From NCBI RefSeq assembly GCF_020883455.1, contig NZ_CP086615.1, positions 2,790,001-2,854,000 on the forward strand: DNA of 64,000 nt. The letters are read 5' to 3'. The stretch comes from Spiribacter halobius (GTDB lineage Bacteria > Pseudomonadota > Gammaproteobacteria > Nitrococcales > Nitrococcaceae). Made by a program: the position numbers and the translations under genes. Of this stretch, positions 1 to 64,000 are shown piece after piece (positions within the stretch are counted from its first letter, which is position 1; the number at the start of each line of letters is the position of its first letter). The notes below the pieces were generated by a model. The model did no database searches, was not told where the DNA came from, and worked only from the letters and a program-made list of their open reading frames with translations.

Positions 1-1139
<1,139 letters not shown>

Positions 1140-1152
1140 ATCGGTAGCGCGC

Positions 1153-1181
1153 ATATTACGGATGCATTGCGGCGTTTTCAA
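1153..1181 (-). promoter_or_regulatory. Sigma70-type promoter of tRNA-fMet
   Basis: On the minus strand TTGAAA (1176-1181) and TAATAT (1153-1158) are separated by 17 nt, with the predicted start about 7 nt before the tRNA 5' end. This is a near-consensus pair in a high-GC background and is correctly placed for the initiator tRNA. The stretch 1140-1335 holds no gene. Confidence 0.75.
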
Positions 1182-1335
1182 GGGCCGCAGCCCGGCACTG
1201 GACAGTCGGTTTCAGGTTCCACACTCGGAGGTCGTGCACGGCGCAGCCGTGTGCGACGTCCTTGCGCCGCGCGGTCCCCGGTCTCGCATCCCGGTCGGTG
1301 CCATGGCCGGGCCGCGGGTCGCGCCACAGGTGCGG

Positions 1336-1665
1336 CTAACGCCCGCGCCGGCGCTTGCGAAGGTGGCGGCGGAGGTCGTGGTGGTAGATGAAGCCCGGCA
1401 GGGCGAACACCGCGAACAGGCACAGGACGATGACCCAGAACTCCCAGTCCTGATCCTGCAGCTGCCCCTGGGTGCGCTGCTCCAGTGCTGCACCGGCCAG
1501 GCCCACGAGGCCGAACATCAGCAGCCACTCCAGCAGACGGATCCATTCCCGCTTACCGCGGGGCGGCACCGGGAGCAGGAACAGCGGCCGTTCCGAGAGC
1601 CAGGGCAGGTTCGCCGCCACCAGCGCCAGACCGAACAGCAGCCAGATTGCCGCGGCATCGCTCAT
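1336..1665 (-). CDS. DUF2818 family membrane protein
   Basis: 109-residue protein of the DUF2818 family, which regularly follows nuoN in beta- and gammaproteobacteria; the function is unknown. Three hydrophobic segments are visible (about residues 5-22, 45-62 and 76-92). The family features ALVAANLPWLSER near the N-terminus, then LEQRTQG and PGFIYHH, are present. The C-terminus is very basic (LRRHLRKRRRGR). It is the last gene of the nuo transcription unit and lies 102 nt after nuoN. A role in complex I assembly or membrane context is inferred only from its place. Confidence 0.85.
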   Translation of the reverse strand: MSDAAAIWLLFGLALVAANLPWLSERPLFLLPVPPRGKREWIRLLEWLLMFGLVGLAGAALEQRTQGQLQDQDWEFWVIVLCLFAVFALPGFIYHHDLRRHLRKRRRGR

Positions 1666-1767
1666 GCCGTGGCCACCCGGCCTGCCTCACCGATCCACCG
1701 CTGCCGCTGCGGGTCCGGCAGGCAATCCCGGGTGGTGCTCGCTGGGCGCATCGTACCGACGGGCGCG

Positions 1768-3204
1768 CTACAGCCCGAAGGCGGCACGGCAGGCCGAGAT
1801 CAGCGCATCCGGGAACAGCCCGAGCAGCAGCACCGCGCCGCCGTTGGCCGCGAGCATCACCCGCTGCCCTAGCGGCGCCTCGAGCGGCGGGCCGTCGGAC
1901 TCGAGGCGGTCGAAGTAGACCGCCTTCAGCACGCGCAGGTAGTAGAACGCACCGATCACCGCGAACACCACCGCCAGCACCGCGAGCCAGATCAGGCCGG
2001 CATCGATCAGGGCCTGCAGCACCAGCCACTTGGCGTAGAAACCCACGGTGCCGGGGATGCCGGTCATCGAGAACATGAGCAGCAGCATGACGAACGCGAA
2101 GCCGCTGTGGCGCTCGTTCAGGCCCTTCATGTCGTCGATCATCTCCGCCTCGAACCCGCGGCGTGAGAGCAGGATGATCATGCCGAAGGCGCCGGCGGCC
2201 ATGAGTCCGTAGCTGATGGCATAGAACAGCGCCGCGGCGTAGCCGTCGTCGCTGCCGGCGATCAGCCCGAGGAACAGGAAGCCGATGTGCGAGATGGTGC
2301 TGTAGGCCAGCATGCGCTTGAGGTTGGTCTGCACCAGCGCGACCAGGTTGCCCACCACCAGTGAGCCCACGGCGAGAATGACCGCCATCACCTGCCACTG
2401 GTCATGCAGGCCGCCCAGCCCCTCGCCGAGCAGCCGCACGAACAGCGCCAGCGCCGCCACCTTGGGTGCGCTGCCGATGAACAGGGTGGAGGCCGTGGGC
2501 GCGCCCTGGTAGACGTCCGGGATCCACATGTGGAACGGCACGGCACCGAACTTGAAGGCGACCCCCACCAGGGCGAAGGTCATGCCGAAGGCGAGCAGGA
2601 GATTGGCCTCGCCGCTGCTGGCGGCGGCCACGTCGGCCAGCAGCAGACTGCCGGTGGCGCCGTAGATCATGGACATGCCGTAGAGCAGCATGCCCGAGGA
2701 CAGCGCACCGAGGACGAAGTACTTCATCGCCGCCTCGGCGCCGATGCGGCTCTCGCGATCAAACGCGACCATGGCGTAGAGGGAGAGCGAGAGCATCTCC
2801 AGGCCGATGTACAGCACCAGCAGGCTCGCGGCCGAAGCCATCACCAGCATGCCGAGCACGGCGAACAGACCGAGCAGGTAGTACTCGCCCCGCAGCAGGT
2901 CGCGCTGGCGCAGGTAGTCGCGGCTGTAGGCCAGGGCGAGCAGCGAGATCACGCAGATCGCGACCTTGAGCACCGCCGCCAGGCTGTCCGAGACGTACAT
3001 GCCGTTGAACGTGGTCGCGGCCTCGCCCCAGTGCGTCTCCAGCGCCAGCCACGCCGCCACCACCAGCGTGAACTGCGTGAGGTAGAAGGCCGGCGCGCTC
3101 TCCCGCCCGCTGGCGAAGAGATCCACCACCAGCACCACGCAGAGCATGATGGCAACCCAGATCTCGGGGGCCGCCATGGCGAATTGGGGCATTTCGAAGC
3201 TCAT
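1768..3204 (-). CDS. nuoN: NADH-quinone oxidoreductase subunit N
   Basis: Antiporter-like, proton-pumping membrane subunit of complex I. At 478 residues it has the usual length, with about 14 hydrophobic helices. Conserved channel residues can be placed: Glu136 in YIGLEML, Lys161 in AMKYF, and Lys218 in AFKFG followed by the family motif FHMWIPDVYQGAPT. It is the last nuo gene proper, 45 nt after nuoM. The stop is TAG. The 102 nt between it and DUF2818 contain a palindromic stretch loosely resembling the TAGCCCGC repeat family. Confidence 0.98.
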   Translation of the reverse strand: MSFEMPQFAMAAPEIWVAIMLCVVLVVDLFASGRESAPAFYLTQFTLVVAAWLALETHWGEAATTFNGMYVSDSLAAVLKVAICVISLLALAYSRDYLRQRDLLRGEYYLLGLFAVLGMLVMASAASLLVLYIGLEMLSLSLYAMVAFDRESRIGAEAAMKYFVLGALSSGMLLYGMSMIYGATGSLLLADVAAASSGEANLLLAFGMTFALVGVAFKFGAVPFHMWIPDVYQGAPTASTLFIGSAPKVAALALFVRLLGEGLGGLHDQWQVMAVILAVGSLVVGNLVALVQTNLKRMLAYSTISHIGFLFLGLIAGSDDGYAAALFYAISYGLMAAGAFGMIILLSRRGFEAEMIDDMKGLNERHSGFAFVMLLLMFSMTGIPGTVGFYAKWLVLQALIDAGLIWLAVLAVVFAVIGAFYYLRVLKAVYFDRLESDGPPLEAPLGQRVMLAANGGAVLLLGLFPDALISACRAAFGL

Positions 3205-3249
3205 AGTCGTCCTCGAGCCAGCAGTTCGTGACCGCGGGGCGCCGTCGGC

Positions 3250-4761
3250 TCAGGAGCCGGGCGCCACCTGGCGGAGCAGTTCGGTGAGCGAGGGCTCCAT
3301 CACCTCGATCAGCGGGGCCGGATAGATGCCCACCAGCAGCACCACCGCGGCCAGGGCGCCGAGCACGGCGAACTCGCGCCGGTTGAGATCCTGCAGCGCA
3401 TCGACCTGTGAGTTGGCCACCTCGCCGTAGACGACGCGCTTGATCATCCAGAGGCTGTAGGCCGCACCGAGGATGAGCGTCAGACCCGCGATGGCGGCAT
3501 ACCAGAAGCCCGCCTGGAAGCTCGCGAGGATCACCATGAACTCGCCGACGAAACCGGAGGTGCCCGGCAGGCCGGCGTTGGCCATGGCGAACAGCACGAA
3601 GAAGCTCGCGAACACCGGCATGCGGTTGACCACGCCGCCATAGTCGCGGATCAACCGCGTGTGCATGCGGTCGTAGAGCACGCCGACGCAGAGGAACATG
3701 GCCGCAGAGACGAAGCCATGGGAGACCATCTGCACGACGCCGCCCTCCAGTGCCAGCACCGCGCCCTGCTCGTCCCCGCCGTTGGCGAGGATGCGGAAGA
3801 TAATGAAGAACCCGAGGGTAACGAAGCCCATGTGCGCGATGGAGGAGTAGGCGATGAGCTTCTTGAGGTCCTCCTGCACCATGGCGACCAGGCCGATGTA
3901 GACCACCGCGATCAGCGACAGCCCGATCACCAGCCAGTCCAGCGCCATGCTCGCCTCCGGCGCGATGGGCAGGCTGAAGCGCAGGAAACCGTAGCCGCCG
4001 ATCTTCAGCGTGATCGCGGCGAGGATAACGGAGCCACCCGTGGGCGCCTCCACATGGGCGTCCGGCAGCCAGGTGTGCACCGGCCACATCGGCACCTTCA
4101 CCGCAAAGGCGGCGAGGAAGGCAAGGAACACCATCGTCTGGGCGGCGAGCGGTAGCTCCAGCGCATGGAAGGCGAGAATGTCGAAGGTTCCCGCCTGCGT
4201 GCGCAGGTAGATCAGCGCCACCAGCATCAGCACGGAGCCGAGGAAGGTGTAGATGAAGAACTTCAGCGTCGCGTAGATCCGGTTCGGCCCGCCCCAGATG
4301 CCGATGATCAGGAACATCGGGATGAGCATCGCCTCGAAGAAAACGTAGAACAGGATCGCGTCCAGCGCGCTGAACACGCCGATCATGATGCCTTCCATGA
4401 TCAGGAAGGCCGCCAGATACTGGCTCGGCTTGTAGCGGATCACCTCCCAGGCGGCGATCACCACCAGCAGCGTCGAGAACGCTGTAAGCAGGATCAGCGG
4501 CATGGAGATGCCGTCGACGCCCAGGTGGTAGTCGATGTCGAACGCGGAGATCCAGGACGTGCGCTCGACGAACTGCATCGCCGCCGTGCCCGGCTCGAAC
4601 CCCGTCCAAAGCCCCAGGCTCAGCAGGAAGGTCACCGCGGCGGTGGTCACGGCGATCCAGCGCGCGCGGTCCGCGTCGCGGTCACCGGCAAGCAGCACCA
4701 CCGCGCCACCGAGTATCGGCAGCCATACCAGCAGGCTCAGCAGGGGCCAACCTTCAAACAT
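3250..4761 (-). CDS. nuoM: NADH-quinone oxidoreductase subunit M
   Basis: Second antiporter-like proton-pumping subunit of complex I, 503 residues, about 14 helices. Glu143 lies in the conserved YVFFEAMLIPMF segment, Lys222 in KVPMWP, and the hallmark HTWLPDAHVEAPT spans residues 229-241, matching the NuoM family. The gene sits between nuoL (52 nt upstream) and nuoN. Start ATG encodes MFEGWPLL. No unusual features were seen. Confidence 0.98.
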   Translation of the reverse strand: MFEGWPLLSLLVWLPILGGAVVLLAGDRDADRARWIAVTTAAVTFLLSLGLWTGFEPGTAAMQFVERTSWISAFDIDYHLGVDGISMPLILLTAFSTLLVVIAAWEVIRYKPSQYLAAFLIMEGIMIGVFSALDAILFYVFFEAMLIPMFLIIGIWGGPNRIYATLKFFIYTFLGSVLMLVALIYLRTQAGTFDILAFHALELPLAAQTMVFLAFLAAFAVKVPMWPVHTWLPDAHVEAPTGGSVILAAITLKIGGYGFLRFSLPIAPEASMALDWLVIGLSLIAVVYIGLVAMVQEDLKKLIAYSSIAHMGFVTLGFFIIFRILANGGDEQGAVLALEGGVVQMVSHGFVSAAMFLCVGVLYDRMHTRLIRDYGGVVNRMPVFASFFVLFAMANAGLPGTSGFVGEFMVILASFQAGFWYAAIAGLTLILGAAYSLWMIKRVVYGEVANSQVDALQDLNRREFAVLGALAAVVLLVGIYPAPLIEVMEPSLTELLRQVAPGS

Positions 4762-4813
4762 TCCTCAGATTCCTTGCCCAGTCGCGCGGGCGGAGCGGCA
4801 CCGGCCGCCCCGC

Positions 4814-6793
4814 TCAGGAAAACCAGCCACGCCAGCCGCCAACGAAGACGGTAAGCAGCACCAGCAGGCCGATGATCATGGCGAACGCGTAGTGATACAG
4901 GTAGCCGGACTGTACGCCGCGGACCACGCCGGCGATGCGCCCGATGGTGCGCGCGGTGCCGTTGACGATCACGCCGTCGATGAGCCCGGCATCGCCGCCG
5001 CGCCAGAGCACCTGCCCCAGGCCACGGCCGGCGGCGGCAAAGCCGCCGATGTAGAGGTCGTCAAAGCCGTACTTGCGCTCCAGGACGCGAATGGCGAGTG
5101 CCGCGCGCTGGTGCACCAGCGGCAGCAGGTCCGGACGGCGGATATACAGAAACCAGGCCAGCAGCGCGCCGGCCACCGTCAGCCAGAACGCGGGGTTGAC
5201 CGCCGCGTGCAGTCCGAAGGCGAAGGCGCCGTGGAAGTGGCTGCCGAGCTCGGCGAGGACGTCATTGTCCCGGGCCACGAAGATGGCGTCGCCGAAGAAG
5301 CCGCCGAAGAGCAGCGGGCCGATGGTGAAGAATCCGATCAGCACCGACGGCACCGCCAGCGCCACCAGCGGCCACTCCATGACCGGCAGCACGTAGCGCG
5401 GCAGGTGCTGCATGTGCTCTTTGGCGTGCGGATCAATGCGCTCCTCGCCCCAGAACACCAGGAAGTAGAGGCGGAAGCTGTAGAGGGCGGTGACGAACAC
5501 GCCGAGCAGCACGCACCAGTAGGCGAAGGTCGCGCCCGCCCGGTCCGCCAGGTGCACCGCCTCGATGATGGCGTCCTTGGAGTAGTAGCCGGAGAAGAAC
5601 GGCGTGCCCACCAGCGCGAGGGTACCCAGCAGCATGGTGATGTGGGTGCGGGGCAGGTACTTGCGCAGGTTGCCCATACGGCGCATGTCCTGCTCATGGT
5701 GCAGGGCGACGATCACGGCCCCTGCGCCGAGGAACAGCAGCGCCTTGAAGAAGGCATGGGTCATCAGATGGAAGATGCCGGCGGCGTAGGCCGAGGCGCC
5801 GAGGCCGACGAACATGTAGCCGAGCTGGGAGAGGGTGGAATAGGCGATGACGCGCTTGATGTCGTTCTGCACCAGGCCCACCAGCCCCATGAACAGCGCC
5901 GTGATCGCCCCGAGCACCAGCACCGTGGACAGTGCCGCCTCGGAGAGCTCGAACAGCGGCGACATGCGGGCCACCAGGAAGATCCCGGCGGTGACCATGG
6001 TGGCCGCATGGATGAGCGCGGAGATCGGTGTCGGACCCTCCATGGAGTCCGGCAGCCAGACGTGGAGCGGCACCTGGGCGGACTTGCCCATGGCGCCAAT
6101 GAACAGAAGGATGCAGGCCACGCTCGCCACCAGCATCTCGCCGCCGAAGAGGCTCATGGTGAGGTCGGGGCTGTCGGCGGCGGCGGCGAACACCTCGGCG
6201 TAGTCGAGGCTGCCGTAGTACATCAGCACCGCGGCGATACCGAGCAGGAAGCCGAAGTCGCCCACCCGGTTGACCAGGAAGGCCTTGAGGTTGGCGAAGA
6301 TCGCGCTCTCGCGGTTGAACCAGAAGCCGATCAGCAGATATGAGACCAGGCCTACCGCTTCCCAGCCGAAGAACAGCTGCAGGAAGTTGTTCGCCATCAC
6401 CAGCATCAGCATGGAGAAGGTGAACAGATTGATGTAGCTGAAGAAGCGCTGGTAGCCGGCGTCGTCGTGCATGTAGCCGATGGTGTAGACGTGCACCGCC
6501 AGCGAGACGCTGGTGACCACCACCATCATGAGTGCAGTCAGCCGGTCCACCAGGAAGCCCACCTCGAGCTGCAGACCACCCGCCACCGCCCAGGTATAGA
6601 TGGTGCCGTTGAAGGTCGGCGCCCCGCCCCAGACGTGCAGAACCAGCACCACCAGGGAGAGCACCGCCGACAGGCCGACGGCGGCGATGGTCACGCGGTG
6701 GGCGTTGGCGCGCCCGATGCTGCGCGCGAACAGGCCCGCCGCGATGGCGCCAAGCAGCGGCGCCAGCGCGATGACGAGATACAGCGTCTGCAT
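4814..6793 (-). CDS. nuoL: NADH-quinone oxidoreductase subunit L
   Basis: Largest membrane subunit of complex I (659 residues), an antiporter-like proton channel with a long C-terminal lateral helix that ties the membrane arm together. Conserved sites: Glu145 in FFGWEAVGL, Lys237 in MGKSAQVPLH, followed by VWLPDSMEGPTP and LIHAATMV. The C-terminal 130 residues hold the amphipathic lateral-helix region and a final membrane anchor. It starts 4 nt after the nuoK stop, implying translational coupling. Confidence 0.98.
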   Translation of the reverse strand: MQTLYLVIALAPLLGAIAAGLFARSIGRANAHRVTIAAVGLSAVLSLVVLVLHVWGGAPTFNGTIYTWAVAGGLQLEVGFLVDRLTALMMVVVTSVSLAVHVYTIGYMHDDAGYQRFFSYINLFTFSMLMLVMANNFLQLFFGWEAVGLVSYLLIGFWFNRESAIFANLKAFLVNRVGDFGFLLGIAAVLMYYGSLDYAEVFAAAADSPDLTMSLFGGEMLVASVACILLFIGAMGKSAQVPLHVWLPDSMEGPTPISALIHAATMVTAGIFLVARMSPLFELSEAALSTVLVLGAITALFMGLVGLVQNDIKRVIAYSTLSQLGYMFVGLGASAYAAGIFHLMTHAFFKALLFLGAGAVIVALHHEQDMRRMGNLRKYLPRTHITMLLGTLALVGTPFFSGYYSKDAIIEAVHLADRAGATFAYWCVLLGVFVTALYSFRLYFLVFWGEERIDPHAKEHMQHLPRYVLPVMEWPLVALAVPSVLIGFFTIGPLLFGGFFGDAIFVARDNDVLAELGSHFHGAFAFGLHAAVNPAFWLTVAGALLAWFLYIRRPDLLPLVHQRAALAIRVLERKYGFDDLYIGGFAAAGRGLGQVLWRGGDAGLIDGVIVNGTARTIGRIAGVVRGVQSGYLYHYAFAMIIGLLVLLTVFVGGWRGWFS

Positions 6794-6797
6794 GCGA

Positions 6798-7103
6798 TCA
6801 GCCCTTCATGCTGTCCAGGTCGCCGACGTTGATGGTGTCCCGGTTGCGGAACAGCACCACCAGGATGGCGAGCCCGATGGCCGACTCGGCGGCGGCCACG
6901 GTGAGGATGAAGAACACGAACACCTGCCCGTGGATATCACCGAGAAAGTGCGAGAAGGCGATGAAGTTGAAGTTCACCGCCAGCAGGATGAGCTCGATGG
7001 ACATGAGCAGGATGATGGCGTTCTTCCGGTTGAGGAAGATGCCGGCCATCCCTAAGGCGAACAGCAGCGCGCCCAGTACCAGATAGTCGGAGAGCTCGAT
7101 CAT
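6798..7103 (-). CDS. nuoK: NADH-quinone oxidoreductase subunit K
   Basis: Small three-helix membrane subunit (101 residues) of the E-channel region of complex I. The two membrane glutamates essential in the family are present: Glu37 in [11 protein letters not shown] and Glu73 in [10 protein letters not shown]. It is 53 nt after nuoJ and 4 nt before nuoL, in normal operon order. Length and sequence are typical. Confidence 0.98.
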
Positions 7104-7156
7104 TGGCTTGATCCCGGCCGTTGTTTGGCTTGGTTCCGCGGTTCCCGTGCCCGTTC

Positions 7157-7771
7157 TTATGACTTCTCGCGGCGCTCGGCGGTCATGCGCACCACGCGCA
7201 GGCGCTCCGCCTTGGTGGTGCGCACCTGACGGGCCACGTCCTGGTGCTTGGTCCCGCCCCGACGGCGCAGGGTGAGCATGATCGCGGCGATGATGGCGAG
7301 CAGCAGGATCAGCGCCGCGAGCTCGAACGGATAGACATACACCGTATAGAGCACGCTGCCGAGCAGGCGCACGTTGTTGCCGCCCTCAGCCGCTGCGCCG
7401 ACGTCGGCGGCGGTCATGCCCGCGAGGTCCACCTCTCCGGAGCCGAGCACCAGCAGCATCTCCAGCACCATGACCACCGCCACCAGCGCACCGATGGGCA
7501 GATACCGGGCAAACCCCTCGCGCAGCGGCGCCATGTTGACGTCCAGCATCATCACCACGAACAGGAACAGCACCATCACCGCGCCCACGTACACCAGCAC
7601 CAGCGCAATGCCGAGGAACTCGGCCTCCGCCATCAGCCACAGCGCGGCGCTGTTGAAGAAGGCAAGCACCAGGGCGAGCGCGGCGTGCACCGGGTTGCGC
7701 ACGGTGATGACCATGGTCGCCGCGGCCAGCAGGATGCCCGCGAACACGTAGAAGATCAGCTGCTCAATCAC
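7157..7771 (-). CDS. nuoJ: NADH-quinone oxidoreductase subunit J
   Basis: Membrane subunit of complex I, 204 residues from the GTG start chosen here ([10 protein letters not shown]). Upstream codons belong to the spacer after the repeat and lack NuoJ character. Five hydrophobic helices are visible; the conserved segments [18 protein letters not shown] and [19 protein letters not shown] are present. The C-terminal tail is basic. The stop is TAA. Unusually, it is separated from nuoI by 538 nt, nearly all of which is a long palindromic repeat element. Confidence 0.95.
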
Positions 7772-7862
7772 GTCGTGCCCCTGGTCGAGCGGTTCTTCGT
7801 CGCGCGCCCCCACCGGCGCGCGCCGCGGCATCCGGAGCCGCGGGTCGTTGTCAGGTGCCCAC

Positions 7863-8312
7863 TAGCCCGCAATTCTCACCGATCCGCGGCTGCGGACGCG
7901 AATCTGGCGGGCAGGCCGGCGTTGTGCTCGGTCCGGGTGCTCGACGTACTGTCGAGTACGCCTAGCGCGCCCGGACTCTCCCGCGCGTTGGGCAGCGCGG
8001 AGCCCTTCCCGCGGGCCTCTGCGCTTCAGAGCGGCGACCTGGCAAGGCGGCGTTCGCAGCGAATGGCCGTAGCCCTTTGCAAGAACGCCAACGCAGTCCA
8101 GGGCGCCGCTCTGAAGCGCCCTCCGGGGCCGCACGGCGCGCGCGCAGCCGGCGTTGCGCTGCTTGACTGTACCTCGGTACAGCGCTGCGCAGCGCGCCTT
8201 GTCTGCACGCGCGCCGTGCGGCCAGAGGCCCGCGGGCAGGGCTCCGCGCTGCCCATCTCCTGCCCGCCATCTCCGCGCCCTCGCTACGCGCATCGGTGAG
8301 AACTGCGGGCTA
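7863..8312. repeat. Nested palindromic element, full copy A (450 bp)
   Basis: Lies between nuoI and nuoJ. The ends are TAGCCCGC and GCGGGCTA, each followed inward by a TCTCACCGAT-like block, so the element has terminal inverted repeats. The long arm (7863-7988) is on the left and the short arm (8256-8312) on the right. Inside are 33-bp inverted repeats (7989-8021 and 8223-8255, one mismatch) around a 201-bp core. The core has a further exact 14-bp inverted pair (8021-8034 and 8106-8119) and small hairpins. The right-end TAG is the nuoI stop codon. No transposase is encoded; short frames inside are not credible genes. Confidence 0.93.
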
Positions 8313-8798
8313 GCGATAGGGCGCGTCGGCAGCGCGGTCGGCGGCGAGCTGGGCCTCGTACTTGTCCCCCAGCGCCAGCAGCTCCTCCTTGTGGATGATC
8401 TGCTCGCCGCGGCGCTCGAAATGGTACTCGTGTATCCGGGTCTCGACGATGGAGTCCACCGGGCAGGACTCCTCGCAGAAGCCGCAGTAGATGCACTTGA
8501 ACAGGTCGATGTCGTAGCGCGTGGTGCGGCGGGTACCGTCCTCCCGCGGCTCGGACTCGATGGTGATGGCCAGCGCCGGGCAGACCGCCTCGCAGAGCTT
8601 GCAGGCGATGCAGCGCTCCTCGCCGTTGGGATAGCGGCGCAGCGCGTGCAGCCCGCGGAAGCGCGGCGACTGCGGCGCCCTCTCCTCCGGGTATTCCAGC
8701 GTGTATTTGGCATCAAAGAGGTGCCGGCCGGTGAGCCGCATGCCCTTGAGCAGCTCGACCAGCAGAAAACTGTTCACGAAGTCGCGTATCGCCTGCAT
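8310..8798 (-). CDS. nuoI: NADH-quinone oxidoreductase subunit I
   Basis: Peripheral-arm ferredoxin-like subunit carrying clusters N6a and N6b. The 162-residue protein has two [4Fe-4S] motifs: [12 protein letters not shown] (Cys63, 66, 69, 73) and [12 protein letters not shown] (Cys102, 105, 108, 112). The ATG at 8798 is preferred because GAGGTG lies 6 nt before it; an in-frame GTG three codons upstream is part of that ribosome-binding site. The TAG stop coincides with the terminal TAG of repeat copy A, so the C-terminus abuts the element directly. Confidence 0.97.
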
Positions 8799-8877
8799 GC
8801 GTTTCACCTCGGGCTCTCGGCCCCTTGCGCGACGCCCGCCCGGCGCCCCGGTGCGGGTCGTGACGGTCAGCCCCGGC

Positions 8878-9897
8878 TCAGAACCAGGGGCCGAATCCGG
8901 TCAGAATGAACACCGACTCCACCACCAGCCACACCACGGTGACCGGGATCAGCACCTTCCAGCCGAGCCGCATGATCTGGTCGTAGCGGTAGCGCGGGAA
9001 GGTGCCGCGGAACCAGATGTAGCAGAACAGGAAGAAGGCGACCTTGAGCGAGAACCAGACGATGCCGGGCACCCAGTCAAACAGGGGCCCGAGCAGCGGC
9101 AGCCCGTGGAAGGGCGAATACCAGCCACCGAGGAACATGATCGCCGCCAGCCCGGAGATCAGGATCATGTTCGCGTACTCGGCGAGGAAGAAGATGGCGA
9201 AGGCCATCCCCGAATACTCTACGTGGAAGCCGGCGACGATCTCCGACTCGCCCTCGGCGACGTCGAAAGGCAGCCGGTTGGTCTCCGCCACTCCGGACAC
9301 CCAGTAGACCAGGAACAGCGGCAGCAGCGGCAGCCAGAACCAGTTCCAGATCGGCCCCTCCTGGGCGCGCACGATCTCGCCGATGTTGAGGCTGCCGGCG
9401 GCCATGAGCACCCCTACCAGCGCGAACCCCATGGCGATCTCGTAGGAGACCACCTGGGCGCCGGCACGCAGCGCCCCCAGCAGGGCGTACTTCGAGTTCG
9501 AGGCCCAGCCGGCCAGGATGATGCCGTAGACGCCCATGGAGGTCATCGCCAGGACGTAGAGCAGCCCGGCGTTGATGTCGGCGATCACCAGCCCCTCGCC
9601 TACCGGCAGCACCGCCCAGGCGGCCAGCGCCGGCATGATGGAGAGCATCGGCGCGAGCACGAACAGGAAGCGGTTGGCGTTCTGCGGCAGCACCACCTCC
9701 TTCATGAGGAGCTTGAGCGCATCCGCGATGGGCTGCAGCAGGCCGTGCCAGCCGACGCGGTTGGGCCCCCGCCGCAGCTGCATGGCACCGATCACCTTGC
9801 GCTCGGCATAGGTCATGTACGCCACCGCCAGGAACAGCGGGATGATCAGCGCCACGATCTTGGTGACGATCCAGCTCAGTTCGATCAGCTCACTCAT
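8878..9897 (-). CDS. nuoH: NADH-quinone oxidoreductase subunit H
   Basis: Membrane subunit of complex I (339 residues, about eight helices) that forms much of the quinone-binding chamber at the junction of the two arms. The family block [20 protein letters not shown] lies near residue 40, and acidic residues of the E-channel ([19 protein letters not shown]) are present. It lies 27 nt after nuoG and 79 nt before nuoI, in canonical order. Confidence 0.98.
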
Positions 9898-9924
9898 GCG
9901 TGCATCGCTTCCTCGTCCCGCGCG

Positions 9925-12326
9925 TCAGGCGCGCTGCAGGGTGACCTCGCCCACCAGCGGCCCGAGCCCCTCGCTGCCGGGCAGGCCGGCGGCGATCCAG
10001 CAACTGCCCGCCGGCACGGCGTCATCGATGCGCAACGGCAGGCGGCGCTCGCGCCCGGCCTGGAGCACCAGCACCGGCTCGCCGTCGCCTATGCCGAGCT
10101 CCCCGGCCACCTTGGCCGACACGTGCACCGCCGCCTCGCCGGCGTGCGCCGTGCGCTGCAGCGAGGCCGCCCGGCGCGTCAGCCCGTCGACGTTGAACAT
10201 GGCCGGCGCGCCGATGCGCAGGGGGCCCTCGAGCTTGACGGGCGTCGGCCGTGCCGCCCAGTCCGGCGCCGCAGCGACACCCGCCTCGCCGGCGACGCTG
10301 CGCACCGCGTGGTGGATCTCGTCCGGGGCCTGGTACTCGAAGCCCGCCACCTCCAGGACGTTGGCGAGCACGCGCAGCACGCGCCAGGCCGGACGCGCCT
10401 CGCCCAGGGGCCGCGCCACGCCGGCGAAAGTCTGCCAGCGGCCTTCGGCGTTGACGAAGGTGCCGGCGGTCTCGCCCAGGGTGCCGATGGGCAGCAGCAC
10501 GTCGGCATGCTCGCGCAGGCCGGGTCCGTCCCAGGCGGTGAGGGCCACCACGGTATCGGCAGCAGCCAGGGCCGCCAGCGCCGTGGCCCCGTCCCAGGTA
10601 TCGTGCTCCGGCTCGACGCTGAGCAGCAGATAGCCCCGGCGGGGCTGCTCCAGCATGGCCCGGGCATCAAGCCCCTGGCCGGCACTGCCATCGGGGCGGC
10701 GCTCCGGCAGCGCGCCGGCGAGCCAGCCGCCAGCGCTGTTGGCGCCATCGGTCAGGCGACCATAGCGGGCCCCGGCGAGCTCGGCGATGCAGCCGGCCAG
10801 GGCCCGCAGCTCCGCCCCCGCCGGATGCGCCTCGGCCAGGGCGCCGAGCAGCACGGCACCGCGCTCACCCCGGGCCAGCGCCCGGGCGATCGCCTCGTGG
10901 GCGGCCTTCGGTCTGGCACGCCCGGCCCAGGTGCCGAGCCCCTCCGGCACGGCAACGCCCTGCTCGGCGGCCAGTGCCGTTGCCACCAGGGCCAGCTCCC
11001 GCGGCAGTGTCGCGGCATCGGCCACCTGCTCAACGGCCAGATCGAAGTTCCAGTCGAAGCCCCGCGGGTTCACCGCCATCACCGCACCGCCGCGGCGGGC
11101 CGCCTTGCGCAGGCGATGGTTGAGCAGCGGCTGCTCGTGGCGCGGATAGGCACCGATCAGCAGCGCGGCGTCCAGGCGCTCGAGCTCGGCCACCGGCAGG
11201 CCGAGACCCGGGAAGCCGTCGGCGGGCGCGCCGTCGCGGAAATCCCCCTGGCGCAGGCGGTGGTCGATATGGTCGCTGCCGAGCTCGCGCACCAGGCGCG
11301 AGAGCAGATACATCTCCTCCAGGGTCGCCGAGGGCGAGATCAGGGCGCCGAGGGCGTCGCCGCCGTGATCGCGGACGACGTCGCGCAGGCCGTTGGCGGC
11401 GGCCTCCAGGGCCGTCTGCCAGTCCACGGTCTGCCACTCGCCGTTGCGCCGGATCTGGGGCTCCGTGAGGCGCTCCTCGCTGTAGATGCCCTCGTAGGAG
11501 AAGCGGTCCCGGTCGCTGATCCAGCACTCGTTCACCGCCTCGTTGTCCCGCGGCACCACGCGCTTGACGGTACCCCGCACCTGATGCAGGTGGATGTTCG
11601 AGCCGAGGCAGTCGTGGGGCGCGACGCTGGGATGGCTCAGCATCTCCCAGGCGCGGGCCCGGTAGCGGTAGGGCCGCGAGGTCAGCGCCCCCACCGGGCA
11701 GAGGTCGATGATGTTGCCGGAGAGCTCGGAGTGCACGCCGTGGCCCACCAGGGTGCTGATCTCGGTGTGCTCGCCACGGTGCATGGCGCCGAGCTCCGAG
11801 GTGCCGGCGATCTCGTCGAGGAAGCGCACACAGCGGGTGCAGTGGATGCAACGGGTCATCTCGGTGGCGATGAGCGGGCCGAGATTCTCGTCCTTGACCA
11901 CGCGCTTGCCCTCGACGAAGCGCGAGACACTGCGCCCGTACCCGAGGGCCAGGTCCTGCAGCTCGCACTCGCCGCCCTGATCGCAGATCGGGCAGTCCAG
12001 GGGGTGGTTGATGAGCAGGAACTCCATCACCCCCTTCTGCGCCTTCAGCGCCCGCTCGGAGGCGGTACGCACCACCATGCCGTCGGCCACCGCGGTGATG
12101 CAGGCAGGCAGCGGCTTCGGCGCCGGACGCCCGCCCATCTCCACGTCCACCAGGCACATGCGGCAGTTCGCGGGGGCCGAGAGCTTGCTGTGGTAGCAGA
12201 AGCGGGGGATGTCGATGCCGTGCTCGTCGGCCACGGCAATGATCGTGGCCCCCTTCGGCGCCTGGAAGGTCTCGCCGTCGATCTCGACGCTCACGGTCTC
12301 GGGATGCTGGGTCTCGACCTTCGCGC

Positions 12327-12330
<4 letters not shown>
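9925..12330 (-). CDS. nuoG: NADH-quinone oxidoreductase subunit G
   Basis: Large iron-sulfur subunit of complex I, 801 residues. The N-terminal ferredoxin domain carries the [2Fe-2S] motif [15 protein letters not shown]. Next come the His/Cys [4Fe-4S] region ([18 protein letters not shown]) and the CIHCTRC motif near residues 145-155. The C-terminal part is a molybdopterin-oxidoreductase-like fold that in complex I binds no molybdenum. The ATG at 12330 overlaps the nuoF stop by 4 nt. The C-terminal half (after about residue 300) is rich in alanine and more variable, as usual. Confidence 0.97.
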
Positions 12331-13604
<1,274 letters not shown>

Positions 13605-13606
13605 GG

Positions 13607-14119
13607 TCACTCCAGCCGGTCGAGGATTTCGTCGATCTTCTCGGGGGTGAGGTCGGTGTAGTAGACCTCGTCCACGAGCATCATCGGCGCGCCCGTGCAG
13701 GCGGCGAGACACTCCTCCTCGCGCTTCAGGGTGATGCGCCCGTCCGGCGTGGTCTCGCCGAGACGGATGCCGAGCTTCTTCTCTGCATGGGCCACGATCT
13801 CCTCCGCGCCGCAGAGCATGCAGGAGATGTTGGTGCAGATGTTGACCTTGTGCCGGCCCACGGGCTCGGTGTCGAACATGGAGTAGAAGGTCGCCACCTC
13901 GTAGACCTTCACCGGCGGCAGGCCGATGTACTCGGCCACGGCGTCCATGCGCGCCCGCGGCAGCCAGCCGCCGCTGCCGTGCTGGGCGACGTGCAGCGCC
14001 GGGATCACCGCCGAGCGGCGCCCCTCGGGCGTATCGGGGAAACGGGCGAGCCAGCCGTCGATCTCGCGGCGCTCCTCGGCGGTGAGCCCGGATTCCTGGA
14101 TCTGCTCGGCGCTGCTCAC
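13607..14119 (-). CDS. nuoE: NADH-quinone oxidoreductase subunit E
   Basis: Thioredoxin-fold subunit with the [2Fe-2S] cluster N1a. Its four ligands are visible as CTNISC (a Cys pair five residues apart) and CLAAC (a pair four apart). From the GTG start at 14119 (MSSAEQIQ) the protein has 170 residues; this GTG overlaps the nuoD stop by 4 nt (GTGA), supporting the start. It works with NuoF and NuoG as the NADH-dehydrogenase module. Confidence 0.97.
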
Positions 14120-15369
14120 CGGTCCACCTCCCCGAAGACGATATCCATGGTGCCCATGATCGTGACCACATCCGCCAGCATGTGCCCGCTCGCCATCTCG
14201 TCCATGGCCGCCATGTGGGCGAAGCCGGGGGCGCGCAGCTTCAGCCGGTAGGGCTTGTTGGCGCCGTCGGAGACGATGTAGGCGCCGAACTCTCCCTTGG
14301 GCGCCTCGACGCAGGCGTAGACCTCCCCCGGTGGCGTGCAGTAGCCCTCGGTGAAGAGCTTGAAGTGGTGGATGAGGGATTCCATGTCGTCCTTCATCTC
14401 TTCCCGGCTCGGCGGCACCACCTTGTGGTCGTCGAGGATCACCGGGCCGCCGTTGCGGCGCAGCCAGTCGATGCACTGGCGGATGATGCGCACGGACTGG
14501 CGCAGCTCCTCCATGCGCACCAGGTAGCGGTCGTAGCAGTCGCCGTTGGTGCCCACCGGGATGTCGAAGTCCATGCGGTCATAGACCTCGTACGGCTGCT
14601 TCTTGCGCAGATCCCACTCCACCCCGGAGCCGCGCAGCATGGGGCCGGTAAAGCCGAGCTGCAGCGCCCGCTCCGGCGAGACCACGGCGACGTCCACCAG
14701 CCGCTGCTTCCAGATGCGGTTGTCGGTGAGCAGGGTCTCGATCTCGTCGATGGTGCCCACGAAGCGGTCGCAGAACGCCTCGATGAAGTCGAGCATCGTG
14801 CCCTGCCGGTCCTTGTTCATCCGCTCGAGGTCCTTCTCGCTGCGGAAGTCCGAGGGCTGGTACTGCGGCATGCGCGCCGGCAGGTCGCGATAGACGCCGC
14901 CGGGGCGGTAGTAGGTGGCGTGCATGCGCGTGCCGCTCACCGCCTCGTAGCAGTCCATCAGCTCCTCGCGCTCCTTGAACGCGTAGAGGAAGACCGTCAT
15001 GGCGCCCACGTCGAGACCATGGGCGCCGATCCAGAGCAGGTGATTCAGGATGCGGGTGATCTCGTCGAACATCACCCGGATGTACTGGGCGCGCTCCGGG
15101 GGCGTGATGCCGAGCAGCTTCTCGATGGCGAGCACGTAGGCATGCTCGTTGCACATCATGGACACGTAGTCGAGCCGGTCCATGTAGCCGATGCTCTGGT
15201 TGTACGGCTTGGTCTCGGCAAGCTTCTCGGTGGCCCGGTGCAGCAGGCCGATATGCGGGTCCGCCCGGCGCACCGTCTCGCCTTCCATCTCCAGCACCAG
15301 GCGCAGCACGCCGTGGGCGGCAGGATGCTGGGGGCCGAAGTTGACCGTGTAGCTGCTGATCTCAGGCAT
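14116..15369 (-). CDS. nuoD: NADH-quinone oxidoreductase subunit D
   Basis: 49-kDa-type subunit (417 residues), related to the large subunit of [NiFe] hydrogenases; with NuoB it forms the quinone-reaction site. Conserved blocks seen are [14 protein letters not shown] (residues 11-24), [26 protein letters not shown] and a C-terminal DIVFGEVDR. NuoC and NuoD are separate genes here, not fused. The first 8 nt overlap the end of nuoC. Confidence 0.98.
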
Positions 15370-16102
15370 CCCGCGCGTCCTCCTTCGGCTCGCTGCGGCG
15401 GTCGGCGTAGCGGTTGTCGTCGCGGATCACGCGCGGCACGAGCACCCGCGGCTCGATGGAGACGGGCTCGTAGACCACCCGCCGGCGGCTCTCGTCGTAG
15501 CGCACCTCGACATTGCCGATGAGCGGGAAGTCCTTGCGGAAGGGATGGCCGACAAAGCCATAGTCGGTGAGGATGCGGCGCAGGTCCGGATGGCCGTTGA
15601 AGAGGATGCCGAACAGGTCGAAGGCCTCGCGCTCGAACCAGTTGGCGCACGCCCAGAGCGGCACCACCGAGTCGAGCATCGGCAGGTTGTCGTCCTCGGC
15701 ATAGCAGCGCACCCGCAGCCGGTGATTGCGGGTCAGCGAGAGCAGGTGGTAGACCGCGGCAAAGCGCCGGCCGGTGCTGGACTGGATCTCCTGCACGCCG
15801 TAGATCCCGGTCAGGCCCAGGCGCCCGGTGCTGAAGCCGTCCACGCCGCGGCTGAAGCCGGTGTTGGAGGCCTCCTCGGTGATCCACTCGTCCTGGCCGT
15901 AGGCGGCGTAGTCGACGCCGGCGATGTCCATGAGCTCCTCGAAGCGAAGGACGTCGTGGTCACGCAGCGTCTGCATCACGCCGTAGAGCTCCGCCGGCGC
16001 CACCTCGATCTCGGCCTCGCCGTAGGCCACACGCGTCGCCACGAGGCGCTCGCCGAGGATCGACTCCAGACTGCCGACGAGCTGTTCCGGTGTCTTGGCC
16101 AT
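15362..16102 (-). CDS. nuoC: NADH-quinone oxidoreductase subunit C
   Basis: 30-kDa-type connecting subunit of the peripheral arm, 246 residues. The conserved block [20 protein letters not shown] and the following [21 protein letters not shown] mark the family. The C-terminal extension after about residue 210 is charged and probably disordered. It overlaps nuoD by 8 nt and lies 9 nt after nuoB. Confidence 0.97.
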
Positions 16103-16111
16103 GGGCGCTCC

Positions 16112-16588
16112 TCAGCGGGCGATGGTGTTGGTGCGGCGGATCTTGTTCTGGAGCTGGACCACGCCGTAGAGCAGGGCCTCCGCCGTCGGCGGACAGCCCG
16201 GGACGTAGATGTCCACCGGCACGATGCGGTCACAGCCGCGGGTCACCGAATAGGAGTAATGGTAGTAGCCGCCGCCGTTGGCACAGGACCCCATCGAGAT
16301 CACCCACTTGGGCTCGGGCATCTGGTCGTAGACGCGGCGCAGCGCCGGCGCCATCTTGTTGACCAGGGTCCCGGCGACGATCATTACGTCCGACTGCCGC
16401 GGGGAGGGCCGGAAGATCAGTCCGAGCCGGTCCATGTCATAACGGGCCGCGCCGGCGTGCATCATCTCCACGGCGCAGCAGGCCAGGCCGAACGTCATCG
16501 GCCAGAGCGAGCCGGTGCGCGCCCAGTTGATGAGCTTGTCCGCCGAAGTGGTGACGAAGCCCTTCTCGAGAACGCCCTCTATTCCCAT
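16112..16588 (-). CDS. nuoB: NADH-quinone oxidoreductase subunit B
   Basis: Subunit carrying cluster N2, the last iron-sulfur centre before quinone. The 158-residue form starting [10 protein letters not shown] is chosen because it matches the family start; its ATG overlaps the end of nuoA by 10 nt. Ligands are Cys37-Cys38 (LACCAVEMM), Cys102 (GSCANGG) and Cys132 (VPGCPP). A longer start seven codons upstream inside nuoA is possible but less likely. Confidence 0.97.
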
Positions 16589-16938
16589 TCCAGCGCCCCC
16601 TTCTTCCACTCGTACAGAAATCCGACCAGCAGCACCCCGACGAATATCCCCATGGCGGCAAAACCGAACAGGCCGACCTGGTCCAGCACGATCGCCCAGG
16701 GGAAGAGAAAGGCGATCTCCAGGTCAAAGATGATGAACAGAATGGCAACGAGGTAGTAGCGCACGTCGAACTTCATGCGCGAGTCCTCGAATGCCTCGAA
16801 GCCGCACTCGTACGGGGAGAGCTTGTCCTGGTCCGGGCGCCGGGGCGCCAGCACGAAACCCGCCACCAGCGGGGCGATGCCGATGCCGATGGCAATGACG
16901 ATGAACACCAGGATCGGAAGGTAGCTCTCGATGTCCAT
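16579..16938 (-). CDS. nuoA: NADH-quinone oxidoreductase subunit A
   Basis: First gene of the nuo operon. The 119-residue, three-helix membrane subunit has the family blocks [20 protein letters not shown] and a following [16 protein letters not shown], whose acidic residues belong to the conserved loop near the quinone cavity. A strong promoter lies about 70-95 nt upstream of the ATG. The stop codon is TAG, inside the nuoB start region. Confidence 0.98.
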
Positions 16939-17004
16939 GACGGGCTGCCCCTGCTGCGGAAGGCGGTTCGGCGCGGGCGTTGGGAGCCCGCCGGACCGTC
17001 AGCC

Positions 17005-17033
17005 AGTCTATGGCTGGAACGGTTCCAAGTCAA
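17005..17033 (-). promoter_or_regulatory. nuo operon promoter with palindromic spacer
   Basis: On the minus strand TTGACT (17028-17033) and TAGACT (17005-17010) are 17 nt apart, 67 nt upstream of nuoA. The spacer contains the interrupted palindrome TGGAAC-N-GTTCCA (17015-17027), centred where a bound repressor would block RNA polymerase. The promoter elements are seen directly; operator function is inference, and I do not recognise the regulator. Confidence 0.75.
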
Positions 17034-17063
17034 CTCGAGGGCACCGGAAAAATTGCGCTAAAT

Positions 17064-17102
17064 CAAAAAGTTGGGCCCCGCCGGCAAGTACCGGCGGGGC
17101 CC
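17064..17102 (-). terminator. Intrinsic terminator after tRNA-Leu(GAG)
   Basis: A perfect 12-bp GC stem (17073-17084 with 17091-17102), 6-nt loop, is followed on the minus strand by AACTTTTTG. It separates the tRNA-Leu transcript from the nuo promoter. Confidence 0.88.
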
Positions 17103-17111
17103 TCCTCGATG

Positions 17112-17196
17112 TGGTGCGGATGGCCGGACTCGAACCGGCACGGCTTGCGCCACTGCCCCCTCAAGACAGCGTGTCTACCAGTTCCACCACATCCGC
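17112..17196 (-). tRNA. tRNA-Leu (GAG)
   Basis: 85-nt class II tRNA with encoded CCA and a long variable arm. The anticodon stem CTGTC/GGCAG closes a loop with anticodon GAG. The acceptor stem GCGGATG/CATCCGC pairs fully. It lies between secG and nuoA, a common gammaproteobacterial arrangement, with its own promoter and terminator. Confidence 0.95.
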
Positions 17197-17221
17197 TTCG
17201 GCTGGCTGGCAGCCGGGGGCA

Positions 17222-17250
17222 AGAATACCAGCGCCCGGCCCCTGGAACAA
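17222..17250 (-). promoter_or_regulatory. Promoter of tRNA-Leu(GAG)
   Basis: On the minus strand TTGTTC (17245-17250) and TATTCT (17222-17227) are 17 nt apart, with the -10 element 25 nt before the tRNA 5' end. The spacing and position are good; the -35 is moderate. Confidence 0.6.
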
Positions 17251-17279
17251 CGCCGCCCCCGCGGCCCGGGCACCAGCGG

Positions 17280-17678
17280 TTACTCGTCGCCCGGCGGCGG
17301 CGCGGGCGCCTCCGCATCGGACTCGCGGCCGCCCGCGGTCGCGCCCTCCGGCGCCGGCGCCGGACCGTCGCCCTCGCTCTCCGAGGCGGGCGCGCTGCTG
17401 CTTGCCGGCTCCTCGGCGAAGCGCTCCATCACGCTGCCGCCGCCACCGAAGGTGCCGGCCATGATGGCCAGAGTCAGACTGGTGACGAAGAAACCGGCCC
17501 CGAGCACGCCCGTGAGCTTGCCGAGGAAAGAGGCCGAGCCACGCGCCCCGAAGACGGTGCTCGAGGCGCCGCTGCCAAAGGCGGCACCGGCATCGGCGCC
17601 CTTGCCGTGCTGAAGCAGCACGATGCCGATGAGCACGAGGGAAATGGCCAGATGGATGACCAGCAGAACCGTATACAT
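17280..17678 (-). CDS. secG: Protein translocase subunit SecG
   Basis: Accessory membrane subunit of the SecYEG translocon, 132 residues. Two membrane helices (about residues 3-22 and 53-75) flank the conserved loop LLQHGKGADAGAAFG and the GASSTVFGARGS segment. The C-terminal 50 residues are a Pro/Ala/Glu-rich tail, likely disordered, making the protein longer than the E. coli form. The ATG at 17678 fits the family start MYTVLL. It lies 34 nt after tpiA and is probably co-transcribed with it. Confidence 0.95.
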   Translation of the reverse strand: MYTVLLVIHLAISLVLIGIVLLQHGKGADAGAAFGSGASSTVFGARGSASFLGKLTGVLGAGFFVTSLTLAIMAGTFGGGGSVMERFAEEPASSSAPASESEGDGPAPAPEGATAGGRESDAEAPAPPPGDE

Positions 17679-17712
17679 GGGTCTCCCGTTACAGCGTCGA
17701 GCCGCGGCTGGC

Positions 17713-18471
17713 CTAGCGCTCGGCCGCCGCTCTGCAGATGGCGAGAAAGTCTTCCGCCTTGAGGGACGCGCCGCCGATGAGGCCGCCGTCCACGTCGGGC
17801 ATGGAGAGCAGCGCCGCGGCATTGTCCGGCTTCATGCTGCCGCCGTAGAGCAGCCTCACCCCCGCGGCGGCCTCGCCGAGATGTCCGGCCAGGCGGTCGC
17901 GCAGCGCCGCGTGCACCGTCTGGGCCTGCTCCGGTGTGGCCGTGCGCCCGGTGCCGATGGCCCAGACCGGCTCGTAGGCGATCACCGCGTCACCGAACCC
18001 GTTCGCCCCCACCGCCGCGAACACCGCATCCACCTGACGTGCTACCACGGTCGCGGTGGCGTCCGCCTCGCGCTCGGCGAGGGTCTCGCCCACGCAGAGG
18101 ATCGGCACCAGCCCCGCCTCGCGGGCCTGACGGAAACGCCGGGCGACCAGGGCGTCGTCGTCCCCATAGTGCTGCCGGCGCTCAGAATGGCCGACGATGA
18201 CGAAGCGGCAGCCGACGTCCGCCAGCATGGCCGCGGACACCTCGCCGGTATGTGCGCCCTCCGCCTCCGGTGCGACGTTCTGCGCCCCGAGGGCCACCGC
18301 ACTCCCCGCGAGGCTCGCCGCGGCATCGGCCAGGTGCACGAAGGGCGGACAGATCGCGACCTCCACCGCCTGCGGCGCCGGGACGCCGCTCGCCACCTCG
18401 GCGGCGAGGCGCTGGGCATGCGCGCGCAGGCCATGCATCTTCCAGTTGCCGGCAATCAGCGGATGCCGCAT
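17713..18471 (-). CDS. tpiA: Triosephosphate isomerase
   Basis: Interconverts dihydroxyacetone phosphate and glyceraldehyde 3-phosphate in glycolysis. The 252-residue protein has Lys11 in AGNWKMHG, the catalytic His in VGHSERR and the catalytic Glu in AYEPVWAIGTG, with the phosphate loop LYGGSMKP near the C-terminus. The ATG at 18471 gives the normal family start MRHPLIAGNWKM. It is separated from glmM by repeat copy B and has its own promoter upstream. Confidence 0.98.
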   Translation of the reverse strand: MRHPLIAGNWKMHGLRAHAQRLAAEVASGVPAPQAVEVAICPPFVHLADAAASLAGSAVALGAQNVAPEAEGAHTGEVSAAMLADVGCRFVIVGHSERRQHYGDDDALVARRFRQAREAGLVPILCVGETLAEREADATATVVARQVDAVFAAVGANGFGDAVIAYEPVWAIGTGRTATPEQAQTVHAALRDRLAGHLGEAAAGVRLLYGGSMKPDNAAALLSMPDVDGGLIGGASLKAEDFLAICRAAAER

Positions 18472-18502
18472 CGCGTTGCGTCCCGTGGGGAAAATCGCGG
18501 CA

Positions 18503-18531
18503 AGGTTACGCGGCGCCCGGCATGAAATCAA
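18503..18531 (-). promoter_or_regulatory. Putative tpiA-secG promoter
   Basis: On the minus strand TTGATT (18526-18531) and TAACCT (18503-18508) are 17 nt apart, 32 nt upstream of the tpiA ATG. A separate 8-bp hairpin (18550-18569, CCCTCGGC/GCCGAGGG) lies just upstream, between the promoter and repeat copy B. Moderate match. Confidence 0.5.
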
Positions 18532-18620
18532 CGCGCCGCCCTACCGACGCCCTCGGCGCCTGCCGAGGGCGGGGGCAACAGTGGCTGAGGCAGGTACGCA
18601 ATCCGGGGGCGCCGGACGCC

Positions 18621-19071
18621 TAGCCCGCGTATCTCACCGATTCGCGAAGCGAGGGCGTGGAGATGGCGGGCAGGAGATGGGCAGCGCGGAACCCTTCCCG
18701 CGGGCCTCTGCGCTTCAGAGCGGCGGCCTGGCAAGGCGGCGTTCGCAGCGAATGGCCGTAGCCCTTTGCAAGAACGCCAACGCAGTCCAGGGCGCCGCTC
18801 TGAAGCGCCCTACGGGGCCGCACAGCGCACGCGCAGCCGGCGTTGCGCTGCTTGACTGTACTCGCTGGTACAGCGCTGCTCAGCGCGCCTTGTCTGCACG
18901 CGCGCTGTGCGGCCAGAGGCCCGCGGGAAGGGTTCCGCGCTGCCCAACGCGCGGGAGAGTCCGGGCGCGCAGGCGTACTCGACAGTACGTCGAGCACCCG
19001 GGCCGAGCGCAACGCCGGCCTGCCCGCCAGATCCGCGCCCGCAGCCGCGGATCGGTGAGATACGCGGGCTA
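18621..19071. repeat. Nested palindromic element, full copy B (451 bp), core inverted relative to copy A
   Basis: Lies between glmM and tpiA. The short arm is on the left (18621-18677) and the long arm on the right (18947-19071), the mirror of copy A. The 33-bp inner inverted repeats (18678-18710 and 18914-18946) match perfectly. The 203-bp core between them runs in the same chromosomal direction as in copy A, so relative to the arms it is inverted. The right-end TAG is the glmM stop codon. By eye the long arm differs from copy A at about 8 of 126 positions. Confidence 0.93.
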
Positions 19072-20421
19072 AGCCGGCGAGGCGGAAAGGGCCTCCCGCA
19101 CCACTTCCGCCAGGGCCGCGGCATGCCGGCGTACCGCCGCCTCGTCGCGCCCCTCCACCATGACCCGAACCACGGGCTCGGTACCGGAAGGCCGCAGCAG
19201 CACCCGACCGGCCTCGCCAAGGGCGTGCTCCACGTCGTTCACCGCCTCGACTACCGCCGCCGTCTCCAGCGGATCGCGGCGCTGGGCCACGGGCACGTTC
19301 ACCATGTGCTGGGGCAGCTTCTCCATGCCGTCCACCAGCTCGCTCAGCGGGCGTCCCACGGCGACCGCACGGCCGAGGACCTGCAGCGCCGAGACCACGC
19401 CGTCCCCAGTGGTGGTGCGATCGAGACAGACGATGTGCCCGGAGGACTCGCCCCCCAGGGTGCCGCCATTGGCGAGCAGCATCTCCAGCACGTAGCGGTC
19501 GCCCACGCGAGCGCGCAGGAAAGGCACCTTGAGGCGCTGCAGCGCAAGCTCGAGGCCGAGGTTGGTCATCTGCGTGCCCACCACCGGGCCGGCAAGGCCA
19601 TCGCCGTCATGGCGATCCCGGGCGATCACCCAGAGCAGCTCGTCACCGTCCAGCAGGCGGCCCTTTTCGTCCACCATCAGCACCCGGTCACCGTCGCCAT
19701 CCAGGGCAATGCCCGCATCGGCGCGATGTTCGAGAACCGCCTGGCGCATGGCCTCCGGATGCATGGAGCCGCAGTCGACGTTGATATTGAGCCCATCGGG
19801 CTGGACGCCAAGGCGGATCACCTCCGCGCCGAGCTCGTGGAACACCGCCGGCGCCACCTGGTAGCCGGCGCCGTTGGCGCAGTCCACCACCAGGCGCAGG
19901 CCCTCGAGGCTGCGCCCCGGGCGAAGGGAGTGCTTGCAGAACTCGATGTAGCGGCCGGGCGCGTCCACCAAGCGGAAGGCCTTGCCCAGGCGCTCCGAGG
20001 CGACGGTGGTCAGCGGCTCGTCCAGCAGCGCCTCGATGGCGAGCTCGGTGTCGTCGTCGAGCTTGCGGCCCTCGGCGGAGAAGAACTTGATGCCATTGTC
20101 CTGGTGCGGGTTGTGCGAGGCGCTGATGACGATGCCCGCATTGGCCTGGAGCGTCCGGGTGAGATAGGCGGTCGCCGGCGTCGGCATCGGCCCGAGCAGC
20201 TGGATGTTGACCCCGGCGGCCGACAGCCCCGCCTCCAGCGCCGACTCGAACATGTAGTTGGACAGCCGCGTGTCCTTGCCGATGAGCACCTGATTATTGG
20301 TGCCTCGACCCGAGAGCACACGCCCCGCGGCCCAGCCCAGCTTGAGCACGAAATCCGCGGTAATGGGGCTCTCGCCGACCCGGCCGCGGATGCCGTCGGT
20401 GCCGAAATAGCGCTTCTGCAT
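19069..20421 (-). CDS. glmM: Phosphoglucosamine mutase
   Basis: Converts glucosamine 6-phosphate to glucosamine 1-phosphate for UDP-GlcNAc, peptidoglycan and LPS synthesis. 450 residues. The catalytic phosphoserine loop is [12 protein letters not shown] with Ser102; the Mg2+ loop is LDGDGDRVL near residue 240; the sugar loop GGESSGH and the C-terminal phosphate loop [12 protein letters not shown] are present. GAGGG lies 8 nt before the ATG at 20421. Its TAG stop is the terminal TAG of repeat copy B. ftsH-folP-glmM is a conserved order. Confidence 0.97.
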
Positions 20422-20473
20422 GCCAGTGCCCTCCACACTTTGGCGCGCCCGCCCCGGGGCGCATCGGCGCCGG

Positions 20474-20533
20474 TAGCCCGCCTACCTTACCGAGTCGCGG
20501 CTGCGGCCGCGGATCGGTGAGACAGGCGGGCTA
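20474..20533. repeat. Short palindromic element, copy D (60 bp)
   Basis: Ends TAGCCCGC and GCGGGCTA with inner TTACCGAGTCGCGG / CCGCGGATCGGTGAG. It corresponds to the two outer ends of the long element joined directly, without arms or core, and can fold into one long hairpin. It lies between folP and glmM; its right-end TAG is the folP stop codon. Confidence 0.88.
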
Positions 20534-21367
20534 GGCGTAGGCGGCGACGTAGCTCGCGAGCCGCACGGCGTCCACGGTCTCACGCACGTCATGGGCGCGA
20601 ATGATACGCGCCCCCTGCCAGACCGCCAGCGTCGCCGCCGCCACACTCCCGGCCAGGCGCTCGCCCAGCGGGCGCCCGAGCACCCGGCCTACCAGCGATT
20701 TGCGCGACAGCCCCACCAGCAGCGGCGCCCCAAGCCCGGCGAGGCGCGGCAGCCCGGCGAGCAGCATCGCGTTGTGGGGGTCGGTCTTGCCGAAGCCGAA
20801 ACCGGGATCGAGCAGGATGCGCTCCGCCGGGATGCCGGCGGCCAGGGCGGCGTCCCGGCGCTCCGCCAGGAACGCCGCCACCTCGGCGAGCACATCGTCG
20901 TACTGCGGCGCCTGCTGCATGGTCTTCGGCGTGCCCTGCATGTGCATCAGGCACACGGGCAGGCCACTCGCCGCCGCTGCCTCCATCGCCCCCGGCTCGC
21001 GCAGCGCGCGGACGTCGTTGATGAGCCCGGCCCCGGCGCGGGTGACCGCTGCGATCACCTCCGGCTTGCTGGTATCCACGGAGACGGGCACGGACAGCTC
21101 GGCGGCGAGGGCCTCCACCACCGGCAGCACCCGTCGCAGCTCCTCCTCCACCGGCACCGGATCGGCACCCGGACGCGTGGACTCGCCGCCGACGTCGATG
21201 ATGGCCGCGCCATCCTCGACCATCGCCCGGGCCCGGGCGATGGCGGCCTCGGCCGCAATGAAGTCACCCCCGTCGGAGAAGGAGTCGGGGGTGACGTTGA
21301 GTACGCCCATGACGCAGGGCTGCGTCAGGTCGACGGCGAATCGGCCGCACTGGAGCCGGGACAGCAC
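20531..21367 (-). CDS. folP: Dihydropteroate synthase
   Basis: Condenses p-aminobenzoate with hydroxymethyl-dihydropterin pyrophosphate in folate synthesis; target of sulfonamides. The GTG start at 21367 gives 278 residues and lies 13 nt after the ftsH stop; longer frames would run into ftsH. Motifs: MGVLNVTPDSFSDGG, GGESTRPGA, DPGFGFGKT and GLSRKSLVGR. The stop TAG is the end of repeat copy D. Co-transcribed with ftsH and probably glmM. Confidence 0.95.
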   Translation of the reverse strand: MLSRLQCGRFAVDLTQPCVMGVLNVTPDSFSDGGDFIAAEAAIARARAMVEDGAAIIDVGGESTRPGADPVPVEEELRRVLPVVEALAAELSVPVSVDTSKPEVIAAVTRAGAGLINDVRALREPGAMEAAAASGLPVCLMHMQGTPKTMQQAPQYDDVLAEVAAFLAERRDAALAAGIPAERILLDPGFGFGKTDPHNAMLLAGLPRLAGLGAPLLVGLSRKSLVGRVLGRPLGERLAGSVAAATLAVWQGARIIRAHDVRETVDAVRLASYVAAYA

Positions 21368-21380
21368 GCGCTGCCCCGCG

Positions 21381-23312
<1,932 letters not shown>

Positions 23313-23383
23313 GGCGAACTACCTTTGTCGCTGCGCCGGCACTGCCGCCGGCAGATGCCTCGGGCTATCGTAGCCCGACCCTA

Positions 23384-24004
23384 CTACGCAAGAAACTCTC
23401 GGGCCAGCAGATAGACCTCGCGGCTGCGATCCCGCGAGGCGCCCGGCTTGCGGCTGTGTACCCGCCGGAAGCGCCCCCGCATGTCTGCGAGCAGCGCCTC
23501 GAAGCCCTGTCCCTGAAAGGTCTTGACCAGCAGGTCGCCCCCCGGGTTCAGCCGCCCGTCCACGAACTCGAGGGCCAGCTCGGCGAGCAGCATCGCCCGC
23601 GGCTGATCCACGGCCTTCTGACCGGAGAGATTGGGCGCCATGTCCGAGAGCACAAGGTCCACCGGCTCGCCGCCCAGCGCCTCGTCGAGGCCAGCCAGCG
23701 CCGCCGCCTCGGTGAAGTCCCCCTGCAGGACCGTCACCCCCGGCAGCGGCTCCATGGGCAGCACGTCCAGCGCGATGACCTGCCCGCGGCCACCCAGCCG
23801 GGCGGCGCAGTATTCGCTCCAGCCGCCCGGCGCCGCGCCGAGATCCACGATCCGCTGGCCCGGGCGGATCAGCCGGTCGCGGCCGTCGATCTCCTCGAGC
23901 TTGAACACCGCCCTGGAGCGGTAGCCCTTCTGCTGCGCCGCCTTCACGTAGGGGTCGCTGAAGTGCTCCTTCAGCCAGCGGCGGCTGCTGCGGGTGCGCG
24001 GCAT
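23384..24004 (-). CDS. rlmE: 23S rRNA 2'-O-methyltransferase (U2552)
   Basis: RlmE/FtsJ (RrmJ) methylates U2552 of 23S rRNA using S-adenosylmethionine. 206 residues from ATG at 24004. The SAM-binding motif is [12 protein letters not shown]; the catalytic K-D-K set is represented by the Lys in AVFKLEEID, the Asp in [10 protein letters not shown] and the Lys in LVKTFQG; the C-terminal [16 protein letters not shown] follows. It begins directly after a small membrane protein gene (TGA, one base, ATG), suggesting coupling, and precedes ftsH by 71 nt, as in many gammaproteobacteria. Confidence 0.96.
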
Positions 24005-24005
24005 C

Positions 24006-24248
24006 TCACTCGCGCCGCTGCTCGTGGCGCCGCAGCACGCCACGGGTGCGCGCCGCCAGCCAGCCGCCGCACCCGAAGCCCACCACCGCCAGGATGGCGA
24101 GCTCCGTCCACTGGCCGAGCTCGAGCCTCAGCACCACCACCAGCACACCCACCACCAGCCCGAGGACCACGGCGAGCTCGAGCTTGACCTTGTCCAGCGG
24201 ACCCGGCTGCTGGGAGACTGTGCGACCTTCGCGGTCCGCTCCGCTCAT
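24006..24248 (-). CDS. Small membrane protein of unknown function (80 residues)
   Basis: Not recognised with a specific family. Two hydrophobic segments are visible, about residues 23-43 ([19 protein letters not shown]) and 48-68 ([18 protein letters not shown]), with a basic tail ([14 protein letters not shown]). It sits tightly before rlmE and is transcribed with it. Its start is only 15 nt from the divergent yhbY start, so the two genes must have overlapping promoter regions or yhbY is transcribed from inside this gene. Confidence 0.7.
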
Positions 24249-24263
24249 CGGGAATTCTCACGC

Positions 24264-24563
24264 ATGTCGCTTACTCCGGCCCAGAAACGCTATCTGCGAG
24301 GCCTCGGTCACGATCTCCACCCGCTGGTCCGCACCGGCAGCGCCGGGCTCACCGACGCCGTGCTCGCCGAGCTCGAGCGGGCACTGGCGGACCACGAGCT
24401 GGTCAAGATCCGCCTCCTGGCCGACGACCGCGAGCAACGCAGCCAATACCTCCAGCAGGTCCTCACCACCACGGGCGCCGAGCTGGTCCAGCGGGTCGGC
24501 CATGTGGTGCTGTTGTACCGGCCGAACCCAGAGAAGCGCCGCGGGCGTATCGAGCTGCCCTAG
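24264..24563 (+). CDS. yhbY: YhbY-family (CRM domain) ribosome assembly RNA-binding protein
   Basis: Small (99 residues) CRM-domain protein associated with pre-50S ribosome assembly. Family blocks: LTPAQKRYLRGLGHDLHPLVRTGSAGLT (split over the N-terminus) and LADHELVKIRLL, with the GxxG-type loop near the middle. It is divergent from rlmE/ftsH, a conserved neighbourhood. The last codons and the TAG stop form the left arm of a 52-bp perfect palindrome (24536-24587), so the end of this coding sequence is mirrored in the spacer. Confidence 0.93.
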   Translation: MSLTPAQKRYLRGLGHDLHPLVRTGSAGLTDAVLAELERALADHELVKIRLLADDREQRSQYLQQVLTTTGAELVQRVGHVVLLYRPNPEKRRGRIELP

Positions 24564-24587
24564 GGCAGCTCGATACGCCCGCGGCGC
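24536..24587. repeat. 52-bp perfect palindrome spanning the yhbY stop codon
   Basis: Arms 24536-24561 and 24562-24587 are exact reverse complements with no spacer, centred on CCTAGG. The left arm is yhbY coding sequence (last eight codons plus TAG); the right arm is non-coding. It would form a 26-bp hairpin in the yhbY transcript and may act as a transcript end, although no U-tract follows. Confidence 0.9.
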
Positions 24588-24588
24588 A

Positions 24589-24705
24589 GTCCAAAGTTCA
24601 AAGTTCAAAGTCCGCGAGTCGGGCGCCGTGACAACATTCACCGCGGTCTGTATGGCCAGCGGCGCCTGGCCGCCACTTTGAACTTGTCCCTTTGAACTTT
24701 GAACT
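24589..24705. repeat. TTCAAAG heptamer arrays, inverted pair, copy 1
   Basis: Left array 24589-24612 reads (G)TCCAAAGTTCAAAGTTCAAAG; the right array 24675-24705 is its reverse-complement type (CTTTGAAC repeats). Between them is about 60 nt without a gene. It fills the convergent gap between yhbY and greA, a likely bidirectional transcript-end structure. Confidence 0.85.
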
Positions 24706-24710
24706 GTGCG

Positions 24711-25183
24711 CTACTCGTAGCGCACCTCCACGATCTCGTACGACCGATTGCCCCCGGGCGCCTGCACGTCCGCCACGTCGCCCTCCTCCTTGCCGATCAG
24801 GGCGCGGGCGATGGGGGACTGGACCGAGATCAGGCCCTGCTTGATGTCGGCCTCGTCCTCGCCGACGATCCGGTAGGTTTTCTCCGTGCCGTCCTCCTCG
24901 TCGGCCAGCACGACGGTTACCCCGAACACCACCTTGCCGTTGGCCGGCAGGCTGGTCACGTCGATGATCTGGGCATTGGAGAGCTTGCTCTCGATGTCGG
25001 CGATGCGGCCCTCGATGAAGCTCTGCTGCTCGCGGGCCGCGTGGTACTCGGCGTTCTCCTTGAGGTCGCCATGGGCGCGCGCCTCGGCGATGGCACGGAT
25101 GATCCGCGGGCGCTCCTGACTCTTCAGCCGGTCCAGCTCCTCGCGCAGCTTCTCGGCACCGCGCACGGTCAGCGGCGTCTTGC

Positions 25184-25187
<4 letters not shown>
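24711..25187 (-). CDS. greA: Transcription elongation factor GreA
   Basis: Rescues backtracked RNA polymerase by stimulating transcript cleavage. 158 residues: N-terminal coiled coil (about 1-75) with the acidic tip around [15 protein letters not shown] (the catalytic Asp/Glu pair), then the C-terminal domain ending [12 protein letters not shown]. The ATG overlaps the carB stop by 4 nt, so greA is the distal gene of a carA-carB-greA unit, an order common in gammaproteobacteria. Confidence 0.97.
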
Positions 25188-28405
<3,218 letters not shown>

Positions 28406-28455
28406 CGTCTTGCGTTCGCCTCGAGTCGGGGGCCGCGGGGCCGGGGTAGGAGCGC

Positions 28456-29607
28456 TCAGGCGGCGTCGCCGCGGCGACCGTCCATCAGCTCGATGAAGTG
28501 GCCGAACAGCGGCGCGACGTCGTGCGGCCCGGGGCTCGCTTCCGGATGCCCCTGGAAGCTGAAGGCCGGTTGGTCGGTCAGGTGGATGCCCTGCAGGGAG
28601 CCGTCGAACAGCGAGCGCTGCAGCACCCGCACGTTGGCCGGCAGACTCTCGGCATCCACCGCGAAGCCGTGGTTCTGGCTGGAGATCATGACCCGGCCCG
28701 CGTCCTCGTCCAGCACCGGATGGTTGGCGCCGTGATGGCCGAACTTCATCTTCACCGTCCGTCCGCCGACGGCCAGGCCCAGCAGCTGATGGCCGAGGCA
28801 GATGCCGAACACCGGCGTGCCGCTGGCGAGGATCTCGCGGGTGGCCTCGATGGCGTAGCCGAGGGGCTCGGGATCACCCGGCCCGTTGGAGAGGAACACC
28901 CCGTGCGGGCGCATCGCCAGCACCTCCGCAGCCGGCGTCTGCGCCGGCACCACGGTGACCCGGCAGCCATGATCCACCAGCTGGCGCAGAATGTTGCGCT
29001 TGATGCCGAAGTCGTAGGCGACGACGTGCCAGGGCAGCTCCGCCTCGGGGCGCGGCTCGGGCTCGCGCTCGCCCCGCTCCAGCGCCCAGGTGCCGAGCCG
29101 CCACTCGTAGGCCTCGGCGGTGGTGACCGCCTGCACCAGGTCGCGCCCCTTGAGGTCCGGGCACTCCCGCGCCGCCGCCACGGCGGCGTCCGCGTCCGGC
29201 TCGCCGGCCAGAATGCAGCCGTTCTGCGCGCCGCCCTCGCGGATGATCCGCGTCAGCCGCCGGGTGTCGATGTCGCTGATGGCGACCACACCGTTGCGCT
29301 CGAGGTAGTCCGGCAGCGACTCCCGGGCGCGCCAGCTGCTCAGGCGCACCGGAGCATCCCGCACGATGAGCCCGGCCAGCTGCGGGCCCAGGGACTCCTC
29401 GTCCAGCGGGTTGGCGCCGGTGTTGCCGATATGGGGGTAGGTGAGGGTCACGAGCTGGCCGTGGTAGGAGGGGTCGGTGCAGATCTCCTGGTACCCGGTC
29501 ATGGCGGTGTTGAAGCAGACCTCGCCGACAGTCTGCCCCTCGGCGCCGAGCGCCCGGCCATGGAACACTGTGCCGTCTGCAAGCGCGAGAATGGCGGCTT
29601 TGGCCAA
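28456..29607 (-). CDS. carA: Carbamoyl-phosphate synthase small subunit (glutaminase)
   Basis: Class I glutamine amidotransferase subunit that supplies ammonia to CarB. 383 residues from the TTG at 29607 ([12 protein letters not shown]), chosen because GGAGG lies 6 nt before it and the family starts here; no ATG fits. The nucleophilic cysteine is in [13 protein letters not shown], with the catalytic His/Glu in [13 protein letters not shown] near the C-terminus. Its leader holds a promoter, a six-codon ORF and an intrinsic terminator. dapB, often upstream of carA, is absent. Confidence 0.96.
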
Positions 29608-29628
29608 TGCAGTCCTCCCCCCGGTCGC

Positions 29629-29661
29629 AAAAACGGGAGGGATCCGCGGATGCCCTCCCGT
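29629..29661 (-). terminator. Terminator/attenuator in the carA leader
   Basis: A 9-bp stem (29633-29641 with 29653-29661, ACGGGAGGG/CCCTCCCGT) followed on the minus strand by TTTTT lies between the carA promoter and the carA ribosome-binding site. It would stop transcription about 20 nt before the start codon unless prevented, the layout of an attenuator. Confidence 0.8.
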
Positions 29662-29669
29662 TACCTGCG

Positions 29670-29690
29670 TCAGGCGCTGTTCACCCTCAT
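29670..29690 (-). CDS. Possible carA leader mini-ORF (six codons)
   Basis: ATG-AGG-GTG-AAC-AGC-GCC-TGA begins about 7 nt into the predicted transcript and stops 8 nt before the terminator stem. A ribosome finishing it would cover the stem, as in the translation-coupled attenuation known for enteric pyrBI. There is no clear ribosome-binding site, so translation is uncertain. Confidence 0.35.
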
Positions 29691-29703
29691 CGATCAACCC
29701 CTA

Positions 29704-29733
29704 ATTCTACGTCGCCCCTCTGAAGCTGTCCAA
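29704..29733 (-). promoter_or_regulatory. carA promoter
   Basis: On the minus strand TTGGAC (29728-29733) and TAGAAT (29704-29709) are 18 nt apart; predicted start near 29697. This places only about 90 nt of leader before carA. Confidence 0.7.
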
Positions 29734-29839
29734 CCGCGCTCCTGTCCTGTTCACAGGCTTCGCCCCGGTATCTGACCGCGAGCTCGGAAGCTCGAGATGC
29801 CCTCCGCACGCTGGGTGCCCGGGCCGCGCTGAGCGCGGC

Positions 29840-29871
29840 TGTCGGCGAGCGCTCCGCGCTTGCCGACCTAC
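29840..29871. repeat. GTAGGTCGGCAAGCGC repeat, single copy
   Basis: 32 nt identical (as reverse complement) to 61149-61180 and nearly identical to 61220-61251; the similarity to 61201-61251 extends about 19 nt further left (CCGCGCTNNGCGCGGC). Internally it is itself a partial palindrome around GAGCGCTCCGCGC. Confidence 0.85.
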
Positions 29872-29975
29872 CGAAGAGTGACCGCATCGAGACCGTTCGT
29901 GAAGCAGGGTCAGGGTGTGGTTCCCAAAGCTTGCCCAAGCACGACACCGCGGAACCCGGCACGGCGCCCGGGGAG

Positions 29976-30081
29976 ATGGTTCGTGGTGACCGTTTACGGG
30001 ACACGCCGTGAATACCTCCATGTAGGCTCCACTGCGGCATCCATGCCGCAGAGGGTCCCGTAAACGGTCACCACGAACCAT
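29976..30081. repeat. Large inverted repeat with 27-bp perfect arms
   Basis: Arms 29976-30002 and 30055-30081 are exact reverse complements. The 52-nt loop contains a second hairpin, CTGCGGCAT/ATGCCGCAG (30032-30051). The whole could extrude as a branched cruciform or fold as a structured RNA. Imperfect direct repeats of about 12 nt flank it. Confidence 0.85.
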
Positions 30082-30224
30082 CGCGGCACGGCCCCATGCG
30101 CAAGCACGACCTCGCGGATCTGAATAGCCGAGCGCGAGCGGGTTGCACAAGCGAGCCCCCAGCGGCTAGCCTACGCGGCCTTCACCGCCGCGGGCGGTGA
30201 CCTCCGACTCCTGTCAGGCACCCC

Positions 30225-31169
30225 ATGAACGCGCTCTCCCTGCGTCAGCTGAACAAGACGTATCCCGGCGGCGTCACCGCCCTGCGGGACGTGAACCTGG
30301 AAGTGGCCCCCGGCGACTTCTTCGGCCTGCTCGGCCCCAATGGCGCCGGCAAGACCACCATCCTCGGCATCGTGGCCTCGCTGGTGCGCAAGACCTCCGG
30401 CAGCGTGGAAGTGTTCGGCCACGATATCGACCGCGAACCCTGGGAGGCGAAATCGAATCTCGGCCTCGTGCCCCAGGAATTCAATTTCAACCAGTTCGAG
30501 ACCGTCAGCCAGATCGTGCTCAACCAGGCGGGCTACTACGGCATCGACCGGCACACCGCCCGGGAGCGGGCCGAGCGGTATCTCAGGGAGCTCGACCTCT
30601 GGGGCAAGCGGGACGCCACCTCCCGCTCCCTGTCCGGGGGCATGAAGCGCCGGCTGCTGATCGCCCGGGCCCTGATCCACGAGCCGCGGCTACTGATCCT
30701 CGACGAGCCCACGGCCGGCGTGGACATCGAGCTGCGCCGCTCCATGTGGCGCTTCCTGCGGCAGATGAACGAGCGCGGCACCACGATCATCCTCACCACC
30801 CATTATCTCGAGGAGGCGGAGTCGCTCTGCCGTAACATCGCCATCATCGACGGCGGCCGGATCATCGAGAACACCGACGTACGCTCGCTGCTGCGCAAGC
30901 TCAAGAGCCAGAGCTTCATTCTGGATATCCGGGGCAGCGTGCGCACCATGGACACCCTGCCGGACTTCCACGTGGTGCCACTGGACGAAAGCACGCTGGA
31001 GGTGGAAGTCCGCGGTGACCAGACCCTCAGCGACCTTTTCCACCAGCTGACCGAGCGCGGTGTCGAGGTGGTGAGCATGAAGAACAAGTCCAATCGTCTG
31101 GAGGAGCTGTTCGTGCGCATGCTCGGGCACGGGCAGCCGACGCGGCGGGCCGACGCCGTGGAGGCCTGA
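30225..31169 (+). CDS. yadG: ABC transporter ATP-binding protein (YadG-like)
   Basis: ATPase subunit of an ABC-2 type exporter resembling E. coli YadGH. 314 residues. Walker A GPNGAGKTT (37-45), signature SLSGGMKRR, Walker B LLILDEPTAGVD and the switch His in TTHYLEEAE are intact. The C-terminal 80 residues form an accessory domain typical of this subfamily. The permease follows with the stop and start one base apart. Substrate unknown. Confidence 0.9.
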   Translation: MNALSLRQLNKTYPGGVTALRDVNLEVAPGDFFGLLGPNGAGKTTILGIVASLVRKTSGSVEVFGHDIDREPWEAKSNLGLVPQEFNFNQFETVSQIVLNQAGYYGIDRHTARERAERYLRELDLWGKRDATSRSLSGGMKRRLLIARALIHEPRLLILDEPTAGVDIELRRSMWRFLRQMNERGTTIILTTHYLEEAESLCRNIAIIDGGRIIENTDVRSLLRKLKSQSFILDIRGSVRTMDTLPDFHVVPLDESTLEVEVRGDQTLSDLFHQLTERGVEVVSMKNKSNRLEELFVRMLGHGQPTRRADAVEA

Positions 31170-31170
31170 G

Positions 31171-31962
31171 ATGGCGAGCTTCTACCCGGCCTACCCCCGG
31201 CAGACCCTGATCGCCCTGCGCACCCTCGCCGGCAAGGAAACCCACCGCTACCTGCGGATCTGGGTGCAGACGCTGCTGCCGCCCGCGATCACCATGACGC
31301 TGTACTTCATCATCTTCGGCAGCCTGATCGGCTCCCGCGTCGGGCCCATGGATGGCTACAGCTTCATGGAGTTCATCGCGCCCGGCATCATCATGATGTC
31401 GGTCATCACCAACTCCTATACCAATGTGGTCTCCTCGTTCTTTGGCGCCAAGTTTCAGCGCCATATCGAGGAATTGCTGGTCTCGCCCACGCCGAATTAC
31501 GTGATCCTGCTCGGCTATCTCGCCGGGGGCGTCGGGCGCGGGCTGCTCACGGGCCTCATCGTCACCATTATTGCCACGTTCTTCGCCGATCTCAGCATTC
31601 ACAGCGTACCCATCACCATCAGCGTGGTGTTCCTGACGGCGGTGCTGTTTTCCCTCGGCGGGTTCATCAATGGCGTGTTCGCCCGCAAGTTCGACGACAT
31701 CGCCATCGTACCCACCTTCATTCTGACGCCGCTCACCTATCTCGGCGGCGTGTTCTATTCCATTTCGCTGCTGCCGGACTTCTGGCGGGTGCTGTCGCTG
31801 GCGAATCCGATCCTGTACATGGTCAATGCCTTTCGCTACGGCATTCTCGGCAGCTCAGACATTCCGATCGGGGTCGCCTATGCGCTGGTGTTCGGCTTCA
31901 TCGCCCTGCTCGGCGGCTTCAGCCTGTACCTGCTGGAGCGCGGTACCGGTCTGCGCAGCTGA
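31171..31962 (+). CDS. yadH: ABC-2 type transporter permease (YadH-like)
   Basis: Membrane subunit partner of the preceding ATPase, 263 residues, six predicted helices. The ABC-2 signature region near residues 175-235 reads NGVFARKFDDIAIVPTFIL and continues LTPLTYLGGVFYSISLLP, ending with a helix and LLERGTGLRS. Start ATG lies one base after the yadG stop. It exports an unidentified compound. Confidence 0.9.
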   Translation: MASFYPAYPRQTLIALRTLAGKETHRYLRIWVQTLLPPAITMTLYFIIFGSLIGSRVGPMDGYSFMEFIAPGIIMMSVITNSYTNVVSSFFGAKFQRHIEELLVSPTPNYVILLGYLAGGVGRGLLTGLIVTIIATFFADLSIHSVPITISVVFLTAVLFSLGGFINGVFARKFDDIAIVPTFILTPLTYLGGVFYSISLLPDFWRVLSLANPILYMVNAFRYGILGSSDIPIGVAYALVFGFIALLGGFSLYLLERGTGLRS

Positions 31963-32056
31963 CCGCCAGCCGCAAGACCACACTTGACTTGCGCCCGTCG
32001 CGCACGCACACCTGCCGGCAGGCCCGGGGCCGCGGCAGAGAGGGGACGCAGACACC

Positions 32057-33400
32057 ATGGATCTAGAGCGCACGCCGCTGCTCACCGATCTCTACGAGCT
32101 GACCATGCTCCAGACCTACTACGAGCATGGCATGACCGGCGAGGCGGTGTTCGAGCTCTTTTTCCGGGCGGCGCCGCATCGGGGCTTCTTCGTTGCCGCC
32201 GGGCTCGAGCAGGCGCTCGACTGGCTCACGGGCCTGCGGTTCGGGGACGAAGAGCTTGCCTGGATGCGCGACAGCGGGCATTTCTCCGCCGAATTCGTCG
32301 AGCGCATGGCCGGCTTCCGGTTCACCGGCGAGGTGCGCGCCCTTCCCGAGGGCACGGTGTTCTTTGCGGAGGAGCCCGTGCTGCAGATCACCGCGCCGCT
32401 GCCCGAGGGCCAGCTGGTGGAATCGCGGCTGATGAACATCGTCCACTACCAGACGCTCATCGCCACCAAGGCGGCACGCTGCCGGCTCGCCGCCGGCGAC
32501 CGGAGGGTGGTGGACTTCGGCATGCGCCGCGCCCATGGCGGCGAGGCCGGGCTATGGGCGGGCCGGGCCTGCCATCTGGCCGGCTTCGAGGCGACGGCTA
32601 CCTGCCTCGCCAGCGCGCGCTACGGTGTGCCGGCCACCGGCACCATGGCGCACGCATTCATCCTCGCTCATGACGACGAGGCCGAGGCCTTCGAGCGCTT
32701 CGCCCGCAGTCATCCGCACAACGTCGTGCTGCTCATCGATACCTATGACGTCGAGGCCGGCGCGCGCAAGGTGGTGGAGGTGGCCCGGCGGCTGCGACCC
32801 GAAGGCATCCCGGTGCGGGGGGTGCGCATCGACAGTGGCGACCTCGCTGCCCATGCCCGGAAGGTAAGGCGGATCCTTGATGCGGGTGGCCTTCAGGAGA
32901 CCAGGATCCTGGTCAGCGGCGGACTCGACGAACACCGCATCGCCCGGCTGGTGGCCGACGGCGCCCCCATCGACGGCTTCGGCGTTGGCTCCCAGGTGGA
33001 TACCTCCGCCGATGTGCCCTTTCTCGACTCCGCCTACAAGCTGCACGAGTTCAGCGGCCGTGCCCGCGGCAAGCGCTCGGAGGGCAAGACGGACCTGCCC
33101 GGGCGCAAGCAGGTCTTTCGTGAGCAGGATGCCGACGGGCGCTGGCGCGGGGACACCATCGGCCTTGCCGACGAGTCACTGCCGGGAGAGGCGCTGCTCG
33201 CGCCGGTGATGCAGGGCGGGGAAAGGGTTGATCCGGGGGGAGAGGGATCACTCGAGCGCGCCCGGGCGCACTGTGCTGACGGTCTGCGCCGCCTGCCCGA
33301 GGCGCAGCGTGCCCTGAAGCCGAAAGCGGATTATCCGGTCAGCCTTTCGCCGGCGCTGCGTGCGCTGCGCGAGCAGGTGGCGGGCGGCGCGGCCGGCTGA
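32057..33400 (+). CDS. pncB: Nicotinate phosphoribosyltransferase
   Basis: Salvages nicotinate to nicotinate mononucleotide using PRPP, ATP-dependent, in NAD synthesis. 447 residues; the N-terminus (LLTDLYELTMLQTYYEHGM) and the block VVDFGMRRAHGGEAGLWAGR, whose histidine is the phosphorylated residue region, mark the family; RIDSGDLAAHARKVR and VSGGLDEHRIA form the PRPP and base-binding side. The 3' end folds into a GC hairpin containing the stop codon. It follows yadH by 94 nt and may be in the same transcript. Confidence 0.93.
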   Translation: MDLERTPLLTDLYELTMLQTYYEHGMTGEAVFELFFRAAPHRGFFVAAGLEQALDWLTGLRFGDEELAWMRDSGHFSAEFVERMAGFRFTGEVRALPEGTVFFAEEPVLQITAPLPEGQLVESRLMNIVHYQTLIATKAARCRLAAGDRRVVDFGMRRAHGGEAGLWAGRACHLAGFEATATCLASARYGVPATGTMAHAFILAHDDEAEAFERFARSHPHNVVLLIDTYDVEAGARKVVEVARRLRPEGIPVRGVRIDSGDLAAHARKVRRILDAGGLQETRILVSGGLDEHRIARLVADGAPIDGFGVGSQVDTSADVPFLDSAYKLHEFSGRARGKRSEGKTDLPGRKQVFREQDADGRWRGDTIGLADESLPGEALLAPVMQGGERVDPGGEGSLERARAHCADGLRRLPEAQRALKPKADYPVSLSPALRALREQVAGGAAG

Positions 33401-33411
33401 GCGCCGGCCGC
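33389..33411. terminator. GC hairpin at convergent ends of pncB and the H-NS-like gene
   Basis: Stem GCGGCCGGC / GCCGGCCGC (9 bp) with loop TGAGC, which contains the pncB stop. No U-tract follows on either strand, so it may be only a transcript-stabilising structure. Confidence 0.45.
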
Positions 33412-33425
33412 CCTCCACGCCAGTC

Positions 33426-33746
33426 TCAGTCGACGCGGATCTCGTCGAGGGAGCGGCCCGAGGCCTCCCACTCCTTGATCCAGACCGGCTTGCGGCCACG
33501 GCCGGACCAGGTCTTGCTGGCATCCGCGGGGTGCTGGAAGCGCACCTTGCCCTTGGCACGCGTGGTCTTGGGCTTGCTCGGCTGCCCGCCCACGAGGTCG
33601 GTCAGATTGAAGCCGTAACGCTCCGCGACCTGCTTGATCTCCTGCTGGGCCTTCTTTGCATCCTCCTTGCGCCGGCTTTCGATCTCGCGATCGATATCCT
33701 TCTTGAGCTGCCGAAGCTCCTGGGAGGAATACTTGGAAAGATCCAT
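33426..33746 (-). CDS. H-NS family nucleoid-associated protein
   Basis: 106-residue DNA-binding protein. The N-terminal half (about 5-50) is a charged coiled coil for oligomerisation (LRQLKKDIDREIESRRKED). The C-terminal half is the H-NS DNA-binding domain with the AT-hook-like core TWSGRGRKPVWIKEW. The variant resembles the H-NS proteins of beta- and gammaproteobacteria that end in LDEIRV. AAGGAG lies 5 nt before the ATG at 33746. Such proteins silence AT-rich, horizontally acquired DNA. Confidence 0.92.
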   Translation of the reverse strand: MDLSKYSSQELRQLKKDIDREIESRRKEDAKKAQQEIKQVAERYGFNLTDLVGGQPSKPKTTRAKGKVRFQHPADASKTWSGRGRKPVWIKEWEASGRSLDEIRVD

Positions 33747-33867
33747 TACTGCTCCTTTTCGGTAACACCGCCTGAAATCGATGGCATCGACCGGACTGCC
33801 GGTCGCTTTGTTATTCTTCGCGGTCTTTCCATCGCGCGGACGCCTGGGTCGCCGCGAAGATGGCGGT

Positions 33868-33896
33868 AATTTAATCGCAACCGGGAGCGAATGCAA
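33868..33896 (-). promoter_or_regulatory. Promoter of the H-NS-like gene
   Basis: On the minus strand TTGCAT (33891-33896) and TAAATT (33868-33873) are 17 nt apart in a locally AT-rich patch that includes an A7 tract, giving a leader of about 115 nt. AT-rich promoter DNA would suit autoregulation by H-NS; that is inference. The rest of 33747-34282 shows no gene. Confidence 0.65.
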
Positions 33897-34282
33897 AAAA
33901 ATCCATGGCCCATGCCGGCGTCGGCGCGAGGCCGTGTAGGGCACCCCGTCTGCGTTCAGCGACGGTGCGGTTTGGAGCGCGCCTCGGCACTTGCGGGAAT
34001 ACCAGGCTTCGAGGGTTGCCCGGCGAACCGGAATGCCTGTGAATGGGTTTTCGCGGGGATCAGGCTACCCTTGCGCAATTCGGGAAAGCCGGCAGGCGCC
34101 AGATTCTGCCTGCCGCCATGAACCCGCGGACCTGCGTGCAAAATCACCGCTACAGGCCATTTCGGCCCCGGGGATCTGAAGGGCGATCGCCACTGCCTCC
34201 CACCCGCGTCGCGAACGCTATTCCCGCACCGGGTTCGGGCGGTACCCTGACCGGTCTCTCACTGACCCCTGGAGTGACTGCC

Positions 34283-35512
34283 ATGCAGGGCGCCCTGTCC
34301 GCCACGCCTGCCGTGCTGACCGTCGAGCTTGATCCCGCCGTGGCCGCCGGCGGGTCGCCGCCGGAGCCGCTGACACGGGATGCCGCGGAGATTCTCGCCG
34401 GTGCCATCGCCGACGACCTGCGCCGGATCGTCGGCGAGGAGGTCGCCGAGGCGGGGCTGGTGATGCCCGCGGCCCTGTACGACCTCACCGAGCTCCTGCG
34501 TCCCGGCCTGCCGATGGCAGAGGCCCTGCTGGACATCTACCGCGGCGCCCTGCGGGGCGGACCGTTCGCGCCCCAGCTGCTCGCCCTCGGCACCGCCGGC
34601 GGGCGGTTTCCCGTGCCGGCGATCGCCCCGGCACGGCGGCCGGGCTCGGGCCCGCTGCTGGCGATCCCGTTCGCGCTGGTGGCACCCGGTCCCGTGCTGG
34701 ATCCGCTGCGCCGGCAGCTGGAGTCGGTGCTGCTGGAGAAAGGCGGCGCCTCGCTGGCCACGGACCGGACCCTGCGCCAGTTGCTCGCCGTGGAGCCGGT
34801 GCATCTCAGCTACGCCACGTTTCACGACCTCTCGGCGCTGCTCAAGGTGCAACTCGAGCATGCCGGCTTCGGGCCGCTGTGGGCGCTGCTGGAGGCCGCG
34901 CTCTACCGCCCGGACGAGCCGGTACGCGAGGCGCTGCCGGCGGGCAACCGTTTTCTCGGCCTGCACGGCCGGGTGTGGACGCCGATCACCGGCTTCGATG
35001 CCTGGGCGGCCCGCCACCCGGAGGCCGAGGGCGGCGCCGAAGCCGGCTACGCGCGCTGGAGTCGCCAGCAGCGGCAGTACATGGCGGGGCTGGAGGCGCA
35101 TGGCATCGAGGTGATCCCGGTGGCCGAGCGCCCGGGCGTGGATGCCGAGGATGTGGAGGTCGCTCTGGGCGTGGCCCAGTCAGCCGCCCTACCCGATCCG
35201 GTCTGGTACACCGAGACGGTGGGCGAAGCAAAGGCGGGAGAGCCGGCCATCGTCAGCCTTACCGAACAGGCCACCCCGGAGCTCGGCCCCATCGCCTACA
35301 CGGTGCTCATACAGGCCACCGACGGCGACGTGCTCACCCTCCGCCACGACTACCCGCTGAGCCCCGAGGCCATCCCCCGCATCCGCGATCACTGGCAGCA
35401 CCACGCCAACGAACATGGCGCCCGCTTCCACCTGGAACGCCCGGGCCAGCTGGTCACCACCGGCAACCCGCCGAGGCTCATGCCCTGGCTGGAATACGCC
35501 GGCGAGGCCTGA
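34283..35512 (+). CDS. Hypothetical protein (409 residues), unknown function
   Basis: I do not recognise a family. The ATG at 34283 has GGAG 8 nt upstream; the frame stays open further upstream but that part lacks coding character. The protein is soluble-looking, without signal peptide or clear membrane helix, and acidic, rich in Ala, Leu, Pro and Glu. Notable stretches are VHLSYATFHDLSALLKVQLE (about 175-195), GLHGRVWTPITGFDAWAARH and a C-terminal EHGARFHLERPGQLV. Codon use is like its neighbours. It stands alone, convergent with pdxH across a TTCAAAG array. Confidence 0.7.
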   Translation: MQGALSATPAVLTVELDPAVAAGGSPPEPLTRDAAEILAGAIADDLRRIVGEEVAEAGLVMPAALYDLTELLRPGLPMAEALLDIYRGALRGGPFAPQLLALGTAGGRFPVPAIAPARRPGSGPLLAIPFALVAPGPVLDPLRRQLESVLLEKGGASLATDRTLRQLLAVEPVHLSYATFHDLSALLKVQLEHAGFGPLWALLEAALYRPDEPVREALPAGNRFLGLHGRVWTPITGFDAWAARHPEAEGGAEAGYARWSRQQRQYMAGLEAHGIEVIPVAERPGVDAEDVEVALGVAQSAALPDPVWYTETVGEAKAGEPAIVSLTEQATPELGPIAYTVLIQATDGDVLTLRHDYPLSPEAIPRIRDHWQHHANEHGARFHLERPGQLVTTGNPPRLMPWLEYAGEA

Positions 35513-35525
35513 CGGCCTCGCCGGC

Positions 35526-35650
35526 AGTTCAAGGTCCAAAGTTCAAGGTTCAAAGACCGCAACCGCCCGGCCTTGCCCAACCTCGGCGTGCGCTAGGGCT
35601 TTGGGCTGTCCGGCGGGAGTCTTTGAACTCCGAACTTTGAACTTTGAACT
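35526..35650. repeat. TTCAAAG heptamer arrays, inverted pair, copy 2
   Basis: Left array 35526-35555 (AGTTCAAGGTCCAAAG and further units) and right array 35621-35650 (CTTTGAAC-type units) in opposite orientation around about 65 nt. Same design as 24589-24705 and again in a convergent gap. Confidence 0.85.
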
Positions 35651-35668
35651 AAACCCCGCTAGGGGTTT
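35651..35668 (-). terminator. Hairpin overlapping the pdxH stop codon
   Basis: AAACCCC / GGGGTTT stem with a 4-nt loop (GCTA); the pdxH TAG lies at the loop. Only a short T run follows, directly before the TTCAAAG array. Plausible intrinsic terminator. Confidence 0.6.
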
Positions 35669-36246
35669 AAGAGCATCCACCGCCACTCCCCATCTTCAAG
35701 GTGGTAGCGGTCGCGGTCGTGGAGGCGGCCTTCGCGGCCGTGCCAGAATTCGATGAGGTCGGGGCGGATGCGGTAGCCGGTCCAGTGCGGGGGGCGGGGG
35801 ACTTCGCGGCCGTCGAACCGGGCCTCGAGCTCGGCGACGCGGGCCTCGAACTCGTCGCGGCCGGACAGCGGCTCCGACTGCTGCGAGGCCCAGGCACCGA
35901 TCTGGCTGAGGCGCGGGCGGCTTGCGAAGTAGGCATCCGCCTCCGCGTCCGCCACCGGCGCCACGTCCCCCTCCACGAGTACCTGGCGGACCAGCGGTGC
36001 CCAGAAGAAGGTCAGCGCCGCGCGCGGGTTCTCCGCGAGCTGGCGGCCCTTGCGGCTGCGGGTGTTGGTGTAGAAGACGAACCCCCGCTCGTCTATCTGC
36101 TTGAGCAGCACGGTACGCGCGCTGGGGCGCCCCGCCGCCGTGGTGGTGGCGAGGGTCATCGCCGTCGGCTCGCCGATGTCAGGATGTTCCCTGGCCTCCT
36201 GCAGCAGTGCCTTGAATCGCTCGAGCGCATCCTCGTAAAGCCCCAT
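35659..36246 (-). CDS. pdxH: Pyridoxamine 5'-phosphate oxidase
   Basis: FMN-dependent oxidation of pyridoxine or pyridoxamine 5'-phosphate to pyridoxal phosphate. 195 residues from the ATG at 36246. FMN/PLP site blocks: [40 protein letters not shown] and the C-terminal [21 protein letters not shown], in which the ending W...LNP is typical. It starts 8 nt after the NfeD gene stop. Confidence 0.96.
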
Positions 36247-36254
36247 GCCCCGGG

Positions 36255-37958
36255 TCACTCCCTCTGCGGTGTCTGCGTGTGGGTATCCGTCTTCGCCACC
36301 GGCTCCACCTTGAGCCGCAGGCCCTGCATGTCGACGACGCGCACTATGTCCCCCGGCGCCAGTGCCGCGTCCGAGTCCGCCAGCCAGCTCTCGCCCTCGA
36401 TGCGCACCCGCAGCGGCGGCCCGGCCTGCAGGACCTCGCCCTCGCCGCCAAGCATATGCTCCGCGCCGGCGACGCCGCGTCGCTGGAAGGCGCGCGCCGC
36501 CAGCAGCGCGGTGCCGAGAAAGAGCACCAGGCTCGCCGCCGTGACGCCGCCCACCAGCATCATCGACAGCTGAAAGCCTTCCCCCTCGGCATCGAACAGC
36601 AGCACGGAGCCGAAGGCGAAGGCGATGACCCCGCCTACGCCCAGCGCACCGAAGGATGGCACGAGGGCTTCGGCGATCATGAACAGAATACCGAGCAGGA
36701 TGAGCCCGAGGCCCGCGTAGTTCACCGGTAGCGCCTGGAAGGCGAACAGCGCGAGCAGCAGGCAGATGCCGCCGAGCACGCCGGGGACCAGCGAGCCGGG
36801 GTTGGCCAGCTCGAAGATCAGCCCGTAGATGCCCACCAGCATGAGGATGTAGGCCACGTTGGGGTTGGTGATTACGGACAGCAGCTCGGTACGCCAGTCC
36901 GGCGGCCGGTCTTCCACGGTGGCGCCGGCGAGGGCGAGGCTGCGGGACTCGCCGCCGATGCTCACCTCGCGGCCGTCGGCGGCGGCCAGCAGCGCGGCAC
37001 TGTCCGGCGCCACCAGGTCGATGACGTCCTGCTCCAGCGCCGCGGAATAGGACAGGCTCACCGACTCCCGCACGGCGCGCTCGGCCCACTCGGCGTTGCG
37101 ACCCCGCAGCTCCGCCAGGGAGCGGATATAGGCGACGGCGTCATTGATCATCTTGCGCTCCATCGCCGAACCGCCCTGGTCTGCGCCCTCATCGGCGCCG
37201 CCCTGGCTGTCTTCCGCGGCCTCGCCGTCGCCGCCACTCTCACCGGCACCGCTGCCCTCGCCACTGCCGGCGCTGCCATCACCCTCGCCCTCACCGGCCG
37301 GCTGATCACCTCCGGGCTGATCACCTCCGGGCTGATCACCGCCCGGCGTGCCAGGCATGCCGCCGATGCGCACCGGCGTCGCGGCACCGAGGTTGGTGCC
37401 CGGCGCCATGGCCGCCACGTGGCTGGCGTAGAGGATGTAGGTGCCGGCGCTGGCCGCCCGCGCCCCGGACGGGGCCACGTAGCCGATGACCGGCACCGGC
37501 GAGGCCAGTATGTCGCGCACGATCTGGCGCATGGCGCTGTCCAGGCCGCCGGGCGTGTCCATCCGCAGGATCACGGCCTCGGCGTCGGCCGCAGCGGCCT
37601 CCTCGAGCCCGTCACTGACATAGTTCGCCGTCACCGGGCCGATGGCCCCGTCGATGGTGAGCTGATGTACCACCTGGCCATGCGCCGGCAGGGACAGCAG
37701 CAGAAGCCCAAAGACGGCGGCGAGCCCGCCTATCCCACCGATCCGCGGCTGCGGTCGCGGATCTGGCGGGCAGTCCGGCGTTGCGCTGCTTGACTGTACC
37801 GCGGTACAGCGCTGCGCAGCGCGCCTTGTCTGCACGCGCGCTGTGCGGCCAGAGGCCCGCGGGAAGGGTTCCGCGCTGCCCCTCTCCTGCCCGCCATCTC
37901 CACGCCCTCGCTGCGCGAATAGGTGAGATATGCGGGCTAGCACTGGGCGGAATGGCAT
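36255..37958 (-). CDS. NfeD-type membrane serine protease with an in-frame repeat insertion in its leader
   Basis: Long-form NfeD protein: ClpP/SppA-like serine protease domain ([17 protein letters not shown], then [13 protein letters not shown] with the catalytic Ser), a Gly/Glu/Asp-rich linker with GGDQP repeats, membrane helices (about residues 390-490) and a C-terminal OB domain. The ATG at 37958 has GGGAG 5 nt upstream. After MPFRPV, 72 residues come from repeat copy C; then [16 protein letters not shown] continues a classic signal peptide. Without the insertion the N-terminus would be a normal signal sequence. The frame is intact, so the gene may still be expressed, but export with the extension is uncertain. 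Confidence 0.85.
37298..37344. repeat. 15-bp coding tandem repeat in the NfeD-type gene
   Basis: Three units (GGCTGATCACCTCCG type, last one slightly changed) encode GGDQP three times in the linker of the protease. Likely length-variable by slippage. Confidence 0.8.
37723..37939. repeat. Palindromic element, deletion derivative copy C (about 217 bp), inside a coding region
   Basis: Right end GCGGGCTA with the short arm, then one 33-bp inner repeat (GGGAAGGGTTCC region) and about 80 bp of core; the left end (GAGCCCGCC) and about 55 bp of long arm are joined to the core at a shared CCGGCGTTGCGCT sequence. Orientation of arms and core is as in copy A. It is inserted in frame (216 nt, 72 codons) in the NfeD-type gene. 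Confidence 0.9.
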
Positions 37959-38070
37959 GGTGGCTCCCGGGTTGCGCAGCCGGGACGGACGGCGTCCGCC
38001 CCTAACCTTTCCGATCGCCGCGACCCGGCCCCGGTTCCATGTCGCGGCCCGCCTTCCCCACTCGTGGCGA

Positions 38071-38787
<717 letters not shown>

Positions 38788-38867
38788 TCAGGGTGATGGC
38801 GGATCGCGGAGCCCGCGCGTCGCGCCGGGCCACCTCTCCTCCTCGTTGGCCGGCAGGCTACCACCCG

Positions 38868-38899
38868 CCCCGGGGCCCCGCAACGCGGGCCCCCGGGGC
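38868..38899. repeat. Strong GC hairpin downstream of the NRDE gene
   Basis: CCCCGGGGCCCCGC / GCGGGCCCCCGGGG with a short AAC loop, in the 192-nt gap between adk and the NRDE-family gene. No T-tract on either side. It probably ends or protects the upstream transcript. Confidence 0.5.
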
Positions 38900-38913
38900 C
38901 GGCGGACGGTCGC

Positions 38914-39675
38914 TCAACCCTTGGCGGCGGCGGGCGACAACGCCTCGCGGGTCTCCCCGATGCAGCGACCCTCGGCATCGAAGCGCCGCTCCAGCACCGT
39001 CACGCCGCCCTCGGCATCAGCCAGCAGGATCGTGGTGGCACGGGTGCCGTACTCCGGGGAGACGATGAACATCGGCGAGAGCCGCCGCTCCCACTCCGGG
39101 CTGAGGCCCGTGTCCGGCAACTCGCCGTGATCCGCGGGACGGCGATCGGCGAGCAGGGCGCAGAGCGACTCCGGATCGGCCACTGGCAGGCTGGCGGCGA
39201 GCAACTCGAGGCCACGGCTCACCTTGGGCCAGGGGGTATCCAGCAGGTGATTGCTGAGCCCGTGCAGGCCCGGGTTGACCGGCTGCGGGGGCACGCCCCG
39301 GTTGGAGGCGTAGTGGACCGCTCCGGGGCGGCCCCAGAGCAGATTGAATCCGGCGTAGGCCTTGCCGTGGCGGCGCAGGTGCGCGCCCAGGTCCTCCGCG
39401 CTCTCCGTGAGGGCGAGCAGCGGCAGTTCGCCGCGGGAACGTCCGCCGCTGGGCCGTTGCTCCGGCTCGCGGTAGTTGGTCACCGCCGCAAAGGCGCCAT
39501 CCGGCGCGACGGCGAACCACGTGCCGCCGGCCTCCTCGTCGCGGCCTGCCAGCACCCGCGGCTCGCGCCACCAGTGCATGGCGGTGGTCGGTCGGCGGTG
39601 GAACTCGTCGCGGTTCGCCGCGATCACCAGCGGCTGGCCGGGCACTGCCTGATGCGCGAGCAGAACCAGGCACAT
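38914..39675 (-). CDS. NRDE family protein (TANGO2-like)
   Basis: Member of the NRDE/TANGO2 family (253 residues) with the name-giving motif AANRDEFHRR at residues 19-28 and the following GGTWFAV and NRGVPPQPVNPGLHGLSNHLL segments. The N-terminal Cys2 (MCLVLLAH) is a conserved catalytic-type N-terminal nucleophile position. The precise biochemical role in bacteria is not settled. It lies 7 nt after bamB, where der (EngA) often stands. Confidence 0.88.
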   Translation of the reverse strand: MCLVLLAHQAVPGQPLVIAANRDEFHRRPTTAMHWWREPRVLAGRDEEAGGTWFAVAPDGAFAAVTNYREPEQRPSGGRSRGELPLLALTESAEDLGAHLRRHGKAYAGFNLLWGRPGAVHYASNRGVPPQPVNPGLHGLSNHLLDTPWPKVSRGLELLAASLPVADPESLCALLADRRPADHGELPDTGLSPEWERRLSPMFIVSPEYGTRATTILLADAEGGVTVLERRFDAEGRCIGETREALSPAAAKG

Positions 39676-39682
39676 GCCGACG

Positions 39683-40834
39683 CTACCGCTCGGAGAGCCG
39701 CAGGGCCTGGACGCGGCCCTCGAGATCCTGGACGTAGAGACGCTCGCCCGCGACCCGTGGCGCGGCGCTGATGCGCGCGCCGCCCACCCGGTGCCGGACC
39801 ACGGGACGGCCATCCTCCGGGGCCACCCAGGTCAGATGACCGTCGGAGCCCGCCACCACAACATGCCCCTGGTGCAGGGCCGGCGCGGTGAGCCGCTGAC
39901 CCTCCAGGGCGTCCATGCGCCAGACGGTGGCGCCGTTGCGCCGGTCGAACGCCCACAGGCGCCCGGAGGCATCGGTCACATAGAGGTTGCTGTCGTCCAC
40001 GGCGAGACCGCCACCCACCGAGAGCTCGCGGCTCCAGGCGATGCGGCCGTCGTTGAGCGCCACACCGACCACCCGGCCCTGATAGCTCGCGGCGAACAGG
40101 TCGTTGCCGTCCACCACCGGGTCCACATCCACGTCCACCATGCGCTCCAGGTCGGTGCGCCCGCGGGGAACGCCCACCGTCGCCTCCCAGGCGGGAGCGC
40201 CCTCGCGCAGGGTAAGCGCGCTCAAGCGGCCGTTGTCGAAGCCGACCACCGTGCCACCGCGCACCAGCACCGGGCTTGAGTGCCCGCGCAGGCTCAGCGC
40301 CGGCACGTTGCGGTCGTACAGCCAGCGGCGGGCACCACTGTCCGCCGCAAAGGCCACCACGCGGCCATCGTTGCTGCGCACCACCACGGCGCCCTGACCC
40401 ACCGCCGGCGGCGCCAGCACCTCGCTGGTGGTGCGGGCCTGCCAGCGCTGCTCGCCGGATTCGGCTTCCAGGGCGATGACCTCCCCCTTGGGCGTGCCGA
40501 CGACCACCAGCCCGTCACCGGCGCCGGGGCCGCCGGAGATGCGGTGCTCCAGCCGTCGGCGCCAGTGGCGCTCACCGCTGTCCGCCGCATAGGCGCTGAC
40601 GGTGCCATCCGCCGCCGCAGCGAACAGGCGGCCGCCGGCAAGGGCCGGCTCCAGGCGCTGCTCGCGCTCCGCCGCGGGGCCAACCCGGGCCTGCCAGAGA
40701 ATCTCCACGGCGAGATCGTCGCCGGCCAGCCCCAGCGATGGCGCATCGTCCGCCTCCAGCAGGTCCGGCGTGCCGCAACCGCCTAGGGCAAGCGGCAGCG
40801 CGAGCACCAGAGCCCAACGCACCAGCCCCCTCAT
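39683..40834 (-). CDS. bamB: Outer membrane protein assembly factor BamB
   Basis: Lipoprotein of the BAM complex that inserts beta-barrel proteins into the outer membrane. 383 residues: signal peptide with lipobox LALGGC (Cys20), then an eight-bladed beta-propeller of PQQ-like repeats (for example GRLFAAAADGTVSAYAADSG, GDGLVVVGTPKGEVIALEAE). It overlaps yfgM by 4 nt. Typical of the hisS-yfgM-bamB cluster. Confidence 0.96.
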   Translation of the reverse strand: MRGLVRWALVLALPLALGGCGTPDLLEADDAPSLGLAGDDLAVEILWQARVGPAAEREQRLEPALAGGRLFAAAADGTVSAYAADSGERHWRRRLEHRISGGPGAGDGLVVVGTPKGEVIALEAESGEQRWQARTTSEVLAPPAVGQGAVVVRSNDGRVVAFAADSGARRWLYDRNVPALSLRGHSSPVLVRGGTVVGFDNGRLSALTLREGAPAWEATVGVPRGRTDLERMVDVDVDPVVDGNDLFAASYQGRVVGVALNDGRIAWSRELSVGGGLAVDDSNLYVTDASGRLWAFDRRNGATVWRMDALEGQRLTAPALHQGHVVVAGSDGHLTWVAPEDGRPVVRHRVGGARISAAPRVAGERLYVQDLEGRVQALRLSER

Positions 40835-41466
40835 GAGCTCGGATCCACGCCCAGGTCCGTGAGCTTGACCTGTACCAGGCCGCGGCGCTGGCTGCCGGCC
40901 TCCGCCATGGCCTCGCGGTAGGCCTCGATGGCGGCGTCCCGCTCGCCGCTCGCCACCAGCAGGTCGCCGCGCAGCTCCAGATAGCGCGCCCGCAGGGCGC
41001 CATCCGGCAGCGGCTCCAGCAGCTCCAGCGCCGCCGCCACCTCGTCCGCGCCGGCCAGTGCCTCGGCCCGGCGCAGCCGGGCGATCTCCACCAGCCCGGC
41101 CGGCGCCTCCCGGGAAGCAGCCCAGGCCAGCGTCTCCGCCGCCGCGGCCGCGTCACCGGCGTTCATCTGGGCCCGGGCAAGGCGGAAGCTTGCGAGGATC
41201 GCGTAGGGGCTGTCGCCGTAGTCGCTGCGCAGGCTCTCCAGACGGTTTGCCGCCGCCTCCAGATCGCCCTCGCTCACCGCCCCGGCAATGGCGCTGTAAG
41301 TCGACGCCGCCGCCGCGGCCTGGCGCTCCTGATAGGCGTTCCACTGCTGCCAGCCGAGCACCGCGGCCACCGCGATCACCACGCCGGCCACCACCGCGCG
41401 GCCATTGCGCCGCCACCAGTCGCGGATCGCCTCGAGTTGCTCCTCGTCCTCGTATGCCACGCTCAA
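40831..41466 (-). CDS. yfgM: YfgM-type tetratricopeptide membrane protein
   Basis: Ancillary SecYEG-associated protein that links translocation to periplasmic chaperones. 211 residues: short cytoplasmic N-terminus (YEDEEQLEAIRDWWRRNGR), one membrane helix (about 22-41) and a periplasmic TPR region rich in alanine. Position between hisS and bamB is diagnostic. Confidence 0.93.
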   Translation of the reverse strand: MSVAYEDEEQLEAIRDWWRRNGRAVVAGVVIAVAAVLGWQQWNAYQERQAAAAASTYSAIAGAVSEGDLEAAANRLESLRSDYGDSPYAILASFRLARAQMNAGDAAAAAETLAWAASREAPAGLVEIARLRRAEALAGADEVAAALELLEPLPDGALRARYLELRGDLLVASGERDAAIEAYREAMAEAGSQRRGLVQVKLTDLGVDPSS

Positions 41467-41477
41467 TCGCTCCCGTC

Positions 41478-42767
<1,290 letters not shown>

Positions 42768-42791
42768 TGTCAGCTTGCGCCGGGCGCATCG

Positions 42792-42851
42792 CAGCCCGTC
42801 CTTACCGCCGCTCCGCGGCTGCGGGCGCGGACCGGTGAGATGGGCGGGCTA
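42792..42851. repeat. Short palindromic element, copy E (60 bp)
   Basis: CAGCCCGTCC at the left and GGCGGGCTA at the right, with GCTCCGCGGCTGCGGGCGCGG in the middle part. Same length and plan as copy D. Its right-end TAG is the stop codon of rodZ. It fills the rodZ-hisS gap. Confidence 0.85.
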
Positions 42852-44210
42852 GGGGGAGCCCAGGGTGAAGCGGGCGACGCGGTCGCGGGCGTACTGTTCC
42901 AGGGGCACCGACTCGCCCTCGCGCTCCAGGCTCACGTTCTGCGTATCGCCCACCACGATCTCGAACGGCGGCACGCCGGCAACCTCGCGCACGCCGCCCT
43001 CCTCGAGGCCGAACAGCAGCCGCTCGCCGCGGGCATCCCGGACCTCCATCCAGGACTCGCCGCTGAAACTGAAGCGCAGCGTTTCCTGATCCTCGGCCGC
43101 CGGGGCGCCCTGGGTGTCGCCGCCCTGCCCGTCAGCCGGGGCCTCGGTGCCGTCGGCGCCGGCACCCGGGCGCGTCGTTCCCTCGTCGGCCTCGCCGGCC
43201 AGCAGGGAATCCGGTTCGACGGGTGCGGCCCCGCTGTCTGCCGGGGCGTCGCCACCGGATGTTCCGGCGGTGGCTGCACTGTCGTCACCCGCGCGGCGGC
43301 GCGGCATCGCCTCGGCCGGCGGTGCCGCGTCGCCGAGGCGGGGCTCCGCCGCCGGGGCCTCCGGTGCCGTCGTGTCGGGGCCTGCGGCCTCGTCGTCGGC
43401 CAGCTCCTCCGGCGCGGGGGATAGCCCACCGCCATCCGACGCCTCGGGGGCATTCGCATCGGCGTTGTCGCTGTCCCCCGCCGCCGGCGGCTCCACCAGC
43501 TCCGGGTCGAATACCGGCTGCTCCGCGGTGCGCCCCGACGCTGCGGTATTGCCATCGACAGGCGGCGGCTCACGCGCGCTCTCGCTGCTGATGCCGGTTT
43601 CCGGCTCCGCGGCCGTGCTGCCGTCCGTACGGGGGTCCGGCGCCGCGTCAGCGTCGGCGGTGGAATCGGACGCCTCCGGCGCCAGCGCGAGGTTGCCGTC
43701 GCCGTCAGCGGACTCGGTGGCCGGCCCGCTGCCCAGCAGCCGATCGAGCCCCGGCAGTGACCAGTCCCGCTGCTGCAGCAGCCAGGCACCGCCGCCCACC
43801 CCGCCGATGACCAGCACCAGCGCCAGGCTCACGGCGAACAGACCGCCGCTGCGACGACGCACGGCGGGCGTCGGGGCCGGGGCGGTGCCGGCATCGCCGA
43901 CACTGGGCGTCAGCGGTCGGGTGCCGTCGGAGACGCCCATGGCGTCGAACCGCTTCAGGACCTCGTCGTCCGGCAGCTCGAGCAGCCGCGCATAGGCCCG
44001 CAGGTAGCCACGCACGAACGTCACCGGCGGCAGGCCGGCGTAGTCGTCCCGCTCCAGGGCGTCGATGGTACGGGCGTCCAGATGCAGGCCGTCGGCGACA
44101 TCGCCCACGCTCAGCTCCCGGCGCAGGCGCTGGTCCCGCAGCAGCCGCCCGGGGCCCTGTCGTGGCCGGGCGCTCGCCGTCTCCCCCACTTGCGGTTCAG
44201 AGTCGGCCAT
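42849..44210 (-). CDS. rodZ: Cytoskeleton protein RodZ
   Basis: Bitopic protein that links MreB to the cell-wall elongation machinery. 453 residues from the ATG at 44210: cytoplasmic helix-turn-helix domain (about 20-85, LLRDQRLRRELSVGDVADGL), one membrane helix (about 122-142), a very long acidic Ala/Pro/Glu/Asp/Thr-rich periplasmic linker (about 150-375), and the DUF4115 domain (about 375-450, LRFSFSGESWMEVRDARGER). The linker is much longer than in E. coli. Overlaps pilF by 14 nt; the TAG stop is the end of repeat copy E. Confidence 0.93.
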   Translation of the reverse strand: MADSEPQVGETASARPRQGPGRLLRDQRLRRELSVGDVADGLHLDARTIDALERDDYAGLPPVTFVRGYLRAYARLLELPDDEVLKRFDAMGVSDGTRPLTPSVGDAGTAPAPTPAVRRRSGGLFAVSLALVLVIGGVGGGAWLLQQRDWSLPGLDRLLGSGPATESADGDGNLALAPEASDSTADADAAPDPRTDGSTAAEPETGISSESAREPPPVDGNTAASGRTAEQPVFDPELVEPPAAGDSDNADANAPEASDGGGLSPAPEELADDEAAGPDTTAPEAPAAEPRLGDAAPPAEAMPRRRAGDDSAATAGTSGGDAPADSGAAPVEPDSLLAGEADEGTTRPGAGADGTEAPADGQGGDTQGAPAAEDQETLRFSFSGESWMEVRDARGERLLFGLEEGGVREVAGVPPFEIVVGDTQNVSLEREGESVPLEQYARDRVARFTLGSP

Positions 44211-44967
44211 TGCGTTCCCATTCCAGGAGGCGCGCCGCCTCCTCGGATTCCGGATAGCGCTGGCGCAACAGCAGGCTGTAGCTCGCCAGTCGGTCGCGAT
44301 CGTCAGTGGCCGCCGCAAGGCGGATACCCACCCAGAGTGACTCCGGCGTCTGCCGGTTCACCGCGTCGAGGTAGCGCTCGTAGAAGGCCCGGGCCGAGAG
44401 CGAGTCGCCGTCGTCCAGGCGCAGCGCCGCCAGGTTCAGCAGCGCCGTCGGGAAGCGCGGGTTGCGCTGCAGCGCCGCCCGGAAGTAATCCTCGGCCTCG
44501 GCCTTCTGGCCGTCCTGCAGCGCGCAGCGCCCGGCGTTGGTCAGCGGCACTTCCGGGCGCTCGTAGAGCGGATTGTCGGCGGCGCGCTCGAAGAGCTCCT
44601 GCGCCCGCTCCCGTTCGCCCCGGGCGCAGAGGAAGCGCCCGAAGTTGTTGAGCGCCGCGCCGTTCTCCGGGTCCAGGCGGACCGCCTGCTGATAGTAGCG
44701 GCGGGCCTGGTCGGCTTCATCGAGCTGGTTGTAGATCTCGGCGGTCACCATGTGCGCCGGCGAGGAGTCGCCATCCTGCTCGACCGCCTTCTGCGCCTTG
44801 CGCAGCGCCTCCTGCAGGTTCCCCTGCTGGAGGTAGCGGATGGCAAGCTGGGTGTTCGCCTCGGAGGCGCGGGCGGCCTGCTCGGACGTCATCGTCGGGT
44901 TGCCGGTGGTGGCGCAGCCGGCGAGCAGCGCCAGCAGCACCAGTACCAGGGGTGCGAGCCGCCTCAT
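44197..44967 (-). CDS. pilF: Type IV pilus biogenesis/stability lipoprotein PilF (PilW)
   Basis: TPR lipoprotein that helps assemble the PilQ secretin, and in genomes of this order also kept in the rodZ cluster. 256 residues: signal peptide with lipobox LLAGC (Cys18), then about six TPR units (for example [40 protein letters not shown]). It overlaps rlmN by 4 nt (ATGA) and rodZ by 14 nt. Confidence 0.93.
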
Positions 44968-46094
44968 GCGGAGGCCTCCGCCTGGGCGCCGCGCTTGCCG
45001 CGATTGCGGCGGTTGACCACCTGCCCCACGAGCTGGCCGCACGCGCCGTCAATGTCCTGGCCGCGGGTACGGCGCACCGTGGTGATGTAGCCCGCGTCCT
45101 GCAGGCCGCGGGAGAAGCGCTCGATGCGCTCCCTCGGCGAGCAGCGATACTCCGTCCCCGGGAACGGGTTGAACGGGATCAGGTTGATCTTGGAGGGAAT
45201 GCCCTGCAGCAGTGCCGCCAGCTCCCGGCAATGGGCCTCGCTGTCGTTGACGCCATCGAGCATCACGTATTCCCAGGTAATGCGGTGATGCGGCGTGCGC
45301 TCGACGTAGTGCCGGCAGGCCTCGAGGAGCTCCGCCAGGGGGTACTTGCGGTTGATCGGCACGATCTCGTCGCGCAGGGCGTCGTTCGGTGCGTGCAGCG
45401 ACACCGCCAGGCTGATGCGACTGTACTCGGCGAGGCGATAGAGCGCCGGCACGAGACCGACAGTGGACAGCGTCACCCGCCGCCGCGACAGCCCCCAGGC
45501 GTGCTGGTCGACCATGAGCTCGGTGGCCGGGACCACGTTGCGGAAATTCGCCAGCGGCTCGCCCATGCCCATCAGCACCACGTTGGTGACGCGGCGCCCG
45601 CGGCCCTCGGCGTCCAGCGCCCGGCGGGCGAAGTGCAGCTGGCCGATGATCTCGGCCGTGGAGAGGTTGCGGTTGAAGCCCTGCTTGCCGGTGGAGCAGA
45701 ACCCGCAGTCCAGCGCACAGCCCACCTGGGAGGAGACGCACAGCGTGCCGCGGTCGCGCTCGGGGATGAACACCGTCTCCACCGCGTTGCCGCCGTCGAG
45801 GGCGAGCAGCCACTTGCGGGTGCCGTCCTTCGATTCGCGGTCGAACAGCGCCTGCGGCAGACGCAGCTCGGCGCGCTCGGCGAGCCGTGCCCGCAGGCCC
45901 TTGCCGAGGTCCGTCATCGCCTCGAAGTCGAGTACGCCGCGCTGGTGCACCCACTGGGTGATCTGCGTGGCGCGAAAGGGCCTCTCGCCGAGCTCCTCGA
46001 GAAACGCGCGCAGGCCGGCGCGGTCCAGGTCAAGCAGATTGACCCGGGCCTCGCCGCCCGCCGGGGCGTTGTCAGCCGCGGGAATGGATCTCAT
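44964..46094 (-). CDS. rlmN: Dual-specificity 23S rRNA/tRNA C2-adenosine methyltransferase RlmN
   Basis: Radical SAM enzyme that methylates A2503 of 23S rRNA and A37 of some tRNAs. 376 residues from the ATG at 46094. The [4Fe-4S]-SAM motif is [33 protein letters not shown] and [11 protein letters not shown] follow; the resolving Cys-type tail [13 protein letters not shown] is near the C-terminus. The start overlaps the end of ndk by 23 nt. Confidence 0.96.
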
Positions 46095-46500
46095 CGTCGC
46101 GGAAGAAGAAGGCGATCTCGTCGCGGGCCGTCTCCGGGGCGTCGGAACCATGCACGGCGTTGGCGTCGATGGTCTCCGCCAGGTCGTGACGGATGGTGCC
46201 GGCTGCCGCCTCGGCCGGGTTGGTGGCGCCCATGATCTCGCGATTCTTGCGGATGGCCTCCTCGCCCTCGAGGACCTGCACCATCACCGGGCCGGAGGTC
46301 ATGAACCCCACCAGCGCCTCGAAGAACGGGCGCTCGCGGTGCACGGCATAGAAGCCCTCCGCCTGCTCCCGGCTCAGGTGCAGCATGCGGGCCGCCACTA
46401 TCCGCAGGCCGGCGGACTCGAACCGGCGATAGATCTCGCCGATCTGGTTCCTGCCGACGGCATCCGGCTTGACGATGGAAAGGGTGCGTTCGACGGCCAT
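46072..46500 (-). CDS. ndk: Nucleoside diphosphate kinase
   Basis: Balances nucleoside triphosphate pools by ping-pong phosphate transfer. 142 residues with the phosphorylated His117 in [12 protein letters not shown], the N-terminal [13 protein letters not shown] and the [11 protein letters not shown] strand. First gene of the ndk-rlmN-pilF-rodZ unit, behind a promoter at 46639-46667. Confidence 0.98.
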
Positions 46501-46638
46501 GCGCTGACTCCGTGATCCGAGGGCCCGGGAGACGGGCCGGTTACGTTCGGGCCCGCCCGAAGCGCGCCGCGCCCCGACGGCAGTTCACCGGACGGGGCGG
46601 GCTCGGCTTCCGCGGCGGGCCCACGATAAAGCCGCGAC

Positions 46639-46667
46639 AGTCTAACCAGCGACCGCCGCCCCGGCAA
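46639..46667 (-). promoter_or_regulatory. ndk operon promoter
   Basis: On the minus strand TTGCCG (46662-46667) and TAGACT (46639-46644) are 17 nt apart, about 140 nt before the ndk ATG. The remaining leader contains GC-rich dyads but nothing I recognise. Confidence 0.6.
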
Positions 46668-46708
46668 TTGCGCCCTGTCCGCCAGCGGGCGGTGCAGTGC
46701 GCGAGTGC

Positions 46709-47032
46709 TCAGATCGCGAAGCTCTCCCCGCAGCCGCATTCGGCGGTGACGTTGGGGTTGCGAAAGCTGAACCGCTGATTCAGGCCCTCGCGGATGAAGT
46801 CCACCTCGAGGCCCTCGAGGAACGGCAGGCTCTTGCGGTCGATCACCACGGTCGCGCCGTGCTGCTCGACGACGGTGTCGTCGTCGCCGATCGCCTCCGC
46901 GTAGTCCACCGTATACATGAAGCCGGAGCAGCCGGAGGTCCGCACCCCGAGCCGCAGGCCAACGGCCCCGCCGTGACGCTCGACCGAGCCGCGGATGTGA
47001 TCGGCTGCCTGCTGCGTGAGCTGGATCGTCAT
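46709..47032 (-). CDS. iscA: Iron-sulfur cluster assembly protein IscA
   Basis: A-type Fe-S carrier, 107 residues. The three cysteine ligands are present: Cys35 (RTSGCSG) and Cys99/Cys101 (ECGCGESF). The NPNVTAECGCGESFAI ending identifies the IscA branch. It ends an iscS-like, IscU-like, iscA run headed by cysE; hscBA and fdx are not in this window. Confidence 0.93.
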   Translation of the reverse strand: MTIQLTQQAADHIRGSVERHGGAVGLRLGVRTSGCSGFMYTVDYAEAIGDDDTVVEQHGATVVIDRKSLPFLEGLEVDFIREGLNQRFSFRNPNVTAECGCGESFAI

Positions 47033-47047
47033 GGGCTGAAGCCCTCC

Positions 47048-47407
47048 TTAACCGCTGTGGGCGGCCAGTGCCGCCCGTAGTGCGTCTTCCACGCAGAGCG
47101 CGTCGCCGCGTGCGGCCACCGGCAGACCGGCGGACTCCGCGATGGCGAGGCCGGTGACGCTGGCGGCCTCGGCCACGCTCTGCCCGGTCAGGTGCTCACC
47201 GAGCCAGACTGCCACGCGCAGGGCGTACGGGCCACCGAACACCTCGAACCGTGCCTCGGCGATGCGCTCGCCATCGAGCCGCAGCCAGCAGTCCACCCGC
47301 CGGTTGTCCGCCGCGGCGCCCGCGGTACCGTGGTGCCACCCCTCGGCCGGCACCGGTGCGCCCAGCGCCGGGCTGGTGAGGTCAAGATCGTAGCCATCGA
47401 GCTGCAT
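47048..47407 (-). CDS. IscU/NifU-like scaffold homologue lacking canonical cysteine ligands
   Basis: 119 residues resembling the IscU fold: the block RLDGERIAEARFEVFGGPYALRVAVWLGEHLTGQS aligns in order with the IscU segment DEGIIEDARFKTYGCGSAI and onward. In that alignment the first ligand Cys (ACGD) falls on AAAD, the second (GCGSA) on GGPYA (Gly59), and the third (HCS) on non-cysteine residues. Cys40 and Cys105 exist elsewhere. So it probably cannot assemble clusters as normal IscU does. It starts 1 nt after the desulfurase stop. Assignment by eye, moderate confidence. Confidence 0.7.
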   Translation of the reverse strand: MQLDGYDLDLTSPALGAPVPAEGWHHGTAGAAADNRRVDCWLRLDGERIAEARFEVFGGPYALRVAVWLGEHLTGQSVAEAASVTGLAIAESAGLPVAARGDALCVEDALRAALAAHSG

Positions 47408-47408
47408 T

Positions 47409-48626
47409 TCAAGCCACCGGCAGCGGGGTCTTGCAGCGATATACCTTGGACAGCGGCACGCCCGTGGCGAGTTCACGGGCCAGCGGCGAGACCCTGCGTA
47501 ACGCCGGCACCACCTCCCCGAAGCGTGCCAGCACGGCGTCGACCTCGGCCTCCGCGCTGAAGCGCCCGAGGCTGAACCGCACCGCCGCGTCCGCCAGCGC
47601 ATCCGGGCGGCCCATGGCCCGCAGCACGTGGGAGGCGCCTCCGCCGCTACAGGCGGAACCGTAACCTACAGCCAGCTCGCCGAGCGCGGCGCGCAGCGCC
47701 TCGCCGTGCACGCCGGCAAAGCTCACGTTGAGGATATGCGGCGAGCCGTCGTCGCGGCCGTTCAGCACCACGTCACCGAGCGCCCGCAGACCATTGCGCA
47801 ACCGCCAGTACAGCCCCCGCAGCCGCTCGCGCTCGGACGCCCGCTCGGCCACGGCCAGCCGCAGCGTCTCGGCCAGGCCGACGATCTGGTGCAGCGGCAG
47901 CGTCCCCGAGCGCAGCCCGCCCTGCTGGCCACCCCCGTGCAGCAGCGGCGCGAGCCGCAGCCCCGGGCGGACGTAGAGGGCGCCGACACCGGCCGGACCG
48001 TGGCACTTGTGGGCGGAGATCGAGACCAGGTCCACCGGCTGGCTGGCCAGGTCCAGAGGCAGCCGCCCGGCTCCCTGGGCCGCGTCCACGTGCATGACGG
48101 CGCCCGCCTCCCGCGCCAGCCCGCCGAGTGCCGCCAGGTCCTGCACCACCCCGGTCTCGTTGTTGACCTGGGCGAGGGACACCAGGGCCACGTCGTCGCC
48201 GAGGGTTTCGGCCAGGCGCTCGGGCGGCAGGCGCCCGTCCGGCTCGGGGGTGAGGTGGTCCACGCGGAAGCCCAGCGCCCGGGCCGCGCGCATCGGCTCA
48301 AGCACGGCTGCATGCTCTGTGCGCAGAGTGACGAGCCGCCGGCGTGGCGTGTCCCGGGCCGCCAGATGCTGCGCCGTGCCGAGGATGGCGAGGTTGTCCG
48401 CCTCGGTGGCACCGGACGTCCAGACCACGCCCTCGGGCTCGCCGCCCAGGGCGGCGGCGACGGTCTCCGCCGCCCGGGCGACCTCCGCCCGGGCGCGGCT
48501 GCCGGCGGCATGGCTGCTGGCCGGATTGCCGAAGCCGGCCGCGCGGTCCAGACAGGCCAGCATGCGCTCCACCACCCGCGGATCCACCGGCGTGGTGGCG
48601 GCGTGATCCAGATAGGGCCCGACCAT
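47409..48626 (-). CDS. Cysteine desulfurase (IscS/NifS family)
   Basis: PLP enzyme removing sulfur from cysteine as a persulfide. 405 residues. PLP Lys207 lies in SISAHKCHGPAG; the His in LRTEHAAVLEP stacks on PLP; the catalytic loop Cys326 is in YGSACSGGGASHVL. It looks like the IscS branch but differs in the active loop (SGGGAS rather than SASLEPS). It lies 4 nt after cysE and directly before the IscU-like gene. Confidence 0.92.
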   Translation of the reverse strand: MVGPYLDHAATTPVDPRVVERMLACLDRAAGFGNPASSHAAGSRARAEVARAAETVAAALGGEPEGVVWTSGATEADNLAILGTAQHLAARDTPRRRLVTLRTEHAAVLEPMRAARALGFRVDHLTPEPDGRLPPERLAETLGDDVALVSLAQVNNETGVVQDLAALGGLAREAGAVMHVDAAQGAGRLPLDLASQPVDLVSISAHKCHGPAGVGALYVRPGLRLAPLLHGGGQQGGLRSGTLPLHQIVGLAETLRLAVAERASERERLRGLYWRLRNGLRALGDVVLNGRDDGSPHILNVSFAGVHGEALRAALGELAVGYGSACSGGGASHVLRAMGRPDALADAAVRFSLGRFSAEAEVDAVLARFGEVVPALRRVSPLARELATGVPLSKVYRCKTPLPVA

Positions 48627-48630
48627 GAGC

Positions 48631-49491
48631 CTAGCGCGGGCCGTCGGTCCCGGAGCCGCGGGCGGCGGGGGCCTCGGCGTCGCTGGCGTCCTGGGCGCCC
48701 TCCGGCCGGGCCGGCGGCTTCGGCTCCTCGCCGGCGTCGATGCCGCAGTTGTCGAGCTCGGGGATGCGCGTGTCGCTCACCTCGGCACCGAGCTTGCGCA
48801 GAGCGGTGCACATCTCCTGCAGCCGGCTGTCCGTCTGGTGGACATGGTCGAGGATGGCGTTGATGGCATTGGCCACCGGGTCCGGCATGTCGCGGGTGGC
48901 GCCATAGGCCTCGAAGCCGATGCGCCTAGCCGTCTCCGCGCGGCGGCGGTCGTCCTCGCTGGGGGCGGCCTCGTCACTGCGCCGCCGGGCGACCCGGGCG
49001 GGGATGCCGACCATGGTCGCGCCGGCAGGGACGTCCTTCACCACCACGGCGTTGGAGCCGACACGGGCGCCGGTGCCGACGGTGAGCGGGCCGAGGATCT
49101 TGGCCCCCGCGCCGACCACGACGTCATTCTCCAGCGTCGGGTGCCGCTTGCCCTTCTCCCAGGACGTACCGCCGAGGGTGACGCCCTGGTACAGGGTGAC
49201 GTCGTCCCCGATATCGGTGGTCTCGCCGATGACCACGCCCATGCCGTGGTCGATGAAGAACCGCCGCCCGATCCGGGCGCCGGGGTGAATCTCGATGCCA
49301 GTGAACCAGCGCGCCAGCAGCGAGAGAAAACGTGCCAGCCAGCGCAGGCCCCGCTGCCAGAGCCAGTGGTTCATGCGGTGCATGAGCAGTGCATGCACGC
49401 CGGGGTAGCTGGTCAGCACCTCGAAATGGTTGCGGGCCGCCGGGTCGCGGTCGAAGACGCAGCGGATATCCTCTTTGAGACGATCGAACAT
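48631..49491 (-). CDS. cysE: Serine O-acetyltransferase
   Basis: First committed step of cysteine synthesis: acetylation of serine. 286 residues, the EpsC-like short-N-terminus form. The left-handed beta-helix hexapeptide region is seen in [20 protein letters not shown] and [21 protein letters not shown], with catalytic His residues. The C-terminal 90 residues are a charged extension (coiled coil then Pro/Ala/Glu-rich tail) not found in short homologues. It supplies cysteine for the adjoining desulfurase. Confidence 0.94.
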
Positions 49492-49500
49492 GGCCGGTTT

Positions 49501-49566
49501 CCGGTAGCTGAACGGGGAACGGGCGGGGTGACGGGAGTGGGGCCGCTACCGGCTGCCCGCAGCCGG
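49501..49566 (-). promoter_or_regulatory. Alternative RNA hairpins in the cysE leader
   Basis: Hairpin 1: CCGGCTG/CAGCCGG (49549-49566) with a 4-nt loop. Hairpin 2: CCGGTAGC (49545-49552) with GCTACCGG (49501-49508). They share bases near 49549-49552 and are mutually exclusive. Hairpin 2 would cover the only Shine-Dalgarno-like GGA before cysE. No U-tract, so any control would be translational. Confidence 0.45.
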
Positions 49567-49608
49567 GCGCCCCCGAGGACAGCAGGCTTGGCGATGCGTC
49601 TCGATCAT
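49546..49608 (-). CDS. Candidate cysteine leader peptide upstream of cysE (20 residues, Cys-Cys)
   Basis: Minus-strand ORF ATG to TAG encoding MIETHRQACCPRGRPAAGSR, with tandem Cys codons TGC-TGT at positions 9-10. A TATACT -10 element (49615-49620) ends 6 nt before the ATG, so the mRNA would start at or beside the ATG, a leaderless ORF. The codons after CC form a 7-bp hairpin (49549-49566). The segment CCGGTAGC (49545-49552) can instead pair with GCTACCGG (49501-49508), just before cysE. Regulation by cysteine supply is inference. Confidence 0.5.
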   Translation of the reverse strand: MIETHRQACCPRGRPAAGSR

Positions 49609-49614
49609 GCCGGA

Positions 49615-49620
49615 AGTATA
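49615..49620 (-). promoter_or_regulatory. -10 element of the cysE-isc unit
   Basis: Minus-strand TATACT preceded by T; the -35 region is weak (TGGCCG at 18 nt). It is the only good -10 in the trmJ-cysE spacer. Confidence 0.5.
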
Positions 49621-49678
49621 ACGAGGCGCCGGTCGGCGCGGCCAGCGCCTGCCGCCCCGGTCGATGACAGCGCTGCCG

Positions 49679-50407
49679 TCAGTCATCCGACGGCAGCCGC
49701 CGCTGCAGGCGCTTGAACACGCCCCGCAGCAGGTTGACCTCGTCCGCCGTGGGTCGGGCGCGGTTGAACAGGTTGCGCAGCCGGCGGTGCAGCAGCTCGG
49801 CGTTGCCGCCCTCGGCATAGCCGCTCGCCGCCACCAGCGCCTCCAGGTGCTCGAACAGCCCCTCCAGATGGCGCCCGCTCGCCGGCGGCTCCGCCGGCAT
49901 GGCGACGGGCGCCGGCGCCTCGGCCAGCGCGGCGCGGCGCAGGGTGTAGGCCATGATCTGCACCGCCGCGGCAAGATTGAGCGCCGGGTATTCCGGGTTT
50001 GCCGGGATATGCACCAGCCGGTGGCAGTGGCCGAGCTCGGCGTTGGTGAGCCCGGTGCGCTCGCGCCCGAACAGCACTGCCACCGGCCCGGTCTCCGCCA
50101 GCGCCAGCGCCGCGGCACCCTCGGGGTCCAGGGCGGGCACCCCGTCCCGCCGCGCCCGGGCAGTCAGCCCCAGCACCAGCGTCGCCCCGGCGACGGCGTC
50201 CGCCAGTCGCTCATGGTGCTGCGCCGCGTCCAGGAGGTCGTCGGCATGGGCGGCGGTGGCACGGGCCTGGGCGTCGGGCTCGCAGTCCGGCGCCACCAGC
50301 GTCAGCCGCGACAGCCCCATGGTCTTCATGGCCCGGGCGGCGGCGCCAATGTTGCCGGGGTGACTGGTGCCCACCAGCACGAACTCACACTGCCCGAGCG
50401 CAGCCAT
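49679..50407 (-). CDS. trmJ: tRNA (cytidine/uridine-2'-O-)-methyltransferase TrmJ
   Basis: SPOUT-class enzyme that 2'-O-methylates position 32 of tRNAs. 242 residues from the ATG at 50407 (MAALGQCEFVLVGTSHPGNIG). SPOUT features: NIGAAARAMKTMGLSRLTLV at the N-terminus, VLFGRERTGLTNAEL, and IPANPEYPALNLAAAVQIMAY in the knot. Divergent from suhB with a 109-nt shared spacer, and upstream of the cysE-isc unit, as in many gammaproteobacteria. Confidence 0.95.
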   Translation of the reverse strand: MAALGQCEFVLVGTSHPGNIGAAARAMKTMGLSRLTLVAPDCEPDAQARATAAHADDLLDAAQHHERLADAVAGATLVLGLTARARRDGVPALDPEGAAALALAETGPVAVLFGRERTGLTNAELGHCHRLVHIPANPEYPALNLAAAVQIMAYTLRRAALAEAPAPVAMPAEPPASGRHLEGLFEHLEALVAASGYAEGGNAELLHRRLRNLFNRARPTADEVNLLRGVFKRLQRRLPSDD

Positions 50408-50516
50408 CCGGGAACCGCCGTCGTCGCCATACAGGACCCGGCAGTTTGCTGTTATCCTCCGCCTCCGTCCACTGCCGGGCCGTCCGGCAACCCTGCATCC
50501 GATTCGGGAAGCGCCA

Positions 50517-51314
50517 ATGCACCCCATGGTGAACATCGCCGTGCGCGCCGCGCGCAGCGCCGGCAACGTCATCGCCCGGCACATGGACCGGCTCGACCGG
50601 GTCAAGGTCGAGGCCAAGGGCGAGAACGACTTCGTCAGCGAGGTGGACCGGCTCGCGGAGGGCGAGATCATCGCCATCCTCCGCCATGCCTATCCGGACC
50701 ACGGCATCGTCGGCGAGGAGAGCGGCGGCGACGGTCGCGGCGAGTACGTCTGGGTGATCGACCCGCTGGACGGCACCACGAACTTTCTGCGCGGCTTCCC
50801 GCATTTCGCTGTCTCCATCGCGCTGAAGTATCGCGGCGCCCTGGAGGTGGGGGTGATCTACGACCCCGTGCGCCAGGAGCTCTGGACCGCCAAGCGCGGC
50901 GGCGGGACGACCTTCGAGGGCCGGCGCGTGCGCATCGCGCCCCGGCGCAGCATCGACAACGCCCTGCTCGGCACCGGCTTCCCGTTCCGCCTGCGCCAGC
51001 ACCACGATGCCTATCTCGGCATGTTCGGCGACGTGCTCGGCCGCGCGGGGGATTTGCGCCGGGCCGGATCGGCGGCGCTGGACCTGGCCTACGTCGCCTG
51101 CGGGCGGCTCGACGGCTTCTGGGAGATCGGGCTCAAGCCCTGGGACATGGCCGCCGGTGCCCTCATGATCCGGGAGGCCGGCGGCATCGTCGGCGACTTC
51201 GCCGGCGGCGACAACTACCTCGAGACCGGCAACATCGTCGCCGGCAGCCCCAAGCTCTTCGCCGACCTCGTCCGCACCATCCGCCCCCACCTCAACGAAA
51301 ACCTCCGCGCCTGA
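50517..51314 (+). CDS. suhB: Inositol-1-monophosphatase family protein SuhB
   Basis: Mg2+-dependent inositol monophosphatase that also serves in rRNA transcription antitermination complexes. 265 residues; metal sites GIVGEESG, WVIDPLDGTTNF and the C-terminal GLKPWDMAAGALMIREAGG are intact. The ATG at 50517 gives MHPMVNIAVRAARSAG, the family start. Its 3' end faces the glycosyltransferase gene across a GCAAAG repeat array. Confidence 0.96.
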   Translation: MHPMVNIAVRAARSAGNVIARHMDRLDRVKVEAKGENDFVSEVDRLAEGEIIAILRHAYPDHGIVGEESGGDGRGEYVWVIDPLDGTTNFLRGFPHFAVSIALKYRGALEVGVIYDPVRQELWTAKRGGGTTFEGRRVRIAPRRSIDNALLGTGFPFRLRQHHDAYLGMFGDVLGRAGDLRRAGSAALDLAYVACGRLDGFWEIGLKPWDMAAGALMIREAGGIVGDFAGGDNYLETGNIVAGSPKLFADLVRTIRPHLNENLRA

Positions 51315-51337
51315 GCTGACGTTTTCGACGGGAAGCC

Positions 51338-51522
51338 GACCGCAAAGACGCAAAGGGCGCAAAGGCGAGAAAACGATTGGCGTAGTGCCGCGTCATTGCC
51401 GCGAGCTGCCTGATCGCAAGCTGACTGGGATCACCCGCCGCTGATCGGTGCGACACCCTGCCAGTCGGAGCCAGCCTCTCCCTTCGCGCCTACTTCGTGT
51501 CCTTCGCGCCTTTGCGGTTCAT
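51338..51522. repeat. GCAAAG/CGAAGG arrays, inverted pair, at convergent gene ends
   Basis: Left array 51338-51374 repeats CGCAAAG with 6-9 nt spacing; the right array 51482-51522 is the opposite strand type (CTTCGCGCC, CTTCGTGTC, CCTTTGCGG). The right array overlaps the end of the glycosyltransferase gene and encodes its last residues (MNRKGAKDTK). Same placement logic as the TTCAAAG arrays. Confidence 0.8.
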
Positions 51523-52590
51523 TTCCCCGTGGGCGCCCAGCGCAGTAATCGGTGCAAGATAATCGCGGAGCTGGGCGGCGCAGGCGGCCCAGGTGTGTCG
51601 GCGAGCATAGGCGATGCAGGCGTCGCGGTCGCAGTGGAGGGCGCGATGGACGGCGGCAGCGAGGTCCTCGTCGAGGGCGCCGGTGATGCCTTCCTGGACC
51701 ACATCGCGGGGGCCGGTCACCGGGAAGGCCGCCACCGGCACGCCGCAGGCCATGGCCTCGAGCATGGTCAGGCCGAAGGTGTCCGTGCGGCTCGGAAACA
51801 CAGAGACATCCGCCGCCGCCACATGGCTCGCCAGATCCTCGCCGTGGCGGAAGCCGGCGAAGTGCACCTGTGGATAGCGCGCGCGCAGGCTCGCCAGATC
51901 CGGCCCGTCCCCCACCACCAGCTTGCTGCCCGGCAGCGACAGGCGCAGGAAGGCCTCCAGGTTCTTCTCCACCGCGACACGGCCGACGTATAGCGCCACG
52001 GGCCGCGGCAGGTCGAGGAAGCCCGGCGGCCGCGGCCGGAACAGCGTCGTGTCCACACCCCGGCTCCAGACGGCGAGATGCCGGAACCCCCGGGCCGAGA
52101 GCTCGTCGCGCATGGAGGCCGTCGGCACCAGGGTGCGCACTGCCGGCGCGTGGAAGCGGCGCAGCCAGCCGTAGGTCCAGCGCTCGGGGATCGGGGCACG
52201 CAACCGCACGTACTGCGGGAAGCGCGTGTGGTAGGCGGTGGTGAACGGCAGCCCCCGCCGCAGGCACCAGCGCCGCGCCGCCCGACCCACCGGGCCTTCC
52301 GTAGCGATGTGCACCGCCTCGGGTGTGAAGGCCGCAAGCGCCGCGGCAACGGCGGGATAGGGTCGCAGCGCCAGGCGGATGTCGGGATAGGTGGGCAACG
52401 CCACCGTGCGCTGGCCCTCCGGAGTGAGCCAGAGCACCCGGCAGCCGTCCGCCTCCAGCGCCTCGCCCACGCGAGTGAGCGTGGTCACCACGCCGTTGAC
52501 CTGGGGCCGCCAGGCGTCGGTGGCGATGGCGATGCGGGTGGGGCGTTGCGCGGTCGGGTCGCTGGCGGGGGCCGTCGCCGCCGCGCTCAT
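51490..52590 (-). CDS. Family 4 glycosyltransferase
   Basis: 366-residue GT-B glycosyltransferase. N-terminal Rossmann domain: RIAIATDAWRPQVNGVVTTL, typical of GT4 mannosyl/glucosyltransferases of this subfamily. C-terminal donor domain: YVGRVAVEKNLEAFL and FPSRTDTFGLTMLEAMACG with the E-x7-E motif. Start overlaps the upstream phosphatase by 4 nt. Probably acts on a lipid or surface glycan with that phosphatase; acceptor unknown. The final ten residues are encoded by an intergenic-type repeat. Confidence 0.88.
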   Translation of the reverse strand: MSAAATAPASDPTAQRPTRIAIATDAWRPQVNGVVTTLTRVGEALEADGCRVLWLTPEGQRTVALPTYPDIRLALRPYPAVAAALAAFTPEAVHIATEGPVGRAARRWCLRRGLPFTTAYHTRFPQYVRLRAPIPERWTYGWLRRFHAPAVRTLVPTASMRDELSARGFRHLAVWSRGVDTTLFRPRPPGFLDLPRPVALYVGRVAVEKNLEAFLRLSLPGSKLVVGDGPDLASLRARYPQVHFAGFRHGEDLASHVAAADVSVFPSRTDTFGLTMLEAMACGVPVAAFPVTGPRDVVQEGITGALDEDLAAAVHRALHCDRDACIAYARRHTWAACAAQLRDYLAPITALGAHGEMNRKGAKDTK

Positions 52591-53396
52591 GCCGCCTCGC
52601 CGGCCAGCGGCGCGGCGTGGCTTTTCACCGTCTCCCGCACATCGCTCCAGCGCAGCAGTTTCAGGTGCCCGTCCGCCGTCTCCACCAGCGCCGTGCAGCT
52701 CTCCACCCAGTCACCGTCGTTGCAGTAGAGCACGCCGTGGCGCTCGGCAATCTCGGCGTGGTGGATGTGGCCGCAGACGAGACCATCCACCCCCTGCTGG
52801 CGGGCCTCGTGGGCGAGGGCCTGCTCGTAGTTGGCGATGTACTGCATCGCGTTCTTGACGCGGTGCTTGAGGTGGGCGGCCAGCGACCAGTAGGGAAAGC
52901 CGAAGGCCTGGCGGACGCGGTTGACCCAGTGGTTGGCCCGGATCAGCGCGCCGTACATGCGGCTGCCGAGCATCGCCACCAGCCGGCTGCACTGCACCAC
53001 GGTGTCGAACTCGTCGCCGTGGAGCACCAGCATGCGCCGACCGTCGGCGCACTCGTGGATCGCCTGCAGGCGGATCTCCACCCCCTCGATGTTGGTGCCC
53101 GCGTAGGTGCGCATCAGCTCGTCGTGGTTGCCGGGGATATAGGTCACCGGCGTCCCCGCGCGGGCACGGGCGAGGATGTTCTGCACCACGGCGTTGTGGC
53201 TTTCCGGCCAGTGCACCCCGCGCCGGCGCATCTCCCAGATATCGAGGATGTCGCCGACGAGGTAGAGCTCGTCGCACTCCACCGATTCGAGGAAGTCCAG
53301 CAGAAAGTCGGCGCGGGCGCCGCGGAAGCCGAGGTGGGTGTCGGAGAGGAAGATCGTCCGGAAGCGCAGTGGCTTCAGCAGCCGGACATCGGTCAT
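52587..53396 (-). CDS. UDP-2,3-diacylglucosamine diphosphatase-like metallophosphatase
   Basis: Calcineurin-like phosphoesterase, 269 residues, of the LpxH-related branch often paired with a GT4 gene. Metal motifs: LSDTHLGFRG, LVGDILDIW, PGNHDELM, a His-rich LHGDEFD and CGHIHHAEI. Whether it is the true lipid A enzyme or a paralogue cannot be told from sequence alone. Confidence 0.88.
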   Translation of the reverse strand: MTDVRLLKPLRFRTIFLSDTHLGFRGARADFLLDFLESVECDELYLVGDILDIWEMRRRGVHWPESHNAVVQNILARARAGTPVTYIPGNHDELMRTYAGTNIEGVEIRLQAIHECADGRRMLVLHGDEFDTVVQCSRLVAMLGSRMYGALIRANHWVNRVRQAFGFPYWSLAAHLKHRVKNAMQYIANYEQALAHEARQQGVDGLVCGHIHHAEIAERHGVLYCNDGDWVESCTALVETADGHLKLLRWSDVRETVKSHAAPLAGEAA

Positions 53397-53506
53397 GGGC
53401 CCGTCCCCTGGTCGATGTTCGGCGCCGATCCTGCGCGCGTCGTGTTAAGCCCTCATGATGCCCGGAAGAGGTTTTCGTGACAGTTGCACGGTCCAGCCCG
53501 CCGGTT

Positions 53507-53549
53507 CAGCCCGCGTATCTCACCGCTTCCCGGCTGCGGGCTCGCGCTA
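53507..53549. repeat. Truncated palindromic element, copy F (43 bp)
   Basis: CAGCCCGCGTATCTCACCG at the left matches the element end; the right half is shortened (CGGCTGCGGGCTCGCGCTA). The right-end TAG on the minus strand is the secF stop codon. Less regular than copies D and E. Confidence 0.65.
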
Positions 53550-54482
53550 TGGCACCTCCTCCTCCAGCTCCTCGCCCTCCTTCTTCGGCGGGATGAGATC
53601 CTCCTTGCTCACGCCGAGGGCCAGCGCCGCCGCGCTCGCGACGTAGATCGACGAGTAGGTGCCCACCAGCACACCGATGATCAGCGCCAGCGCGAAGCCG
53701 GCGATGAGCTCGCCGCCCAGGAAGTACAGCGCCAGCAGCACCAGCAGGGTGGTGAGCCCCGTAACCAGGGTGCGGGAGAGGGTCTGGTTGATGGAGAGGT
53801 TGGCCACCTCCGCGGCCGTGCCCTTGCGCACCCGGATGAAGTTCTCGCGGATGCGGTCGAAGACGACGATGGTGTCGTTCAGCGAGTAGCCGATCACCGC
53901 CAGCAGCGCGGCGAGCACGGTGAGGTCGAACGTCAGCCCCAGGGCCGCGAACACGCCGATGGTGACCACCACGTCGTGCACCAGCGCAGCCACCGCACCC
54001 ACCGCAAAGCGGTACTCGAAACGGAACGCGACGTAGATGAGGATGCCGCCCAGCGCGTAGAGCACCGCGAGCCCGCCCTGCTCGGCCAGCTCCTCGCCCA
54101 CCTGCGGGCCGACGAACTCCACCCGGCGCAGCTCGGCGCCGCTGGTCTCGTCCTGCAGCAGCGCCAGCACGCGGTTGCTGACGGCGTCACTGTCGCCGGC
54201 CTCCGGCGAGAGCCGGATGAGGATGTCGCGGGCATTGCCGAAGGTCTGCACCACGGCGCTCTCGAAGCCGCCCTCTTCCAGAGTGGCGCGGACCTCGGCC
54301 AGGTCCACCGCCTCCGGGTAGCCGACCTCCACCAGCGTGCCGCCGGTGAAGTCCAGGCCGAGCTCCAGGCCGCGCAGCAGCAGCGCCGCCAGCGCCAGCA
54401 CCAGGACGACGCCGGTGACGATGGCGGCGGTCCGCCGGGCGCCCATGAAGTCGATGTGGGTCTCGCGCTTGAAGAAGTCCAA
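53547..54482 (-). CDS. secF: Protein translocase subunit SecF
   Basis: RND-superfamily partner of SecD that uses the proton gradient to help release translocated proteins. 311 residues: TM1, periplasmic P4-type domain with GLDFTGGTLVEVGY, then five helices with VTIGVFAALGLTFDLTVLAALLA-type segments and the conserved GYSLNDTIVVFDRIREN. The C-terminus is acidic (KKEGEELEEEVP). Stop TAG lies at the end of repeat copy F. Confidence 0.97.
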   Translation of the reverse strand: MDFFKRETHIDFMGARRTAAIVTGVVLVLALAALLLRGLELGLDFTGGTLVEVGYPEAVDLAEVRATLEEGGFESAVVQTFGNARDILIRLSPEAGDSDAVSNRVLALLQDETSGAELRRVEFVGPQVGEELAEQGGLAVLYALGGILIYVAFRFEYRFAVGAVAALVHDVVVTIGVFAALGLTFDLTVLAALLAVIGYSLNDTIVVFDRIRENFIRVRKGTAAEVANLSINQTLSRTLVTGLTTLLVLLALYFLGGELIAGFALALIIGVLVGTYSSIYVASAAALALGVSKEDLIPPKKEGEELEEEVP

Positions 54483-54492
54483 GCCGTTCTCC

Positions 54493-56352
54493 TCAGATCG
54501 CGAGGCGTACGCCGCGACGCCCGCCGTAGATGAGATTGATCAGCCCGCGGGTGCCCATGATGGCGGTGAACATGGAGCTGACGATGCCGATGGACAGGGT
54601 CACCGCGAAGCCCTTGATCGGGCCGGTGCCGAAGGCGAACAGCACGATGGCCGCGATGAGCGTGGTGACGTTGGCGTCGGCGATGGTGGAGAAGGCCTTC
54701 TCGTAGCCGGCGTCGATGGCCTTCTGCGCGCTCGCGCCGCGGCGCAGCTCCTCGCGGATGCGCTCGTAGATAAGGACATTGGCGTCCACCGCCATGCCCA
54801 CGGTGAGCACGATGCCGGCGATGCCGGGCAGCGTGAGCGTCGCCTGCAGCATCGACAGCACGGCCACGATCAACACCAGGTTGACGAACAGGGCCACGTT
54901 CGCCACCAGGCCGAACACCTTGTAGTACACCGCCATGAACACGACCACGGCGAGGAAGCCGATGACCACGGCCATAAAGCCCTGATCGATGTTCTCTTGG
55001 CCGAGGCTCGGGCCGATGGTGCGCTCCTCGACGATGCGGATGGGTGCCGCCAGCGAGCCCGCCCGCAGCAGCAGCGCCAGGTTGCGCGCCTCCTGGCTGC
55101 TCTCCAGTCCGGTGATGCGGAAACGGCTGCCGAGGGGCTCCTGGATGCGGGCGACGTTGATCACCTCCTCCACCTGCACCTGCTCGCGCACCACCTCGCC
55201 GTCCACGCGCCGGGCCTGGACCTCGTTCTCCTTGAACAGCACGGCCATGTGGTCGCCGACGCGCTCCGAGGTCACCCGGTTCATGATCGAGCCGCCGCTG
55301 CCGTTGAGGCGGATGGTCACCTCGGGCTGGCCGGTCTGGGTGTCGATGCCGGACTGGGCGTCGGTAATGGCCTCGCCGGTGATGATGATCTGGCGCTCCA
55401 GCAGCACATGGCCGCCCTCGCGCTGCGGGTAGAGCTCGGTGCCGGGGGGCGGCGGATCGTCCGGCTCGCCCTGATAGGGGAAGTTGCCCTCGTCCACCAT
55501 CCGGAACTCGAGCGTCGCGGTGGCGCCGATGATCTCCTTGGCGCGGGCCGTGTCCTGGACGCCCGGGAGCTGCACCACGATGCGGTCCGAGCCCTGGCGC
55601 TGGATCACCGGCTCGGCGACGCCGAGCTCGTTGACGCGATTGCGCAGGGTGGTGATGTTCTGCTGCACGGCGAGATTGCGGATCTCCTGCAGCTCCTGGT
55701 CGGTAATGCTCGCCTCGATCCAGAAGCGGCCATCGCGCTCGTCGGTCGCGAGCTCGAGCTCGGGATACTCGTCCAGCAGCAGGTTGTAGGCCCGCTCGCG
55801 GTCCTGCGCGCCCTCGAATGCCACCTGGAGCCCCTGCTCCCCGGCCTCGATCTCGCCGTAGCGGATGTTCTCGTCGCGCAGCAGGCGGCGGAACTCATCC
55901 GTGTAGCGCTCCACCGCCTGCTCGAGCACGGCGTCGATATCCACTTCCATGAGGAAGTGGACGCCCCCGCGCAGGTCCAGCCCCAGATACATGGGCTGGC
56001 CTCCGAGCTCCCGCAGCCACTGCGGTGTGGCCGGTGCCAGATTGAGCGCCACCGTGTAGCCGCGCCCGAGGCCGACCTCCAGCTCGTCGGCGGCACGCAG
56101 CTGGGCATCGGTGTCGGGGAAACGCAGCATCAGATGGCCTTCCGCCACCCGCGAGTCGAGGGTCTCGATCCCGGCCTCGTCGAGGATGGAGCGGATCTCC
56201 TCACGCGCGTCCGGCCCGGGCGCCCCGCCGTCGTCGGCGGAGATCTGCAGGGCCGGATCCTCGCCAAAGACGTTGGGCAGGGCGTAGAGCACGCCCGTGC
56301 CCAGCACCAGCACGATCAGAAGGTACTTCCACAGCGGATAGCGGTTGGTCAT
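54493..56352 (-). CDS. secD: Protein translocase subunit SecD
   Basis: Larger RND partner of SecF, 619 residues from the ATG at 56352 (MTNRYPLWKYLL). N-terminal helix, large periplasmic region with GLDLRGGVHFLMEVD, and the C-terminal six-helix bundle with VGMAVDANVLIYERIREELR (proton-relay Asp). It starts 37 nt after yajC and ends 10 nt before secF. Confidence 0.97.
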   Translation of the reverse strand: MTNRYPLWKYLLIVLVLGTGVLYALPNVFGEDPALQISADDGGAPGPDAREEIRSILDEAGIETLDSRVAEGHLMLRFPDTDAQLRAADELEVGLGRGYTVALNLAPATPQWLRELGGQPMYLGLDLRGGVHFLMEVDIDAVLEQAVERYTDEFRRLLRDENIRYGEIEAGEQGLQVAFEGAQDRERAYNLLLDEYPELELATDERDGRFWIEASITDQELQEIRNLAVQQNITTLRNRVNELGVAEPVIQRQGSDRIVVQLPGVQDTARAKEIIGATATLEFRMVDEGNFPYQGEPDDPPPPGTELYPQREGGHVLLERQIIITGEAITDAQSGIDTQTGQPEVTIRLNGSGGSIMNRVTSERVGDHMAVLFKENEVQARRVDGEVVREQVQVEEVINVARIQEPLGSRFRITGLESSQEARNLALLLRAGSLAAPIRIVEERTIGPSLGQENIDQGFMAVVIGFLAVVVFMAVYYKVFGLVANVALFVNLVLIVAVLSMLQATLTLPGIAGIVLTVGMAVDANVLIYERIREELRRGASAQKAIDAGYEKAFSTIADANVTTLIAAIVLFAFGTGPIKGFAVTLSIGIVSSMFTAIMGTRGLINLIYGGRRGVRLAI

Positions 56353-56389
56353 GCGGGCTCCAGCGGCCGGCGGCACCCGGAGGAACGGG

Positions 56390-56767
56390 TCACTTCGACT
56401 TGTCGGCCTTCTCCGCGGCCTTGCCCTCGTCCTCGGACTTGTCGAGCTTCTGCTTGAGCGTGCCCTTGGGGAGGATCTGGGCGACGGCGTTCTTCTGCAG
56501 GCGCACCTCGATGCCGTTGGCGATCTCCAGGCCGGCGAAGGTATCGCCTACTTCAGTGACGCGGCCCACGACGCCGCCGCTGGTGAGGACCTCGTCGCCC
56601 TTGGCAAGGTTCTCGACGAGCTTCTTGTGCTCCTTCGCGCGCTTCTGCTGCGGCCGGATCAGCAGGAAATAGAAGATGACGATCAGCGCGATCGGGAAAA
56701 TCAGGCCGGTGAGACCGGCACCGCCGGCACCGTCCTGGGCCATGGCCTCGCTAATAAAAAAATCCAT
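56390..56767 (-). CDS. yajC: Sec translocon accessory protein YajC
   Basis: Single-pass inner membrane protein of the SecDF-YajC complex. 125 residues with the helix at about 20-37 followed by FYFLLIRPQQKRAKEHKK, the family mark, and the conserved GDEVLTSGGVVGRV. The C-terminus is Lys/Glu-rich. Confidence 0.96.
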   Translation of the reverse strand: MDFFISEAMAQDGAGGAGLTGLIFPIALIVIFYFLLIRPQQKRAKEHKKLVENLAKGDEVLTSGGVVGRVTEVGDTFAGLEIANGIEVRLQKNAVAQILPKGTLKQKLDKSEDEGKAAEKADKSK

Positions 56768-56826
56768 CTCCGCTCCTCAGGTTGTGCAATCAAAGGGTTG
56801 CCGGCCCCGGCCGACAAAGGCACGCA

Positions 56827-58976
<2,150 letters not shown>

Positions 58977-59035
58977 GGGCTCTCGCGTGGGGCGATGCCA
59001 CGCCGGGCGCAGGGACGCGCCGGCGGGTGGGCTGC

Positions 59036-59041
59036 TATACT
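59036..59041 (+). promoter_or_regulatory. -10 element of tRNA-Leu(CAA)
   Basis: TATACT lies 14 nt before the tRNA 5' end; the -35 region is poor. Placement supports it. Confidence 0.5.
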
Positions 59042-59054
59042 CGCCGCGGTTTCG

Positions 59055-59141
59055 GCCGGGATGGCGGAACTGGTAGACGCGCCGGACTCAAAATCCGGTT
59101 CTGGCAACAGAGTGCGGGTTCGAGTCCCGCTCCCGGCACCA
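59055..59141 (+). tRNA. tRNA-Leu (CAA)
   Basis: 87-nt class II tRNA with encoded CCA. Anticodon stem CCGGA/TCCGG, loop CTCAAAA, anticodon CAA. Acceptor GCCGGGA pairs with TCCCGGC. The second leucine tRNA in the window, reading UUG. Confidence 0.95.
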
Positions 59142-59155
59142 TTCCCTCGGACGCG

Positions 59156-59329
59156 CTACTCCCCGCTCCCCGACTCGTCGCCGTCGGACTCGTCGGCCTT
59201 GCCTTCCAGTGCGCGACCCGCGCTCTGGATATCCTTGCCGAGCCCTTCCATGGTGTTGCAGGCCGTAAGGCCGAGCATCGTCAGCGCCACCAGCAGGGCC
59301 GGCAGCCAGCGGAATGAACGGTTCTGCAT
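59156..59329 (-). CDS. Entericidin-family small lipoprotein
   Basis: 57-residue lipoprotein. Signal peptide MQNRSFRWLPALLVALTMLG followed by the lipobox LTAC (Cys24). The mature part NTMEGLGKDIQSAGRALEG has the amphipathic EcnA/EcnB pattern, then an acidic tail (DESDGDESGSGE). Family members are toxin-antidote-like or envelope-stress lipoproteins; the role here is unknown. It overlaps the region just after the tRNA, on the opposite strand. Confidence 0.8.
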   Translation of the reverse strand: MQNRSFRWLPALLVALTMLGLTACNTMEGLGKDIQSAGRALEGKADESDGDESGSGE

Positions 59330-59417
59330 CGTCGCGCCTCCACGTATCCGGTTCCGGTTCGCGCGGTATCATACGCACGCCGGGTGAATCTCGGCTACGC
59401 GGTCTTGGCGCGTGGCC

Positions 59418-59651
59418 TCAGGCGGCCTTGCGCTGCTCCTCATCCACCGCGGCGGTCGCCGTGGCCCGGGTCGGCTGCGCGGGCAAGGGGCGCGCGTCGC
59501 GACGGCGGCGGAACAGGCTCAGGAAAAGCTGCCGCAGAGTCTGGGCGCGGAGCCGGCGGGCCTCCTGTTCCACGGTGAACGCGTCGAGCTGCTCTTCGGG
59601 TTCGGGGTCGGCGTCCGGCAAGGGGGCGCCGGTGTTGTCACGATCGGGCAT
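59418..59651 (-). CDS. Small hypothetical protein (77 residues)
   Basis: Not recognised with certainty. The ATG at 59651 has GGAGG 8 nt upstream. The sequence is acidic at the N-terminus (DADPEPEEQLDAF) and has an amphipathic basic helix EQEARRLRAQTLRQLFLSLF followed by four Arg, loosely like small proteobacterial proteins with EARRLRA helices. Codon use is as in neighbours. Confidence 0.6.
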   Translation of the reverse strand: MPDRDNTGAPLPDADPEPEEQLDAFTVEQEARRLRAQTLRQLFLSLFRRRRDARPLPAQPTRATATAAVDEEQRKAA

Positions 59652-59796
59652 GGGTCTGACCTCCAGGCTTTGCATCATGGCGGAAATGTTGCGCCGCCAC
59701 ATGCGTAAGTGTGGGGTCAGGCGGATTTTTTTGCAATGCAGCAGAGGCCGGAGCGCTGCGCCCGAGAGGCCCAGGTCCTGTGAGCAGAGGTCACGG

Positions 59797-61068
59797 TCAG
59801 CGTACGTGGGGAACGGCCTGGCCGAGCATCTCCGCGGTCACCAGCGCAACCCCGCTCTCCGAGACGAGAAAGCGCTCGCGGTCGGCGGCGCTGTCCTCGC
59901 CGATAACCGTCCCCGGCGGGATGCGGCAGCCCTCGTCGATGACGCAGCGGCGGATGCGGCAGCCCTCGCCGATCACCACCCCCGGCAGGATCACGGCGTC
60001 CGAGACACGGGCGCGCGGGCGCACGTGCACCTGGGAGAACAGCAGCGAGTGGCGCACCTCCGCGCCCTCGATGAGATCGCCGCCGGAGACCATGGAATCA
60101 ATAGCGACGCCGCGCAGATCCTCCTCGTCGTGGATGAACTTGGCCGGCGGCAGCTGCGCCTGGTAGGTCCATATGGGCCAGGCCTCGTCGTAGATATCCA
60201 GCTCCGGGGCCTGGCCGATGAGCTCCAGGTTGGCCTCGTAGAAGGCGTCCACGGTGCCCACGTCCCGCCAGTAGGGCTGCTCGCCGGTGCGCGGGTCGGC
60301 GAAGGGATAGGCCATGACCCGGTCCGCAGCGATGGCGGCCGGGATGACGTCGCGGCCGAAGTCGCGCGAGGAGTCGATGTTCTCGGCATCCGCCCGCAGC
60401 TTCTCGAACAGGAAGTCCCGGTCAAAGACGTAGATGCCCATGGACACCAGCGCCTGCCCGGGCGCCCCCGGCGCCGGCTCCGGCTCGTCCGGCTTCTCGC
60501 TGAAGCCGCGGACGTGGCCGTCCTCGGCCACGCTCATCACGCCGAACGCCCGCGCCCGCTCCAGCGGCATCTGCACGCAACCCACGGTCATGTCCGCCCC
60601 GCTCTCCACGTGCCGGGCGATCATGGTGCCGTAGTCCATCTTGTAGACATGGTCGCCGGCGAGCACGAGCACGTAGCGCGGGTCATGCGCCTGGATGATG
60701 TCGATGTTCTGGTGCACCGCGTCCGCCGTGCCGGCGAACCAGAGCGGCTTGTCCAGCCGCTGCTGCGCCGGCACCACCTCGATGAACTCGCCGAACTCGC
60801 CACGCAGAAAGCCCCAGCCGCGCTGAATGTGCTGGATCAGCGAGTGGGCCTTGTACTGGGTAATCACCTCGATGCGGCGGATGCCAGAGTTGATGCAGTT
60901 GGACAGCGGAAAGTCGATCAGCCGGAACTTGCCGCCGAAGGGCACCGCGGGCTTGGTGCGCCAGTCCGTCAGGTTGGCGAGCCGGCCACCCCGCCCACCG
61001 GCAAGGATAATGGCCAGGGTGTCGCGGGTCAGGCGGCTGACGAAGCGGGGATTGCGCTCCAGGAACAT
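59797..61068 (-). CDS. glgC: Glucose-1-phosphate adenylyltransferase
   Basis: Makes ADP-glucose for glycogen synthesis. 423 residues. Nucleotidyltransferase start [35 protein letters not shown], the sugar-binding GTADAVHQN and [10 protein letters not shown] segments, and a C-terminal beta-helix ([20 protein letters not shown]). No other glycogen gene is adjacent. Confidence 0.96.
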
Positions 61069-61148
61069 CGCGGCTCCGCTGCAAAGTCGGACGCGCGCAG
61101 CATACCGGAACGACCGGCCGGCACGCGCGCGTCAGGGCGGTTATCCGG

Positions 61149-61251
61149 GTAGGTCGGCAAGCGCGGAGCGCTCGCCGACACGCCGGCAGGCGAATCCCGA
61201 AGGCCGCGCTCTGCGCGGCTGTCGGCGAGCGCTGCGCGCTTGCCGACCTAC
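61149..61251. repeat. GTAGGTCGGCAAGCGC inverted repeat pair
   Basis: Arms 61149-61180 and 61220-61251 are reverse complements with one mismatch in 32, around a 39-nt centre. The arm equals the single copy at 29840-29871. Lies between glgC and the glycosyltransferase pair. Confidence 0.85.
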
Positions 61252-61257
61252 ACCGGC

Positions 61258-61890
61258 CTACCCAGGTCCGCGCCACAGCAGCGCCGTTCCGCGCTGCCGC
61301 CGATAGCGCCGCAAGTCTGCCAGGTTATCGAGATCGTCCGCCGCAGAGAGCAGTGCGACGTCAAGCCGCGCCCGGCGGACCCGCTGGAGCGTCTCCGCGA
61401 GCACCGCGCTGGTTCCCCATGGCACTGCCCGGAACAGCGCCGGCGCCGGCCGGGCGAGGCCCACCAGCGTGTACCCGCCATCCGGCGCCGGCGCGAACAC
61501 CGCATCACGTCCGGCCGCCAGCGCCGCCATGGCCGCTGCCAGATGCCTGGCGGTCAGCCCGGTGCAGTCGCCACCAATGATCACCACCGGCCCGCCCCGC
61601 CCGAGCACGTATCGGCTGGCCCGCTCCATGCGCTGCCCGAGATCACCGGGCGGCTGCACGCGCTGGACGAGCCCGTGCCGCCGGGCCATGGCATCCAGCG
61701 CCGGATGCCGCCGCGGGGTCACCCAGAGCTCCACCGGCGCCACGCGAGCCTCCGCCGCCATGGCCACCGTCTGCGCAAGCATGCCCCGGTACAGGCCAGC
61801 GGCGGCACGACGCCCCAGGCGCCGTGCCAGGCGCGTCTTCACCCGCCCCGGCACAGGCGCCTTGGCGAACACGAGCACCCGGGCGCTCAT
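61258..61890 (-). CDS. TIGR04282-type (DUF2064) glycosyltransferase-like protein
   Basis: 210 residues of the DUF2064 family, similar to CofC/MobA nucleotidyltransferase folds. N-terminal block [19 protein letters not shown], then [16 protein letters not shown] and [14 protein letters not shown]. Overlaps the next gene by 4 nt; the two families are regularly paired and sometimes fused. Substrate not known. Confidence 0.88.
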
Positions 61891-62585
61891 GGTCGCTCCC
61901 GCACCTGCCGGTAGAGCCGGGCAAGTGTCTCCGGGTCCGCCCCCAGCCAGTAGCGCAGGCGCAGGCGCCACATGAGCAGGATGGTGCGCCACACACCGCC
62001 CTGCTCCCAGCGGCGCCCCGACGTCACCACCGGGCCGTGCGGGCAGGCCGGCCAGCCGAAGCGGCGGCGCAGGCTCCGCGACAGCGCGATGTCCTCCATC
62101 AGCGGCTGGTCCGGGAAGCCCCCCACCGCCTCGAACGCCCGGCGGCGGACGAACAGGGCCTGGTCGCCGGTGGCGATGCCGGTCAGGCAGGAGCGCCGGT
62201 TCATGCACCAGGCGATGACGCGCAGCGTCCGCGCCCGACCGGCAATGGCGACGTCGAATCGGCCCCAGGCCCGCCCCGAGAGCAGCGCCCCGCGGACGAT
62301 CTCCGGGGCCTCCGGCGGCACGCGCGTGTCGCCGTGGACAAACCAGAGCACATCCCCCCTCGCCGCGACCGCCCCGGCATTCATCTGCCGCGCCCGCCCG
62401 GGTTCCGCGACCAGCACGCGATCGGCCAGCGGCGCCGCCAGCTCCGGGGTGCCGTCGTGGCTGCCGCCGTCCACCACCAGCACCTCGTCCCCCGCCGCCC
62501 GCGCCGGCGCGAGGGCGCCCAGCGTCGCAGCGATGCCGCTCGCCTCGTTGAGCACGGGCACGATGACGCTGAGGCGCAGTCGCAA
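61887..62585 (-). CDS. TIGR04283-type family 2 glycosyltransferase
   Basis: 232-residue GT2 enzyme. SVIVPVLNEASGIAATL at the N-terminus, DEVLVVDGGSHDGT, then the DxD-like FVHGDTRVP and the GGFPDQPLMEDIALSRSL acceptor region. The TTG at 62585 is used because GGAGG lies 5 nt before it and no ATG or GTG fits. Partner of the DUF2064 protein. Confidence 0.9.
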   Translation of the reverse strand: MRLRLSVIVPVLNEASGIAATLGALAPARAAGDEVLVVDGGSHDGTPELAAPLADRVLVAEPGRARQMNAGAVAARGDVLWFVHGDTRVPPEAPEIVRGALLSGRAWGRFDVAIAGRARTLRVIAWCMNRRSCLTGIATGDQALFVRRRAFEAVGGFPDQPLMEDIALSRSLRRRFGWPACPHGPVVTSGRRWEQGGVWRTILLMWRLRLRYWLGADPETLARLYRQVRERP

Positions 62586-62628
62586 GGTGGCCTCCGGTGC
62601 AGGTATGGATAGGGCGCAGGCACGATGC

Positions 62629-62634
62629 TACACT
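62629..62634 (+). promoter_or_regulatory. -10 element of tRNA-Ala
   Basis: TACACT ends 16 nt before the tRNA; -35 not clear. Confidence 0.4.
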
Positions 62635-62650
62635 CTGCTCCGCTTCAAAC

Positions 62651-62726
<76 letters not shown>

Positions 62727-62734
62727 GATCCCCC

Positions 62735-62763
62735 GAAAGGCCGCCGCTGAGCGGCCTTTTTCG
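62735..62763 (+). terminator. Intrinsic terminator after tRNA-Ala
   Basis: AGGCCGC / GCGGCCT stem, 6-nt loop, followed by TTTTT on the plus strand. Confidence 0.85.
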
Positions 62764-62795
62764 TTACTCATCGTTTCGGCCGGGCGCAAGACGAA

Positions 62796-62828
62796 AACGG
62801 CCACACTGCCCTCTGGCAGTGTGGCCGT
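62796..62828 (-). terminator. Intrinsic terminator of the sugar dehydrogenase gene
   Basis: 14-bp stem ACGGCCACACTGCC / GGCAGTGTGGCCGT with a 4-nt loop, followed by TTTT on the minus strand, 23 nt after the stop codon. Confidence 0.88.
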
Positions 62829-62850
62829 GCGTGGCTTGGCTGGATGCCGC

Positions 62851-64000
62851 TCAGTTGGGCGAGATGCGGTGGATCCGGCCCTCGTCGACGGCTACCCAGA
62901 GGTCGCCCTCCGGGCCCTGGACCACGGAGCGGAAGCGACCGGCCGGCATGGGCAGGGCCATGGTGGTCACGTCCACGGACATGGCGTCGTCCGCAACGTC
63001 GACCACATCCAGGCGCTGTCCCACCGGCGTACCGCCGAAGCCGATGCCCATGAAGCCGACCACCAGCCGGTTTTCCCAGTCACCCCACTGCGAGCCGCTC
63101 AGGAACTGCGCCGAAGAGATGCCCTGGGAGAGGCCGTCGTTGTTCCAGGCCGGGCGCATGGCGTCGGGGAAGCGCTCGGTGTCCGTCATCGGCATGAACT
63201 CCCTGCGCTCCGCCGGATCCATGCCCTCCATCTGGTTGGGCATGTAGCCGCAGTAGTCATCGGGGCAGTCGCCGCGGCCGCCAACGTTGGGCTTCGGATC
63301 CCAGCCGCTGTTGCCGCCGTTCTCCAGCGCCATCAGCTCGTCGGAATGCCACGGGCCGTGCTCGGTGATGAACGGACGATGGGTCTCCGGGTGGAAGCTG
63401 ATGCCCTGCACGTTGCGGTGGCCGTAGGTGTAGATACGGTCGTCGAACCCCTCGGGCGGGTCGTTCTCCGGCGCGGCGTTGCCGTCGCGGTCAATGCGCA
63501 GCACCTTGCCGCCGAGCAGCGTCGGGCTCTGCGGTACCTCGGCGTTGTGGTTGTCGCCGGTGGTCACGTACAGGTAGCCGTCACCCGGATTGAAGCGGAT
63601 GCGTCCGCCGTTGTGGGCCCCGGCGTCGCCGAAGGGATGATTGGTCTCGTTCTGCTTGTAGGGGATGTCATCTACGATGTCGGTACGGTCCGAGACGTCG
63701 GTGAAATCCTCGTTGACCCGCAGCCGGATGACGCGGTTCTTGTGGGGCGTCGTCTGCTGCGACGCCGAGTAGACGTAGACGAAGCGGTTGTCCTCGAACT
63801 CCGGGTCCATGGCGACGCCGTTCATGCCCGCCTGGCCGTGGCAGAAGAGGTCATCCGCCGTGTGGGCGTAGCCCTCGGTGCCTTCCATGCCGAGCAGGGC
63901 GTTAATGTCACCGGAGGGCAGACGGACCGAGAGCCCCTTGCACTTCTCGGTGAAGAACAACGTGCCGTCCGCCAGGAAGGCCATATCCCAGGGATTCTCG
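62851..64000 (-). CDS. PQQ-dependent sugar dehydrogenase (Gdh/sorbosone type), N-terminus beyond the window
   Basis: Soluble beta-propeller glucose/sorbosone dehydrogenase-like protein; 383 residues visible, open at the right edge (reads ENPWDMAFLADGTLFFTE). Family features: HNGGRIRFNPGDGYLYVTTGD, YGHRNVQGISFHP, EHGPWHSDELM, and propeller blade GRFRSVVQGPEGDLWVAVDE near the end. Two CxxxxxC-like sites (KCKG, FCHGQ) may form disulfides. Usually exported and PQQ-binding; the signal peptide would lie outside the window. Confidence 0.88.
   Translation of the reverse strand, partial: ENPWDMAFLADGTLFFTEKCKGLSVRLPSGDINALLGMEGTEGYAHTADDLFCHGQAGMNGVAMDPEFEDNRFVYVYSASQQTTPHKNRVIRLRVNEDFTDVSDRTDIVDDIPYKQNETNHPFGDAGAHNGGRIRFNPGDGYLYVTTGDNHNAEVPQSPTLLGGKVLRIDRDGNAAPENDPPEGFDDRIYTYGHRNVQGISFHPETHRPFITEHGPWHSDELMALENGGNSGWDPKPNVGGRGDCPDDYCGYMPNQMEGMDPAERREFMPMTDTERFPDAMRPAWNNDGLSQGISSAQFLSGSQWGDWENRLVVGFMGIGFGGTPVGQRLDVVDVADDAMSVDVTTMALPMPAGRFRSVVQGPEGDLWVAVDEGRIHRISPN

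Follow-up and report, generated by a model that had tools for sequence, protein, structure and literature searches.

The signal peptide of an NfeD-type membrane protease in Spiribacter halobius is interrupted by a palindromic repeat, which lies in frame between the n-region and the hydrophobic core. We think it probable that this copy is a non-autonomous, MITE-like palindromic element that sits at a CTAG site, is translated through, and is tolerated in the n-region of the signal. A mobile repeat found within a gene is commonly regarded as damage, or as an oddity of Rickettsia. The family to which the nfeD copy belongs suggests instead two rules for harmless entry into a dense genome: a repeat may rebuild a stop codon, or it may add a multiple of three nucleotides where the protein tolerates the addition. 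Its insertions in leaders amount to as many as seven natural experiments on the length of n-region that the export system accepts. For genes of this kind we expect that annotation software may choose the wrong start codon, and that programs predicting export may overlook the proteins.

The nfeD gene and its leader

By the window we mean the whole 64,000-nucleotide stretch of S. halobius DNA that we analysed. The features of the host gene, in window positions, are the following.

36255-37958, minus strand: open reading frame of the NfeD1b-type membrane protease (the host), 567 aa with the insert and 495 aa without it
37964-37968, minus strand: Shine-Dalgarno-like GGGAG 5' of the nfeD ATG, read from the sequence
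37941-37958, minus strand: native n-region codons MPFRPV, with the ATG at 37956-37958, from the sequence and the ortholog alignment
37938-37940, minus strand: CTA Leu codon at the left junction, the first three bases of the CTAG site
37724-37939, minus strand: palindromic element, 216 nt or 72 codons, stop-free in the host frame
37722-37723, minus strand: right-hand TA, the apparent duplicate, now TC
37677-37724, minus strand: hydrophobic core and cleavage region, unbroken 3' of the element (translation, alignment and predicted helix 77-88)

The host carries the Pfam domains NfeD1b_N (the N-terminal, ClpP-like domain), NfeD_membrane and NfeD (C-terminal), and thus belongs to the NfeD1b class. 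It aligns to PH1510 (2deo) on both sides of a variable linker, and the aligned positions include the Ser in ASAGTYI and the Lys in KMIND, which we take to be the catalytic residues. The linker (37150-37345, minus strand) is an expanded, Gly/Asp/Glu-rich segment that opens with three GGDQP repeats, and its length varies widely among orthologs.

The element enters at codon 7, at a CTAG site between n-region and hydrophobic core, and it leaves the start codon, the ribosome-binding site, the core and the protease body intact. A first-pass annotation of this DNA had proposed that a repeat is inserted in frame in an NfeD-type protease leader; the geometry, the open frame and the ortholog alignment all bear it out. 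The ATG at 37958, its ribosome-binding site, MPFRPV and the 72 stop-free codons followed by the core can be read in the sequence just as that annotation described them, and the 216 nt that it took to be removable are those from 37939 to 37724, that is, 72 codons at the apparent original CTAG. The insert is indeed a repeat, for it matches other copies in the window, direct or inverted, at 93-99% over parts. The suggestion that the export signal is split holds in one sense only: the element parts the n-region from the core, but the core itself is unbroken and the element lies just 5' of it. Since TC now stands in place of the right-hand TA, the site before insertion would have been a Leu codon, either CTA or CTC, and its reconstruction reads GTG CTA/CTC GCC, or V-L-A.

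None of the 33 aligned NfeD orthologs has residues matching the insert; that is, the 72-residue N-terminus is not shared by these relatives, as the first-pass annotation had anticipated. The alignment comprises 33 of the 39 orthologs prepared, six having been left out because the ATG rule had cut their leader. The leader of the nearest full-length relative (L032) reads MKLRVLSAILLVLTLAMPASAASVHKLVIDGSIGP and is element-free, and one genome (G004) bears the element elsewhere, yet its NfeD leader is plain: MVWLRLVCLWLLLASGVCAAAGD. Natural n-regions reach ~20 residues in three orthologs (L052, L061 and L063), if their starts are rightly chosen.

With the insert, the n-region of the NfeD precursor spans 78 residues, of which 13 are Lys or Arg and 5 are Asp or Glu, and the added segment is hydrophilic. 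An AlphaFold model of the precursor (mean pLDDT 73, pTM 0.60) is mostly confident over the protease domain, falls below pLDDT 50 at residues 1-30 and 34-63, and places a helix at 77-88 that covers the core (the ten-residue blocks there average 65 and 86). Low confidence over the insert is expected, since the insert is without homologs in the alignment. The element-encoded n-region is thus predicted to be disordered, with the helix kept over the core. In the nfeD mRNA the terminal arms of the element pair, and a very strong hairpin begins ~18 nt past the ATG (-151 kcal/mol, z -4.4), which could lower translation. We infer that the element-encoded segment of NfeD is made as protein.

The element family and its target site

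The window holds further copies of the element, among them the following.

7863-8312: composite copy, TA to TA, with an insert of 448 nt; one end is the TAG stop of a predicted gene at 8310-8807 (minus strand)
18621-19071: composite copy, TA to TA, with an insert of 449 nt
20474-20533: short hairpin copy; one end is the TAG stop of a predicted gene at 20531-21457 (minus strand)
42792-42851: short hairpin copy whose left TA reads CA; one end is the TAG stop of a predicted gene at 42849-44318 (minus strand)

Within the two composites lies a further palindrome (CGCTCTGAAGCG...), which looks like a second element sitting inside the first.

Genome-wide, 84 pieces, some overlapping, match the nfeD element at E<=0.001. 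Members of the family are bounded by the termini TAGCCCGC...GCGGGCTA, and the 21-nt terminus TAGCCCGCNTATCTCACCGAT, allowing at most 3 mismatches, matches at 253 places in 4.17 Mb, as compared with none for a reversed-pattern control. From the places listed (the first 100 of the 253 terminus matches, together with other match lists) we built 98 regions, in which termini could be paired 73 times; once a single 96-nt pair attributed to chance is set aside, 72 copies remain, which form a sample and not an exhaustive set. Their inserts, measured from the TA to just before the second TA, are 180 nt long in 38 copies, 58 nt in 16 and 447-449 nt in six; the remaining 12 lengths are single, and include 216 (nfeD) and 171. 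The family is therefore short, repeated and bounded by terminal inverted repeats, as MITEs are.

The two arms of a copy resemble each other more closely than arms taken from different copies do: among 70 copies, 1546 of 1680 positions are identical, compared with a mean of 1467 and a maximum of 1493 in 2000 shuffles. At arm positions 22 and 24 variation is mostly one-sided (in 16 and 41 copies, respectively), and position 1, the T of the TA, never varies on both. This pattern fits a duplicated target TA together with arms that are kept complementary by hairpin function or by the mode of copying. In the same 70 copies, left and right arms often share matching variants at positions 8, 9, 11 and 12.

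The target site is CTAG. Read inward, CTAG stands at 97 of the 144 element ends and GTAG at 5, and in 47 of the 72 copies the TA...TA unit is flanked by C and G, which fits duplication of TA at CTAG, the empty sites being known at the protein level. CTAG is also rare in this DNA. The window contains 20 occurrences, roughly ninefold fewer than the 178 expected from base composition, and in a sample of 387,510 bases from the S. halobius genome (G000) there are 227 as against 1037 expected, of which 122 are element ends. Non-element CTAGs in a coding context in this sample fall at stop codons (22), in CTA-G phase (23) or in the third phase (4).

How, then, do element ends meet genes? Of the 144 ends, 98 lie below our coding threshold and 46 touch clearly coding DNA; 38 of these 46 are in stop-codon phase (the element's TAG or a variant of it), five in CTA phase and three in the third. 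Where an end abuts coding DNA, therefore, the element is more often found at a stop codon than in a reading frame. For one gene, at 1053680, the reading frame enters the element in the CTA frame and hits a TGA inside it.

We also considered whether ends that read outward as GGTGAGATATG donate start codons. Coding frames begin at 7 of 79 such ATG ends and at 6 of 65 others; since frames start as often without an element ATG, we make no general claim of start donation. An ATG in a GGTGAGATATG-like end may nonetheless start an MlaC gene (541598; MRARLLLGLWLLLALSPALAED; L113:673-1311, minus strand), and another may start an alpha/beta hydrolase gene (3418098; L176:1351-2166, plus strand).

The openness of the element deserves caution. 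In the 38 copies of 180 nt the CTA phase is open on one strand in 36 and on the other in 19; shuffled interiors are open in 45-63%, against which the real openness is unremarkable. Because the element is open by nature, an open frame is weak evidence of selection, and we regard it as a lucky property and not as proof. TGA is absent from forward-read hosts with 180-nt copies (0 of 4, versus 19 of 34), a difference that is not significant (p=0.105).

Concerning the agent that moves the element, IS630 transposases prefer CTAG/TA targets. There are no matches to DDE_3, the IS630-type transposase domain, in G000, G004 or G047, and no transposase-like ORF was evident by eye near unpaired termini in four regions. 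G000 has three matches to Y1_Tnp (loci L192-L194), where an element terminus is absent, the best candidate having 7 mismatches of 20. Two of the Y1_Tnp genes, at L192 and L193 (G000:C1:445187-446140), are neighbours that seem to have an identical N-terminal part of ~200 residues, one ORF being shorter.

These data bear on the possibility that the element, instead of being a MITE that duplicates TA, is a GTAG-type REP or BIME moved by a tyrosine transposase of the RAYT kind. Several features of the element, namely hairpin termini with alternative complementary stem bases, donation of TAG stops and intragenic copies, are reported for GTAG REPs in excerpts of PMC3733652, and the presence of Y1_Tnp genes in the genome would suit a RAYT. 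The predominance of CTAG over GTAG at the ends, the C and G flanks, the Y1_Tnp loci devoid of termini and the single length shared by 38 of 72 copies speak against this reading. We consider this reading unlikely, if worth taking seriously, and favor the MITE-like element at CTAG.

In-frame hosts and their leaders

We sought hosts in the 72 copies and in 13 further places (17 rows, four of which repeat copies among the 72). Twelve genes are read through the element without a stop, all in CTA phase, and Pfam names 11 of them; the family thus shares with Rickettsia palindromic elements (RPE) the in-frame insertion of a palindrome into conserved genes. In five hosts the element is interior: a CopA-type ATPase, an ABC transporter, a MOSC protein, an ArsC-like protein and, near the C-terminus, an M48 protease. 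The count includes three less-supported hosts, namely MOSC, whose Pfam match lies mainly past the element, M48, with 22 residues past the element as judged by eye, and the L108 lipoprotein, with no Pfam match; it leaves out the L231 hydrolase, where the element lies at or before the start.

Several candidates were rejected. By eye, the NIF3 (L125), MazG-like (L163), Iron_traffic (L225), ABC-F-like (L235) and GST-like (L142) genes, all of them named partly by eye as well, likely start past the element; the ORFs at L240, L243 and L163 (plus strand) are antisense or spurious, and none has a Pfam family.

Empty sites are known at the protein level for CopA, the ArsC-like protein and NfeD. Against its solved relative, the CopA-type host aligns over 55-427 and then 504-698, and the ArsC-like host over 34-104 and then 168-201 (template 76 then 82), the element being skipped in both; no solved chain matched the MOSC host query.

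In the other seven hosts the element lies in the leader. These are NfeD, an M16 peptidase, a chalcone-isomerase-like (CHI-like) protein, an MliC lipoprotein, the L108 lipoprotein, a TonB receptor and CsiV; the placement that the first-pass annotation saw in NfeD is thus one case among seven. Each of the seven has an upstream start, a Shine-Dalgarno-like sequence (by eye) and an intact core directly 3' of the element. For example, the M16 leader reads MKQWQTVLAA-(57 codons)-LALLLAGAASAQ, the CHI-like leader MIRTVL-(60 codons)-LGLGFAAAPALG, and a lipoprotein leader MRGFPAV-(60 codons)-LVVIAVVLAGC. CsiV holds a partial element, and its upstream ATG overlaps the stop of the preceding ORF as ATGA. 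Signal peptides and gene starts were assigned by eye. Signal-peptide placement occurs in 7 of 12 in-frame hosts, as compared with 1 of 24 in-phase CTAG sites that lack the element (Fisher p=6e-4), a comparison that is small and partly by eye; the 24 comprise 23 sites and a BamB-like site, in a sample drawn mostly from DNA around element copies.

Our preferred account of these observations is as follows. The element, a selfish insertion, would have reached nfeD by transposition with duplication of TA. Translation would begin at the native ATG and continue across the element, so that the precursor would carry an Arg-rich, disordered n-region of ~78 residues before an ordinary Sec core. The export machinery would still recognise the core, and signal peptidase would remove core and insert together, so that the mature protease would be unchanged. 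In general, a hit at a TAG stop codon would lead the element to rebuild the stop, while at a rare CTA Leu codon a 3n element, mostly open in CTA phase, would add a segment (60 or 72 codons). The family would persist because its sites are mostly harmless, and it would recur at the junction of n-region and core because this junction tolerates an added segment well. For the host, the element is most likely neutral to mildly costly.

A bolder version, according to which the n-region/core junction is privileged for the element, and several envelope-protein leaders have been rebuilt, through hits at CTAG in Leu codons, with long Arg-rich n-regions that survive translation and alter targeting or amount, perhaps in a shared way, seems to us distinctly unlikely.

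It is important to ask where translation begins, because the element might instead be 5' untranslated DNA, with the true start inside or after it. Many ORFs with an N-terminal REP may start downstream, according to excerpts of PMC3733652, and in six of the seven leaders, CsiV being the exception, the element contains an in-frame GTG or TTG; five leaders read the element on the other strand than NfeD and have both codons inside. Two leaders are ambiguous: the L108 lipoprotein has GTG codons directly 3' of the element, and the TonB receptor has a GTG start with a later TTG and GTG. On the other hand, the stretch that runs from the 3' end of the element through the core is free of in-frame ATG, GTG and TTG codons in NfeD, M16, CHI-like and MliC, and in CsiV it has a single one, an ATG within the latter half of the core. 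The native nfeD ATG, moreover, has a good Shine-Dalgarno sequence and matches the ortholog start, and the start of CsiV overlaps the preceding stop. For nfeD, a start downstream of the element, which the first-pass annotation had named as the observation that would overturn it, is accordingly unlikely, but a single GTG does lie within the element, at precursor residue 42; this codon could start a shorter leader, and a clear Shine-Dalgarno sequence is not visible before it. A start inside the element would still yield element-encoded residues. We therefore judge the untranslated reading quite improbable, and retain translation from the native ATG through the element.

Very unlikely, too, is a young pseudogene, in which the insertion killed or strongly reduced nfeD and the open frame is meaningless. 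The strong mRNA hairpin near the start and the 72 extra leader residues would suit such a gene; yet 82 columns are invariant across 34 aligned NfeD sequences, the S. halobius copy included, among them the Ser and Lys aligned with PH1510, and six other leaders have the same arrangement. A further point is weak: among full-length copies within genes, those of a length other than 180 nt measure 171 and 216, both multiples of three, whereas copies elsewhere include multiples of three (48, 150, 198, 222, 447) and others (172, 184, 239, 353, 448, 449).

That the leaders were co-opted, an Arg-rich n-region being kept as useful for its effect on the targeting or timing of export, is highly improbable: seven exported proteins, the excess over in-phase CTAG sites, and the exceptionally long signal sequences of autotransporters (excerpts of PMC2805444) lend it some appeal, but the element is read in both directions, giving different residues, and the insert is not shared by relatives of the three hosts looked at, NfeD, M16 and CHI-like, being found by eye in the leader at 0 of 13 other loci for each of the latter two.

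Known repeats and other genomes

In-frame fusions of MITEs, of which RPE are the extreme case, and the reuse of repeats as stop codons are already known. In the open-access literature we found no description of a repeat inserting again and again where the n-region of a signal peptide meets its core.

RPE are short palindromes that lie in frame in many unrelated protein genes (excerpts of PMC10969869 and PMC2229807), and a gmk with an RPE is translated and active (excerpts of PMC2229807). They measure 105-146 bp (excerpts of PMC2229807), whereas the copies described here are mostly 180, 58 or ~448 nt long, and we liken the two by description, not by sequence. The Spiribacter family differs further in its CTAG site, its GC-rich gammaproteobacterial genome, and its large share of stop codons where it touches genes. 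The first-pass annotation's comparison with RPE survives as a statement about how the element works, and we claim no descent.

Among MITEs, excerpts of PMC2229807 describe open frames fused to host genes for ERIC/RU-1, YPAL/RU-2 and Correia elements, with terminal inverted repeats and a terminal TA in ERIC and Correia, all as seen here. The closest precedent is YPO1552 of Yersinia, in which RU-2 forms part of a signal peptide (excerpts of PMC2229807); in that case the product of the element is hydrophobic and partly forms the signal, whereas the Spiribacter element is hydrophilic and extends the n-region of signals that conserved genes already possessed. RUP, present in 108 copies and thought to be driven by IS630-Spn1, likewise has terminal inverted repeats and a TA target, but each of its six frames contains stops and an IS partner has been proposed for it (excerpts of PMC2229807), whereas the Spiribacter family is mostly open in CTA phase and no DDE_3 was found in the three carrier genomes.

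Repeats that supply stops offer a second comparison. The termini of GTAG REPs often provide a TAG stop, and some copies lie in ORFs (excerpts of PMC3733652). These REPs are units of 20-40 bp with GTAG at one end and are linked to RAYTs (excerpts of PMC3733652); the Spiribacter element, by contrast, is symmetric, ends in CTAG in the majority of cases and is commonly 180 nt long, and no link to a RAYT was found. Pneumococcal BOX encodes the stop codon of 36 CDSs (excerpts of PMC3049150) and differs in its boxA/boxC-type modules and its species, the comparison again being one of description. In short, the element behaves as an RPE does, resembles a MITE placed at CTAG, and fails the tests of a GTAG REP.

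The translated element was found in three of 54 genomes of the order, our own included: G000 (62 matches), G004 (2) and G047 (111). A DNA search of 59 genomes, again including our own, matched seven, these three and four others with a single weak partial match each. The genus is represented by one genome. G047 belongs to another family of the same order, and in 40 of its regions 47 of 50 copies are exactly 180 nt long. Eighty of their 100 ends lie below the coding threshold, and the remaining 20 comprise 18 at stop codons, two in the third phase and none in CTA phase; this 50-copy sample thus does not replicate the in-frame hosts, one possible case apart. The elements of G047 and G000 agree at 43-52% of residues among the matches listed, and at 68-74% of DNA positions over pieces longer than 100 nt, a divergence that we judge to be no more than drift would give. 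At L301:1002-1181 in G047, a Maf-like gene (by eye) seems to be an in-frame host after MSESSAR, and a GTG start directly 3' of the element is also possible.
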